Origin: a virus
Length of the DNA stretch: 38,030 bases
Virus record (IMG/VR): IMGVR_UViG_3300036790_000214
Span: 1 to 38,030 of that record
Strand: one strand, 5' to 3'
In this document: positions 1 through 38,030 of the stretch, piece after piece
Layout of the letters: every line of letters starts with the position of its first letter
Position numbering within the stretch: the first letter of the stretch is position 1
Notes under the pieces: generated by a model
Told to the model about the DNA's origin: nothing
Database searches by the model: none
Seen by the model: only the letters and a program-made list of their open reading frames with translations
Position numbers and translations under genes: made by a program

Positions 1-81
1 CGGGATTTAGAACTATAAATATGGGGGTGAGGGCGGAAGTACCCCGGATGGGTGGCGGGGGAGTCAAACACGGATGGTTTG
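1..81. repeat. Terminal direct repeat, copy 1 (first part)
   Basis: These 81 bases are identical to 37365-37445, after which the two copies diverge at base 82 versus 37446. Together with the 544-670/37904-38030 repeat, this shows that the contig ends overlap and that the genome is circular or terminally redundant. The segment is G-rich and holds no gene. Bases 82-177 are also non-coding and show nothing recognisable. Confidence 0.95.
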
Positions 82-177
82 TGGGTCCTTTGGACCTGCA
101 TCGGTTTGTGCGATAACTGTTTATTATCAATGCTTTTCATCATTTACTACCGATAACCTATGTTATATTTCATATAT

Positions 178-480
178 TTAAACGCCTAGATCCATTATTT
201 CGCCCGTTTCTGGGTCTATTGACCCAATAGGCCTGGGAATTGTTTCACGTGGAACATTGTTTTCTAGTGGGTCGAGGATTTCGTAAGTGGTTAAGGCCAA
301 CAACTTCCGCGCTCTCGGCTCCGTGTTCATCCCAATATCGCTCCTCTTCCAATCATCACACCATCGACATCTCATGATCGCTGAAAAGACTTTGTTTTCC
401 GTCCATCTCTTCACAATCACCCAGCGATGCTTGCAAAAAGGCGCAATTCCATCCCCAGACCCCTCTTTAACGATAGACAT
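178..480 (-). CDS. Variable small zinc-finger-like protein, allele A
   Basis: This 100-residue protein of unknown function has a central CRWC cysteine pair and a conserved C-terminal motif of the type SID-PETGEIMD. A homologue (allele B, 37579-37857) sits at the other contig end with a CRYC pair and the same SIDxETGEI tail, but most of the rest differs. The ATG at 480 is chosen over an upstream in-frame GTG because a TTGACA/TAAATA promoter (489-517) ends 8 bases before it. No Shine-Dalgarno is present, so the mRNA is probably almost leaderless. The coding region contains an exact parS palindrome at 241-256. Both flanks are invariant between the two ends, so the gene behaves as a hypervariable cassette in a fixed slot. 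Function unknown. Confidence 0.75.
   Translation of the reverse strand: MSIVKEGSGDGIAPFCKHRWVIVKRWTENKVFSAIMRCRWCDDWKRSDIGMNTEPRARKLLALTTYEILDPLENNVPRETIPRPIGSIDPETGEIMDLGV
241..256. promoter_or_regulatory. parS: parS-like centromere site (exact match)
   Basis: The sequence is TGTTTCACGTGGAACA. Its reverse complement, TGTTCCACGTGAAACA, is the Bacillus subtilis chromosomal parS consensus bound by ParB, which is conserved across most bacteria. It lies within the coding sequence of the variable gene (residues reading NVPRET). No ParA or ParB gene is seen in the window, so any binding would be by host ParB. Allele B lacks the site. Confidence 0.75.
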
Positions 481-488
481 TCGCAAGC

Positions 489-517
489 TATTTATCACTC
501 TCACGCCCGTTTGTCAA
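489..517 (-). promoter_or_regulatory. Sigma70-type promoter for the variable gene (allele A)
   Basis: On the minus strand, TTGACA (517-512), a 17-base spacer ending in TGA, then TAAATA (494-489). The predicted start of transcription is about 482, and the ATG is at 480. The same layout recurs before allele B at 37869-37897. Confidence 0.75.
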
Positions 518-543
518 GCCCCCTTGGTGTCTTAAGCAAAAAT

Positions 544-670
544 CATAGGCTAGGAAGCTCGAGGAGCTAAACGGCATACTCTGGCCCGTTCCGCAAGGAT
601 TCGGCCCGCCTCGCGCATCCTATCCGATACTTTCCTGCGTTTACGGGCCTTCAGGAAGCGGCAGGCAACG
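544..670. repeat. Terminal direct repeat, copy 1 (second part, 127 bases)
   Basis: Identical to 37904-38030, the last 127 bases of the contig. The exact length of 127 equals a common maximum k-mer of de Bruijn assemblers, which suggests that the contig ended where a strain bubble closed (inference). It covers the 3' part of the gene at 550-900. Confidence 0.95.
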
Positions 671-900
671 TCCAAATCGGCGTAGGGTTGGATAAACAAA
701 GCGCCTTCATCGTAATGTTTCTTAGCTTTCCAAGTGTTTTCCAGTCGAGAAGCAACCCGCGTATTCATTACCCAGACATCTAAATCACCGTCGTCGTACT
801 GACGAATAATCCCGTATCGACATTGAATATACGGTTCACCCCATTTCATATCGCGCGCTTTCGAAACGCGCCAATTAAGTTGCTCTATAATAGTATTCAT
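550..900 (-). CDS. Hypothetical protein, basic C-terminus
   Basis: A 116-residue protein of no family I recognise. The middle has a DDGDLDVWV strand-like segment. The last 40 residues are rich in Arg and Lys (KARKRRK, RARVCR), which suggests nucleic-acid contact, but this is inference. The ATG at 900 lies 6 bases after a -10 box (TAGCTT) and has no Shine-Dalgarno, consistent with a leaderless transcript. The 3' third is duplicated at the end of the contig as part of the terminal overlap. Confidence 0.75.
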   Translation of the reverse strand: MNTIIEQLNWRVSKARDMKWGEPYIQCRYGIIRQYDDGDLDVWVMNTRVASRLENTWKAKKHYDEGALFIQPYADLDVACRFLKARKRRKVSDRMREAGRILAERARVCRLAPRAS

Positions 901-906
901 GCGACT

Positions 907-935
907 AAGCTACAGTTTAATAACCAATTTGTCAA
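907..935 (-). promoter_or_regulatory. Sigma70-type promoter before the 550-900 gene
   Basis: On the minus strand, TTGACA (935-930), a 17-base spacer and TAGCTT (912-907). Six bases then separate it from the ATG, so transcription should start at or next to the start codon. Confidence 0.65.
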
Positions 936-943
936 ATTAATCC

Positions 944-1219
944 TCATTTATTCAACTCCACCATCAACGCATCGGCTTGTTGAACAGCCATCCCGCCGAC
1001 CAATCTTGCTCCAGCCGCCAAGGCCAGAGCATCGTTATCATTAAGCGGTCTGTGCGATATCAATCCCGCCAGAATCCCCTGCATCGCCAACCCTGCGAAC
1101 CATTCTCGCTTCGAAAGGCCCAGCGTCTTAATCTCTGCCATCCCGTTTTCATATTCAACAGGCCACGCCGGATCATTCCCGTTCGTCAGCTTCGCTGCAT
1201 TGATCTCCGCATCGGTCAT
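944..1219 (-). CDS. Conserved phage protein of the KREWFAGLAMQG type
   Basis: A 91-residue protein. Its centre carries GLSKREWFAGLAMQGILAG, a motif I recognise from many phage hypothetical proteins without an assigned function. The start ATG at 1219 is preceded by GGAGGG at a good distance. It overlaps the stop of the upstream gene (1216-1527) by four bases, so the genes from 1658 leftward form one translationally coupled operon. Confidence 0.8.
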   Translation of the reverse strand: MTDAEINAAKLTNGNDPAWPVEYENGMAEIKTLGLSKREWFAGLAMQGILAGLISHRPLNDNDALALAAGARLVGGMAVQQADALMVELNK

Positions 1220-1527
1220 AATCCCTCCTTCACGATGGCTTCCAGCAACACCAAATAATTAATCGAATCCCCAATCTTTTCTTCCCACATTGCCACAGAC
1301 GCCATACGCCCCATCGCACCATCATTCGCGAGATCACAGATAGAAATCACATGTTTCATCCAAAACGCCACACACGTTTGTGCAGGTGTTCCACTCATCG
1401 CCACCGCCGCTTTCTTAAAGTTCGATAGTCGATCTCCCCGAGCATATTCTTGCGCTTTCAATCCCAGAATCTCTCCAATCTTTTTAAGCCTGTTTTGCAA
1501 CACCGCATCGAATTCCGCATCGGTCAT
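1216..1527 (-). CDS. Putative MazG-like nucleotide-metabolism protein
   Basis: This 103-residue, all-helical protein reads KKIGEILGLKAQEYARGDRLSNF near the N-terminus and WEEKIGDSINYLVLLEAIV near the C-terminus. That pattern (an E-Y-x-R-G-D-R-x-x-N-F segment, then E-x-x-x-D-x-x-N-Y) is typical of a phage protein family resembling all-alpha NTP pyrophosphatases, in which acidic residues bind metal; assignment is by pattern only. The start is ATG 1527, preceded by GGAGG, rather than an upstream in-frame ATG. It overlaps neighbours at both ends by four bases. Its role would be dNTP-pool management, if the family guess is right. Confidence 0.6.
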   Translation of the reverse strand: MTDAEFDAVLQNRLKKIGEILGLKAQEYARGDRLSNFKKAAVAMSGTPAQTCVAFWMKHVISICDLANDGAMGRMASVAMWEEKIGDSINYLVLLEAIVKEGL

Positions 1528-1658
1528 TTCAAGCCTCCGTAAACAGAATTCCATAAACTTTTATAGGCCGCCAGAATTTTTCGCGTCATCGCTTCCATCT
1601 GTTCGGCATAGTCTTTATAGCACTGCACCAAATTTTCATTGGCTTCATGTTCGGTCAT
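1524..1658 (-). CDS. Small hypothetical protein (44 aa)
   Basis: The ATG at 1658 follows a GGAGG Shine-Dalgarno, and the TGA overlaps the next ATG (ATGA). The product is helical and acidic-amphipathic, starting MTEHEANENLVQCYKDYAE. Both the N-terminal MT-E/D-x-E start and the spacing match the two genes downstream. Function unknown. Confidence 0.65.
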   Translation of the reverse strand: MTEHEANENLVQCYKDYAEQMEAMTRKILAAYKSLWNSVYGGLK

Positions 1659-1721
1659 TTTTTAGCCTCCGTTTTATCCATGCTTCAATCTCCATTGGCG
1701 CCCTCCATCTTTTGACGTTCC

Positions 1722-1860
1722 CGTTCCGCTACGGAAGTGTTAAGCGGCGTTCCCCAGGGTTTATATACTTGCAGTATAAACCCGGGAACGTCCGCTACTT
1801 CCGTGTCCGTACGTTCCCAACGTTCCCAGACGTTCCGGCTCATTCGGGAACGTCCCATTT
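1722..1860. repeat. Iteron cluster and long palindrome; candidate replication origin
   Basis: About 140 bases carry at least seven copies of the GGGAACGT/ACGTTCCC type on both strands. At their centre, 1731-1804 is a long imperfect palindrome. Its arms pair in blocks: ACGGAAGT with ACTTCCGT, AGCGG with CCGCT, GTTCCC with GGGAAC, and a perfect 9-bp GGGTTTATA/TATAAACCC around a 9-base loop (1757-1783). No T-run follows, so it is not a standard terminator. It directly adjoins, and at one end overlaps, the 3' end of the primase-helicase gene. Iterons plus a cruciform beside a replication gene suggest an origin or an operator for the downstream operon (inference). Confidence 0.55.
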
Positions 1861-3498
1861 GAAGCCGTTTTTAACTACCAGTCCGGTCTTGACGGCATGA
1901 TTAAAGACCCGTATATTTTCACCTTTCCGACCCCCCACTTTCTGGCAGAGATGATCTTTAAAAGAAGCGCCGTGCGCCCTTAAATATTCAATCATGGCCT
2001 GTAATTTATCTTGCGCCACTTCAGATTCAACCAGCGTAGAAGCCATCAAGGAAAGGGATTGATTAAGGCCATCGTAGTTCCGTTTAATCGTGATCGGTTC
2101 AGAAGATTCCGCATCCCGAAACTGAAACGTGCATTTCGCCAAAGACGATTGTTCTTCCCCTTCAATGCCAAGTACGCAATCCCGCCAGCCGTGAATCGCG
2201 CTGCTGCCGCGCATGCGTTCAAACACAGGCCGTTTATCCGCACCGCCAGATTCTTTACGAAGATGATGAATCAAGAGGACTGATGCTCCTGTTTCAAGAC
2301 TCAGCCGCGAGAACGAATTCAATACCGGTTTCATCTGTTCAGAACTATTCTCGTCAGCAGAATGAACTTCACGCATGGAATCAAACACGATGAATTTAAT
2401 GCCGTGCGTTTTCACAAACTGAATCAATTCTTTTTCGTGGTTCACAATGTTCACAAACTGTCGCGTCATATGATGGAAATTCGCGAGTTTATCGGCGGTT
2501 AATTGTCGGCCCCGCGCCAGCATATGCAGACGGCGGGAAAGGCCAAAGAATGTTCCTTCTTCTTCAACCAGTAGAACCGGCGCGGAATGCATCACACGAT
2601 ATTTACCCAGACACAAACTTCCTGTCGCGACGGCAAAAAGCATATCGAGAGCAATCCACGTTTTACCGACGCCGGGAATACCGGCGATTAACCCGCACGA
2701 TTGATTGACCCAGACCGATTCAATCAACCATTCGAGGACCGGTTCCGGAGCCGACAAGATATCAGAAGCCAGCCCGGCTTTAATGGTGCCTTTCGGAACA
2801 ATCTGATAGCGTTGAAACATATCGGTTACAAGATCGAGCAGGTCTTGTTCGAACTTCTGTTCAACGGCTAAAGGCATGAGCGTGGCAATCACTTCGTGCG
2901 CTTCCAATTTCGCCGACATCAGTTTTCCGATCAACCGCATAAAGCTGTCGTGCCGATTTCCGTCGGAAAGCCCCGTAATTTTGTCGGCGATATTGAGAGG
3001 TTCTTTACCGTTGGATGAGGTGGTATGAGGAATAACGTCGTACCAGGGTTCCGGAAGGTCGACGATTGTTTCCGTTAATTTCCATTCTCGGCCCGGCATA
3101 TGAACCGACGGGACAATCACGTATCCGCCTTTCCCGCGAATATCTATTCCCGGCTGAATATCGGAAATGGTGGTAATGTACTTTTCCATCCGCGCATTCC
3201 AATTAAAGAAATAATGGTAACCGCGCGGTGTCTTCGAAATGCGGGTAGGCGGCAATGGATAATTCAACGTGGCTTGTGTGGTGAGTCCTCTATCGCCGTC
3301 GACGTCAATCACAAACAATTTCGAAAAAGGGCCGGTGGGACATCCAATCCCGGCGGACGGAAATTTCTTTTCCCAGTCGAGGATTTCCAGTTCTGTCGGG
3401 AATCGTGACTGAAAATCTTTCCAGCGCACCAACGGTTTTTTATCAGGTCCGACAGGAAAAACAGGCCAGCCCATCCGCAGATAATCTTGATACGTCAT
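1840..3498 (-). CDS. Primase-polymerase fused to RecA-like helicase (RepA-like)
   Basis: A 552-residue replication protein. Residues 1-150 match the bifunctional primase/polymerase (Prim-Pol) fold: WPVFPVGPDKKP at the start, the catalytic-type DVDGD at 65-69, GYHYFF at 93-98 and GIDIRGKGGYVIVP at 117-130. Residues 250-450 are a RecA/RepA-type ATPase with Walker A GIPGVGKT (273-280), a Walker B strand ending FIVFD (D373) and an LLIHHLRK sensor strand. The C-terminal 70 residues look like a winged-helix segment. The fusion should prime and unwind phage DNA. ATG 3498 is chosen because GGAGGGGG lies just before it; an ATG five codons upstream would contain that site. A potential RNA pseudoknot (3525-3605) precedes it and iterons follow it. 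Confidence 0.9.
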   Translation of the reverse strand: MTYQDYLRMGWPVFPVGPDKKPLVRWKDFQSRFPTELEILDWEKKFPSAGIGCPTGPFSKLFVIDVDGDRGLTTQATLNYPLPPTRISKTPRGYHYFFNWNARMEKYITTISDIQPGIDIRGKGGYVIVPSVHMPGREWKLTETIVDLPEPWYDVIPHTTSSNGKEPLNIADKITGLSDGNRHDSFMRLIGKLMSAKLEAHEVIATLMPLAVEQKFEQDLLDLVTDMFQRYQIVPKGTIKAGLASDILSAPEPVLEWLIESVWVNQSCGLIAGIPGVGKTWIALDMLFAVATGSLCLGKYRVMHSAPVLLVEEEGTFFGLSRRLHMLARGRQLTADKLANFHHMTRQFVNIVNHEKELIQFVKTHGIKFIVFDSMREVHSADENSSEQMKPVLNSFSRLSLETGASVLLIHHLRKESGGADKRPVFERMRGSSAIHGWRDCVLGIEGEEQSSLAKCTFQFRDAESSEPITIKRNYDGLNQSLSLMASTLVESEVAQDKLQAMIEYLRAHGASFKDHLCQKVGGRKGENIRVFNHAVKTGLVVKNGFKWDVPE

Positions 3499-3524
3499 TT
3501 TTTCCCCCTCCATAAAAACAAAAC

Positions 3525-3605
3525 CCTGACGGACATAGCGATATCCCGGTAAGGAAGGGCTACGCCGTCAGGAAAATCGGATTTGTAGTGCAATACCGGG
3601 ATATC
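3525..3605 (-). promoter_or_regulatory. Interleaved inverted repeats (A-B-A'-B'), potential pseudoknot leader
   Basis: Two perfect inverted repeats interlock: CCTGACGG (3525-3532) with CCGTCAGG (3565-3572), and the 12-base GATATCCCGGTA (3540-3551) with TACCGGGATATC (3594-3605). Because they alternate, the leader RNA could form an H-type pseudoknot but not two nested hairpins. The last arm ends about 15 bases upstream of the Shine-Dalgarno of the primase-helicase gene. It could regulate that gene's translation or act as a protein-binding site on DNA. Confidence 0.65.
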
Positions 3606-3619
3606 ATCGCGACTTTGTA

Positions 3620-3808
3620 TTACTTCTGTGCGTCCTTGTCAAAGGTTTTGTTCAAGGACTTTTCGAGGGCTTCGTTGCCGCGCACACGCAGCATGAAATA
3701 GCCTTTGGAATCCGGACATTTAGCGGAAGGATGGTAGGTAAAACACGACTTGCACTTCGGAAATCGCGCGCGTTTAATCGGCGCGCCCCAGCCATTGCGT
3801 TTAGTCAT
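3620..3808 (-). CDS. Small Cys/His-rich protein
   Basis: A 62-residue basic protein with a CKSCFTYHPSAKC cluster (C-x2-C, H, C), suggesting one zinc site. Its ATG at 3808 lies a few bases upstream of the previous gene's stop, so it is coupled to it. The high Lys/Arg content fits nucleic-acid binding (inference). No family recognised. Confidence 0.65.
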   Translation of the reverse strand: MTKRNGWGAPIKRARFPKCKSCFTYHPSAKCPDSKGYFMLRVRGNEALEKSLNKTFDKDAQK

Positions 3809-4298
3809 GCGCTCGGGCCAAGGCGATGAGTTCGCGGAGTGTGGTAGCTAAGCCCATATGAACATACTTTTCAATATAGTTAATAGTCTCATCCTTCTTT
3901 TTTTCCACCGCCGAGGAAGACCGTATAACGCCATCGTGGATGCAGTTGGAGTGATTGCACTTCTCCGGTTCCGGCGCGGGCTTATGTTCGCATTTCATTC
4001 CGCATGAACAAGTCAGAAATAGATTTGGACATTCGGTCTTCTGAAATTCGTCGGGGAGACGTAATCGAACGCCACAGATTTGCCACCATGGGGAATAATC
4101 AAGCACTGCTATTTCCTCTTTTATATTTCCTTGATCGCTATTATCTGAGAATAAGATTCTATCGCCTTTCTTAATCGGCTGGCACATCGCGTCGAGGACG
4201 CGCATAGAAATTAAATCATCACACATCCCATCGATATGTTTTCCGGGATGGCCACCAAAGTATTTTTTAACCAGCGGGTTTTCGAGTAGTGGATTCAT
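3801..4298 (-). CDS. Hypothetical protein, first gene of the leftward operon
   Basis: A 165-residue protein of unknown function. The middle contains CSCGMKCEH and a second cluster CNHSNCIH, together a plausible zinc-binding region around residues 95-120. The N-terminus and C-terminus look helical. I choose ATG 4298 because the -10 box (4310-4305) ends six bases before it. An in-frame upstream start would lie upstream of the promoter. AAGGTGA overlaps the -10 box, so the site could be read either as leaderless or with a very short leader. It is transcribed divergently from the ribbon-helix-helix regulator. Confidence 0.65.
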   Translation of the reverse strand: MNPLLENPLVKKYFGGHPGKHIDGMCDDLISMRVLDAMCQPIKKGDRILFSDNSDQGNIKEEIAVLDYSPWWQICGVRLRLPDEFQKTECPNLFLTCSCGMKCEHKPAPEPEKCNHSNCIHDGVIRSSSAVEKKKDETINYIEKYVHMGLATTLRELIALARAHD

Positions 4299-4304
4299 GC
4301 TCAC

Positions 4305-4333
4305 CTTATATAAAACGCTTGCAAAGGTGTCAA
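4305..4333 (-). promoter_or_regulatory. Leftward promoter, interlocked with the rightward one
   Basis: On the minus strand, TTGACA (4333-4328), 17 bases, TATAAG (4310-4305). It overlaps the rightward promoter at 4319-4347, so RNA polymerase can occupy only one at a time. The ATG at 4298 is six bases after the -10 box. Confidence 0.75.
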
Positions 4334-4347
4334 GCAAATGTTATAAG
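4319..4347 (+). promoter_or_regulatory. Rightward early promoter
   Basis: TTGCAA (4319-4324), 17-base spacer, TATAAG (4342-4347). The first gene (ATG 4367) has an AGGAGG at 4354-4359, so this transcript has a normal leader of about 13 bases. It overlaps the leftward promoter by 15 bases, which makes the region a likely genetic switch. Confidence 0.7.
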
Positions 4348-4366
4348 CATTTCAGGAGGCCACACT

Positions 4367-4537
4367 ATGGCAACAAAAAATAAAGAGATCACGATAGGAT
4401 TCAGAGTCAAACCGCAGGAGCGCAAATACCTCGACAGAAAAGCCGACGAGCGAGGCCAGAAACTTTCCGATTATATTCGAAATCTTCTTTTACCCTCTGG
4501 CGTCGTGATTGACTCAGACGGCAAAATAAGAGCTTGA
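4367..4537 (+). CDS. Ribbon-helix-helix DNA-binding regulator
   Basis: The 56-residue sequence has the Arc/CopG fold pattern: a short strand (EITIGFRVK, residues 7-15), helix 1 (PQERKYLDRKADERG) and helix 2 (KLSDYIRNLLL). Proteins of this family dimerise and insert the strand into the DNA major groove. An upstream in-frame ATG exists, but the AGGAGG at 4354-4359 fixes the start at 4367. The gene sits beside two interlocked divergent promoters, so the most likely role is a repressor or switch at 4305-4347. Its stop codon TGA is inside the -35 box of the next promoter. Confidence 0.8.
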   Translation: MATKNKEITIGFRVKPQERKYLDRKADERGQKLSDYIRNLLLPSGVVIDSDGKIRA

Positions 4538-4562
4538 CAAACGTTAAGCACTATGATAAACT
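4534..4562 (+). promoter_or_regulatory. Second rightward promoter
   Basis: TTGACA (4534-4539), 17-base spacer ending TGA (extended -10 like), TAAACT (4557-4562), then six bases to ATG 4569. The stop codon of the ribbon-helix-helix gene is embedded in the -35 box. No Shine-Dalgarno precedes the ATG, so the transcript should be leaderless. Confidence 0.75.
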
Positions 4563-4568
4563 AAGTGC

Positions 4569-4745
4569 ATGAAACAGATAACCGACTTCGCCGCACTGTC
4601 GCACTGGATCATCGAACATGCCGAAAGGTTTATGGAGGAGCATTACACGGCGGACGAGATTGCCATACTTGCCATTGCCTGTGGTTTCAGCCGTGAATCC
4701 GTCGCGCAGTGGGAATCGGAACAGCCGATTAAAGGGAGATATTAA
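4569..4745 (+). CDS. Small helix-turn-helix-like protein
   Basis: A 58-residue protein. Residues 25-48 (YTADEIAILAIACGFSRESVAQW) read like a helix-turn-helix, with a hydrophobic first helix, CGFS turn and recognition-like helix. It is the first gene after the 4534-4562 promoter and probably has no leader. The stop overlaps the next ATG (TAATG). It may be a small transcriptional regulator of the early operon, but no family is recognised. Confidence 0.6.
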   Translation: MKQITDFAALSHWIIEHAERFMEEHYTADEIAILAIACGFSRESVAQWESEQPIKGRY

Positions 4746-4840
4746 TGCGACCTTTGGTCGTCATCTGGGCCTATTGGGAATCGGTGCTGGCCATCGAAGA
4801 AACCGCCGATAGACTTCCGGTGGAAAGGATCGAGCAATGA
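4745..4840 (+). CDS. Tiny protein (31 aa)
   Basis: The ATG overlaps the previous stop (TAATG) and the TGA overlaps the next ATG (ATGA). The sequence, starting MRPLVVIWAYWESVLAIEETAD, has an amphipathic helical appearance. It repeats the idea of the upstream helix-turn-helix protein (a W-E-S-V/L segment) but is too short to assign. Confidence 0.5.
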   Translation: MRPLVVIWAYWESVLAIEETADRLPVERIEQ

Positions 4841-5004
4841 ACGAACTGAAGTTCTCGGACGTGAGCCATGCATGGATCGATTACAACTTTGCCAGTCGTT
4901 CCTTCAAGAAATGGCCCGCTAATCTTGAGCTTGAACAAAACGCCGAGAAGACCTATGCAACGTATCTGATGATGGAAGTTCTTTACTGGCGGAAACCGCT
5001 ATGA
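4837..5004 (+). CDS. Small hypothetical protein (55 aa)
   Basis: Linked by ATGA overlaps to both neighbours. It is aromatic-rich and probably alpha-helical, with no cysteine pairs and no membrane segment. Unknown function. Confidence 0.55.
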   Translation: MNELKFSDVSHAWIDYNFASRSFKKWPANLELEQNAEKTYATYLMMEVLYWRKPL

Positions 5005-5138
5005 GAACTCCGGAAGAATGGAAACCCACTAATCGGAGGAATAGAGCCATGCCCCTGCACGAACGCATTGTTCTTGGCATAGTATTGGTGCTTTTTATCG
5101 TCGATGCCGCCTATCACGTCGGGATGTGGATTAAATGA
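5001..5138 (+). CDS. Small single-span membrane protein
   Basis: Two starts are possible: ATG 5001, coupled to the previous stop (45 aa), and ATG 5049, with a CGGAGGA site about eight bases upstream (29 aa). The shared part contains one clear transmembrane helix (IVLGIVLVLFIVDAAYHVG). The short form is little more than that helix, and its ribosome site makes it the likelier product. Confidence 0.6.
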   Translation: MRTPEEWKPTNRRNRAMPLHERIVLGIVLVLFIVDAAYHVGMWIK

Positions 5139-5386
5139 AGATTACACAAAGCGCAGGATACCATCGTAATTTTATGTGCGATATGGACAATTGCGAACGC
5201 CATTTCTGTAAGAAACATCGGCTGCTCTGGGCAGACTGTGAAACCCTGAAGCGAGGAACGCAAGGCGACCGGGACGTGGTGAATGGAACAGCCGATTATT
5301 ATGAACTTGGAGATTGCCCGCTTTGCGAGCACGATGATGAAAACAAAAAGTTCGAAGAAGAGATGCGCCGCCATGCCGCCTTTTAA
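5135..5386 (+). CDS. Small Cys/His-rich zinc-binding protein
   Basis: An 83-residue protein with CDMDNCERHFCKKH near residues 15-28 and CPLCEH near 61-66. Spaced cysteine and histidine pairs suggest one or two zinc sites. The rest is acidic. It overlaps its upstream neighbour by ATGA and the next gene by 14 bases. Likely a small regulatory or anti-host protein of the early operon, but this is inference. Confidence 0.7.
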   Translation: MKITQSAGYHRNFMCDMDNCERHFCKKHRLLWADCETLKRGTQGDRDVVNGTADYYELGDCPLCEHDDENKKFEEEMRRHAAF

Positions 5387-5495
5387 ATCTTTAGACCTTC
5401 TTCTGGACGAAGTTATCCAAGACACTATCGACCAGTGGCTCGAAGAGAAAGACCGCGAGGCGGAACAGCTTGAATTAATCGACGATGCAGAATAA
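5373..5495 (+). CDS. Small acidic helical protein (40 aa)
   Basis: Starts at ATG 5373 inside the previous gene. The product is strongly acidic (EEKDREAEQLELIDDAE at its end) and predicted helical. Unknown function. Confidence 0.5.
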   Translation: MPPFKSLDLLLDEVIQDTIDQWLEEKDREAEQLELIDDAE

Positions 5496-5598
5496 ACATA
5501 AATGTTGGACTTGTAAATGCGTGATTGAAGATGAAGATATCGAAGTACAAGACGATGAAGGTCGTCGTTACCACGATGTATGTGTCCCTAATTTTTAA
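5485..5598 (+). CDS. Small zinc-ribbon-like protein (37 aa)
   Basis: ATG 5485 overlaps the end of the previous gene by 11 bases. CWTCKC near the N-terminus and YHDVC near the C-terminus give a C-x2-C...H-x2-C pattern typical of a mini zinc ribbon. The middle is acidic. Function unknown. Confidence 0.55.
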   Translation: MQNKHKCWTCKCVIEDEDIEVQDDEGRRYHDVCVPNF

Positions 5599-5639
5599 AC
5601 CAAAAGACGCGAGTCTATAAAATCGAAGGAGAATAAAAA

Positions 5640-6515
5640 ATGGTACTTCGTGGAATTAAACCGGAAGTCGTCATACCAAGCAAACCGAAAATAATGTTGT
5701 CGGGGAAACCGGGGACAGGGAAGAGTTTCTTCGCTCTGAACGCTCCGGCTCCGTACCTTTTGGATACTGAAGGTGGGGCTACGCGGGAACAATACGTTGG
5801 GAAACTCCTGAAGCAAAGAGGAAGTTATCTGGGAATCGAACAAGGTTCGCAGGACTTCTCAGAGGTCATTAATCAGGTTCGTGAACTTGCGACGACAAAG
5901 CACCCGTACAAAACGCTTATCATCGACTCATTCTCGAAGCTCTATAACATCGAAGCCGCTGCCGCCGAGGAACGTGGTGGATCTGACTTCGGGAAGGACA
6001 AGCGAGAAGCCGACAAGCCCACGCGCAAGCTGTTGAACTGGCTGGGACGGCTGGATATGACGGTTATTCTCGTCTGCCATCAGAAAGACAAATGGATACG
6101 TCAGGGCGGTCAATTGATTATGGAAGGGAGTACATTCGATGGCTACAAAAAACTGGATTACGAGCTGGATCTCTGGCTCGAAACCAAGCTTGTCGGAACA
6201 TCACGCTACGCGACAATCGTTAAAAGCCGCATTGAGGGATTTCCAGTGGGTACAGACATCGATCTGGATTTTGCTTCGTTTGAGAAGCTCTATGGCAAAG
6301 CGGTTGTTGAGGCACCCGTCAAGCCAATCGTTCTCGCCGGAGAATCTCAAATTGCTGAGATCAAGCGTCTTGTCGACCTCCTCAAAGTGCCAGAAGAAGA
6401 GTTCTCGAAATGGCTCACAAAAGCGCAAGCCGTAGAAGTGGATGATCTCAGTGCTGATAATGCTGTAAAAATGCTTGATTTTCTTAACAAGAAAGTTAAA
6501 GGAGAAATTAAATGA
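5640..6515 (+). CDS. Sak4-like phage recombinase ATPase
   Basis: A 291-residue RecA-core ATPase of the phage nucleotide-binding (AAA_24) type, known from Sak4 annealing proteins. Walker A is GKPGTGKS (22-29), followed by the DTEGG strand (42-46). Walker B ends LIIDSFSK with D96, and VILVCHQ near 142-148 is the sensor strand. Proteins of this family are single-strand annealing recombinases that often act with a phage SSB. The next gene overlaps by four bases and is SSB-like, which supports this role in phage recombination and replication. AAGGAG precedes the ATG. Confidence 0.88.
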   Translation: MVLRGIKPEVVIPSKPKIMLSGKPGTGKSFFALNAPAPYLLDTEGGATREQYVGKLLKQRGSYLGIEQGSQDFSEVINQVRELATTKHPYKTLIIDSFSKLYNIEAAAAEERGGSDFGKDKREADKPTRKLLNWLGRLDMTVILVCHQKDKWIRQGGQLIMEGSTFDGYKKLDYELDLWLETKLVGTSRYATIVKSRIEGFPVGTDIDLDFASFEKLYGKAVVEAPVKPIVLAGESQIAEIKRLVDLLKVPEEEFSKWLTKAQAVEVDDLSADNAVKMLDFLNKKVKGEIK

Positions 6516-6886
6516 GCTACGAAACCACAGATACCAACAGCCAGTTTCACGATGACATACCAGATGGAAAATATGATTTCACGATTGTTAAAGTGGAACG
6601 AAAAGAAATCAAAGGGAATAAAGCCTACGAATGGGTTCTGCAATATTCTGACGGTGAAGGCAAAGTCTTGACGTGGCCTAATCAGGTCGGACCATTGCTT
6701 GTGATCTTAGGAGCGAAAGAAGACCCGGCAAAGAAGGGCCATTATCTCTGGGAAACTGAAACGATGGTCGGTAAAACATTCCGCGCCACGATCACGCATG
6801 ACGTCGACAAGAAGAACCCGAGCAAGGTCTATCAAAACATGAAAGACTTCAAAGCGTCAGATAAAGCCGAAGTCACGCCTTTCTAA
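6512..6886 (+). CDS. Putative single-stranded DNA-binding protein (DUF669-like)
   Basis: A 124-residue protein with the pattern IPDGKYDFTIVKVERKEIKGNKAYEW followed by beta strands and an acidic/aromatic tail ending VTPF, as in phage DUF669-type proteins that substitute for SSB. It overlaps the Sak4-like gene (ATGA) and the next gene (TAATG). The partner role for Sak4 is known in other phages, and the assignment here rests on context and pattern rather than a strict motif. Confidence 0.7.
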   Translation: MSYETTDTNSQFHDDIPDGKYDFTIVKVERKEIKGNKAYEWVLQYSDGEGKVLTWPNQVGPLLVILGAKEDPAKKGHYLWETETMVGKTFRATITHDVDKKNPSKVYQNMKDFKASDKAEVTPF

Positions 6887-7356
6887 TGGCAAACGATCTC
6901 ACATTGGAAGAACTCCGTAACGAAGGATTTATCCCGTGGGTTGTCGAGCGACGCCTGGGATCGTTCGTGACGACGGATTTCTTCCTTTGTGGGGACGTTT
7001 TAGGGCATTGGCCTAATTGTGATCGTCGGGACAGAATCGTGAACGGTTGCGGGACCGACGTTCAGATCCACATCGACAAATATCTTAAAGGCTATACCGT
7101 GGAGCGCATGCGGAAGAACAAAGACACTGGACGATCAGAAATTGTTCTGAAGGAATTCCCACCGAATCCGTATCTGGGAACGTTGCTCCTGAAATACGAT
7201 TTCTACATCTACAGTTTCGTGCTGCGGAAATTCAAAAAAGAGGATGGAAAAAGGTCCACGCAGGACCGTTATCAATGCCGGAAATGGAGAGCTATTCTTT
7301 CGCCGGAAGGAAGAATATCGTTTACCCGTGAACTATCAAAAGATGACGAAGGATAA
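6886..7356 (+). CDS. Hypothetical protein, possible PD-(D/E)XK-like nuclease
   Basis: 156 residues, with its start overlapping the previous stop (TAATG). The order LRNEGFIPWVVE, then a DFFLCGD segment, then GTDVQIHIDKY, and later basic strands with a W-R-A-I end resembles the layout of small phage VRR-type/PD-(D/E)XK endonucleases (acid, then an E/Q-x-K-like strand). Cysteine pairs (CG, C-D-R-R) occur in an insertion between these parts. The position next to Sak4 and SSB also fits a recombination nuclease. The catalytic lysine is not obvious, so the assignment is weak. Confidence 0.45.
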   Translation: MANDLTLEELRNEGFIPWVVERRLGSFVTTDFFLCGDVLGHWPNCDRRDRIVNGCGTDVQIHIDKYLKGYTVERMRKNKDTGRSEIVLKEFPPNPYLGTLLLKYDFYIYSFVLRKFKKEDGKRSTQDRYQCRKWRAILSPEGRISFTRELSKDDEG

Positions 7357-7495
7357 GCTTATAGCGCACTGTGAAGCCTACGCCGATGCTTTGCACGATC
7401 TGGCGGCAAAGCTTCAGAAGGCCCAGCTCGATAACTACAATTATCAGAATCGGTTGTCTGCACTAGACCGCATCCGGAAATTCTTCCGCGCATGA
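7343..7495 (+). CDS. Small coiled-coil protein (50 aa)
   Basis: Start ATG 7343 lies inside the end of the previous gene. Heptad-like hydrophobics run through the whole sequence (IAHCEAYADALHDLAAKLQ), suggesting a short coiled coil. No family recognised. Confidence 0.55.
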   Translation: MTKDKLIAHCEAYADALHDLAAKLQKAQLDNYNYQNRLSALDRIRKFFRA

Positions 7496-7599
7496 AAATC
7501 CTGTTTGATCTGGTGTTGGGTCCGGTTCTTGTGGTGCTGATTGCGGTGTCGTGGCTTGGAACCTGTTTGTCATGGAAAAACTTAAAAGGAGACTTATGA
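7492..7599 (+). CDS. Small single-span membrane protein (35 aa)
   Basis: ATGA overlap with the previous gene, and the stop overlaps the next ATG. Residues 4-27 form one hydrophobic helix (LVLGPVLVVLIAVSWLG). An internal AAAAGGAG near its end serves as ribosome site for the next gene. Confidence 0.55.
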   Translation: MKILFDLVLGPVLVVLIAVSWLGTCLSWKNLKGDL

Positions 7600-7925
7600 A
7601 AACTCAGTTAATCGAAAAATTAGTTGAACAATTACTTAACGAAAAAGAACCGAAATGGAATGGTGACGATCTACCGTTTATCGTTGGAAAAGCCTATCTG
7701 ATCCGAACCGTTACCTATCACATGCTCGGAGTCCTTGAACGAGTATCTGGCGCATTTCTAGTATTAAAAGAGGCCTCATGGGTAGCCGATTCAGGGAAAT
7801 TTTCAACTGCTATTGCAAAAGGGGAATTGTCTGAAATCGAATATGTGGGCGACGCTATTGTTTCCATGAACGCTATCGTCGATGCTTTTCCTTGGATTGC
7901 TAAAGTTCCTAGGGAAACAAAATGA
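7596..7925 (+). CDS. Conserved-looking hypothetical protein
   Basis: A 109-residue, mostly acidic protein reading GKAYLIRTVTYHMLGVLERVSGAFLVLKEASWVADSGKF. This resembles a family of small phage proteins predicted to adopt a beta-rich fold, function unknown. The ATG at 7596 follows AAAAGGAG; earlier in-frame starts are less well placed. TGA overlaps the next ATG. Confidence 0.65.
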   Translation: MKTQLIEKLVEQLLNEKEPKWNGDDLPFIVGKAYLIRTVTYHMLGVLERVSGAFLVLKEASWVADSGKFSTAIAKGELSEIEYVGDAIVSMNAIVDAFPWIAKVPRETK

Positions 7926-8110
7926 CTCCCGTCATTGGCAATATAAATACGTTATGGAGCAGGAGCAGGAGCGGGAGCTGGAGCGGGAGCTGGAGCTGGA
8001 GCAGGAGCGGGAGCAGGAGCGGGAGCTGGAGCGGGAGCTGGAGCTGGAGCAGGAGCGGGAGCAGGAGCTGGAGCTGGAGCAGGAGCGGGAGCAGGAGCGG
8101 GAGCAATTAA
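7922..8110 (+). CDS. Ser-X dipeptide repeat protein (one reading of the GGAGCN array)
   Basis: The ATG overlaps the previous stop (ATGA), as is usual in this operon. After 12 ordinary residues the sequence is an alternation of Ser with Arg, Gly or Trp, 25 times. The frame is open across the repeat and ends just after it. Coupling supports translation, but the absence of C in the variable repeat base favours another frame (see 7954-8115). Function unknown. Confidence 0.4.
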   Translation: MTPVIGNINTLWSRSRSGSWSGSWSWSRSGSRSGSWSGSWSWSRSGSRSWSWSRSGSRSGSN

Positions 8111-8115
8111 CTTAG
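7954..8115 (+). CDS. Glu-X repeat protein, predicted single alpha-helix (alternative reading)
   Basis: Starts at ATG 7954 just before the repeat. The product is an alternation of Glu with Gln, Arg or Leu for about 50 residues, a charged composition typical of long stable helices. In this frame the variable base selects CAG, CGG or CTG. The fourth choice, C, would give proline and never occurs in 25 units, which suggests selection on this frame. There is no good Shine-Dalgarno, so translation is uncertain. Confidence 0.4.
   Translation: MEQEQERELERELELEQEREQERELERELELEQEREQELELEQEREQEREQLT
7956..8105. repeat. 25 tandem copies of the hexamer GGAGCN
   Basis: Exactly 150 bases in 25 unbroken units. 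Only the sixth base varies and it is A, G or T, never C. All forward frames are open. Higher-order units, such as a block repeated from 7956-8003 to 8004-8051, suggest growth by duplication. Confidence 0.95.
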
Positions 8116-8122
8116 AACTTCC

Positions 8123-8335
8123 ATGCGTATTCTTCTTAAGCCCACTGCATTACGTCCATGTGATTACGATAAAAAGTGTCGCGCTTGTGGGTATTGGCCT
8201 CTTTATCTGGTTGACGGTCGCTGTCCTTGTGGCGGCGATCTATTCCGCCCTAAGACGACGAAAAAAAGACTTCGCCCAGCATCTCAAAGAAAAGTATGGG
8301 GTAAAGCCAAACGAAGACGACGAGCCTTGGGATGA
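8123..8335 (+). CDS. Zinc-ribbon-like basic protein, overlapping the next gene in another frame
   Basis: 70 residues. Five cysteines in the order C-x5-C-x2-C-x11-C-x-C (residues 13-36, with CRACGYWP and CPCGGD) look like a zinc ribbon. The C-terminal half is highly basic (KTTKKRLRP, KRRRR). It shares 176 bases with the membrane-protein gene at 8160-8378 in a different frame. No clear Shine-Dalgarno. Both frames look protein-like. Confidence 0.5.
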   Translation: MRILLKPTALRPCDYDKKCRACGYWPLYLVDGRCPCGGDLFRPKTTKKRLRPASQRKVWGKAKRRRRALG

Positions 8336-8378
8336 AACCTATGGAGCTGATGATAAGAAAGATAAAGAGGACAAGTGA
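8160..8378 (+). CDS. Small membrane protein with acidic/basic tail
   Basis: 72 residues from a GTG start. One transmembrane helix (VALVGIGLFIWLTVAVLVAAIY, residues 7-28) is followed by RRRKK and a highly charged cytoplasmic tail ending DKKDKEDK. The stop overlaps the GTG of the methyltransferase gene by four bases, which supports translation. It overlaps a zinc-ribbon-like frame for 176 bases. Confidence 0.6.
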   Translation: MITIKSVALVGIGLFIWLTVAVLVAAIYSALRRRKKDFAQHLKEKYGVKPNEDDEPWDETYGADDKKDKEDK

Positions 8379-9268
8379 TTGGCCTGGATCTATTTAGCGG
8401 AATCGGAGGACTCACAAAAGCCTTGGCAGACTACGTCCATCCCATCGCCTATTGTGAAAACGACCGATACGCTCAAGCTGTGCTACTGTCCAGGATGCGT
8501 ACGGGTGACATTCCCTGCGCTCCTATATGGGATGACATCACAACATTGCAAGGTTCAATGTGTCCACCAGTTGACATCATCTACGGGGGTTTCCCCTGCC
8601 AAGATATTAGCGTTGCAGGCCGCGGAGCGGGGCTGGACGGAAAGCGAAGCGGATTATTTTTCGAGATCATCAGGCTCGTTGGCGAGTTACGACCGCGATT
8701 CGTGTTCTTGGAGAACGTATCAGCGATTACTGTTCGAGGATCAGAGCGAGTTACTGGCGAACTTTGCAAGCTCGGGTATGACTGTCGATGGGGTATTTTA
8801 TCCGCTCAAGACGTGGGAGCGAATCACCGTCGCGAACGATGGTGGCTATTGGCCCACACCAACAGTGAATATGGTCAGCGGCGGCGCCAATCACGAAAGT
8901 CCGATGGTAAAGCAGGGACAACACGGAATAAATCTGAAGGGTGCGGTAATGAAGTGGCCCACTCCAAGAGCAGGGAACCCAGGCTCACGCCCCAATGGGA
9001 AGGGGGGAAAGATTCTATCCGAAGAAGTGAAAAAATATCCGACACCGTGCGCGAGAGATTGGAAAGACAACGGAAAAAGCCCTTCGGAACTGGCAAGAAA
9101 CTCAGAGACGTTGGCGACAACGGTTGGTGGACAATTGAACCCAACATGGGTCGAGTGGCTAATGGGGTACCCTTCCGAGTGGACCGTCTTAGAGGACTGG
9201 GCAATAGCGTGGTTCCGGCTCAAGCACGAGAAGCCTTTGAAAGATTAATGGGATTAAAAGGAGGATGA
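8375..9268 (+). CDS. dcm: DNA (cytosine-5)-methyltransferase
   Basis: A 297-residue C5-cytosine methyltransferase. Motif I is DLFSGIGG (residues 5-12), motif IV GGFPCQD with catalytic Cys75, motif VI FLENV (111-115) and motif VIII around NHRRERWW (150-157). The final RVDRLRGLGNSVVP is motif X. The segment between motifs VIII and X (about 160-250), where target recognition lies, is rich in Arg, Ser and Gly with repeated A-H/D-T/S units. The GTG start overlaps the previous stop. It probably methylates phage DNA against host restriction. A long second open frame runs through it (8379-9248). Confidence 0.92.
   Translation: MIGLDLFSGIGGLTKALADYVHPIAYCENDRYAQAVLLSRMRTGDIPCAPIWDDITTLQGSMCPPVDIIYGGFPCQDISVAGRGAGLDGKRSGLFFEIIRLVGELRPRFVFLENVSAITVRGSERVTGELCKLGYDCRWGILSAQDVGANHRRERWWLLAHTNSEYGQRRRQSRKSDGKAGTTRNKSEGCGNEVAHSKSREPRLTPQWEGGKDSIRRSEKISDTVRERLERQRKKPFGTGKKLRDVGDNGWWTIEPNMGRVANGVPFRVDRLRGLGNSVVPAQAREAFERLMGLKGG
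8379..9248 (+). CDS. Overlapping +1-frame protein inside the methyltransferase gene
   Basis: An open frame of 289 codons almost coextensive with the methyltransferase but shifted by +1. It reads like a phage protein family I recall from methyltransferase loci: SPAKI near residue 90, SLASYDRDSCSWRTYQRLLFED, FASSGMTVDG, repeated W/Y-P-T-P units (WPTPT, WPTPR, YPTPC-ARDWKD) and LNPTWVEWLMGYPSEWT at the end. In other phages that family may itself be this alternate frame. There is no good start codon (TTG at 8379; the first ATG is about 50 codons in). Expression is unproven. Confidence 0.45.
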   Translation: MAWIYLAESEDSQKPWQTTSIPSPIVKTTDTLKLCYCPGCVRVTFPALLYGMTSQHCKVQCVHQLTSSTGVSPAKILALQAAERGWTESEADYFSRSSGSLASYDRDSCSWRTYQRLLFEDQSELLANFASSGMTVDGVFYPLKTWERITVANDGGYWPTPTVNMVSGGANHESPMVKQGQHGINLKGAVMKWPTPRAGNPGSRPNGKGGKILSEEVKKYPTPCARDWKDNGKSPSELARNSETLATTVGGQLNPTWVEWLMGYPSEWTVLEDWAIAWFRLKHEKPLKD

Positions 9269-9270
9269 CG

Positions 9271-9570
9271 ATGAAAAATAAATTCTGGCTGCTCTCCGTA
9301 TTCGTTCCGACGCTGGCATGGGCTTGCCCCAAAGGAAGCACGGGATGGGAAGGCACCTGCGCTTATGACAATATCAGACCGTTGGAATCTTCAACGAATA
9401 TTGCCACTGTTTGGGTGAGTGCCGAGAAACCGCCGAAGACCACGACTGGCGAATGGCAAACGGATAAGATCAGAATCGTGACGCTATCGCCTTTATCGAC
9501 GGTAGATGACGAGATTTCGGCGGCTAAAAAGTGGGATGCCGCACATGGCGAACCACCAAAGGGAGAATAA
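9271..9570 (+). CDS. Secreted small protein with a Sec signal peptide
   Basis: 99 residues. AAAGGAGG ends six bases before ATG 9271, which is preferred to ATG 9265. Residues 1-18 (MKNKFWLLSVFVPTLAWA) form a signal peptide with an AWA cleavage site. CPKG...GTC just after it could form a disulphide. The signal resembles that of the fibre gene at 14952-17732 (WLLVFLPTFAW). Function unknown; it would act in the periplasm or envelope. Confidence 0.7.
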   Translation: MKNKFWLLSVFVPTLAWACPKGSTGWEGTCAYDNIRPLESSTNIATVWVSAEKPPKTTTGEWQTDKIRIVTLSPLSTVDDEISAAKKWDAAHGEPPKGE

Positions 9571-10007
9571 TGGAAAGATGGCGAAAGTCTTTGAATGAAG
9601 GGCACATTCTTACTTCCGAAATGGATGGGCAAGTACTTTATTATATTAACTCCATTGAATCTGAGCGCGATAAGCTGAAGGCGGAACTAGAACGCGTAAG
9701 CGGAAAGACGCAATTCTGCATTCTCTGTGAACAGACGGCAAAGGAAAACGACAAACTGAAGATGGAACTGGAACACATCAGATTCATAACTGGACGAAGC
9801 GGATGTGAAATTGTTGATCGCCTTGAATCTCTGGACCGCTGGCGCGAGATGGCGGGGAAGCTGGCGCGAAGTCTTGAAAGAATATCTTTTTCCAAACCGG
9901 ATAGATTATCTCATCAACTTGATGTTTTGATAATTGAACGGGCGGCTAAATTAGCGAAACAAGCCTTTGATATTTACGCCGCCATGGAAAAAGGGGAAAC
10001 AAAATAG
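9570..10007 (+). CDS. Coiled-coil hypothetical protein
   Basis: 145 residues, ATG overlapping the previous stop (TAATG). Residues 25-100 have long Glu/Lys/Leu heptads interrupted by a CILC cysteine pair. No family recognised. It ends two bases upstream of the permuted tRNA 3' half. Confidence 0.65.
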   Translation: MERWRKSLNEGHILTSEMDGQVLYYINSIESERDKLKAELERVSGKTQFCILCEQTAKENDKLKMELEHIRFITGRSGCEIVDRLESLDRWREMAGKLARSLERISFSKPDRLSHQLDVLIIERAAKLAKQAFDIYAAMEKGETK

Positions 10008-10009
10008 AT

Positions 10010-10150
10010 TTGTGGGTATAGAGGTCGTGGGTTCAAATCCCACTCCCTGCCAGACTCGAAGCATGGGAGCATAGGCATATGTTCTCGTTCAAGAGTCTAA
10101 CCGTGGACGCACGGGATGCGGGGATGGAGCAGCCGGGTAGCTCGCTATAC
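10010..10150 (+). tRNA. Circularly permuted tRNA-His (anticodon GTG)
   Basis: The 3' half comes first. Anticodon loop and GTG anticodon are at 10010-10016 (GTG 10012-10014), stem strand TATAG 10017-10021, variable loop AGGTC, T-arm GTGGG-TTCAAAT-CCCAC 10027-10043, acceptor strand TCCCTGC 10044-10050 and discriminator C 10051. After a 66-base linker the 5' half follows: acceptor GCGGGGA 10118-10124, T8 G9, D-arm GAGC/GCTC 10127-10143, G26 and CTATA 10145-10149. All joints fit: a 7-bp acceptor (one G-U), a 5-bp anticodon stem, the T8-A14, G15-C48, G18-G19 and G26-A44 contacts, and a mature length of 74. C73 and GTG are hallmarks of tRNA-His, but G-1 is not encoded (T at 10117) and CCA is absent. 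The linker forms hairpins at 10052-10098 and 10101-10114. The enzyme that rejoins it is unknown. Confidence 0.8.
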
Positions 10151-10154
10151 CCAC

Positions 10155-10283
10155 TTCGTTTTCGGGACGCTCAGCCAAAGACGGTTCACGAGATAGCGTG
10201 GTAAATGTAATCCGATACGGTCGAGTCACATCGAAAGCTCCTGAGAACAGGGCCGCGTCCCGATTAATTTCGAGGAGGATTGA
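10155..10283 (+). ncRNA. Structured RNA segment downstream of the permuted tRNA
   Basis: Between the tRNA 5' half and the next gene, CGGGACGC (10163-10170) and GCGTCCCG (10255-10262) form a perfect 8-bp closing stem around 84 bases that contain CACG/CGTG and CCG/CGG hairpins. No T-run follows, so it is not an ordinary terminator, and I recognise no riboswitch or ribozyme class. The segment ends with GAGGAGG, the ribosome site of the next gene. It could be part of a processing element for the tRNA. Confidence 0.45.
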
Positions 10284-10487
10284 ATGAAACGTGGTAAATT
10301 CACAACCGCATCCCAAAGAGAACATTGTCGTCAAGCATTCCGCCTCATTAGTTTTTGTGCAGGCTCAATCTATACGGGAGACTATAAACAGGCTTACGAA
10401 GAAGCAATAGAAGCCCAGAAGCATATGACTATTGTGTTTGGAATTATTGATGAAAATGAAATGTTTCCAAAGGAGCCTGAGCGATGA
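10284..10487 (+). CDS. Small hypothetical protein (67 aa)
   Basis: ATG 10284 follows GAGGAGG. The 67-residue helical protein has no recognised motif. The stop overlaps the ATG of the next gene (ATGA). It restarts translation after the tRNA region. Confidence 0.65.
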   Translation: MKRGKFTTASQREHCRQAFRLISFCAGSIYTGDYKQAYEEAIEAQKHMTIVFGIIDENEMFPKEPER

Positions 10488-10654
10488 GCGAAAAGAAAAA
10501 CGCGACTGACAGACTTTACGATGCCGTCATCGCCTACGTGGAAGAAAAAGGCGGAAAAATTCTCGTTATCGGCGGGATAGAAATACAGCAATTCCCAGAG
10601 GACCTTAGAAATAATTACAGGATCGCCATTCGGTTCACAGGTAAAAAGCCATGA
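10484..10654 (+). CDS. Small hypothetical protein (56 aa)
   Basis: 56 residues, coupled by ATGA overlaps on both sides. The pattern EEKGGKILVIGGIEIQQFPEDLRNNYRIAIRFTGKKP suggests a small beta-alpha fold. Function unknown. Confidence 0.55.
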   Translation: MSEKKNATDRLYDAVIAYVEEKGGKILVIGGIEIQQFPEDLRNNYRIAIRFTGKKP

Positions 10655-10881
10655 ACGAAAACGTGTTTTCCGACGAGGATTTGATGAAATTGGAAGAGGC
10701 GCTAAAGGACTATCCGGGTTGGGCTACCGAACAACCTCCGATGTATTGGCGTATGCTCCTCGTCCGGCTCGACGCAGCGGAGAAATTTATATGGGGTCAT
10801 AAAGACCCTATACTGCACAATAAGTTATTGGAAGCATGGCGTCAAGCCTCCGGCAAGACCGCCGAAAGCGATGGAAAATGA
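10651..10881 (+). CDS. Small hypothetical protein (76 aa)
   Basis: Acidic, helical 76-residue protein coupled to its neighbours by four-base overlaps. No recognised family. Confidence 0.6.
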   Translation: MNENVFSDEDLMKLEEALKDYPGWATEQPPMYWRMLLVRLDAAEKFIWGHKDPILHNKLLEAWRQASGKTAESDGK

Positions 10882-11189
10882 ATATCGGAGACTGCGACAG
10901 CAAACATTGCTGGGACGAATTTAAGAACCATCATTCCGATGCGAATTGTTGTTGGTGTCATTGCGACCGACGGAGTCATCCCGTCATGACCGCCCCTAAG
11001 CCGTCCTCATCGTTTCCGGAGTGGGTTGATGATTTTGAAAATTATCAGGATCAAGTTGTCAAACTGCAAGAAGCCCTCGCCATCGCGTGGGAAGCGCTGG
11101 AGCGAGTAAGAACGCAGCCTCACGATAATATACGTGGATACGCCTACGAAGCCCTTCGCCGCATCCGAGAGATAGGGGGGACGAAATGA
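10878..11189 (+). CDS. Hypothetical protein with Cys-rich N-terminus
   Basis: 103 residues from ATG 10878. The N-terminal 35 residues include CDSKHC and CCWCHCDRRSH, a cluster of six cysteines and histidines that probably binds zinc. The rest is a helical segment. Coupled to both neighbours. Confidence 0.6.
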   Translation: MNIGDCDSKHCWDEFKNHHSDANCCWCHCDRRSHPVMTAPKPSSSFPEWVDDFENYQDQVVKLQEALAIAWEALERVRTQPHDNIRGYAYEALRRIREIGGTK

Positions 11190-11320
11190 AAAAATTCCTG
11201 TGTTGGATTGGATGGCATGGTAGCAGAACTTATCTATCCCATGATGGAGCTAGTTCTCATGCCCGATGTAATTGGTGCGGATACGAAGGAATGATCGATT
11301 TTCAAGGGAATCTATTCTAA
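11186..11320 (+). CDS. Small Cys-pair protein (44 aa)
   Basis: Coupled start (ATGA) and TAATG overlap with the next gene. Contains HARCNWCGYEG, a single C-x2-CG knuckle, after an aromatic N-terminus (MKKFLCWIGWHG). Likely a mini zinc-knuckle. Confidence 0.5.
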   Translation: MKKFLCWIGWHGSRTYLSHDGASSHARCNWCGYEGMIDFQGNLF

Positions 11321-11682
11321 TGACCAACCCCAAAGCGAAGACAGCCCAAGAATACGCTGAGGATATAATGCGGACCTGTCGGTGGTTGTTTACCGACGAA
11401 GGAAAAGGACTTTTCCGAGAGATTATTGATGCCCTCTACTCCTACGCCGACTCTGTAGCCGAGAAGCGAGTGCTGTTTGAAAGGACAGAGGCCGGAATGA
11501 CGATTAACTGGAAAGACGGATACGACAAAGGTTTCCGCGCCGGACAGGAGCGAATGCGCGAGCGGGCGGCTAAACAAATCGAAACTCTTGCCGCAGAATC
11601 TTTAATGGCTGGACCGATGAATTGTAGTTCCCTGATTTTTGAAGCAAAACAAATCCGTTCCTTAGAGGTCGAAGAGAAATGA
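11320..11682 (+). CDS. Hypothetical helical protein (120 aa)
   Basis: ATG 11320 overlaps the previous stop. Residues 60-95 carry TINWKDGYDKGFRAGQERMRERAAK, a motif common in small phage proteins of unknown role. The rest is helical. An internal open frame upstream of the ATG is not needed. Confidence 0.65.
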   Translation: MTNPKAKTAQEYAEDIMRTCRWLFTDEGKGLFREIIDALYSYADSVAEKRVLFERTEAGMTINWKDGYDKGFRAGQERMRERAAKQIETLAAESLMAGPMNCSSLIFEAKQIRSLEVEEK

Positions 11683-11795
11683 GAAATCCGCTTTACATCT
11701 GCGCGGAGTGCGGAAGAGACTTCGATGGGCTGTGGTGCAGCCACAAAGATAATTTATTCGTTCGTTTCTTTGCTTTGATTCTAAAAATAATATGA
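11679..11795 (+). CDS. Mini zinc-knuckle membrane protein (38 aa)
   Basis: Starts at ATG 11679 (ATGA overlap). CAECGRDF and WCSHKD form a possible zinc site, followed by a hydrophobic C-terminal helix (FVRFFALILKII). The stop overlaps the next ATG. Confidence 0.5.
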   Translation: MRNPLYICAECGRDFDGLWCSHKDNLFVRFFALILKII

Positions 11796-12049
11796 CCGAT
11801 AAACCTTTGACGGCGATGGAGAGAGCCTCTAAATTCGGTCTTAATGAAGCGATAACGTCATTGATCGCCGCCGAGATTGAAAAGGCGGTGGAAGAGGCAT
11901 ATTTGGATGGGATGGAACATCCGAGCATTTCCGTTTGGAACCTAGCCAAAAAAGAAGCCTACGAAGAATGCGCGAAGATTATTTTGGAAACAGAAGACCC
12001 TATGGATGCAATCGGGCGAATTCGCGCCAAAGCAAAGGAACTGAAATGA
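11792..12049 (+). CDS. Small acidic helical protein (85 aa)
   Basis: 85 residues, coupled to both neighbours. Almost entirely helical and rich in Glu, Ala and Lys. No motif recognised. Confidence 0.6.
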   Translation: MTDKPLTAMERASKFGLNEAITSLIAAEIEKAVEEAYLDGMEHPSISVWNLAKKEAYEECAKIILETEDPMDAIGRIRAKAKELK

Positions 12050-12225
12050 CATTTACCGACGAAAAAAGACTGGCTATAATCCGTCGCCAAAGCGCACTAT
12101 GGTGCTCGGTCGATCCACGAGCGAAGTACTGGAACGACGCGTTTCTACTCAAGCTTTTGGATCGCCGTTCTTCCTGTGATTGTTCCAAGCCACGAAACCG
12201 CCCAAAACAACTCCCCAATAAATAA
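12046..12225 (+). CDS. Last gene of the rightward operon (59 aa)
   Basis: 59 residues starting by ATGA overlap. The C-terminus is basic with CDCSKPRNRPK. Its last 77 bases overlap the 3' end of the leftward DUF1353 gene on the opposite strand, so the two operons meet tail to tail here. No terminator is visible. Confidence 0.5.
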   Translation: MTFTDEKRLAIIRRQSALWCSVDPRAKYWNDAFLLKLLDRRSSCDCSKPRNRPKQLPNK

Positions 12226-12538
12226 CGTATCGACGCCATCCCGACATCCCAATAGCCGCCATCGCTTCAAGAAGAACTTTGTCGGCGGTAGGCTTCGGAA
12301 AGAGTGCGGAGTAGTACAGGTAGTCATGGACGACGGCGGGTTTGTTGGCGTCATCCCCTACGGCTTCAAAGACAAACGGAATCCGGGGGACGCTGGCAAA
12401 GTCTGTCACGAACCCCAACGGAACCGTTATCAGCCCAACCAAGTCAGACTGATAACGGAACGCGGTCAGGACTTCCCATGTGGAATCTTCACTATCCGTG
12501 ATCTCCTGAACATCCAGAGGATCGAGAAACGCGCTCAA
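12149..12538 (-). CDS. DUF1353 phage protein
   Basis: 129 residues. The sequence VPLGFVTDFASVPR (residues 40-53) and AVVHDYLYYS (about 68-77) is the signature of DUF1353, a small family found in phages near lysis and tail genes; its function is unknown. Its C-terminus is hydrophobic (YVIYWGVVLGGFVAW), perhaps one membrane helix. Its 3' end overlaps the rightward operon's last gene. Confidence 0.85.
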   Translation of the reverse strand: MSAFLDPLDVQEITDSEDSTWEVLTAFRYQSDLVGLITVPLGFVTDFASVPRIPFVFEAVGDDANKPAVVHDYLYYSALFPKPTADKVLLEAMAAIGMSGWRRYVIYWGVVLGGFVAWNNHRKNGDPKA

Positions 12539-12927
12539 GCCGCTGGCGCAGGAGTCGGCGTCAGAGCCGGAAGAACAGACGACAGAATCGACAGATCAGA
12601 ATTCAGGTCTGCCAGCAATGTCGAGACATCACCCATCAGCGCGGTAGGATCGCTTTTGTCCGATGCGGCTTTCTGAAGATCCGCGATATTCTTCTGGATC
12701 AGCGGAAGGTACGTTGGAAGCTTTGCGACGAATGCGCTGACTTTTACGGCTTCTGACTCTGCGAGCAACAGTCCACTTACGAAGTTCATTTTGTCTCCTT
12801 GTCGGCGTCCGAATTTCGCCGCTATTTTAATGTAATCCTCTTCAAACTCCACAACGCGTCGGGCCGCATGATCGAACGTCAAAAATGCGATCCCGACGCA
12901 CTTGAAGAATTCTACAACTCCGATCAT
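12535..12927 (-). CDS. Hypothetical protein with Pro/Ala tail and nested start
   Basis: 130 residues from ATG 12927 (TAATG overlap with the upstream gene). A second in-frame ATG at 12789 has an AAGGAGA site nine bases upstream and would give an 84-residue form starting MNFVSGLL. Helical, ending LTPTPAPAA. It overlaps the DUF1353 gene (ATGA). Function unknown. Confidence 0.6.
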   Translation of the reverse strand: MIGVVEFFKCVGIAFLTFDHAARRVVEFEEDYIKIAAKFGRRQGDKMNFVSGLLLAESEAVKVSAFVAKLPTYLPLIQKNIADLQKAASDKSDPTALMGDVSTLLADLNSDLSILSSVLPALTPTPAPAA

Positions 12928-13223
12928 TACAGCCCTTTACTGGTGGAATCGAGCGATGTCAGTTGAGTCGCAATCGCGGTAATGTTCGCAATCGGTCCCG
13001 ACAGGTCCGGAGGCGTTCCGGCTGCAATCGCCGCCGCCAGTTTCGCCTGAAGATCGGCAATGGAAGCCGTCAGGTCTGTTCCGAGCGTATTAACCGTGGT
13101 CTGAAGACTCGCTACCGCCGCATTTAAGTCGTCAATCTGTGCCATTGTTTTTCCCTCCGTGATTTTTAGTTGTTCGAGCAGAGGCTGTAAAAGCCATCCC
13201 CGTACTGCTTCCGAAATGCTCAT
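12927..13223 (-). CDS. Coiled-coil hypothetical protein with nested start
   Basis: 98 residues from ATG 13223 (ATGA overlap), or 72 residues from ATG 13145, which is preceded by GGAGGG. The shared part is a coiled coil (IDDLNAAVASLQTTVNTLGTDL). Its repeat layout is typical of phage trimeric or stalk proteins. The same nested-start design occurs in the next gene. Confidence 0.6.
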   Translation of the reverse strand: MSISEAVRGWLLQPLLEQLKITEGKTMAQIDDLNAAVASLQTTVNTLGTDLTASIADLQAKLAAAIAAGTPPDLSGPIANITAIATQLTSLDSTSKGL

Positions 13224-13735
13224 AGACTGACCGTCCCGGAAATCGTTGACATCTGAATTTCGTTGCCGTTCCCGTCCGACAACGAAGGCGCAATTAAACA
13301 GACAGGGAAAAGACCTTTCAGGCCAGTAGCTATCGCCAATTGAACTGTTGCAACAATCCCTTGCGCCATCACCGTTTGATTAAGGCCAAATATAAGAAAC
13401 CGTTCATTTCCGTTCACCACGGAAGCCTGAACCTGTTTCCCGGCGTTCGTAGCCGCCACTCCAGCGGTTACAGAGACGAAGGTAATGCCGGATGGAAGCA
13501 CAATATCCGCCTGAAGGGCTGTCGGTAAGGTTGTGCTAGGGATAAGCGTTATAGGCCATGCAACCGTTGTCCCTGCAACCCCTTTCAGCGTTCCTCCGAC
13601 TAAAAGTGCTCCTGTCGTCAGATTCGTCTCGTCTTTCACCCTTTTAATAGCGGCAGGAACGTCAACGCCGAGCGCATTCGCGGCGGCTCCGAGAACAGTG
13701 ATTTCAGCGTTTAATGGAGCAAGTGGATCAGGCAT
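13220..13735 (-). CDS. Cohesin-like domain protein
   Basis: 171 residues from ATG 13735 (TGATG overlap). After a 45-residue helical N-terminus, residues 45-171 follow the cohesin/carbohydrate-binding-type beta sandwich: GGTLKGVAGTTVAWPITL, LQADIVLPSGITFVSVTAG, NGNERFLIFGLNQTVMAQGIVATVQL, and SDGNGNEIQ near the end. Cohesins bind dockerins or cell-surface ligands. Here it lies beside the endolysin and might bind the cell surface or add a spike domain. Confidence 0.55.
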   Translation of the reverse strand: MPDPLAPLNAEITVLGAAANALGVDVPAAIKRVKDETNLTTGALLVGGTLKGVAGTTVAWPITLIPSTTLPTALQADIVLPSGITFVSVTAGVAATNAGKQVQASVVNGNERFLIFGLNQTVMAQGIVATVQLAIATGLKGLFPVCLIAPSLSDGNGNEIQMSTISGTVSL

Positions 13736-14082
13736 CAGGTTCCTTGCACGTACCACATTACGTTGGGCGGTAATGTCGGACTGTCGTCGGCATGAATATG
13801 CGCCGAATACACGCCAATTCGTGTAAATCCAGCGTCTAGGAGCCCTTTGACCATAGAAAAACGAGTGGGAGAGTCAGAGCAAGCAAGGTCCACACCATTA
13901 CCAGTAAGATGTGCACTATCAGACACAGACTCAGCCAAAGCGGCATTTTGCGCAACTGTTCGGAGTCCACACGTAATAATGAATGGAACATTAGCTTTAC
14001 CTCTCGCGATCGATAGTTTTTGGCAAGTGCTGTCCTGCAATCCTGCTAATTCAGAGTCTTGGAAGTATTGATATTTCCCCAT
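13735..14082 (-). CDS. Endolysin, peptidase M15 (D-Ala-D-Ala carboxypeptidase type)
   Basis: 115 residues. TCGLRTVAQNAAL (37-49), SAHLTGNGVDLA (56-67, with zinc ligands His58 and Asp65) and HIHADD (95-100, His97) are the M15 motifs. The protein should cut peptidoglycan peptide cross-links at lysis. GGAGGAA before ATG 14082 fixes the start; a longer in-frame reading extends 49 codons upstream but lacks a site. No signal peptide is present, so export would need a holin. Confidence 0.88.
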   Translation of the reverse strand: MGKYQYFQDSELAGLQDSTCQKLSIARGKANVPFIITCGLRTVAQNAALAESVSDSAHLTGNGVDLACSDSPTRFSMVKGLLDAGFTRIGVYSAHIHADDSPTLPPNVMWYVQGT

Positions 14083-14236
14083 TGTCTTTCCTCCTGTCCA
14101 ACCGAACGTCCAAGTCCACGATATCCTGAACCCTCGTGCAACCAGAGGGGCAATAAAAGGGAGCCACGCCACCGGGCCACGCCTCGAGTCGCCGCCCACA
14201 GTATCGGCAGTAGATTCTATAACCTCCACGAGTCAC
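14051..14236 (-). CDS. Small zinc-ribbon-like protein overlapping the endolysin start
   Basis: 61 residues from GTG 14236. IYCRYCGRR and FYCPSGC give a C-x2-CG...C-x3-C zinc ribbon. The last 32 bases overlap the endolysin start and include its ribosome site. The C-terminus is basic. Confidence 0.5.
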   Translation of the reverse strand: MTRGGYRIYCRYCGRRLEAWPGGVAPFYCPSGCTRVQDIVDLDVRLDRRKDNGEISILPRL

Positions 14237-14369
14237 GACTCGTCATCGACCATCCACATGCCGGGCACTGCAACAAGAACTTGTTTTTACTGAATCTATA
14301 GCCTTTGCAGTAGGTCAATTCGTCCCAGAGCTTGCATCTGTCGCAAAGGCGCAACGTCTTCCATCCCAC
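14217..14369 (-). CDS. Small zinc-ribbon protein (50 aa)
   Basis: A GTG at 14369 opens 50 codons: LRLCDRCKLWDELTYC then QCPACGW, a complete two-knuckle zinc ribbon of a kind common in phages. AAAGGTTAAG precedes the GTG. It overlaps the next zinc-ribbon gene by 20 bases and begins 30 bases after the holin-like gene. Confidence 0.55.
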   Translation of the reverse strand: MGWKTLRLCDRCKLWDELTYCKGYRFSKNKFLLQCPACGWSMTSRDSWRL

Positions 14370-14399
14370 CTTAACCTTTGACCCCAAAGGATGCCCCTT

Positions 14400-14654
14400 T
14401 TACTTCCGACGCGCTCCTACCGCTTCTGCGATGGCCACTAAAAGTTCGTGGTCCCGCTGTTCCATTTCCTGCTGTTTTTCAAGGACAGCGATCCGCGTTT
14501 CATGGGCGGCAATGCCTGTATGCTCGTTACGCACTTCATCCGTAACGCCGTCCCATTTCTCCGTCTGTGCACTAGCGAACCAAATCCATCCGATCACCGT
14601 CAAAATCGTTCCTATAGAGATAAGGTCAGATCGTCGCCAGCGCTGTTCTCTCAC
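14400..14654 (-). CDS. Holin-like or spanin-like membrane protein
   Basis: 84 residues, GTGA overlap with the upstream gene. One transmembrane helix (DLISIGTILTVIGWIWFASA, residues 10-29) is followed by a coiled coil (HETRIAVLEKQQEMEQRDHELL). Position next to the M15 endolysin suggests a holin or other lysis membrane protein; the topology resembles the XhlA type. No sure family. Confidence 0.55.
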   Translation of the reverse strand: MREQRWRRSDLISIGTILTVIGWIWFASAQTEKWDGVTDEVRNEHTGIAAHETRIAVLEKQQEMEQRDHELLVAIAEAVGARRK

Positions 14655-14932
14655 GGAAGAGTTCCATAGTCTGTTACAAGCTGATTTTTAAGCTGCTGAT
14701 AAGTGGCAAGCACAGACGCAGAAGATACGGCAATACTGTATCCGGGAGCCACTTGAATCTGCCAATTATTTGCAAGAAGGGTCTGAACTTGACTTGAAAA
14801 ACTCTGAATATTCTGAGAATCTGTGACAAGAAGTTGAGAGGTACTTCCGACCTGATTAACCTGATCGACTGTAATGGCTTGCGCAAAAGAAGTCGATAAA
14901 ACAATGACGATGCAAATAGAAAGTCTTTTCAT
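14651..14932 (-). CDS. Secreted small protein with a Sec signal peptide
   Basis: 93 residues. MKRLSICIVIVLSTSFAQA is a signal peptide, with an AQA cleavage site near residue 19. The mature part is a helix-rich 74 residues with Gln/Ser/Leu repeats. GGGAG lies upstream of ATG 14932. Its place between fibre and lysis genes suggests a periplasmic lysis accessory or a virion component. Confidence 0.65.
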   Translation of the reverse strand: MKRLSICIVIVLSTSFAQAITVDQVNQVGSTSQLLVTDSQNIQSFSSQVQTLLANNWQIQVAPGYSIAVSSASVLATYQQLKNQLVTDYGTLP

Positions 14933-14951
14933 TTTAATTCTCCCGTTTCGC

Positions 14952-17732
14952 TCATTCTCCAACTCCGGCGCAATGATAATCAAAAGTAGAAGTAAAGGAG
15001 GTCTGAGAGACCACGATGGCACTAGCACTCACGGTGTACGATAGAGCATTCACGAGGCTGTCTGTCCGTTCTGTTACCACACAAGCAGGCGCATTATTAT
15101 AAGGAATGGCAAAAGTGATCGTGCATCCAGAAGCTGTTGATCCCGGGGTGATCCATCCCCATTGATCGGTCCATTTTCCGGTAGGACCCGTCCCGCAACC
15201 AGAAATGGTTGGACTGTCCGCAAGCGCTGTAAAATGCCCTGCTGTTGTAATGGCTACGTCATATAAACCCTGATTATTAATTCCGGTAGTCGTTCCCACC
15301 AGAAGTGCGTACTTTTCATTAGAAGTAGACACGTTAATCGAAAACCGTGAATTTTCGTTCGGCATACTGTTACCGGCTGGGCCAGTTGAGAGCATCACCC
15401 AGCCATTCGAGCTAACCATTACCGTCGAAAGACCCGCCCCAACACTGTTTGAAATCGTTATCGAAGATGTCGATGTCTTTACGGTAACTCCGCCGGGATT
15501 TGCGTTTTGCGTCGCAGAATTGAGATCGAGTTCTCCGCCCGCAACTCCTGCCACTTGAGTTCCACCAATTAACTGAATGGGATTTGCTGATGTTGTTCGC
15601 GCTTGAATCGTTCTCGTCGTGAAATCCATACACATGGCAGCACCACAAACAGAAGAGGCCGCAATTTGACCAGCCGTAGTTAAAAGACCTGCTTTTGTTA
15701 CCGACATTTCGCTTGTACCACCGACGAGAAGATTCAAAAGATTCGATGATGCACTGGAATTTGTATTCGTGACTTCTTCTAAAATCCCGTTAAAAGTCTC
15801 AGTTGCATTATTCCATGTGGGTGCCACGATGATCGTTGATGAATCGCTGGTAGTGTCCACGATGGAAAGTGGCGAAACTGCTCCCGTTGTTGAAATTCCA
15901 ATGGTGTTATTGAAAAGAGCTTTGCCCGTGACAGTGATGCTTGAAGCGTTTAGCGTCAGGATGTTCGGCTGATTGGCGGCAGCGGTAGCGGCTACTGAAC
16001 CAGTGCCGGACGCGGTGACATCCCCCGTCAAAGTCGTAATTCCGCCTGATCCGCACGCCGAATCCGTGGTTGTGAGTTGTCCTCCTGTAGTGGTTTGTAC
16101 GCATTTACCGGAAGGAAGGCTATCTACAGCAACAGAAGAAACATGGAGAACCACTTCGTTTCCGCTGCCGTTTGTACCGCCAACTTGAGCTTGGCTTGAT
16201 CCTTGAACCTGAGCGTCATAGCCAATGGCAATGGCATTCATAATCGCTCCGGACACGCCAGAAAGAGCACCGAATCCTACATAAACAAGCCGACTATCCG
16301 CACTGTTTTCAGTTACGCTTCCAAGCGCATTTGATCCAATAATTGTATTGCTGGATGTTTGAAGATTGTGGCATGTCGCATCCCCGATACAAGTATTTGA
16401 CCATCCATGAATGTCGTCGTCGCCAGCACCAGCTCCAACGGCAGTATTGTAGGCTGTGTCCGAATACGCGTCACAGGCATTATTTCCTATACAGACATTA
16501 TCAATACCCGTTGTTAATGCTGTTGCTGATCGATAGCCGCCAATAAAATTATCTGTTCCTGAAGTAAGAAGATTGGCTGAATTTGCGCCAATAACCGTAT
16601 TTTGATTTCCAGAAGACATAATTTCACAGCTTCCAGCTCCAGCGCATATATTTTCAGATCCTGACGATGTAAGATCAGGGCAATCGCCCGGACCGATACA
16701 GACATCAGCACCCAAAATAGAAATGTTCGAAGGGAGCGATCCAACTCCAAGAAATATACTGGAAGAATTTGCGCCATCAGCCACCATCGAATTTCCACTG
16801 CTATCCTTATAATTGTCAGCGTCAAAGCCGCCTTGTGCTTCACCTGTCCCAGTAATCACAAAATTACCGGACTGGAAACTACCATTCTGATTTTCTATGA
16901 ATGTGTTTGAGTTCGGATTCAGTGTCACATAGGCTGTTCCTCCCCCTTGAAGAACTGCCACAAAATCACCATTAGAGAAGTTTATATTAGCCGTAGGGGA
17001 CGAAATATTAACTCCGGCATTTCCGCTCACGCCATTCGTAACTGCAAGAGATGATGATGATCCACCGCTGATCGTATTGCACCCGAATTGATTCGTAGAA
17101 GAATTCCATGTGACGGCATTCGTTCCACCACTGCAACTGGTGAGCCCAGCGCCCGTCATGCTCCCGACAGAAATACCATATCTAACATTTTCACCATTGG
17201 CTCCCGTCATATTGGCGAAAGTGGTCGCTGTAATGGATGATGCACTCACCGCTGTAGCCGACATCGTTGTTCCATTCCACTCAAAGGATGAGGTATTCGT
17301 AAGCGCTTGCCCGTTCTGGAACATGATCCCGGTATTGTTACCGCCCGTGACAAAGATCGAACTTGGAGAAGTCACAGTAATGCTACCGACAGTAAGACCA
17401 AAAGTAACGGTGCTGGGAGTCGGGCCCGTGAATGTAAAGGTTGTTCCTGAAACGCCTTGATTGGCGAGAATGGTTGAAGTGGCGGGATAAACGGATACGC
17501 CGCCGCTACTTCCAGAATTGGAAATAATTATGGTGGTACTGCTTCCGGAGGTAGTGGAAGTTACGCCAGACCCATTAAAACCAACAGAAGAGGTGGGACT
17601 TGAAACCTGAACGCCATTAACATAGACCCCTAGCGACGATGCTCCACCACCCCCGCCTGATCCGGGCGTGTAAATCCCCGAAGACCATGCAAAGGTAGGA
17701 AGAAAAACCAATAACCATAGAAACCTTTTCAT
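14952..17732 (-). CDS. Tail fibre/spike protein with signal peptide and YadA-like head repeats
   Basis: 926 residues from ATG 17732, coupled to the upstream gene by ATGA; a longer in-frame opening lacks support. Residues 1-18 (MKRFLWLLVFLPTFAWSS) form a signal peptide. Then follow a Gly-rich linker, Ser/Thr-rich beta repeats and, in the middle, several repeats of NTVIGANSA, NVCIGNNACDA and NTAVGAGAG type, like the head domain of trimeric autotransporter adhesins. A Cys-rich C-terminal domain (ISGCGTGPTG, CTITFAIP, PACVV, HCAGVGE) also occurs at the end of the 18062-20185 protein. It should bind the host surface. Confidence 0.8.
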   Translation of the reverse strand: MKRFLWLLVFLPTFAWSSGIYTPGSGGGGGASSLGVYVNGVQVSSPTSSVGFNGSGVTSTTSGSSTTIIISNSGSSGGVSVYPATSTILANQGVSGTTFTFTGPTPSTVTFGLTVGSITVTSPSSIFVTGGNNTGIMFQNGQALTNTSSFEWNGTTMSATAVSASSITATTFANMTGANGENVRYGISVGSMTGAGLTSCSGGTNAVTWNSSTNQFGCNTISGGSSSSLAVTNGVSGNAGVNISSPTANINFSNGDFVAVLQGGGTAYVTLNPNSNTFIENQNGSFQSGNFVITGTGEAQGGFDADNYKDSSGNSMVADGANSSSIFLGVGSLPSNISILGADVCIGPGDCPDLTSSGSENICAGAGSCEIMSSGNQNTVIGANSANLLTSGTDNFIGGYRSATALTTGIDNVCIGNNACDAYSDTAYNTAVGAGAGDDDIHGWSNTCIGDATCHNLQTSSNTIIGSNALGSVTENSADSRLVYVGFGALSGVSGAIMNAIAIGYDAQVQGSSQAQVGGTNGSGNEVVLHVSSVAVDSLPSGKCVQTTTGGQLTTTDSACGSGGITTLTGDVTASGTGSVAATAAANQPNILTLNASSITVTGKALFNNTIGISTTGAVSPLSIVDTTSDSSTIIVAPTWNNATETFNGILEEVTNTNSSASSNLLNLLVGGTSEMSVTKAGLLTTAGQIAASSVCGAAMCMDFTTRTIQARTTSANPIQLIGGTQVAGVAGGELDLNSATQNANPGGVTVKTSTSSITISNSVGAGLSTVMVSSNGWVMLSTGPAGNSMPNENSRFSINVSTSNEKYALLVGTTTGINNQGLYDVAITTAGHFTALADSPTISGCGTGPTGKWTDQWGWITPGSTASGCTITFAIPYNNAPACVVTERTDSLVNALSYTVSASAIVVSQTSFTSTFDYHCAGVGE

Positions 17733-18061
17733 ACCGCTAAGGTGTAATAGACCTCGCCACTTACTTGTACGGCACTGCTTGAATTGATAATAAATGCAGT
17801 ATTTGTGTTCGTAATAAACCATGGTTCGCCAGTCGCATCAAAGGTAATTCCGCCATATTGTCCCAATGGAACAGCCGCCGGACTTGGAAGATTGTCTTTG
17901 AAGGTAATATTCGTTGCACCGCCCACCACAAGCCAAATCCGGTGAATAATGATGCGATTAACCGTATCTGCCGCAATGATCGTATTGTCGCCACTGGACG
18001 AAAAGTTAATGGCGGCTCTTAGAAGTAATGGAAGTCTTGGATAAAGCGATACAGAACCCAT
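17729..18061 (-). CDS. Putative fibre-associated or decoration beta protein
   Basis: 110 residues between two fibre genes, ATGA-coupled to the downstream fibre. The SSGDNTIIAADTVNRIIIHRIWLVVGGATNITFKD pattern, with alternating strands and a VSGEVYYTL end, matches small beta-sandwich proteins that decorate fibres or heads in other phages. No signal peptide. Exact function not known. Confidence 0.55.
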   Translation of the reverse strand: MGSVSLYPRLPLLLRAAINFSSSGDNTIIAADTVNRIIIHRIWLVVGGATNITFKDNLPSPAAVPLGQYGGITFDATGEPWFITNTNTAFIINSSSAVQVSGEVYYTLAV

Positions 18062-20185
18062 TTATTTGCACCCCACGCCGGAACATCGGCACATGTAAAA
18101 AACATCAGTCTGATTTCCGCTGACTGCAATCGTATAAAGCAAATGACTGGGATTTGTTACTGATACAGTAATCCCATTACCGCCTGTAAATACGCAGACA
18201 GGTTCTACGCCCCAATCATGAGCAAACGTTAGACTACAGGCCGTTGTACTTCCTCCGACAGAGATAATCCCTTCATTATCGTCTCCTTGAACCAAAAAAC
18301 CACTTGGCGTGCTTCCGCATGACCCTACAGTAGGCGCAGAGCCTGCCGTAATAATATGACCGTTGGTTGAAATAGCGACCTGATAACCAACCGTTGAACT
18401 GGAAAAAGTCGCTTCGTAGGGAGAAGATGTTCCAGAAACGAATGTAATACTTGATGCTGATATGGTTGAAGTCCAAGTCGGGGCAGATGTGCCGTTATTC
18501 TGCAAGAGTTGACCCGCCGAACCGCCCGTCGTAAATGCCCATGACCGGGCACTAAAGGCATCGCCATTATCGGACTGATAAAGTACTTGCCCTTGATTGT
18601 TGGGAGTGCTTGGAAGTCTGAAATCCCATGATCCAGAGGCTACGTTAAGTGGTCCCGTAATGCCGACATCGTGACCATTAAGCGTCGCGAAACGCACAGT
18701 GCTGGTATTGCTGGATGTCAAAATAGGATCATCCACAAGGGACTGAGCGGACAGATAAAGGCCTGCCGGTTGTCCATCGTGCGCTTGCAGAGGATGCCAG
18801 AACGCGAGATTTTCGAAAGTGGTATTGTCGTAAGCCCGGCTATTAACCTGCAGATCAATCCCCTGCGATGCCTCTGCAAAGGGTTCCCATTTCCCGAGAC
18901 CGTGGGCATTGTCGGTTGATGTATTAACCATTTCAGAGTTAGGAGAGGGCGAATCAAACCGGATTTCAGGAGAACTGTTGGAACTGGTCCGATGAAACCA
19001 GAGAAGAGGATCATTATGCGTTGGAGAATTAGACCAGAGTTCAAGTTCACCATAACCCACTTGTGCATCCGTGGAAGAGTCGACAAGGACAAGCAATGCC
19101 CCGGAATTGTTACCGGGATTCGCATCATTTCGGATTGTTACCGCTCCAATCTGGTTCTGAGCGCCACCGGCAGGCGTTCCACGTTCGTCTACAAGAAGCC
19201 CTTGCGCAGTCCCACTCGAACGGATACTCATATAAGCGCCATGGAATGAGTTTGTTCCATCGGGACCTGTCACAGACGAACTACTCCCGACTTCTCCCGT
19301 CGATAAAGTAAGGCCAAAGTTACTCGTCCATGTAAACGTGGAAGGTGACGAAATCCCGGTTCCAGCGGTAATAGTGACAGTAGCGGTGCTTCCAGTCGCA
19401 GAGACAGACACACCAGACCCCGCAAAATTGATCTGGGCTGTCGGGCTACTGACCGACAATTTGTTGAAATTAACGCCGAGAGACGATGCTCCAGCTCCAC
19501 CAGCTCCCCATCCCAAATGACCTGATCCGTCAGTCTGCCAATAATACCCAGATGGACCATCTTTATTAGGAAGAGTCCATAAAATACTTTGAGAGATAGG
19601 AGACGTAGAACTAAATCCAGAGTAAGCCACCGTTGCATCAGCCGACGACCCCAAAACAGCGAAATTCCCGTAACTGGCAGAACCGACCGCCCCAAAAACA
19701 ACTCCTGGAGAACCTGTCGTATAAGGATTATTCGTATTGAAACCAAGACCGCCCGGAGCCGAAACAGTGAGCGACTGAATCCCAAGCCCGACAGGATTAC
19801 TTAAAGATGCGCCATTCGCTCCAGTTGAAGTCTGGAAATAGAGGATGGAAGGATATTTAAGAGCCATCTCGCCGCTTTGGAAAGTATTATTGCCAGTCCA
19901 CATATTACTGGCGGATAACGCCGGAACCGAAGAATCGATAATCGACATATCCGCCGTCAATGAATCCCCCCATCCGCATTCATTGATAAGAGGCTGATAC
20001 AGACCAATGCGGGATGTGGTTGTGCCGCCTTTAGTGGGGATACAGGCGGCATGGCAGAAGGACGCCGAAAAGGCTAGCAAAGACGCCAAGATCAGGCTTA
20101 GGCCCATCATGGGTCTTGATTTGTTAGACAAATTCGTGGTAGGCTGAGGTATGGAAATCTTATTCCTTACTTTATTTGTACTCAT
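18062..20185 (-). CDS. Tail fibre protein with signal peptide
   Basis: 707 residues from ATG 20185 (ATGA overlap). Residues 26-47 (MMGLSLILASLLAFSASFCHA) are hydrophobic with an AHA-type cleavage site, after an unusually long basic n-region; a start at ATG 20110 would give a standard signal peptide. The rest is Ser/Thr/Gly-rich beta structure, and the last 90 residues share the Cys-rich domain of the other fibre (VGSCGSTPSG, ACSLTFA, PVCVF, CSGVGC). Probably a receptor-binding fibre. Confidence 0.75.
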   Translation of the reverse strand: MSTNKVRNKISIPQPTTNLSNKSRPMMGLSLILASLLAFSASFCHAACIPTKGGTTTSRIGLYQPLINECGWGDSLTADMSIIDSSVPALSASNMWTGNNTFQSGEMALKYPSILYFQTSTGANGASLSNPVGLGIQSLTVSAPGGLGFNTNNPYTTGSPGVVFGAVGSASYGNFAVLGSSADATVAYSGFSSTSPISQSILWTLPNKDGPSGYYWQTDGSGHLGWGAGGAGASSLGVNFNKLSVSSPTAQINFAGSGVSVSATGSTATVTITAGTGISSPSTFTWTSNFGLTLSTGEVGSSSSVTGPDGTNSFHGAYMSIRSSGTAQGLLVDERGTPAGGAQNQIGAVTIRNDANPGNNSGALLVLVDSSTDAQVGYGELELWSNSPTHNDPLLWFHRTSSNSSPEIRFDSPSPNSEMVNTSTDNAHGLGKWEPFAEASQGIDLQVNSRAYDNTTFENLAFWHPLQAHDGQPAGLYLSAQSLVDDPILTSSNTSTVRFATLNGHDVGITGPLNVASGSWDFRLPSTPNNQGQVLYQSDNGDAFSARSWAFTTGGSAGQLLQNNGTSAPTWTSTISASSITFVSGTSSPYEATFSSSTVGYQVAISTNGHIITAGSAPTVGSCGSTPSGFLVQGDDNEGIISVGGSTTACSLTFAHDWGVEPVCVFTGGNGITVSVTNPSHLLYTIAVSGNQTDVFYMCRCSGVGCK

Positions 20186-21378
20186 GGCTGGTTGGGCTGT
20201 TGACCATTAGATTGTTCTTTTGTCAAATGGTTTGCAATAGCTCCCATAAACGCTTGTCTTGTTATCGGATTTTGCATCAAACTACTCACTAAATTACCCA
20301 TACTTCCAACCGTAGAAGCCATTCCTCCAATAGCCAAGGGAGAAGTTCCAACCGCCGCCGCTGCAGGCAGAATACTATGAGTTCCAGCACTAGCTAACAT
20401 TGCGAGGATTGGTTCAAAAGAACCCATATTGCCACTTTTGTTAACCCTGAGTGGTTGCATCAAATTGCTTTTAACTTTTGCTTGACGATAAATAGAAGAA
20501 GCATTAGACATAGGCTCAGATGCACTCGCTAAAGCATCATTTAAATCTGATCTATCCTGCATCATCTGAGCAATAACACCTTTTGCTTTTGGTGGTGTTG
20601 ACCCTATCACATAATCTACAGCTTGCCGTCCCTGCAGTGCTTCCTGAGCTGTTAATGGAGTTCCAGATTTCATCTTCGTAACGATATCTGTTGCCATCTG
20701 CCGTGCTTCAGAAAGTTGCGGAGAATAGGCGACATTTGTTGGAAGATTCGTATTTATACCTTCAGCTTTTGCTGTGTCACTAAATATTTGTCCAGCTTTT
20801 TGAATACTCGGAGCCGCATACGTTGATAAACCTTGATCGTATGCTTGCATCAAATCCTGTGGTTTTGCTCCAGACAGAACAGAACCAATTTTCGATAACC
20901 CTTTCGCCACATTACCACCGATCCTTTTTCCAGCATTGATAGCCGCTTCTGCCAATGTCGGAGCGCCTTCTACAAGGCTTGTTTCAGGCAATGCGTTAAC
21001 TCCACTTTGAATCATAGCGGCTTTAGCCGCATCCCAAGGAGCAGTGGGAACATTCGGCTGTCCTTCTGCAATTTGTGCCATATTCCTACCAATCTGACCA
21101 ATTCCTGCACCTATAGCAGTTCCAAGACCGGGAGCAAAAGCTGTTCCAGCAATTGCTCCTTCCGCTGGTAATAAATTCTGATTCTTTTTGAATGTTCCAA
21201 TAGGATCAGTAACGATAGATTGTGCCACTGAAGCAGGTGCATCAAATATTTGCTTTACCGAACCCTTAACAGTATCCATCAAACTAGGAAGAGGAGTCGC
21301 AGAACCATCATCCAAGTATTGAATGGTTGTCCCTGTATTCGTACCTGTTGAAGGCTGATCTAAATACTGAATCGCCAT
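20182..21378 (-). CDS. Internal virion / ejection protein
   Basis: 398 residues. The N-terminus has a YLDQP and YLDDG repeat, followed by a long Ala/Gly-rich hydrophobic stretch (GAIAGTAFAPGLGTAIGAGIGQIG, residues 75-98) and a second Ala/Gly/Leu region near the C-terminus. Hydrophobic Gly/Ala-rich regions in virion proteins of podoviruses often mark ejection proteins that enter the host membrane. No catalytic motif is seen. Coupled to both neighbours. Confidence 0.55.
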   Translation of the reverse strand: MAIQYLDQPSTGTNTGTTIQYLDDGSATPLPSLMDTVKGSVKQIFDAPASVAQSIVTDPIGTFKKNQNLLPAEGAIAGTAFAPGLGTAIGAGIGQIGRNMAQIAEGQPNVPTAPWDAAKAAMIQSGVNALPETSLVEGAPTLAEAAINAGKRIGGNVAKGLSKIGSVLSGAKPQDLMQAYDQGLSTYAAPSIQKAGQIFSDTAKAEGINTNLPTNVAYSPQLSEARQMATDIVTKMKSGTPLTAQEALQGRQAVDYVIGSTPPKAKGVIAQMMQDRSDLNDALASASEPMSNASSIYRQAKVKSNLMQPLRVNKSGNMGSFEPILAMLASAGTHSILPAAAAVGTSPLAIGGMASTVGSMGNLVSSLMQNPITRQAFMGAIANHLTKEQSNGQQPNQP

Positions 21379-22658
21379 CAGCGAATCACCGCACGACGAC
21401 CATTAACCGTAATGATTGTTCCTTTGGGAAGATTCGGAGGTACTTGCGCTTCAGACGCATAAGTGTTCGAAGGAGGTTGCCCGGAATTTTGAATGCCACT
21501 CGGAGGTACTACATCAATCGCACCGCCTGTCATAGCCGATGCCATATTCCTTATGATCTGTTCATTCCCGGAATTGAGGGCGTTAGAAAAGGCCTTCAAT
21601 TTATTCAGCTTGTCTTGTCCGTAATTGGCGATACCTTTAGCATCATAGCCGCCTTGATCTTTTCCGCTAGGGACCATCACCTTTTTCAAAAGGTTCGCTT
21701 CTTGTTCATTGAAACGCCCTGCCAATTGTTTGTCTAAAAGTGCCGATGCCTTTCCTGCGGTATCATCGATTTTCATCGAATTAACCATCTGTGGAGTACC
21801 AAATCCACCAGATGCACGGGCAACATCACCACCAGCAGATCCAACAAATGGGATAGGATGATTATTTGATACAAGGGGTTGCAATTCATTAACGAATTGA
21901 TTTAATCCTGTTAAAGTCGGCATAGAAGCACCGACTTTTTCAGCGGCAGACGCCATGTGTTCCCGTTTGAATCTAGATTCTTCAGCATTTTGACCTTGCT
22001 GAGTTAATTGCCGTGAAAGTGCCGCACGCGTATTCTCGTTATTCTGTCCTTCTTGAAATTGACGACCTTCCTGACCTGCTTTCAAAGCAGGCAAAACGAC
22101 GTTCTGGAAACCTTTCATTCCCATTCCACCAGCAGGGACATTGATGGTCGGACTTACAACAGCAGGAGGAGTTCCCGGCGGAATGTTATCTTGCGCTCCT
22201 GCCCCTGTCCCTTGAATAGAAGCAAGATCAGTCGTTCCGGGAGGAGGAGCAGGGTTATTGGTGCCGCCAAGAGGTGCCGGATTTGGCGGAGGTGATTGAG
22301 GCGGAGGTGCACCGCCAGAACCATCAGAAACGTTCGCTCCGAATGAACGAGCCGCGCCACTGATGAGATTAGATGGGACATAGTTTTCCATTGCAGGAGC
22401 TAAAGTCATTAAATCACGAACTGAATGAGTCGGGCTCAACCCGAACGGAATTTGACTTGGATCAGAATACATCGAACCCAAGGGCGTATTCAGGAGCCGA
22501 TATTGGTCAAGTTTCTGGCGGATGTCCTGACCTTCCATATAGCCACCCAGAATATTGTTTCCAGCTTGTGCGCCCGCATTAACCGCGCGGAGCGCACGGG
22601 ACGGCTGGGCTTTGGCTTGTGCTAAGGCTAAGAAAAGTGCATCTCCGGGACCAGCCAT
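21378..22658 (-). CDS. Internal virion protein, Pro-rich
   Basis: 426 residues. A helical N-terminus precedes a Pro/Gly-rich linker (residues 110-170, PPPQSPPPNPAPLG and repeats), then a mostly helical C-terminal half. The ending reads PPNLPKGTIITVNGRRAVIR, a small beta tail. The position between the tail protein and the ejection protein suggests an internal virion component, by position rather than homology. Confidence 0.5.
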   Translation of the reverse strand: MAGPGDALFLALAQAKAQPSRALRAVNAGAQAGNNILGGYMEGQDIRQKLDQYRLLNTPLGSMYSDPSQIPFGLSPTHSVRDLMTLAPAMENYVPSNLISGAARSFGANVSDGSGGAPPPQSPPPNPAPLGGTNNPAPPPGTTDLASIQGTGAGAQDNIPPGTPPAVVSPTINVPAGGMGMKGFQNVVLPALKAGQEGRQFQEGQNNENTRAALSRQLTQQGQNAEESRFKREHMASAAEKVGASMPTLTGLNQFVNELQPLVSNNHPIPFVGSAGGDVARASGGFGTPQMVNSMKIDDTAGKASALLDKQLAGRFNEQEANLLKKVMVPSGKDQGGYDAKGIANYGQDKLNKLKAFSNALNSGNEQIIRNMASAMTGGAIDVVPPSGIQNSGQPPSNTYASEAQVPPNLPKGTIITVNGRRAVIR

Positions 22659-23197
22659 CAGAAACCTCCGTTCATGTAATAGTTATAAGCACTTCCACCG
22701 GGGATGTAAGAAAGTGACGGCGGTAATTCACCGCTTGTTCCTGCTCCACTATTACCACCACCAGCATTCTTTCCGTAAGCCCCATAAATCCGCGCCGCTG
22801 TTCCACCCACGTTCCCAACACCCGATAAAATCTGTTCCAGAAGACCAGGCTTATTCAAAGCGGCGGTTTCATTGGCGAGCTGTTCATTCTGTCCGAAATC
22901 ACGTTGTGCAAGCGTGTTCTGATACGCCGTATTGCCAAGACCTTGACCTAAAGCCGATTCGAGATTTCCAGTCGCTAAGTTCTGACCGACAGCGGCTTGA
23001 TTCCCTGCATAGCTGTTCGGACCCGTAATCGCCGCGCCATTCATACCGCGAGCTGATGCACCTTGCGCTAGTTTGTTCTTAGAGGCGGAAAAAGCATTCC
23101 CAATCGCGCCAGCGGCGTTATATCCGGGGGAACCAACACCGGAAATGGCACCGGAAAGGTCTGCGGGTATTGTTACGCCAGACGCATATAAACTCAT
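22658..23197 (-). CDS. Small virion-region protein, paralogue of 23208-23612
   Basis: 179 residues, low complexity in Ala, Asn and Gly. Residues near 120-140 read NEQLANETAALNKPGLLEQILSGVGNVGG, matching the neighbour's QLANLIGGLNKPSSLEQALQGIGQVGP, so they arose by duplication. The end is Gly/Ser-rich. Possibly an internal or tail component. Confidence 0.55.
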   Translation of the reverse strand: MSLYASGVTIPADLSGAISGVGSPGYNAAGAIGNAFSASKNKLAQGASARGMNGAAITGPNSYAGNQAAVGQNLATGNLESALGQGLGNTAYQNTLAQRDFGQNEQLANETAALNKPGLLEQILSGVGNVGGTAARIYGAYGKNAGGGNSGAGTSGELPPSLSYIPGGSAYNYYMNGGF

Positions 23198-23207
23198 TTC
23201 ATATCTC

Positions 23208-23612
23208 CTATAAGAATGAAGCGGCTACACCGGCTAATGGTCCGACTTGTCCAATTCCCTGTAATGCTTGTTCCAGTGAACTTGGTTTATTGAGGCCGCC
23301 AATCAAATTCGCAAGCTGATACGATCGATTGAAATTCTGCGTGTTCAGCCAATCTTCTTCTGGAACCGATGCCAAAGAACTCGCCAATTGATCCTGAATC
23401 CCAGATTGAGCCTGTGCGTTCGACGTATCAAGATCAGCTAATGGATAATTCGACACGCCAGACATTAACCGACCGCCGGACGCCTCATCTGAAATCAATT
23501 GTTTCCGCTGTTGCGTATACTGCTGTTGCTGATTCGCAGAGGCAGAATTAGCCTGTTGTGTTAAAACATCATTCAAATTCTGCGGGTTATAACCATTCGG
23601 CAAAAGTGCCAC
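23208..23612 (-). CDS. Small virion-region protein, paralogue of 22658-23197
   Basis: 134 residues starting MALLPNGYNPQNLND. The N-terminal half is Gln/Asn/Ser-rich, and the C-terminal third shares the L-N-K-P-x-x-L-E-Q motif with its neighbour. ATG 23612 has GGAGG upstream. Unknown role. Confidence 0.6.
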   Translation of the reverse strand: MALLPNGYNPQNLNDVLTQQANSASANQQQQYTQQRKQLISDEASGGRLMSGVSNYPLADLDTSNAQAQSGIQDQLASSLASVPEEDWLNTQNFNRSYQLANLIGGLNKPSSLEQALQGIGQVGPLAGVAASFL

Positions 23613-23621
23613 AATTCCTCC

Positions 23622-23861
23622 CTAACTGAACTGACACGACTTCGCGACGTTATTAAGTAAAGTCCAAAGCTTTCCAGTTGTAGAATCGAAAACAAGCTGA
23701 CGTTCTTTTAGCTGATTTATGCTCGGAGGACTCTGCGTCGCCAGTTGAATCTGTAACGGCGCGAAGAACTGATAGAGATCAGAAAAGCTTGTGGCTGTCG
23801 CGACTTCACTGGAAAAGCCACTCGATTTCGGAGCGATAGGCGCGGAAGGTGGATTAATCAA
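23622..23861 (-). CDS. Small hypothetical virion-region protein (79 aa)
   Basis: 79 residues with ATGA overlap to the tail protein upstream. A Pro/Ser-rich N-terminus leads to a segment ERQLVFDSTTGKLWTLLNN. Similar short proteins accompany tail genes in other phages; no function is known. Confidence 0.5.
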   Translation of the reverse strand: MINPPSAPIAPKSSGFSSEVATATSFSDLYQFFAPLQIQLATQSPPSINQLKERQLVFDSTTGKLWTLLNNVAKSCQFS

Positions 23862-26800
23862 TTGTAATCTCCCTTAATCGATCCGCGTTCCGGTGAAAGC
23901 TGATAGAAAGCAAGACAGCGATGCACTTGAAAAGGCGTGTCAATGCCATTCGTCGAAAATCGGAAACGGATCTTCGTTACTGTATAACTGACATTAATGC
24001 GTTTCATGTAATTCGGGTCGGGGGTGTTCTGCGTCAAATCCATCGTGTAAGTGTCCCACGTATTGCCGCCATCAATGGAAACCCCGATATTCAAGACCCA
24101 TGATCCTGATCGTTCGGCCTCGACGATCAATTCAATGAACTGCGCCGTAAATCCACCAAACGTGAAATCGCCAGTCTCGAAATAAGAATCGAGAGCGATG
24201 CCCGCTTTTGAATATCCTGTATCCAATTGATAAATGGAGCCGTCCACGCTCGATCCGCCATACAAAGAATCGAAGTAACGCGTAAAAGACAAAAGAGGCC
24301 AATCTTTCAGCATCCATGGACTTTCAAAGGTTTTCTTTCCGCGAATGAGGATGGTATTGTTCGCAGACGAGCCCGGACCGGCCGCTGAAAGCCAGTAACG
24401 ATTCCGCCAATACGCTGAAGCAACATTCTGAAGCGTCTGGGGTTGACCAGCTGTTCCCACAACCCAATTGATCGTGACACTGTTCACAAGAGGAAGATTC
24501 GTTGCACTTCCACCCGAAATTTCGATCTTGAACTGAACATACCTATTATTCGTCGGGAGAACCAGAACACCGCCCGGAACAATCAAACTCCACGCCGAAA
24601 GAGACACGCCACCCGATGTACTCGATCCCCGGTAATAATAGTTGATCGTCTGAGCCGCCAAGAATCGATCCGATTCAAGCGGTCCCCACGCAAAAATGTT
24701 GCCGCCTGTGTCATGCACCGCCGACTGATAAACCGTTGGTAAATAGGCGGCATCAATCTGAGGCGTGTTCAGGCCGTCCGACGTTAAATTCACACCCCAT
24801 CGCAAATATCGGCGCGGAGTCGAAGCAATAGACCCTCCGTTAGTTACGGATGTTTCTGCGTCCCATGAAATCCCATCATCCGACGATTGCGTAAAATAAG
24901 CCGTTGTTTCGCCGTTCAATACTTCATTCGAGCTGAATGTTCCCAAAGAAACAGGTACTGTACCTAAATCGAGTGTCTTGGAAGTGAATTTCCCTGTAGT
25001 AGCGTAAGCGCAGGAAAATATCTGACATTCCGTCATGACAAGTCCTGTATAGGCAACAATTCGCATCGTCATTGTATCGGCAATAAAACCAGCACCACTC
25101 GTATCTGCTTCAAAAGTAACCGTAATATCATGAGGAGTCGTGCTGTTGTTATCAAAGATAACAGCTCTATCCGCTAAAGCCGCTATTGCTCCAACACCAG
25201 AAACAGAGACCATCTGGAAAGTCACTGGATTACCGCCCAAAGTAAAATTGAAAAAGATTGTTACAGAAGGTCCGCCATTCGGATTAATTGATCCTGGAAT
25301 AAGACCTTTTAAAATAACCGTGGTAAGAGGGACTGGTTTACTGATAGGGATCGACCAAGTACCACCGGCAGGAGCACCAGAGTTTCCTACGTTATTCGTA
25401 AAGTTTCCATCTGTCATAAAAGATGGTTGACCGATTAAAGATACACCACCACTCAAAGCCACAGTGGCAATCTGATTAAATGCAAGATTCGTCGATGATT
25501 GGCCTATCGTACTGACAGCCAATTGGAGAAAACCGGGATTATCAACCAAATCAACATTTGTCTGCGTAGGACCTGCCTGAAAATCGACTTGACTATCATC
25601 TGATGGAGCTAAAGAAATTGAATCGGAAATAGAAACGTTCGTTGGGACAACGCCACTATTCCAATCCGCCGTATCAGAAACTTCCCAAAACTGATTGTTG
25701 GTATTCGGCTGTTGAAGCTGGTTGAAACCGAACGCGGTCTGGGAAGCTGTTGCAGGATCGATAATATCGGAAATACGATCCGACTCTTCTCCGTCAAATT
25801 CGTAAATGCCATCCACGCCGATTAAATGAATCAAAGAATCAAGAATCTGAACCGATTCATTGAACCGCGTTCCCGTCGACGAACGCGTTTTCACGCGGGA
25901 ATAGGTGTACTCGTCGTATCCCACTAACCGCCAGATCGAATACTGCTTGAAAAAATGAAGGTACCCGCGATAAAGGACCATCCCTGTCCCGAAATCGGCA
26001 TCGCCTTCTGAAATCTGAAGAAAATTATCTACCGTATCCCATGCACTATAGTCATCAGGAACAATAATATTCGCCGCGTCATCCGACAATGCCGAAAAAT
26101 AAACAGCACTCCGTGAACTAGAAACATGATAAAGCCAGACACGTTCGTCATGGTATGCAATGTAGCGCCCCCGTGGTGCATTCGGAACGGCATTCGGAAA
26201 AGAAGTGGCGGAGACTGGCGCGGTCTGAGCATGCGAACCAGTCCCCGTAACGGTTGCGGAAACTAAAATCAATGCCGCCGCCGACGCATTAATCGCCGCC
26301 AAAACTTGCGTTGCCGTCGAAACACCCGTCTGAATCTGAACCGAAATCTGCGTTGAATTCGTTACTGAAACAACTTCAGAACCAGCCGTGCCGCCGGTTG
26401 TATAGGCAATCGTGACCTGCGAAGGAGAATAGTTGGTAGTGGCTATTTTGTAGGTAATGTCCTGAATAACAAGCGTTGGCGTTGTACTGCCATCAAGAAC
26501 GGAAATGCTTGAACCATCAAACACCTGAACAGCATCTGACCCGTTCGTCAGCCAAAGTTTGTCCCGAATAACCACACCACGGAGCTGAAAGGAGGAGGAA
26601 AGGCCTGTGATGATGGCGGTAAATACTTGGAAATCTACCGTGGTCCATACGGTCGAATTATCCGAGACAACAAACGTTTGAGTGCCCGCGGATGTATTGA
26701 AATAATCAATACAAAACGTCACGGGATTCCCAGACGGAATTGTACCTACTTTAACGAACCCCGGCGCCGTAATAATCGATCCCGGTTTTTCGTCAACCCA

Positions 26801-26917
26801 GACATTCTGCATGTCCGGCGACTGACCTTGTTTAAGTTTAGTCGACGACGGAGCCGTGGCGAGCGTCAGCCACTCTTCAAGGTCAATGGTTTTAATGTCT
26901 TCTAAATCAGAACTCAT
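23858..26917 (-). CDS. Large tail protein (tail tubular/stopper-like)
   Basis: 1019 residues, the largest gene. The start contains LKQGQSPDMQNVWVDEKPGSIITAPGFVKV, as in podovirus tail proteins with a beta-propeller-like core. The body is beta-rich with repeated aromatic and Asp/Gly turns, such as RLVGYDEYTYSRVKTRSSTGTRFNESVQIL. The last 150 residues (FGGFTAQFIELIVEAERSG) look like a jelly-roll. It sits downstream of the head-tail adaptor. Role: tail tube, stopper or needle; no enzyme motif. Confidence 0.65.
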   Translation of the reverse strand: MSSDLEDIKTIDLEEWLTLATAPSSTKLKQGQSPDMQNVWVDEKPGSIITAPGFVKVGTIPSGNPVTFCIDYFNTSAGTQTFVVSDNSTVWTTVDFQVFTAIITGLSSSFQLRGVVIRDKLWLTNGSDAVQVFDGSSISVLDGSTTPTLVIQDITYKIATTNYSPSQVTIAYTTGGTAGSEVVSVTNSTQISVQIQTGVSTATQVLAAINASAAALILVSATVTGTGSHAQTAPVSATSFPNAVPNAPRGRYIAYHDERVWLYHVSSSRSAVYFSALSDDAANIIVPDDYSAWDTVDNFLQISEGDADFGTGMVLYRGYLHFFKQYSIWRLVGYDEYTYSRVKTRSSTGTRFNESVQILDSLIHLIGVDGIYEFDGEESDRISDIIDPATASQTAFGFNQLQQPNTNNQFWEVSDTADWNSGVVPTNVSISDSISLAPSDDSQVDFQAGPTQTNVDLVDNPGFLQLAVSTIGQSSTNLAFNQIATVALSGGVSLIGQPSFMTDGNFTNNVGNSGAPAGGTWSIPISKPVPLTTVILKGLIPGSINPNGGPSVTIFFNFTLGGNPVTFQMVSVSGVGAIAALADRAVIFDNNSTTPHDITVTFEADTSGAGFIADTMTMRIVAYTGLVMTECQIFSCAYATTGKFTSKTLDLGTVPVSLGTFSSNEVLNGETTAYFTQSSDDGISWDAETSVTNGGSIASTPRRYLRWGVNLTSDGLNTPQIDAAYLPTVYQSAVHDTGGNIFAWGPLESDRFLAAQTINYYYRGSSTSGGVSLSAWSLIVPGGVLVLPTNNRYVQFKIEISGGSATNLPLVNSVTINWVVGTAGQPQTLQNVASAYWRNRYWLSAAGPGSSANNTILIRGKKTFESPWMLKDWPLLSFTRYFDSLYGGSSVDGSIYQLDTGYSKAGIALDSYFETGDFTFGGFTAQFIELIVEAERSGSWVLNIGVSIDGGNTWDTYTMDLTQNTPDPNYMKRINVSYTVTKIRFRFSTNGIDTPFQVHRCLAFYQLSPERGSIKGDYN

Positions 26918-27135
26918 TTTGTAATTTCAACCTGCCAATCTGGAGTCGCCGCCGCTGGAAGATTAACAGCAGGCGCGTCAAAACCATCTTCGCCATAACC
27001 GCCTTGCCCGTATCCCACTTCAGAAATAGACGTGCCACCGCCAACAATAATCGAAGAGAAATTACCGTCCACAGATTCAACCGCTGACCATTGCGGAGTG
27101 CCGCTATTCGTAACGGGCGAAAAAGGGCCGCTCAT
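26914..27135 (-). CDS. Small Gly-rich virion protein (73 aa)
   Basis: 73 residues with ATGA overlaps at both ends. Gly/Ser-rich (IVGGGTSISEVGYGQGGYGEDGFD), short and probably beta. It sits between adaptor and tail genes, so likely a minor virion protein. Confidence 0.5.
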   Translation of the reverse strand: MSGPFSPVTNSGTPQWSAVESVDGNFSSIIVGGGTSISEVGYGQGGYGEDGFDAPAVNLPAAATPDWQVEITK

Positions 27136-27782
27136 GTATTCCTTTCAGGGTAATTCCAACCCCACCGAAACCGAAGAAGATCATCGGAATATTTCTGGAC
27201 TTTACTCATCAAAGCTTTGCGGTGCTGATCGTATTTTTGAAGGTGCATATCCGCTTTCTTGTTGTTGCCGAGCCTGTAATCGCAAAGGAACGCCGCATAA
27301 AACGGCAGACACATCTGAAAAGCGGTATGAAGGTCTGGGATATCCGTATCCGACGACAAAGTCGCTGGAAGATGGATGTAATCGATCTGGAGCGTATATC
27401 CCGACTGGAGCGAATCCGGCGTGGGATAAAGACCAATCGTGTTGCGATTGAACCGATACGCGATCTTCGGCGTGCTCGGAGGGTCATTCTGCCAACCGGG
27501 CGTGATTTCACCCAAATCGGCCCGTTCCAGAAAGATCAGTTTCTGGTTATTGAAATAGCAATCCACAACCGCAATGAAATCATCGGGGAGCTGATAAAGC
27601 GTCTGCCCGGAAACAGCTGTCGCCTGGTCCACTTGTTCGGGCCATTCCATCTGCGTCCCGAGAAACGTCACCGCCTGATTCAGGTAATCATTGATTTCCG
27701 AATCCTGAAAATGGCTGTTCGCGGAATCGGTTTCGTTGATGTACCGGCGAACCGCTGTCCGAAGATCAGCGAGAGAAGACAT
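27132..27782 (-). CDS. Head-to-tail adaptor protein
   Basis: 216 residues. LADLRTAVRRYINETDS...FQDSEINDYLNQAVTFLGTQMEW (residues 4-45) is the helix pattern of podovirus head-tail adaptors that dock under the portal, followed by a beta-rich region (QTLYQLPDDFIAVVDCYF) and a helical C-terminus. TAATG overlaps the upstream gene. It lies between capsid and tail genes as expected. Confidence 0.75.
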   Translation of the reverse strand: MSSLADLRTAVRRYINETDSANSHFQDSEINDYLNQAVTFLGTQMEWPEQVDQATAVSGQTLYQLPDDFIAVVDCYFNNQKLIFLERADLGEITPGWQNDPPSTPKIAYRFNRNTIGLYPTPDSLQSGYTLQIDYIHLPATLSSDTDIPDLHTAFQMCLPFYAAFLCDYRLGNNKKADMHLQKYDQHRKALMSKVQKYSDDLLRFRWGWNYPERNT

Positions 27783-28192
27783 TAACCAAGAACACTAAAC
27801 GCACGTTGAACGGCGATAATGAACTGGCGCACGTTATTCATCTTCTCTTCAAACTGAGCGTTTTGAATGTCAACACTCTGTTTAGATTCAGCAAAAGAAT
27901 CTTTATCTTTCTTGTGCTGTTCGAGCATAGCGAGGAATTCCGCTTTATCTTTCGTCAACTGGTCCCGGTCCGCAACAGTATCCTGCCGCATCCGCTTTGA
28001 ATCGGTATCTTTCTGAGCAATGTAAATATTGTAGTCAGCGGTCTTCTTATCAATCTCCGCCTGCATCGCATTTTTCGTATCGGATAACCGTTTCACTTCA
28101 TCCTGAACGAATTGAAGCCGGTTTTCCCACTGAACAATTTCAGAGTTTATCGCTTTCACGCCTCGAACCGCTGTTTCAATCTTGTCACTCAT
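27782..28192 (-). CDS. Coiled-coil protein
   Basis: 136 residues forming a long coiled coil (VQWENRLQFVQDEVKRLSDTKNAMQ and onward). AGGAGG precedes ATG 28192. Its position between coat and adaptor genes suggests a head or connector accessory; function unknown. Confidence 0.65.
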   Translation of the reverse strand: MSDKIETAVRGVKAINSEIVQWENRLQFVQDEVKRLSDTKNAMQAEIDKKTADYNIYIAQKDTDSKRMRQDTVADRDQLTKDKAEFLAMLEQHKKDKDSFAESKQSVDIQNAQFEEKMNNVRQFIIAVQRAFSVLG

Positions 28193-28425
28193 AACGACCT
28201 CCTATTTTGTGAAAAAGTACGCTTTCGGTGTTTTGTAATAGAAAAACTCTTTGGTTTTCGGATCAATCCTTCTTTTTTTAATATCTCGGACATGAGCCGT
28301 GCTTCCTTTGGCGTCAATGGGGTTTTCCTGCCCGAACTCAAAAAGACGGCAAGTATCACGATCATCAGGAGCCATATAGCAATTCCCGCAAAGCCATAGA
28401 CCATGTTCGTAATGAAGAGTCCCAT
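28189..28425 (-). CDS. Small membrane protein overlapping a zinc-ribbon frame
   Basis: 78 residues from ATG 28425 (a TTG start adds one residue). One transmembrane helix (YGFAGIAIWLLMIVILAVFLSS, residues 10-31) and a basic tail (KHRKRTFSQNRR). The stop overlaps the ATG of the next gene (ATGA). It shares almost all its DNA with the zinc-ribbon gene at 28202-28456 in another frame. Confidence 0.5.
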   Translation of the reverse strand: MGLFITNMVYGFAGIAIWLLMIVILAVFLSSGRKTPLTPKEARLMSEILKKEGLIRKPKSFSITKHRKRTFSQNRRSL

Positions 28426-28456
28426 CAAATTGTTGGCACTTTCCGCAATGTTCCAT
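28202..28456 (-). CDS. Zinc-ribbon-like protein overlapping a membrane-protein frame
   Basis: 84 residues from ATG 28456, whose start lies inside a parS-like palindrome. CGKCQQFDG and LCGNCYMAPDDRDTC give a C-x2-C...C-x2-C ribbon. It ends just before the ribosome site of the coiled-coil gene. The twin layout with 8123-8378 is striking. No family assigned. Confidence 0.5.
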   Translation of the reverse strand: MEHCGKCQQFDGTLHYEHGLWLCGNCYMAPDDRDTCRLFEFGQENPIDAKGSTAHVRDIKKRRIDPKTKEFFYYKTPKAYFFTK

Positions 28457-28464
28457 GTGAAACA
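28449..28464. promoter_or_regulatory. parS-like site with one mismatch
   Basis: TGTTCCATGTGAAACA differs from the consensus TGTTCCACGTGAAACA only at the central C. It lies between the 28468-28496 terminator and the next gene, and includes the start codon of the zinc-ribbon gene. ParB binding would be expected to be weak. Confidence 0.45.
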
Positions 28465-28496
28465 AAACCCCGGAAGGGTGTTAAAGCCTTCCGGGG
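28459..28496 (-). terminator. Intrinsic terminator after the capsid gene group
   Basis: A perfect 10-bp stem (CCCCGGAAGG with CCTTCCGGGG) and a 9-base loop; on the minus strand it is followed by TTTTGTTTC. It should stop or attenuate transcription coming from the coat genes before the coiled-coil and adaptor genes. Confidence 0.85.
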
Positions 28497-28503
28497 AATT
28501 GAA

Positions 28504-28968
28504 TTAATCTCCGCTTAATCCTCGTCCGAACTCATACGTAATTCCCGATTGACCTGTCGCTGCAGAATCGCAAGCGACCAATCCATTGAAGAAATGGAGT
28601 GGCGGGTCAAACCGTGTAATCGTATTCGCGCTCGTAGAACTGAAGAAAATACGCGCCGTTAAGGCGTTCGTCGTTGCACCACACGTAATACCAGACGTGG
28701 TATTGGTGTCGTACAACATCACGTATTCGCTCGTCGCTCCAGAAGACATAAACACCTGATACACCACACCGGGCATGTAGGCGGCATTGGCCACAGAATT
28801 CGTGCTGACATTCGGCGTAACAGTTGAAACAGTGGTCGTATAGCTCAAGACATAAGCATCTTTAGGAGCTACAACAGGATTCACTGCATAAACTGTTCTA
28901 TTCAGAAGCCCAACAACTCCGAACCCGAGAAGTAACCCGAAGATCAAACGATTCATCAATTTATCCAC
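28504..28968 (-). CDS. Secreted-type protein next to the coat gene
   Basis: 154 residues from GTG 28968, with GGAGGG four bases upstream. A hydrophobic N-terminus (RLIFGLLLGFGVVGLLNRTVYA, residues 7-28) forms a signal peptide. The mature part is beta-rich with two cysteines (TCGA, ACDS) and looks like the protein at 30829-31233. The stop codon is eight bases before the terminator. Probably a decoration or fibre-type protein, unusually exported. Confidence 0.6.
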   Translation of the reverse strand: MDKLMNRLIFGLLLGFGVVGLLNRTVYAVNPVVAPKDAYVLSYTTTVSTVTPNVSTNSVANAAYMPGVVYQVFMSSGATSEYVMLYDTNTTSGITCGATTNALTARIFFSSTSANTITRFDPPLHFFNGLVACDSAATGQSGITYEFGRGLSGD

Positions 28969-28979
28969 TGGTCCCTCCC

Positions 28980-29843
28980 TTAAGCCGCTGTCTGAACTAC
29001 CACAGCATGATCCGCACGAAGCTGAGCCACGCCGTACAGAGCACTTCCGGCGTAAGGCTGGCTGAATTTCGTTCGCGCGAATTTTTCCATGGTGAAGTTC
29101 TTCTGCATAACCGTTCCAAGCGCTTCTTTATGAGACAGGATGTTATAACGAACATTCGCCGTGTTGTTCACAAGCGGAGTCACCGTCACATCCGTTCCAT
29201 AAAGACCCGTGATCCGACCTCCATCAACCTGAAGACCTTTCGTGAATCCCGTGGTGTTGGCAAGCGTGAACTTGTCAATCGCCAGAATATCCGATTCAGC
29301 GACAGGCGCAATCACCCAATGCCGATCTTCTTTTGGAATCTTCGCATCGTCCAGAATCCGCTGAGCTTGAAGGATGAGCCCATCAGAAAATGGCACGGAA
29401 CCACCAATTTTGTAAGTCCAAGTCCCGGACTGAACGAGATTCAGAAGGTCAACATCCTGTTGCTGGGAAATGGCTTTACCGAACGCATCGGCAAATTCCG
29501 CTTCCCAATCTAAGACCGACTGAATCCCCGCGATATCAACCAAATCCGCCGGAACGCCTTTCCATTTGTTAATCACAATGGTGGTATCCGTCGGAACCAC
29601 TTGGTTATTGGTAAAACTTCCGTCCGTCGTGGAAATGTCAATCACCGAAAGAACCGGGAAAATCTGGAAGTGGACAGTATCGCCCATCTTCGTGATCGCT
29701 CCCTTCACATTCGGATCGCCTTCCACGCCGTTAATGAACAACTTCCACGCCACCGATTCCGCGTACCGTGCTTTGAGTGCCTTTACACGCCAAAGCTTAG
29801 GAACTGAACCGGCTACATTCGACAACCCTGTTTCATTAGCCAT
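28980..29843 (-). CDS. Major capsid protein
   Basis: 287 residues. It has the look of an HK97-fold coat of the P22/N4-type podovirus group: N-arm with GLSNVAGSVPKLWRVKALKARYAES, E-loop region rich in Val/Asp, and a P-domain ending FARTKFSQPYAGSALYGVAQLRADHAVVVQTAA. The upstream gene is scaffold-like, which fits. The ATG has AGGAG upstream. Confidence 0.8.
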   Translation of the reverse strand: MANETGLSNVAGSVPKLWRVKALKARYAESVAWKLFINGVEGDPNVKGAITKMGDTVHFQIFPVLSVIDISTTDGSFTNNQVVPTDTTIVINKWKGVPADLVDIAGIQSVLDWEAEFADAFGKAISQQQDVDLLNLVQSGTWTYKIGGSVPFSDGLILQAQRILDDAKIPKEDRHWVIAPVAESDILAIDKFTLANTTGFTKGLQVDGGRITGLYGTDVTVTPLVNNTANVRYNILSHKEALGTVMQKNFTMEKFARTKFSQPYAGSALYGVAQLRADHAVVVQTAA

Positions 29844-29864
29844 TGAAGGCTCCTATTTTTAGAT

Positions 29865-30686
29865 TTACCTCACTCGTCCTTCTTTATGAGCGAGTTCCAA
29901 TTCTTTGATGAGTTCGGAATGTTTGGGATCGTGCGGAGCTTTTTCGATCATGTCCAAAGCCGCGTCAAAATCAGCGCGATTCCAGACCTTTCGACCAAAA
30001 CCCACGCCCGGAGGTTGTCCCTGCACGCCAGATGCACGCTGTTTCTGCAACGATTTGTCACCGATGCCGCGCATGCCCAGTAATTTCATCCAGGCGTATT
30101 CCGCGACCATCTGAGGCGACAAATGCTGGCGATTCGGGATCGTCTCTATGATCTCGATTAAGTCCTCATCATCAGAAGGATCGTAACCCTGCTGAGAACG
30201 AATGAATTCGGCAGCAGACGCCTGTTCCTGTTTAAGAGCCTGAGCTTGAAACTCTTGTTCCCGCGATTGCTGAAACGTGCTCGTCAGACCTTGCGTCAAT
30301 TCGTCTTTCAGAGCCTGCAACCGCGAATCCAGAGCCGCTTCCGGGTCTTGCCAGAAATTCGCTGGCGTTTTGGCAGTTTGAGGCTGGTTCCGACGCGACA
30401 GTTCTTCACGTAACGAAGCTAACTCCTCTCGCATACTCCCGAAAGAAGAAACCTGTTCACGTAATTCCCTGCGCTGGGCTCTCAGTTCTTTGACTTCATC
30501 CTGAATGCTCCAGCGGCGCTGTCGGTTACCCGTCTCTGGCTGGCTACCTTCGGTCCCGCCTTGCGGGGAACCGCCCTCGGTCTGATTGTTATCTGAGGCC
30601 GCATTCTCAGTTGCGGTAGACTGTCCCGCAGTTTCAGTTTCGGCGGCTCCGATGGTTGTTACACCACCAACGTTTAAGTCGTCCAT
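29865..30686 (-). CDS. Scaffolding protein
   Basis: 273 residues from ATG 30686, preceded by AGGAGGT; an extension upstream is not supported. Acidic Thr/Gly/Glu-rich N-terminus, then a charged coiled coil (VKELRAQRRELREQVSSFGSMREELASLREEL), then a helical C-terminus ending with basic residues, as in scaffolds that bind the coat protein. It lies immediately upstream of the coat gene. Confidence 0.8.
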   Translation of the reverse strand: MDDLNVGGVTTIGAAETETAGQSTATENAASDNNQTEGGSPQGGTEGSQPETGNRQRRWSIQDEVKELRAQRRELREQVSSFGSMREELASLREELSRRNQPQTAKTPANFWQDPEAALDSRLQALKDELTQGLTSTFQQSREQEFQAQALKQEQASAAEFIRSQQGYDPSDDEDLIEIIETIPNRQHLSPQMVAEYAWMKLLGMRGIGDKSLQKQRASGVQGQPPGVGFGRKVWNRADFDAALDMIEKAPHDPKHSELIKELELAHKEGRVR

Positions 30687-30741
30687 TTCAGTTGGACCTC
30701 CTGTATCGTTCGAAAATCTCGTCGAACGTCGAGAGCACAAC

Positions 30742-30791
30742 AAAAAAGCGGTAGCATAGAAGGGATCGAGGCCCCTCGATGGCCACCGCTT
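30742..30791 (-). terminator. Intrinsic terminator between portal group and scaffold
   Basis: AAGCGGT pairs with ACCGCTT around an inner hairpin (ATCGAGG/CCTCGAT); on the minus strand the structure is followed by TTTTTTG. A shorter T-run on the plus strand (TATTTTTTAT) could make it bidirectional. It separates the terminase-portal transcripts from the capsid genes; the capsid genes may therefore have their own promoter. Confidence 0.75.
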
Positions 30792-30828
30792 ATTTTTTAT
30801 GCGTTTAGAACGTTTAGAAAGAACTAAA

Positions 30829-31233
30829 CTACATGCACTGATACAAAATCGTTACATTGGCAGTTGTCGAATTCGTATACGTCAAACCACTCGAAACCGC
30901 CACGTCATAAAACGAACAAGGCATTGCCGTCGAAGTAGCAATCGTCGCAATCGGGACAGTCGCCGTTGCACTGGAATTGTAAACCGTCAGAAGACCAGCG
31001 GCGACACCATTGTTAACGCAAGCCCCGTGAAAAATACCATGGTTGCCAGACGTATATGTTACCGATGTAAAAGAAGACGATGCGACCGTATAGGGAATTC
31101 CGGGACAAAGGTTCTTTGTCGTATCTGCCGTCTGCGTGTTTGACGATAACCAGACGTCCGTGTCCAACGCGAAACAAGGCGCTGAAAACATCAACAGCGC
31201 CGCTAAAATCGAAATGAGTTTGCTCTTATTCAT
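30829..31233 (-). CDS. Secreted-type protein upstream of the scaffold gene
   Basis: 134 residues with signal peptide MNKSKLISILAALLMFSAPCFA and a mature beta-rich domain with five or six cysteines (NLCPG, GACVNN, MPCSFY, QCM) that could form disulphides. GAGGAGA precedes the ATG at 31233. It shares layout and composition with 28504-28968. Possibly a head decoration. Confidence 0.6.
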   Translation of the reverse strand: MNKSKLISILAALLMFSAPCFALDTDVWLSSNTQTADTTKNLCPGIPYTVASSSFTSVTYTSGNHGIFHGACVNNGVAAGLLTVYNSSATATVPIATIATSTAMPCSFYDVAVSSGLTYTNSTTANVTILYQCM

Positions 31234-31522
31234 GGGTAGTCTCTCCTCGGAGTTCCTTTAATAGTTCTTCCGTCCCCGGATTCTCAACGTCACTATCCTT
31301 CTCAAGTTGCATCAAAGCCCGCTCCAGCTGACCGACAGCCAATTCAAACCCTTTCATTTCACCGGCTTTATAACGCCAGTTGCTTTCGTTGTTCCGAGAA
31401 GCCGACCGCTGAAGACCTTGCATGATCTGTGCATATTCGTGCGCCCATAACCCCTGTAATTTCTGATATCCAATATTGTTCTGAAGCGATTTCAGATCAA
31501 CAAAATCTCGATTCGCGCTCAT
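31226..31522 (-). CDS. Small helical protein after the portal (98 aa)
   Basis: 98 helical residues with overlapping starts and stops. Ends with a strongly acidic tail (KDSDVENPGTEELLKELRGE). Likely a head or connector accessory. Confidence 0.55.
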   Translation of the reverse strand: MSANRDFVDLKSLQNNIGYQKLQGLWAHEYAQIMQGLQRSASRNNESNWRYKAGEMKGFELAVGQLERALMQLEKDSDVENPGTEELLKELRGETTHE

Positions 31523-33339
31523 GACATCGCCATTTGCGATTGCCCTTTTGCCGCCGCCCCAAGTTCTCCAGCTTGCGACCTGACATTTTCAGCCGTTGCA
31601 AGAGAACTACCCACCTGATCCATCGCGTTCGGCGGCGCGGCCATTCCACCCATAGGAGAACCCATCTGAGGGATCATCGGCGGCGGCGGAAGAAAGACAG
31701 TCTTTGGATCAATTCCAATGGATCGCGCAAATTCGCCAATGAACGGCAACAGATTGACTTGACCCAATTGAGGATTCGCCGTCCTAATGCTAGTAACGGT
31801 TTGCAGAAATTGCAAAAGGTCTTTATTTCGTTGAGGCCGGAAATCTTTGTCCGTCACAATCTTCGTAACGACTTGCGCGTCAATCGCAATGTCATTCGGG
31901 AAGACGCGCATCGGCGATTTGTCAGGACCTGTATTTGCGATCCAGAACGGTTGATCGAGAAAAGTTCCATTGTTTTCATTGGACTTTGAAATATATTCAC
32001 GCACCAGAGAATCAGACATAACCTCCGCCATCACCGAAAGACGGCGAACAGCTTCTGACTGAGCAATAGAACTTTCTGTAGCGGTTGCTTCCGTAACCAA
32101 CGCCTGAAGATTGTCCGTCGCGCCCGTCGTTGCGCGAAATTCGGTTTTCATCAGGTCTTCCAGCATTTTCCCCATGTTTACACCCTCTAATTGCGGGCGT
32201 ATCGGTTTGAGCCCTTCAGCATCGTCAGTTTCCACAACTCCCCAGGGTTTAATTCGGAGCTGGGAAGTCTTGATATTCGCCATCCGACTGGCAATCCACA
32301 TATTGAATAGCGAAAAGGTAATCGTATCGTGCATCCGTCCACGGTTCGAATTGATTTCAGGTTGTAAACTTTCAGCAACACGACCGACGCCATAACCGTA
32401 TGGTTCCAATTCGAATTCATTGAGATGGGTGAACAGGAAAGGGCGTCTTTTGTAAGGCGAAGGATGCGCTCTAATGATGTGTAAGTCATTGATCGTCGTC
32501 ACCACCCATTCCTGCCCGTCCGGCAGGGGATTTTCAGTCAACGGCCCGTAATACGTCACCATATAAAACACATGGGAAACGTTGGCGGTCGTCGGGCCTC
32601 CGGTAAAAGAGTAGTAACCAGCCGCCGCCAATCGTGATATGACCTCAGGAGTCATGTTCCCATATTGTTTCGCGGAGTCCACGACTTGCTGAATCGCAAT
32701 CGGATCCCAAACTCCCGGCATCTTTTCCGCAAGATCGTTCAACATATCTTCCGTCACGAAATCAATCGCCGCGTGCCACCCGCTCTGCGAAATGTCAATA
32801 CAAAGCGGATCGAACGCAATCTGAAGAAGAGAACGCGGGATAAAGTCCGTCGCCTCAAAATAGGGTCGATTCGAAACGAACGGAGTTTCAACGGCGACTG
32901 TTCCCATTAATGTTGCCGAACGCAAGGACTTTAAGAGTTTACGAGGATACTGAATCACCGTCTTCTGCCATTCCAGAACCGATTCCGATTTCCAAAGCTG
33001 TTCCTGAGAAATCATCGGATTATGCGACAGCAAACTAAAATTCGGCTGAGCGGAGGTCATCGCCCGATGCAGAAACGTCGCTATCGCTTCCGTCGCTCGA
33101 GTGGTTTCTGTAACTTGAGGATTAGCAAACCCATCAAGCGCTCCGCTTCTTGGAGGTTTAACAAGACGCCAGAAATCAGCGTAGGTGTTGAAGCGGTAGA
33201 GCTGGGCGACCAGCCGCGAATGCCAGTAATCGACTTTTTCTTTGATTTCATAATGCGCTTTTCCTTTCAGTTTGAATAACGCACCGTCCATTTCATAGCC
33301 GTTATCCGTAATTCCAGGCGATCCTGTCATGGTTTCCAT
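31519..33339 (-). CDS. Portal protein
   Basis: 606 residues. The N-terminal part (HYEIKEKVDYWHSRLVAQLYRFNTYADFWRLVKPP) and the NPQVTETTRATEAIATFLHRAMTS segment are typical of podovirus portal proteins. A central helical stem and a Pro/Gly/Met-rich C-terminal region (PPPPMIPQMGSPMGGM, about 560-575) follow. It forms the dodecameric ring for DNA packaging. TAATG overlap with the terminase gene. Confidence 0.85.
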   Translation of the reverse strand: METMTGSPGITDNGYEMDGALFKLKGKAHYEIKEKVDYWHSRLVAQLYRFNTYADFWRLVKPPRSGALDGFANPQVTETTRATEAIATFLHRAMTSAQPNFSLLSHNPMISQEQLWKSESVLEWQKTVIQYPRKLLKSLRSATLMGTVAVETPFVSNRPYFEATDFIPRSLLQIAFDPLCIDISQSGWHAAIDFVTEDMLNDLAEKMPGVWDPIAIQQVVDSAKQYGNMTPEVISRLAAAGYYSFTGGPTTANVSHVFYMVTYYGPLTENPLPDGQEWVVTTINDLHIIRAHPSPYKRRPFLFTHLNEFELEPYGYGVGRVAESLQPEINSNRGRMHDTITFSLFNMWIASRMANIKTSQLRIKPWGVVETDDAEGLKPIRPQLEGVNMGKMLEDLMKTEFRATTGATDNLQALVTEATATESSIAQSEAVRRLSVMAEVMSDSLVREYISKSNENNGTFLDQPFWIANTGPDKSPMRVFPNDIAIDAQVVTKIVTDKDFRPQRNKDLLQFLQTVTSIRTANPQLGQVNLLPFIGEFARSIGIDPKTVFLPPPPMIPQMGSPMGGMAAPPNAMDQVGSSLATAENVRSQAGELGAAAKGQSQMAMS

Positions 33340-34757
33340 TAAAAATATCCCGCCGAATTGCCATCCACATCAAGCCCTTCCGAAGTCGGTCGAAAAACAG
33401 ATGGAACCGTAAACTTCACTTTCTGCTGTTCAAGTTTCTCAAGCGCGATCTGCTGCATGATCTGGGCTTGCGTTAAATCGGAATCGTTGGTCTTTGACGC
33501 CCCCAAGAAAAGATCGAATTGAAGCATTTCAACGAGATAGTGCAACGCATCAACGAGATCGTCATTTCCGGCGTCATCCGGCTTTTCCATGGTCGTGTCT
33601 TTCCACTCGTAAGCGAGCATCTGTTTCCTGAGCATCGGGCATTTTTCACCGTCAATAACAATCCGGTTTTCATGCAGAAGCTGTTGAATCATGGCGCGAG
33701 AGTTTTTCTTGTCTCGAGACGAAGGCCGAAGCGGGGAAATACCGGCTTGCCGGAAATGCCAGAGGACAGTTAACCCTTTCATCTGGGGATCTTCTTTCGC
33801 CGCATCATGGGAAATCGCGGTATTCGATACCTTCTCGCGGAACGTCGTCAGGTTCTTAATGACCTGAGCTTGCGCGGGCGCAGACATATTATTCTCAGCG
33901 TATTCACGGTACAGATGGAGTTTCCGGCCAGAGACAAAGGCCCAGAGACAAGCGGTATCGTCCCGCATTCCCCAGTCCACAGCTCGCCAACTGACAAAAG
34001 TTCCAGAAGGCATTTCCACGCGTCGCACGTGTCGGGAATCCGAAAACGAAGAGAATACGCGGCCTACACTTGATTCGTACTCGGCAAGATATTCCTGTCG
34101 CCAAACTTCTTGAGTATCACAATCTTTCCGAGCTTCCTCGATTTCTTTTCTATCTAATATCGGGTTATCGTAAATTGAATAATGGAAACAAGCCCATTCC
34201 TTTTCTCCTAGATTTATTTTGCGACGCGCCTCATCTTCCAAATCTTTGATCCAATTAAAACCTTTGGGAGTAAAAATAAATAAAGCAGGCGCTCTTTTGG
34301 GAACAAGATTCGGGCGAATAATTTTTGACCAGACATCAGGCTTATGCAGAGAAGCTTCTTCGAAAATAACACCGCTGGGCTCTGGACCGCGAAGAGAATC
34401 TGGATTATCTGACCCCATCAAATAAAGACGCGAACCGTTTTTAAGCGTCATTATCAAGTCGGTGTCATTCGGCTTTTTACCGTAAGCGCCTTCCGGAATA
34501 ATTCGTTTGAATTTATCCCACGAAATAAGAGCCGCCTGTTTGTAAGTCGGTGAAATTATCCACGTTACGGAATTCGGAGGGCCCAGCCAATCCATAGCAA
34601 TTCTTTCGGCAAGGGTTGTCTTTCCCCATTTTCTACCGCATCGAATTATCTTGAACCGCGCCGGATCGTTACGAACGATCTTTTGCGTAGCATGAAATGA
34701 AAAATCGGTTTTGAAAATCTTTTTCTGAGCTTGGGAACTGCTAGGAAGGAGTTGCAT
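33339..34757 (-). CDS. terL: Terminase large subunit
   Basis: 472 residues. ATPase domain: Walker A GRKWGKT (41-47), Walker B VIFEEA (130-135). RNase H-like nuclease domain: RAVDWG with Asp261, followed by ISHDAA and DDLVDALHY near residues 400-410, which carries the second acidic cluster. It cuts and translocates concatemeric DNA into the procapsid. Its position beside the portal gene is standard. Confidence 0.93.
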   Translation of the reverse strand: MQLLPSSSQAQKKIFKTDFSFHATQKIVRNDPARFKIIRCGRKWGKTTLAERIAMDWLGPPNSVTWIISPTYKQAALISWDKFKRIIPEGAYGKKPNDTDLIMTLKNGSRLYLMGSDNPDSLRGPEPSGVIFEEASLHKPDVWSKIIRPNLVPKRAPALFIFTPKGFNWIKDLEDEARRKINLGEKEWACFHYSIYDNPILDRKEIEEARKDCDTQEVWRQEYLAEYESSVGRVFSSFSDSRHVRRVEMPSGTFVSWRAVDWGMRDDTACLWAFVSGRKLHLYREYAENNMSAPAQAQVIKNLTTFREKVSNTAISHDAAKEDPQMKGLTVLWHFRQAGISPLRPSSRDKKNSRAMIQQLLHENRIVIDGEKCPMLRKQMLAYEWKDTTMEKPDDAGNDDLVDALHYLVEMLQFDLFLGASKTNDSDLTQAQIMQQIALEKLEQQKVKFTVPSVFRPTSEGLDVDGNSAGYF

Positions 34758-35205
34758 CGAACTCCTTTTGCATTTCAGAAATTTCTATTAAAAATTCCCG
34801 CGCTTTTTTTACAACATGCGGGCAAACGCCTTTTCGCCATTTTGCGAAATTGCAATTCATGCAAAGCGTGGCATATCCTTCAGGCCATCCGCGATTCCTG
34901 ATATCTCGTATAATCCGTTCGACGCCACCTGGCAAATCTTTGCGGTGTTTACTGCCGCCACCATCTAAATGTTCAATCGTCAAAAATGCGCGATCCGATT
35001 CTCCGCAGCAAACACATACATTTCCATATCGATGAAAGAATAAATCCCATAATCTTTCTTTGCATCGCCGCATCGTTTGCGCGTGGACTTCCTTGGTGCG
35101 CGAATAATATTCTTTCTGAAGAATAAGTTTCTCTTTCTGACTCAATGAGCGCGTAGTCTTTCCGGGAAAAATACTGCCAACGATTGAACCTTGATGCTCA
35201 GGCAT
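34741..35205 (-). CDS. HNH-type endonuclease next to the terminase
   Basis: 154 residues from ATG 35205. CVCCGESDRAFLTIEHLDGGGSKHR and LCMNCNFAKWRKGVC give two zinc-binding cysteine pairs around an HNH-like active site with the E-H-L-D motif. HNH proteins often neighbour terminase genes and assist packaging or cleave competing DNA. The C-terminus overlaps the terminase start by 17 bases. Confidence 0.8.
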   Translation of the reverse strand: MPEHQGSIVGSIFPGKTTRSLSQKEKLILQKEYYSRTKEVHAQTMRRCKERLWDLFFHRYGNVCVCCGESDRAFLTIEHLDGGGSKHRKDLPGGVERIIRDIRNRGWPEGYATLCMNCNFAKWRKGVCPHVVKKAREFLIEISEMQKEFDATPS

Positions 35206-35425
35206 AATCGCCGCCACCAATGGACGACAACGCCTGATGAAGATGATCAGCGGCGTGCTGCAGGTGGTGCCGCGCATCTTCCTTGCCGCCATTCATCTTT
35301 TTCTGTTCAGAGAAAGCAATCGCTTCCGCCTGTTTCTGATTCTTTACGACTTTGCCTTTCTTCGTTCCGGAATGTAGATCGCCCTCTTTCCATTCGTGCA
35401 TGACCCCTTCAAAGTTCTTCGGCAT
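35198..35425 (-). CDS. DUF6496-like phage protein
   Basis: 75 residues. GTKKGKVVKNQKQAEAIAFSEQKK is the motif of a small phage family whose role is unknown. It overlaps the HNH gene by eight bases. Confidence 0.7.
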   Translation of the reverse strand: MPKNFEGVMHEWKEGDLHSGTKKGKVVKNQKQAEAIAFSEQKKMNGGKEDARHHLQHAADHLHQALSSIGGGDYA

Positions 35426-35608
35426 TTACATCTTCTCCGGCAAGTCGTTGCCCTCGTAATGGAAATGCTGGGTTTCGCCGTTGCCGATGTGCTCTTCGGT
35501 GCTGTCACTATACTGAAACTCCGAACTTTTCTCCGGAAGTTTGTGATCTTCCCAGCTCTCGAAACTGCCGCCTTCGCTATTATCAGGAACCTGTTTCGGT
35601 GGTGTCAT
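35426..35608 (-). CDS. Small acidic protein (60 aa)
   Basis: 60 residues, acidic, with many Ser and Glu. Overlaps the 3' end of the upstream gene (ATGA). Unknown. Confidence 0.5.
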   Translation of the reverse strand: MTPPKQVPDNSEGGSFESWEDHKLPEKSSEFQYSDSTEEHIGNGETQHFHYEGNDLPEKM

Positions 35609-35871
35609 GATCGCCCCTTCGTCGGTCTTCCGAATTCTCCGGCGGGATTGTAATTCGCGCCTTTCGGACGAACCGGCTTCTTCTGGAATTTCATCGTGTC
35701 TGAAAAAACGCGGGGCGGCGCGACCAGCGCCTGCGCCAATGGATCGGGACTGCCGGCATTGCGAACCTCCGACATCTTGAACTTGACCGGAACCTTCTGC
35801 GCCGGTTGCCCTTTTTCCTTCGTGTTTCCGCCGCCGTGAAACGGTTCGGTTCTACCCATGCGTTCAGCCAT
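35605..35871 (-). CDS. Small basic Pro-rich protein (88 aa)
   Basis: 88 residues, Gly/Pro/Lys-rich, with no clear fold. One-base overlap with the terminase small-subunit gene upstream. Unknown role. Confidence 0.5.
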   Translation of the reverse strand: MAERMGRTEPFHGGGNTKEKGQPAQKVPVKFKMSEVRNAGSPDPLAQALVAPPRVFSDTMKFQKKPVRPKGANYNPAGEFGRPTKGRS

Positions 35872-36470
35872 TATTGAGCCTCCTCGCTGCTTTCGAATTC
35901 TATGGAAATGTTTTCGTAGGTGTGATGCGTCCGTTCAATCTTCGGAATAATCGTCGCCTTCAATTCCTGGTACGCCACCATCTGCTGACGATCAGGTTTG
36001 AACGCTTCGGATTTATACTGAATATCAATCGGCTCGAAACAGGCTTTGCATTTTACACCCACGACCAAATCGTCATTCTGCCCTTCCGCAAATTCGTAAT
36101 TATTGAACCGGCTGACGTATCCGCACACGCACAGACCTTCGTGCCATTCGCGTTTGCCTTCCATCGCCTCTTTCCCCCACCGAATCAAATATTCCGCTGT
36201 TAACCCGTTCTTAATCGAAAATTCTTCCATCTTCGCATTGAAATATTCCCGGAATTTACGGCTGGCGAGAAATTTTTTGCCCCATTCTTCCGTCCGATCC
36301 ACAGAAATAGCGGCGGCTGTCACACTCTTCAGTTTTTGGAGGTTGAGAAGGAAATTCATCTGCGAAGGCGAGAACACAAACAACTGACCGGCCACAGCAA
36401 GGCCAACCGTCTTAACTTCACCGCCAACGATTAACGCTGTAGCATTTTCCGTGGGATGCTTTTCGGACAC
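35871..36470 (-). CDS. terS: Putative terminase small subunit
   Basis: 199 residues from GTG 36470, the first gene after promoter 36481-36509. N-terminal helices (FSPSQMNFLLNLQKLKSVTAAAISV...FREYFNAKMEEFSIKNGLTAEYLIRWGKEAMEGK) resemble small terminase DNA-binding domains. A later cysteine set (CVCGY, CKACF) suggests a zinc site. Position upstream of terminase large subunit fits. The GTG follows the -10 box by 10 bases with no Shine-Dalgarno. Confidence 0.65.
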   Translation of the reverse strand: MSEKHPTENATALIVGGEVKTVGLAVAGQLFVFSPSQMNFLLNLQKLKSVTAAAISVDRTEEWGKKFLASRKFREYFNAKMEEFSIKNGLTAEYLIRWGKEAMEGKREWHEGLCVCGYVSRFNNYEFAEGQNDDLVVGVKCKACFEPIDIQYKSEAFKPDRQQMVAYQELKATIIPKIERTHHTYENISIEFESSEEAQ

Positions 36471-36480
36471 GCTTGACGCT

Positions 36481-36509
36481 CATATAACTTCAATAATCCA
36501 TTTTGTCAA
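36481..36509 (-). promoter_or_regulatory. Leftward promoter for the packaging/structural genes
   Basis: On the minus strand, TTGACA (36509-36504), 17 bases, TATATG (36486-36481). The GTG of the terminase small subunit follows ten bases later. The -35 box contains the stop codon of the upstream small gene. Confidence 0.75.
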
Positions 36510-36673
36510 GGGTATCGCGGATATTTACGCCGTTCTTGTTTTCCGAACCTCTTGTCGAGGCTGTTGTCGACCATCCGCCGCGTCGTCCGACGGTCACTGC
36601 TCCATTTTATTTTCATCGCTTTAATTCTCTTATGTTCTTTTTCGTTGCGAATCGTGACCCCGCAAACCTTCAC
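36506..36673 (-). CDS. Small basic protein (55 aa)
   Basis: A GTG that overlaps the previous stop (GTGA) opens 55 codons. The product is strongly basic (KRIKAMKIKW, RRTTRRM, KQERRKYPRYP), suggesting nucleic-acid binding. Its TGA lies in the -35 box of the packaging promoter, so gene and promoter share bases. Confidence 0.55.
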   Translation of the reverse strand: MKVCGVTIRNEKEHKRIKAMKIKWSSDRRTTRRMVDNSLDKRFGKQERRKYPRYP

Positions 36674-36843
36674 GCAATTTTACGTTTGTCTTGCGTCAGA
36701 AGTTTCATGTACAGATCCTGCGCATCTTCAATCCCAATACTCGCCAGATAATCCAATAAATCCAGCATGTTTACAGGCTGATCCATTAAACCATCCTTGA
36801 TCGCTAATTGCCGGACTTCCACCAACGTTTCCGATAATGTCAT
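36670..36843 (-). CDS. Small helical protein (57 aa)
   Basis: 57 residues from ATG 36843, which has GGAGGAGG upstream. Helical (LVEVRQLAIKDGLMDQP...LLDYLASIGIEDAQDLYMKLL). Unknown. Confidence 0.6.
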   Translation of the reverse strand: MTLSETLVEVRQLAIKDGLMDQPVNMLDLLDYLASIGIEDAQDLYMKLLTQDKRKIA

Positions 36844-36929
36844 CGCGTAACCCTCCTCCAAACCATCCACACCATTAAAATAATCCCGACAGATCCACTG
36901 ACGTTCGCATAGAACTTAGCTCCGTCCAT
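36840..36929 (-). CDS. Tiny membrane protein (29 aa)
   Basis: ATG 36929 to TGA 36840, whose TGA overlaps the next ATG (ATGA). Residues 10-22 are hydrophobic (SGSVGIILMVWMVW) with basic residues after them; a single-span membrane peptide. Confidence 0.45.
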   Translation of the reverse strand: MDGAKFYANVSGSVGIILMVWMVWRRVTR

Positions 36930-37116
36930 ACCGCGCATCGTCCATCGGCAGGATACCCAATGATTTCGCAGAATGTAATCCGCGTGTTTTCCATAGGTTC
37001 TTAAGTTTTTTGGATGCACCTCTGTACTTGCCCGCGCCGCTGTAGTAACCGCTGTCGAACGGCAACGGCGACTGACGGGCGACGGCTCGGATCTGTTTTG
37101 CTCTCGCGCCTCTCAT
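36916..37116 (-). CDS. Small basic protein (66 aa)
   Basis: 66 residues, Arg/Lys-rich (RGARAKQIRAVARQ, ASKKLKNLWKTRG), probably binding DNA or RNA. Coupled to its upstream neighbour. Unknown role. Confidence 0.55.
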   Translation of the reverse strand: MRGARAKQIRAVARQSPLPFDSGYYSGAGKYRGASKKLKNLWKTRGLHSAKSLGILPMDDARYGRS

Positions 37117-37340
37117 AAAACCTCCGGTTCAGGGAAATCATCGTGGATTTTGATCTTCAGACCCATGAACGTCAACACCACCGCTGTGTTCGTGGAGCTG
37201 TAGCGGATTTGGTCGGCGTAGGCACGGTCTAGTTCGCAGAAGTGCTTGCGGGACATGTAGATCTTCGTCGGGTTTCCGAGGTTGCATTTGATCGCGTTGT
37301 ACTGGTTGCGGATCGTGGCGCTGAGGTCGGAGGCGGTCAT
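37113..37340 (-). CDS. Small hypothetical protein (75 aa)
   Basis: 75 residues with an SRKHFCELDRAYAD segment and a beta-rich end (VVLTFMGLKIKIHDDFPE). The first gene of the leftward late operon; no Shine-Dalgarno is obvious. Between 37341 and 37578 there is no gene; 37365-37445 is the terminal repeat and the remainder shows nothing recognisable. Confidence 0.55.
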   Translation of the reverse strand: MTASDLSATIRNQYNAIKCNLGNPTKIYMSRKHFCELDRAYADQIRYSSTNTAVVLTFMGLKIKIHDDFPEPEVL

Positions 37341-37364
37341 CGGGAAATCACGAAAATTTTGGTG

Positions 37365-37445
37365 CGGGATTTAGAACTATAAATATGGGGGTGAGGGCGG
37401 AAGTACCCCGGATGGGTGGCGGGGGAGTCAAACACGGATGGTTTG
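37365..37445. repeat. Terminal direct repeat, copy 2 (first part)
   Basis: Identical to bases 1-81. Divergence begins at 37446, where the two alleles of the variable cassette start. Confidence 0.95.
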
Positions 37446-37578
37446 CGACTGCTAACTTTCATTTCGATCTCCCTGATAACTTCCGCTAAACTCCGTTATA
37501 TTTCATGTTCTCAGACAGTGGAGGCTTCCCAACGAGTTTCTTTATCAAAAACGTATTGATTTATAGAGCACTGCTAAT

Positions 37579-37857
37579 TTAGACACCATTATCCAGTATT
37601 TCTCCGGTTTCAGCATCAATCGACCTCGGTTCGAGGCTGGGATTATCCGTTTTCGATGTCTCATTTTCTAATCCGGAGGAGTAACGCCATACAACATCAT
37701 GCGCCAGTTGCCCCGCTTTCATCTCAAACGCTCCCCATCGAATCGTCCCGCAATATCGACAGCTCTGCACAAACCGATCCCGCGCCGTCGTCGTAAACTT
37801 CAAAATCGACCACTTGTGCTGCCCTCCATTCTTCGATGTCCGACATGGAAAACTCAT
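37579..37857 (-). CDS. Variable small zinc-finger-like protein, allele B
   Basis: 92 residues from ATG 37857 (a GTG seven codons upstream overlaps the -10 region). CRYC pair and the tail SIDAETGEILDNGV match allele A, and the HKW...RDRFVQSCRYC segment aligns with HRW...AIMRCRWC. The rest differs and the parS site is absent. A TTGACA/TAAAAA promoter is upstream. It is the other allele of the same locus, seen because the circular genome was assembled through two strain versions. Confidence 0.75.
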   Translation of the reverse strand: MSFPCRTSKNGGQHKWSILKFTTTARDRFVQSCRYCGTIRWGAFEMKAGQLAHDVVWRYSSGLENETSKTDNPSLEPRSIDAETGEILDNGV

Positions 37858-37868
37858 ATCCCTACCCG

Positions 37869-37897
37869 TTTTTATCACTCATTCGCAAGAATGTCAA
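37869..37897 (-). promoter_or_regulatory. Sigma70-type promoter for allele B
   Basis: On the minus strand, TTGACA (37897-37892), 17 bases, TAAAAA (37874-37869). The upstream GAGTGATAAA element is shared with the allele A promoter although the neighbouring bases differ. Confidence 0.7.
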
Positions 37898-37903
37898 GGA
37901 AAC

Positions 37904-38030
37904 CATAGGCTAGGAAGCTCGAGGAGCTAAACGGCATACTCTGGCCCGTTCCGCAAGGATTCGGCCCGCCTCGCGCATCCTATCCGATACTTTCCTGCGT
38001 TTACGGGCCTTCAGGAAGCGGCAGGCAACG
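37904..38030. repeat. Terminal direct repeat, copy 2 (second part, 127 bases)
   Basis: Identical to bases 544-670; it is the last 127 bases of the contig and holds the 3' end of the gene annotated at 550-900, cut by the contig end. Confidence 0.95.
37910..38030 (-). CDS. Partial duplicate of the 550-900 gene (contig end)
   Basis: The C-terminal 39 codons and stop of the gene at 550-900 reappear here because the contig ends overlap. It is not a second gene; the basic C-terminus is identical. Confidence 0.85.
   Translation of the reverse strand, partial: VACRFLKARKRRKVSDRMREAGRILAERARVCRLAPRAS

Follow-up and report, generated by a model that had tools for sequence, protein, structure and literature searches.

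The window analysed here (the whole 38,030 nucleotides of IMG/VR virus record IMGVR_UViG_3300036790_000214) is a tailed-phage sequence that carries one exact parS site of the bacterial chromosomal type and encodes no recognizable ParB. Judged from its sequence, the site is probably a true parS of the chromosomal type that selection maintains in a ParB-less phage and that would load the host's ParB for segregation or positioning of the phage genome. The two parts of this reading differ in strength: that the site is a selected host-ParB site is very likely, while its use in segregation or positioning, argued from analogy, is roughly an even call. What the sequence shows is the site itself, that a second allele of the gene in which it lies does not have it, that a diverged homologue has kept it, that parS is enriched in phages and that the phage lacks a ParB.

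The parS site and the variable gene that carries it

The earlier note had recognized in this gene an exact reverse complement of the consensus parS, and we indeed find zero mismatches to it (Table 1). On its other strand the site also fits the Bacillus subtilis consensus TGTTNCACGTGAAACA (PMC7022226), although, unlike bacterial chromosomal sites, it lies on a viral genome with no parAB locus. From base composition, 1.5e-4 chance matches are expected in the whole window, which agrees with the note's estimate of about one in several thousand. Translated with the gene, the site falls within the protein context ..ENNVPRETIPRPIGSIDPETGEIMDLGV.

Table 1. The parS site and the variable region at the two contig ends.
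Feature	Position	Strand	Description
parS	241-256	.	TGTTTCACGTGGAACA, consensus TGTTNCACGTGNAACA; inside ORF 178-504(-), read there as N-V-P-R-E-T-I
Allele A of the variable small gene	178-504	-	108 aa, CRWC motif; tail NVPRETI encoded by parS
Allele B of the variable small gene	37579-37878	-	99 aa, without parS
Flank common to both alleles	1-81 (= 37365-37445)	.	81 bp, 100% identity, noncoding
Other flank common to both alleles	540-670 (= 37900-38030)	.	131 bp, 99% identity; within the next gene, 550-900

The contig represents a circle of about 37.36 kb, opened inside the variable region, and its ends hold both alleles. Between the shared flanks lie two quite different sequences, whose proteins are nonetheless related (31% identity over 85 residues). 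Allele B has no parS match even when up to three mismatches are allowed, so that the site is, as had been proposed, confined to allele A; the presence of allele B in the same assembly indicates that parS is dispensable. The noncoding flank, which separates the variable gene from the late genes and is partly conserved in related loci (L225, L226 and L227), is a candidate packaging site or promoter. A second parS-like sequence, TGTTTCACATGGAACA at 28449-28464 on the minus strand, overlaps the start of a conserved gene (ORF 28202-28465) and has one mismatch, within the CACGTG core. As this core variant occurs in none of the 1.06 Mb of parS-bearing viral loci and the candidate is absent in relatives, we excluded it from the site count; it is probably a chance match.

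About a dozen related viral records were gathered by terminase, portal and head-protein searches. The allele A protein, used as a query, returned nothing usable in IMG/VR or the phage records, and homologues of the variable gene were reached through the portal relatives. The earlier note had suggested searching related phages, naming loss of the site at synonymous positions in close relatives with the same allele as the result that would speak against it; what we found in one relative, G056, is the opposite. This genome (38,019 bases; portal 82% and head protein 89% identical to those of the window phage) has an exact parS, TGTTCCACGTGGAACA, at G056:32767-32782 (= L226:5238), in the tail of its variable-gene homologue (L226:4999-5307), 3.8 kb before the portal gene. 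The two variable-gene proteins are only 32% identical over 81 residues, and their aligned codons outside parS share about 44% of nucleotides, whereas within parS the V, P, R, T and I codons are identical (coding strands AATGTTCCACGTGAAACAATTC in the window and ATTGTTCCACGTGGAACAATTC in G056, read as V-P-R-E/G-T-I). Comparison of the gene tails of G056/L226 and the window (KPIVPRGTIRDIDTESG against NNVPRETIPRPIGSIDPETGE) places the two sites in the same tail region rather than in a proven identical column, since a gap of about five codons is needed before the shared IDxExG motif.

Homologues without parS are allele B and those of L225 and L227, and because the last ends before the tail and has no site, parS is optional in this gene family. 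Among the relatives G055, G057, G058, G001-G003 and G059-G063, several of which are fragments, no parS was present within two mismatches; retention is thus seen in the homologous gene of G056 and not in allele B or these other relatives.

Otherwise the window has a tailed-phage gene set, including genes for a primase-polymerase/helicase, a Sak4-like annealing protein, a cytosine methyltransferase, an SU10-like portal with its adaptor, the terminase and the major head protein. The claim that the phage has no ParB proved correct, as did everything else in the earlier note's description that sequence can check: no ParB_N domain (PF02195) was detected in the window at E<=1. None of the 14 Pfam families to which window proteins matched is a ParA family either, so the ParA and ParB pair that marks a phage-plasmid with its own parABS is not encoded. 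Integrase, repressor and partition families are likewise absent from the matches (all 14 Pfam families; for PHROG, the first 25 of 48), so nothing here directly supports a stable plasmid-like state. The window contains no tRNA genes, and hence no hint of the host from them, and a portal-alignment search of genome contigs found no prophage or host. Two further features of the window are an array of a 6-bp GGAGCN unit at 7956-8116 (~160 bp), between ORF 7551-7925 and the methyltransferase gene, and a NikA-like match (PF21983, E=1e-8) in one protein, probably that of the small ORF 4289-4537 on the plus strand.

parS across phage and viral sequence collections

Among 50,697 INPHARED phage records, TGTTTCACGTGGAACA is present in 147, TGTTTCACGTGAAACA in 286 and TGTTCCACGTGGAACA in 58, counts that are not independent events, because related genomes are counted repeatedly. 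The control 16-mers TGTTTGACGTCGAACA and TGTTTCTCGAGAAACA occur in none of the 50,697 records, and the chance expectation in these 2.3 billion bases is about one match per 16-mer. Groups bearing the site include phages of Bacillus (phi29-like), Listeria, Microbacterium, Arthrobacter, Gordonia, Pseudomonas, Stenotrophomonas and Lactobacillus, as well as microviruses. Escherichia and Salmonella phages, which make up a large share of the phage collection, fall outside the ten commonest names in all three parS lists. To our knowledge, chromosomal parB is missing in these two hosts, and the absence of their phages from the commonest names fits this. Klebsiella contributes 10 records to one of the lists, several of them RaK2-like giant phages.

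Individual records differ in the number and placement of their sites. The inovirus bajarodino virus 6 (L256, PQ006149.1, 5.9 kb) has six exact copies of TGTTTCACGTGAAACA, at 635, 662, 1414, 2857, 4096 and 5628, nearly all of them between annotated genes. In Pseudomonas phage phiPsa374 (L257, KJ409772.2) parS lies at 389-404, in the direct terminal repeat, and in Vibrio phage phi 3 (KP280063.1; 821 and 2934) it lies in the left terminal repeat; sites so placed would perhaps be in the first DNA to enter the cell.

The viral contigs of IMG/VR were scanned with the pattern TGTTTSACGTSGAACA, which covers parS together with three core-swapped 16-mers of equal chance that serve as built-in controls. 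Among the 120 stretches listed for this pattern, 117 had the parS core, two GACGTC, one GACGTG and none CACGTC. In the first unbiased scan, 138 of the 145 sites among the matches listed had Y at position 5 and R at position 12, a combination expected by chance in one quarter. Beyond the 16-mer itself, 136 distinct sites showed a symmetrical preference for T at +1 (146/272 half-sites, p=4e-22), +2 (p=1e-14) and +3 (p=7e-4), and nothing from +4 on. A flanking signal that fades by +4 resembles the border of a protein footprint rather than a trace of shared ancestry.

Many of the viral sites lie within long phage genes of various kinds, encoding terminase, portal, DNA polymerase, baseplate wedge, ribonucleotide reductase and tail-associated transglycosylase. 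The reading frame across parS also varies, giving V-S/P-R-E/G-T, F-H-V-K/E-H or C-x-T-W-N. With parS in unrelated genes and different frames, no single peptide accounts for the sites, which argues that selection acts on the DNA. ParB (TIGR00180) scored above the cut-off in none of 100 parS-bearing viral records, many of which are fragments, with weak matches in seven. Most loci have a single parS (105 of 120, among the matches listed); one 116.7-kb contig, L150, has eleven matches to TGTTTSACGTSGAACA.

Probable host ParB recruitment and its alternatives

The enrichment of parS in phages, together with phage phi29, strongly suggests that the window site recruits host ParB. In combining a host-type parS with the lack of a ParB, the window phage joins phi29's kind. 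Virulent and with no annotated ParB, the Bacillus phage phi29 (Salasvirus) has four exact copies of TGTTTCACGTGGAACA, partly within structural genes; the window too combines exact TGTTTCACGTGGAACA with the lack of an encoded ParB. In phi29, the host's ParB, Spo0J, traps the phage chromosome in spores (Meijer et al. 2005, cited by PMC9437464). However, phi29 belongs to an unrelated phage group and has four sites, whereas the window phage has one, on one allele of a small variable gene.

Other elements resemble the window phage in part. SGI1 is a mobile element that exploits the parABS of IncC plasmids for its own stability, as described in PMC10954446, and is thus stabilized through the partition system of another replicon; that system, however, comes from a helper plasmid, while the window carries a site like those of host chromosomes. 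Extrachromosomal prophages and phage-plasmids also have a partition site on the phage genome, but they encode their own partition proteins for the cognate site. Finally, a single parS, together with the chromosomal par genes, stabilizes otherwise unstable plasmids (PMC7022226).

By analogy with phi29 and these parS-stabilized plasmids, host ParB would bind the phage parS when the phage DNA enters the cell or in the course of a prolonged infection, form a closed CTP-dependent clamp and slide onto adjacent phage DNA, connecting the phage genome to the host's ParA and SMC. The phage DNA might then be positioned in the cell, or travel with the chromosome into daughter cells or a dormant cell, as in phi29. 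Such positioning or inheritance would serve a slow or stalled infection. Segregation or positioning is in our view the likeliest among the uses of the site, with titration of ParB and regulation by ParB spreading as less probable alternatives.

The first of these alternatives, that phage parS multiplied by replication acts as a decoy, titrating ParB off the host chromosome so that disturbed segregation or SMC loading favours the phage, draws on the same sequence evidence as segregation or positioning. Phage copies could exceed the chromosomal sites in number, and elements with many sites do exist, as the inovirus and L150 illustrate. Titration would favour arrays of sites, however, and the prevalence of single sites, one of them in the window, speaks mildly against a decoy, which we consider unlikely.

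A little less probable still is that spreading host ParB represses or times nearby phage genes, thereby coupling them to the host cell cycle. The candidate targets would be the end of the leftward operon, the conserved noncoding stretch and the late genes, and parS does adjoin that stretch, ahead of the late genes. There are precedents for both elements of this idea: KorB, a ParB-family protein, silences genes at a distance (PMC11790492), and phages use the host regulators Spo0A and CtrA (PMC9437464). Nevertheless, the window parS lies inside a coding tail, and the sites of other phages are scattered over genes of every kind and have no neighbour in common.

We regard it as very improbable that the site arose by chance, or is held by a constraint on the VPRxTI tail motif of the protein, and has no role with ParB. 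Allele B and most relatives do manage without the site, but both the low chance expectation and the exact second site in G056, with its identical synonymous positions, weigh against coincidence. So does the control rate, about 1 to 2% among such 16-mers in the viral contigs (matches listed), and the peptide motif is missing in the other homologues. Least credible is that the parS stretch is host chromosome joined to a phage contig: the two alleles at the contig ends do represent variants merged by assembly, but both flanks are common to the two alleles, and homologues of allele A occur at the same place in three related viral records, that of G056 having parS.

Breadth and significance

Beyond the window, displaying the host's centromere could be a general, so far unrecognized phage strategy reaching well beyond sporulating Bacillus, a proposition that we find evenly balanced. 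On that reading, and with the same even weight, unrelated virulent tailed phages and single-stranded DNA phages would carry host-type parS without ParB, and the host's ParB and SMC would treat phage DNA as chromosome; some populations would, just as arguably, switch the parS trait by exchanging small-gene alleles. In the open-access literature we found the phi29 precedent and no survey of host-type parS in phages, a weak negative, as earlier reports may exist. Similarly weak is our failure to find there a description of the breadth of the phenomenon or of allele-wise presence within one population.

Alleles A and B form a natural pair with and without parS. If the sites do load host ParB, then phi29, Listeria, Microbacterium and Pseudomonas phages, microviruses and inoviruses would all exploit the segregation of the host chromosome, and parS would give one means of studying, across these groups, how virulent phages persist when the host divides or goes dormant.

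Follow-up and report, generated by a model that had tools for sequence, protein, structure and literature searches.

Does a phage methyltransferase gene that stays open in a second frame, one base out of register, encode one protein or two, and what would the second protein do? The window, which is the whole stretch of DNA analysed here, corresponds to the complete IMG/VR record IMGVR_UViG_3300036790_000214, a virus sequence of 38,030 bases, and its matches to a terminase large subunit, a head-tail adaptor, a Sak4-like annealing protein and a primase/helicase point to a tailed phage. Its methyltransferase gene had attracted attention because of a 289-codon +1 frame.

Two reading frames at one methyltransferase locus

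Frame 0 contains a 297-codon open reading frame (ORF) with a GTG start (8375-9268, + strand), within which a 289-codon ORF with a TTG start is nested in the +1 frame (8379-9248, + strand). Their products are referred to as alpha and beta, respectively, and motifs carry the names used for M.HhaI-type enzymes. The features of the locus are as follows.

8364..8381, + strand: putative shared initiation region AAAGAGGA, with the alpha GTG at 8375-8377, the TGA of the upstream gene at 8376-8378 and the beta TTG at 8379-8381
8375..9268, + strand: alpha subunit, m5C methyltransferase with motifs I-VIII and X, frame 0 (PF00145, AF2 model, M.HhaI superposition)
8379..9248, + strand: probable beta subunit with the target-recognition region and motif IX, +1 frame (phrog_1008, openness in relatives, start geometry)
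8384..8869, + strand: alpha catalytic domain, motifs I-VIII, frame 0 (hhalign E 2e-29 against ordinary methyltransferases, alpha residues 3-166)
8850..8861, + strand: beta PTP unit 1 (WPTP), above AHT of alpha
8955..8966, + strand: beta PTP unit 2 (WPTP), above AHS of alpha
9036..9047, + strand: beta PTP unit 3 (YPTP), above SDT of alpha
9126..9185, + strand: motif IX in beta, GGQLNPTWVEWLMGYPSEWT, where frame 0 reads GRVANGVPFRVD
9194..9217, + strand: motif X in alpha, GLGNSVVP, frame 0

An Rfam search of positions 5000-12000 and a tRNA search gave no matches. Just 5' of the methyltransferase, a tandem array of a 12-base unit, GGAGCGGGAGCA, present in 12.4 copies at 7956-8105, lies inside ORF 7882-8115 and encodes a Glu/Gln/Arg-rich repeat; a second forward frame and one reverse frame are likewise open across the array. 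The interval 8123-8378 holds two small same-strand ORFs that overlap each other, 8123-8335 and 8160-8378, the latter with a hydrophobic N-terminal stretch and a TGA overlapping the methyltransferase start.

Alpha matched PF00145 at 6e-36, but over profile positions 4-178 of 324 only. Measured against the whole-enzyme family, motifs I-VIII and motif X were present in it, and motif IX together with a target-recognition domain (TRD) was absent from the same chain. In an AF2 model of alpha, the large catalytic domain was confident, the helix of motif X was present and pLDDT fell below 50 in residues 191-224 and 231-263; the model could be superposed on M.HhaI over 195 of 327 residues (Z 22.3, rmsd 2.8). 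Motif X was well preserved, L275, G276, N277 and V279 being invariant in 73 sequences. We then turned to 80 viral relatives, fetched with the frame-0 protein as query so that the +1 frame was not the bait: a motif IX pattern was found in frame 0 in none of the 80 and in the +1 frame in 53. The small domain of C5 enzymes consists of the TRD and motif IX, according to the available extracts of two papers (PMC3404938, PMC5944983), and judging by the model it is this domain that alpha lacks.

Beta matched phrog_1008, 'DNA methyltransferase', at 1.1e-25, as did all 118 aligned beta proteins match PHROG 1008, a profile that also spans a motif X segment (276-318), like the split forms that carry X in the beta frame. 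Within the beta motif IX, P255, E259, M262, G263 and T269 were nearly invariant in the 118 sequences; the identity of this motif rests on its pattern and on single-chain relatives, the direct profile match not being significant. Indeed, the beta profile reached a probability of 0.4% against ordinary enzymes (E 0.14, below significance), with motif IX as the sole aligned stretch. Searches of the beta sequence against Pfam and the PDB gave nothing past weak ribosomal-protein matches, and structure prediction for beta alone (mean pLDDT 59, pTM 0.26) led to no PDB fold match below E 7. A zinc-binding N-terminus was considered, as the window reads CYCPGC there, and was discarded: the majority consensus of the beta alignment contains no cysteine and the Pfam matches were single and weak.

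We consider it highly probable that a single cytosine-5 DNA methyltransferase is produced from this locus in two polypeptides, alpha from frame 0 and beta from the +1 frame, that assemble into an active enzyme. Alpha would contribute the catalytic domain, which binds AdoMet and comprises motifs I-VIII with motif X closing it, and beta, starting 4 bases later, the small domain, made of a PTP-repeat target-recognition region and motif IX. Both would be initiated close together, from start codons that share one ribosome-binding region, and the assembly would methylate phage or host DNA. It is from sequence that we infer the translation of beta, its assembly with alpha and its role in recognition and catalysis. 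The sequence-only reading, in treating the two frames as a possible pair, missed that the +1 protein appears to be the absent half of the same enzyme.

Neighbouring start codons

In the window, the beta start follows that of alpha by 4 nt, and positions 8364..8381 would serve as the ribosome-binding region of both. The alpha start overlaps the stop of the preceding gene (GTGA), which suggests translation coupled to that gene. The 80 relatives and the window, minus 5 near-copies, gave 76 non-redundant loci, and a beta start could be assigned beside that of alpha in 71 of them. Most of these, 54 of 71, had a spacing of 4 or 7 nt between the two starts: beta followed by 7 nt in 33 loci and by 4 nt in 21, preceded alpha by 2 nt in 7 and took another position in 10. 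The codon was ATG in 66 loci, GTG in 4 and TTG in 1, the window, which has the weakest beta start of the set. When the M.W.Y pattern of the beta N-terminus was placed relative to the conserved start of frame-0 homology, it lay over that start in 55 loci, lay upstream in 10 and was not found in 11. An alternative frame-0 start was often present further up in those 10 loci, with no conserved frame-0 motif there, and their DNA may still be double-coding. Among 87 loci of more distant relationship, from bacteria, phages and one archaeal contig, the start pair was 1-10 nt apart in 35, with 31 at 4 nt, and MSWLFS, MSYIF and MAWLY were common beta openings. A contig titled Candidatus Poseidoniaceae archaeon (L245) carries the same overlapping pair with a 4-nt start spacing, its beta beginning MAWLYV.

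These geometries bear on programmed ribosomal frameshifting, whereby ribosomes would leave frame 0 for +1 once past motif VIII and produce one fused chain, motifs I-VIII, TRD and IX, without a separate beta. Nine loci would lend themselves to it (Heather, BT1, L210, L252, PhluffyCoco, Spouty, JangDynasty, Peaches and JaNo); in this AquI-like layout alpha ends just after motif VIII and X sits in the beta frame, and one shift would give a complete enzyme. However, a beta start codon and an M.W.Y-type N-terminus recur beside the alpha start and frameshifting needs neither, and motif X of the window is back in frame 0, so that two opposite shifts would be required. The recurring start pairs and beta N-terminus thus favour two initiations behind one ribosome-binding region, and we regard frameshifting as improbable.

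Openness and synonymous constraint in both frames

The +1 frame had been described as looking coding, and the codon shuffles agreed. Permuting the synonymous codons of the window gene, which keeps the frame-0 protein and its codon usage, introduced a mean of 9.2 +1 stops over 8379-9245, and none of 20,000 permutations was stop-free; the actual +2 frame of the window has 19 stops. Across the 76 loci, aligned residues 53-262 contained no +1 stop, each locus being stop-free there beside its methyltransferase, vs a null mean of 372 (minimum 333 in 300 shuffles). Over aligned residues 1-52, 10 stops were counted vs 142 under the null. The +2 frame followed its null over residues 53-262, with 867 stops vs 855. 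As the 76 loci are related and hence not independent, the shuffle z-scores are inflated (that of the +2 frame is positive too), and we therefore relied on stop counts, the +2 frame and controls. Between motifs VIII and X, the +1 frame was stop-free in 75 of the 80 loci and the +2 frame in none. One to three +1 stops were found in this interval in the other five (L110, L113, L125, L143 and L144), four of which were kept among the 76 loci and are stop-free to aligned residue 262, L144 having been dropped as a near-copy. A test of start-codon excess per column, informative at few columns, found ATG at aligned residue 135 in 64 of 76 loci vs 38.1 under the null.

The converse test, in which the +1 protein was kept, predicted that the linker (residues 160-250) would contain 245 stops in frame 0; none was seen, frame 0 being open in the linker through the way the loci were taken. 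Taken together, the two tests indicate that both frames are held open. For controls we searched 32 bacterial genomes with a beta-type locus for all PF00145 genes; 30 loci were taken and, with both strands read, 29 were usable, L284 being left out because its motif VIII was unmatched. The 22 ordinary methyltransferases among them, those without a +1 motif IX, contained 116 +1 stops between VIII and X vs 114.7 expected, and none was stop-free. Their counts equal the null, so ordinary enzymes do not have the open-frame effect; the 7 beta-type loci of the same set contained 0 stops vs 12.5 expected.

Synonymous sites told a similar story. The identity of fourfold-degenerate frame-0 sites was 0.364 over residues 1-52 (0.284 expected), 0.575 over the linker residues 159-250 (0.284 expected) and 0.879 over residues 251-272, that is motif IX, vs 0.293 expected from codon usage. 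Ordinary enzymes gave 0.274 vs 0.267 expected, a contrast with alpha that is partly one of divergence, the ordinary set being more divergent; the rise along the gene, from 1.28 to 3.00, is the better measure of constraint. The openness of the relatives and this constraint support a conserved dual-coded pair, one of the two possibilities put forward at the outset. The pattern named there as refuting it, an intact methyltransferase with stops in the +1 frame, was seen in none of the 76 loci over aligned residues 53-262.

The doubly read motifs were located as well. Three DNA repeats, said to encode both types of unit, were found at 8850, 8955 and 9036; they read WPTPTVNMVS, WPTPRAGNPG and YPTPCARDWK in the +1 frame and LAHTNSEYGQ, VAHSKSREPR and ISDTVRERLE in frame 0, the A-H/D-T/S units of frame 0 being the PTP units read one base earlier. 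PTP units had a median spacing of 34 residues in beta and numbered 1 to 5 in most loci: among 262, none was counted in 6 loci, 1 in 42, 2 in 89, 3 in 71, 4 in 37, 5 in 15, 6 in 1 and 8 in 1. This number, which varies between phages, may be related to recognition. In Arthrobacter phage JaNo (L261), an ORF from 238, annotated as hypothetical, is a 513-codon beta-type frame with eight PTP units and motifs IX and X. At motif IX, the +1 LNPTWVEWLMGYP was indeed found above a motif of the methyltransferase itself, frame-0 EPNMGRVANGVP, and the frame-0 side of this overlap includes GRVANGVP. Most of the 53 loci read V-G-R-V-A/V-N/D/H/Y-G-V/I/L there in frame 0. By our reading of the codons, this variation stays within what those of +1 W-V-E-W-L-M-G-Y allow, and it is the +1 frame that leads here.

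The other possibility put forward was a shadow frame, an untranslated +1 ORF whose likeness between phages echoes frame-0 motifs and codon habits, and part of it held. Over motifs IV-VIII the +1 sequence is partly dictated by frame 0, for which reason the +1 profile also matches single-chain methyltransferases there: we observed matches of the beta profile to the +1 frame of single-chain enzymes over their frame-0 motifs, and to some Pseudomonas-family genome places containing internal stops, so that part of the profile is a shadow of the alpha motifs. Annotation in one frame is also as this explanation supposed. The occurrence of the same protein pattern in other phages was borne out by tblastn with the +1 protein, which returned 23 phage records, mostly annotated as methyltransferase or hypothetical protein. 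For 11 public phage loci, the annotation comprised alpha alone in 6, beta alone in 3 (Mwe-JY08, SOVA965 and Mwe-Yong1318-1), both in 1 (Heather) and neither in 1; annotators choose one frame or the other, and the +1 protein is therefore met in databases. As an account of the whole frame, a shadow fails on several points. Codon-shuffled genes never reproduce the open +1 frame, ordinary methyltransferases are without such openness, the PTP and motif IX sequence occurs in frame in single-chain enzymes, and at motif IX it is frame 0 that varies (A/V, N/D/H/Y, V/I/L) within the limits of the +1 codons. We therefore hold a shadow to be very improbable and take the +1 frame to be, very probably, a genuine gene.

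Single-chain relatives, split enzymes and the extent of the overlap

Three actinophage enzymes, from Propionibacterium phage PFR2 (L253), Gordonia phage MelBins (gp5, L256) and Mycobacterium phage Ramsey (gp69, L257), consist of one ORF with motifs I-VIII, LLPTP-type repeats, motif IX (RLxxxFxEWMM) and X. They share the catalytic-domain clade, PTP repeats and motif IX with the window and differ in having one frame and one chain. When the window was aligned to them, the PTP repeats and motif IX came from the +1 frame and everything else from frame 0. Beta residues 1-150, which lie above motifs I-VIII and partly echo them, have no counterpart in single-chain forms and are open in nearly all relatives. 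In the three actinophage genes, a +1 stretch over motifs VI-VIII resembles the middle part of beta; it either echoes frame 0 or survives from an overlap since lost.

A survey of 264 loci, in which some contigs were counted twice through being fetched by both queries, placed motif IX in +1 for 257 loci and in the frame of the catalytic motifs for 2; 3 loci had no match through motif VIII, and 2 had no motif IX match and were judged by eye (L255 and L256, MelBins falling below the motif IX threshold). Motif X of the 257 was in the alpha ORF in 245, the beta frame in 9, a separate frame-0 ORF in 1 and unplaced in 2, so that it nearly always goes with one half or the other. At 2311-3276 of L200, the alpha frame is broken between VIII and X, beta is open and X is in a separate frame-0 ORF. 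On a further reading, beta would be an independent protein, e.g. a regulator or an anti-restriction protein, that overprints the methyltransferase and has no functional tie to it. Its residues 1-150 and the lack of a fold match would fit this, but in single-chain methyltransferases the TRD and motif IX align with the C-terminal part of beta, which is exactly the part that alpha lacks, and among the 264 loci (a set fetched largely by alpha and beta) a placed motif IX was never away from a methyltransferase, which makes this the least probable explanation of all.

For the two-polypeptide enzyme, the closest precedent is M.EcoHK31I, and what stands out here is breadth. The small-subunit gene of M.EcoHK31I is said, after Lee et al. 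1995, to lie in another frame within the large-subunit gene, and in the window 8379-9248 likewise lies inside 8375-9268. The available extracts describe this enzyme (YGGCCR) as two polypeptides, the large one with motifs I-VIII and X and the small one with motif IX (PMC3404938), and term it a naturally split methyltransferase (PMC3439449). The window has the same division of motifs. Compared by description rather than by sequence, they differ in that the predicted TRD of M.EcoHK31I is assigned to the large subunit in those extracts (PMC3404938), whereas the TRD region of the window is placed in beta; moreover, beta covers nearly all of alpha, starting 4 nt later, and a large clade shares the arrangement. 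M.AquI (CYCGRG) is described in the same extracts as split between a catalytic part and a motif IX part (PMC3404938). Its motif X accompanies IX in the small subunit, whereas X of the window is in alpha, and the layout of the window therefore falls outside the M.AquI definition.

Bacterial and archaeal genome contigs gave 546 pattern matches, 351 of which encode beta relatives. In the best 80 of these 351, 79 overlap a methyltransferase in the +1 frame, and L189 shares an ORF with the first catalytic part, apparently through a frame break. A match was present in 13 of 198 Pseudomonas family group genomes, several being shadow matches with internal stops, and a plasmid search with the C-terminal part of beta yielded 2 records. 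In a tree of 71 catalytic domains, rows that we chose among the fetched sequences, the overlapping, AquI-like and single-chain forms made up a clade (support 100/99) that excluded 16 ordinary enzymes, and the single-chain forms branched from within it. Most simply, and within this sampling, the overlap would be older in this clade and the fusion younger. What is new here is a nearly complete overlap with neighbouring starts, a hidden subunit to which the TRD is assigned and a distribution over a large clade. The apparent reading of one stretch in two frames for both halves of an enzyme has been described for one earlier case; here the arrangement was found in many phages and bacteria, and their records as a rule list one half only. 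Among the titles and abstract openings searched, with subscription journals and REBASE outside the scope, none was found that presents the overlap as widespread in phages.

The biological use of the enzyme would most likely be the protection of phage DNA from restriction. A broader proposal, to which we give an even chance, is that dual coding is obligate throughout the clade, from phages and bacteria to at least one archaeal contig, with halves of about 250-350 residues, starts 4-7 bases apart, both proteins wholly under selection and the overlap ancestral to the single-chain forms. If this were true, database entries for many 'monomeric' methyltransferases of this type would represent incomplete enzymes whose partner is hidden, and beta would contain, as its N-terminal half, a new protein domain encoded across the catalytic domain. 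An annotation that takes in frame 0 alone would leave such methyltransferases without their recognition subunit, and specificity predictions and cloning would then fail for an identified reason. The clade would also be a large and old collection of genes that code twice on the same strand, both products being parts of one enzyme, and the split, overlapping and single-chain forms in one tree would offer a natural series on the origin and resolution of overlapping genes.

Follow-up and report, generated by a model that had tools for sequence, protein, structure and literature searches.

The permuted tRNAs of algae and archaea mature by way of a bulge-helix-bulge and an EndA-type endonuclease, and permuted tRNA genes have previously been tied to the archaeal and eukaryotic splicing endonuclease; the algal and archaeal genes are reportedly the subject of a review by Soma from 2014. 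Circularly permuted tRNA genes of this kind are known from red and green algae and from Thermofilum (PMC10085705). The locus described here is like these genes in that the 3' half comes first, the joined halves make up a complete tRNA and a spacer at the acceptor end would have to be removed. It is unlike them in belonging to a phage and in having a continuous helix, and a match to the EndA-type endonuclease (PF01974) was found in none of 19 phage records, namely the one studied here and 18 others. Permuted tRNAs in phages imply either another circularising and joining route, of bacterial or phage origin, or tRNA look-alikes with another purpose, and the question is testable in laboratory phages that are already in hand.

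The window, by which we mean the whole stretch of DNA that was analysed, is all 38,030 bases of the IMG/VR virus record IMGVR_UViG_3300036790_000214. It comes from a tailed phage with a terminase (33339-34757), a Sak4-like annealing protein, a primase/helicase and a DNA methyltransferase. Run on the linear sequence, ARAGORN finds no ordinary tRNA in the record, and the linear window gives no Rfam match at the gathering threshold. Two plus-strand genes are separated by a 276-nt non-coding stretch (the first ends with its stop codon at 10005-10007, the second starts at 10284), in which a tRNA 3' half (10010-10051) lies upstream of a 5' half (10118-10149) with a linker of 66 nt between them (Table 1). 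No relatives were found for the 145-aa protein encoded just ahead of it.

Table 1. Features of the permuted tRNA locus and its neighbours (positions in the window).
Feature	Positions	Strand	Basis
Upstream gene, 145 aa, no family; stop codon 2 nt ahead of the tRNA 3' half	9570-10007	+	sequence/protein comparison
Anticodon loop, nt 32-38, TTGTGGG; joining at 31/32 would give anticodon GTG	10010-10016	+	ARAGORN on joined/circularised sequence
3' strand of continuous 10-bp helix GTGGGTATAG, partner 10145-10154	10012-10021	+	sequence; minimum-energy fold
tRNA 3' half: anticodon stem 3' strand, variable loop, T-arm, acceptor 3' strand 10044-10050, nt 73 = C10051	10017-10051	+	sequence; ARAGORN
66-nt linker from nt 73 to nt 1, two hairpins	10052-10117	+	folds
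tRNA 5' half: acceptor 5' strand 10118-10124, D-arm 10127-10143, G26, anticodon stem 5' strand 10145-10149	10118-10149	+	sequence; ARAGORN
CCCAC, pairs with loop nt 34-38 (10012-10016), lengthens anticodon stem	10150-10154	+	sequence; minimum-energy fold
Second folded domain with CGGGACGC/GCGTCCCG as its closing helix, no Rfam family	10163-10262	+	fold of 10150-10283, z -2.25
Downstream gene, 67 aa; ribosome-binding site GAGGAGG 10272-10278	10284-10487	+	sequence

When positions 10010-10149 are read as a circle, or when 10118-10149 is joined to 10010-10051, ARAGORN returns a full cloverleaf and calls it tRNA-His(gtg). The acceptor pairs at 7/7 positions (GCGGGGA/TCCCTGC), the D-stem at 4/4 (GAGC/GCTC), the anticodon stem at 5/5 (CTATA/TATAG) and the T-stem at 5/5 (GTGGG/CCCAC), while the tertiary positions are canonical (U8-A14, G15-C48, G18-U55, G19-C56, U54-A58, G53-C61) and U33 is present. 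The sequence-only reading, which had placed the 3' half ahead of the 5' half and had found every checked secondary and tertiary position to fit once the halves are joined, is thus borne out by the sequence and by ARAGORN on the joined or circular form, with 21 stem pairs and no mismatch among them. Its 5-bp anticodon stem is fully paired, but the helix is actually 10 bp long and continuous, GTGGG at 10012-10016 pairing with CCCAC at 10150-10154 on top of the five pairs of the stem. In line with its expectation that no bulge-helix-bulge machinery would be available, no such motif is present at the window junction, and the helix between 10012-10021 and 10145-10154 is uninterrupted.

Folded without constraints, the whole 276-nt intergenic RNA adopts the permuted cloverleaf with two linker hairpins as its minimum-energy structure (z = -3.2). 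In the predicted precursor the acceptor end is closed by the linker, the 10-bp anticodon-side helix has the free ends at its tip, and loop nucleotides 34-38 are base-paired. A purpose-built scan for permuted cloverleaves gave the window a score of 22, against at most 20 in 924 dinucleotide shuffles of it (70 Mb, both strands counted). On the basis of these shuffles and of class-level covariation in Streptomyces phages (see below), it is well supported that the window holds a circularly permuted tRNA gene.

Such permuted tRNAs are widespread in phage contigs. In viral contigs we looked for T-arms placed ahead of a D-arm without U33, a pattern that excludes ordinary tRNAs, and then applied a complementarity test. 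Among 101 T/D pairs outside ordinary tRNAs, 10 had an acceptor of at least 6/7 and an anticodon stem of 5/5 (0.05 expected from pairing halves of different loci), rising to 28 (0.6 expected) when the anticodon stem was relaxed to at least 4/5, and a short-linker scan with 91 T/D pairs contained 46 permuted tRNAs in 46 contigs (0.44 expected); these are scan counts and not abundances, and the V33 filter, by which U33 is excluded, biases which cases appear. All loci pooled, there are 72 permuted candidates on 64 viral contigs, and the view of the window gene as a singular phage oddity does not survive the dozens found in other phages. The window gene has its break in the anticodon loop, close to nt 31/32, as do the genes of the class. 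In bacterial and archaeal genomes the initiator-type pattern gave 98 matches, most of them ordinary tandem tRNAs, and no clean permuted case. Searches of the open-access literature brought up no account of permuted tRNAs in phages, and such phage-encoded genes look new. Standard tRNA finders miss permuted genes, and phage tRNA counts are therefore incomplete.

Two of the loci belong to cultured isolates, the Streptomyces phages Annadreamy and Blueeyedbeauty, and there are 77 matching phage records. In Annadreamy, Faust, Gilson, EGole and relatives (Stanwilliamsviridae) the permuted tRNA is unannotated and sits in an unannotated gap adjoining an annotated tRNA-Ile, in most records ahead of a tRNA-Ser. 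When 14 Streptomyces phage records were aligned to the permuted structure with two outer helices, 98.2% of cells were paired, 15 pairs had both sides changed, and covariation was 0.439 for the permuted pairing against 0.04-0.10 for slid pairings. The acceptor helix, which is formed only when the halves meet, is 100% paired in these records, with compensatory changes at six of its seven pairs; its variants include CCTGGGC/GTCCAGG, CCACGGC/GTCGTGG and TCCCGGC/GTCGGGG. Compensatory changes between the halves, which had been suggested as the check to make in related phages, are found in the Streptomyces phage genes; for the window gene the searches gave no homologue to compare. The Streptomyces genes and the window gene are alike in the permutation point at the anticodon loop, the closed acceptor and the phage setting, whereas the Streptomyces genes have a conserved two-helix element (GGGTCG..GTTATCTT.../..CATATCCA) and a linker of 6-8 nt, and the window has no such element and its far longer linker. 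In Annadreamy-type phages the whole loop CTTCCAA, U33 included, is part of the 3' half; its anticodon UCC (Gly) together with U73 is consistent with glycine identity. EGole and Sushi23 (L319, L320) have the loop CTTCAAA with anticodon UCA, which would read UGA, where relatives such as Annadreamy have UCC. Further elements with the GGGTCG..TTATC frame follow the permuted tRNA in Annadreamy (L307, 490-640) and SparkleGoddess (L313, 490-740); they contain T-arm and acceptor parts with no clear D-arm or anticodon stem, and are tRNA-like fragments.

Our preferred reading, to which we assign a probability of about 0.6, is that the circularly permuted tRNA gene of the window is genuine, has its break in the anticodon loop at nt 31/32, is transcribed within a run of phage genes and is matured to a working tRNA. 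RNase P would cut ahead of nt 1, at 10117/10118, the 3' trailer would be trimmed by an exonuclease and CCA added, and an RNA ligase, or a splicing activity not yet recognised, would join the ends at nt 31/32. Small intron-like hairpins that flank the gene probably guide this last step in the commoner phage class; the window gene lacks them and would use an anticodon-intron type pairing, GTGGG/CCCAC, instead. Among the 19 phage records the RNA ligase family PF09414 is above cut-off in 8 and PF09511 in 3, and RtcB was found in none of the phage records examined; phage RNA ligases are candidate joining agents in the permuted class. The window record, which may be incomplete, has no match to RtcB, PF09414, PF09511 or EndA, so that joining there would have to rely on the host or on RNA chemistry.

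The main rival, which we consider rather unlikely, is that the halves are never joined and that the element acts in its tRNA-like form, as an RNase P or other processing site, a protector of mRNA ends, a regulatory structure or a decoy for host nucleases that target tRNAs. The 10-bp helix, which leaves no open anticodon loop, would suit such a role, as would the position between two genes with a ribosome-binding site about 120 nt downstream. Related elements consisting of T-arm and acceptor only, in the same hairpin frame, are carried by Streptomyces phages, and defences that cleave tRNAs are known to be countered by tRNAs of phages (PMC10264068, PMC11555353). On the other hand, the anticodon loop and U33 look as in a normal tRNA, both in the window and in several relatives, every tertiary position is kept, and U73 with UCC in the Streptomyces set would fit a charged glycine tRNA.

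Much less probable is that the locus is the remnant of a tandem tRNA duplication minus its outer halves, whose structure has persisted through inertia alone. A permutation arises most simply when a tandem duplication loses its outer halves, and there is no homologue of the window gene that shows conservation, but mismatch-free stems with a perfect 5-bp extension speak against decay, as does the same type of gene being conserved with compensatory changes in a phage family and recurring in dozens of contigs. A permuted two-piece tmRNA is very improbable. It would share with the window the order of the pieces (3' acceptor piece, spacer, 5' acceptor piece), the long helix that replaces the anticodon stem and the G3.U70 pair present in the window acceptor, as in alanine tRNA and tmRNA; the window gene, however, has a full 4-bp D-stem, a coding gene occupies the expected tag region with no tag open frame beside the 3' half, and the Rfam tmRNA model matches the T-arm alone, at 12.3 bits against a threshold of 47 bits. 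Phages often carry tRNA 3' ends as attP, but an attachment site or a chance assembly of two tRNA-like fragments is the least probable explanation of all and already contradicted, both halves being present and complementary, no integrase or att site having been found in the window record and none of the 924 shuffles reaching the window score.

In most phage permuted genes the sequences on either side form hairpin elements that enclose the gene, with GGTTAC, or GTTATCTT in Streptomyces phages, ahead of the 3' half, ACAGCAA in other contigs, and often a CAAAA-like sequence after nt 31. Because the flank motifs recur in apparent introns of ordinary-order tRNAs (L103 and L385, and a tRNA-Leu in L088), many permuted genes look as if small tRNA introns, which match no Rfam family, had been put into a permuted intron-exon order; the motifs also stand alone between tRNA genes. 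Around 10010-10150, GGTTAC- or ACAGCAA-type motifs are absent. A broader proposal, which we put forward tentatively and at somewhat less than even odds, is that phages have an unrecognised permuted-gene tRNA system, in which hairpin elements of the GGUUAC, ACAGCAA and GGGUCG..GUUAUCUU types, found in ordinary-order tRNAs and around permuted ones, would direct EndA-free excision and joining at the anticodon loop, RNase P would open the circle, and the window gene would be an outlying member relying on anticodon-intron pairing instead.

Several further observations concern such elements. Apparent small introns of 45-98 nt occur in ordinary-order phage tRNAs (L103, L349, L385, L341, L327), with ends that resemble the flanks of permuted genes; this list was made without a chance control and is a lead only. 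A hairpin with ACAGCAA beside its closing helix and no Rfam family recurs in L040, L052, L054, L088 and L132, being placed between tRNA genes, within a tRNA-Leu intron or around permuted tRNAs, and L052 and L088 also contain ROOL/GOLLD RNAs. In two huge-phage tRNA arrays (L004, L005) a tRNA-like RNA of about 190 nt, GGGGACG...CGTCTCCA, lies upstream of tRNA-Met and is not called by ARAGORN; the first pattern matches in these two were rejected as ordinary tandem tRNAs. An Oscillospiraceae MAG (L155) has an initiator-type tRNA 5' half broken at the anticodon loop, between GTTGGGTG and AACAAGCG..., and the interruption is maybe an intron in a bacterial genome. Group I and group II introns were also considered for the window, and no Rfam intron match was obtained at E<=10 in 9800-10500.

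Eight viral scans, one genome scan and a phage BLAST brought up no homologue of the window gene itself; in 50,697 phage records, blastn with the locus gave only short matches to the tRNA halves. Terminase relatives (L006-L008, 53-63% identity) are without the permuted element, nothing tRNA-like lies in the syntenic stretch of L022 behind the methyltransferase, and a scan for initiator-type permuted genes with longer linkers gave nothing new. One candidate was dropped for an acceptor of 5/7 (L029), and a conceivable outer helix of the window gene, GGAAAC/GUUUUC, was set aside as too short. The nearest analogue of the paired loop is one gene in L044 with a 5-bp extension. The only other clean initiator-type permuted case is L027 (IMGVR 3300010367_000063), which shares with the window the initiator-type body (A11:U24, GAGCAGCCCGGTAGCTCG), a long linker, a small phage contig and no normal tRNAs nearby; it differs in an acceptor of 6/7 pairs, the lack of an extended helix and a terminator hairpin right after the gene. 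On its reverse strand (9514-9650) it forms a stand-alone permuted unit, with a promoter-like TTGATT-17-TATCGA upstream and the strong terminator directly after the 5' half, and, read by eye, the gene appears to have its own promoter. L002 (2850-2960) and L026 (about 3480-3560) share an orphan T-arm that leads into CTCGCTGA(C/T)CGAGA and has an initiator-type D-arm downstream.

As for the amino acid, histidine had been proposed from anticodon GUG and C73, both of which are present. Bacterial tRNA-His is expected to carry G-1, but base -1 is T in the window gene; the D-arm has A11:U24, which we take to be an initiator-tRNA feature, and the blastn matches of the halves are mostly to phage tRNA-Met/Ile. 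Anticodon and identity elements thus match poorly, since G-1 is missing and the body is of the initiator type, and the tRNA-His assignment is weak and uncertain.

Two other observations come from the window. Within 10150-10283, CTTCG of the second folded domain can pair with CGAGG of the next gene's ribosome-binding site, and this pairing, in competition with the tRNA helix, is a possible switch. Further upstream, at 7882-8115, an open frame consists mostly of EQERELERELELEQ repeats.
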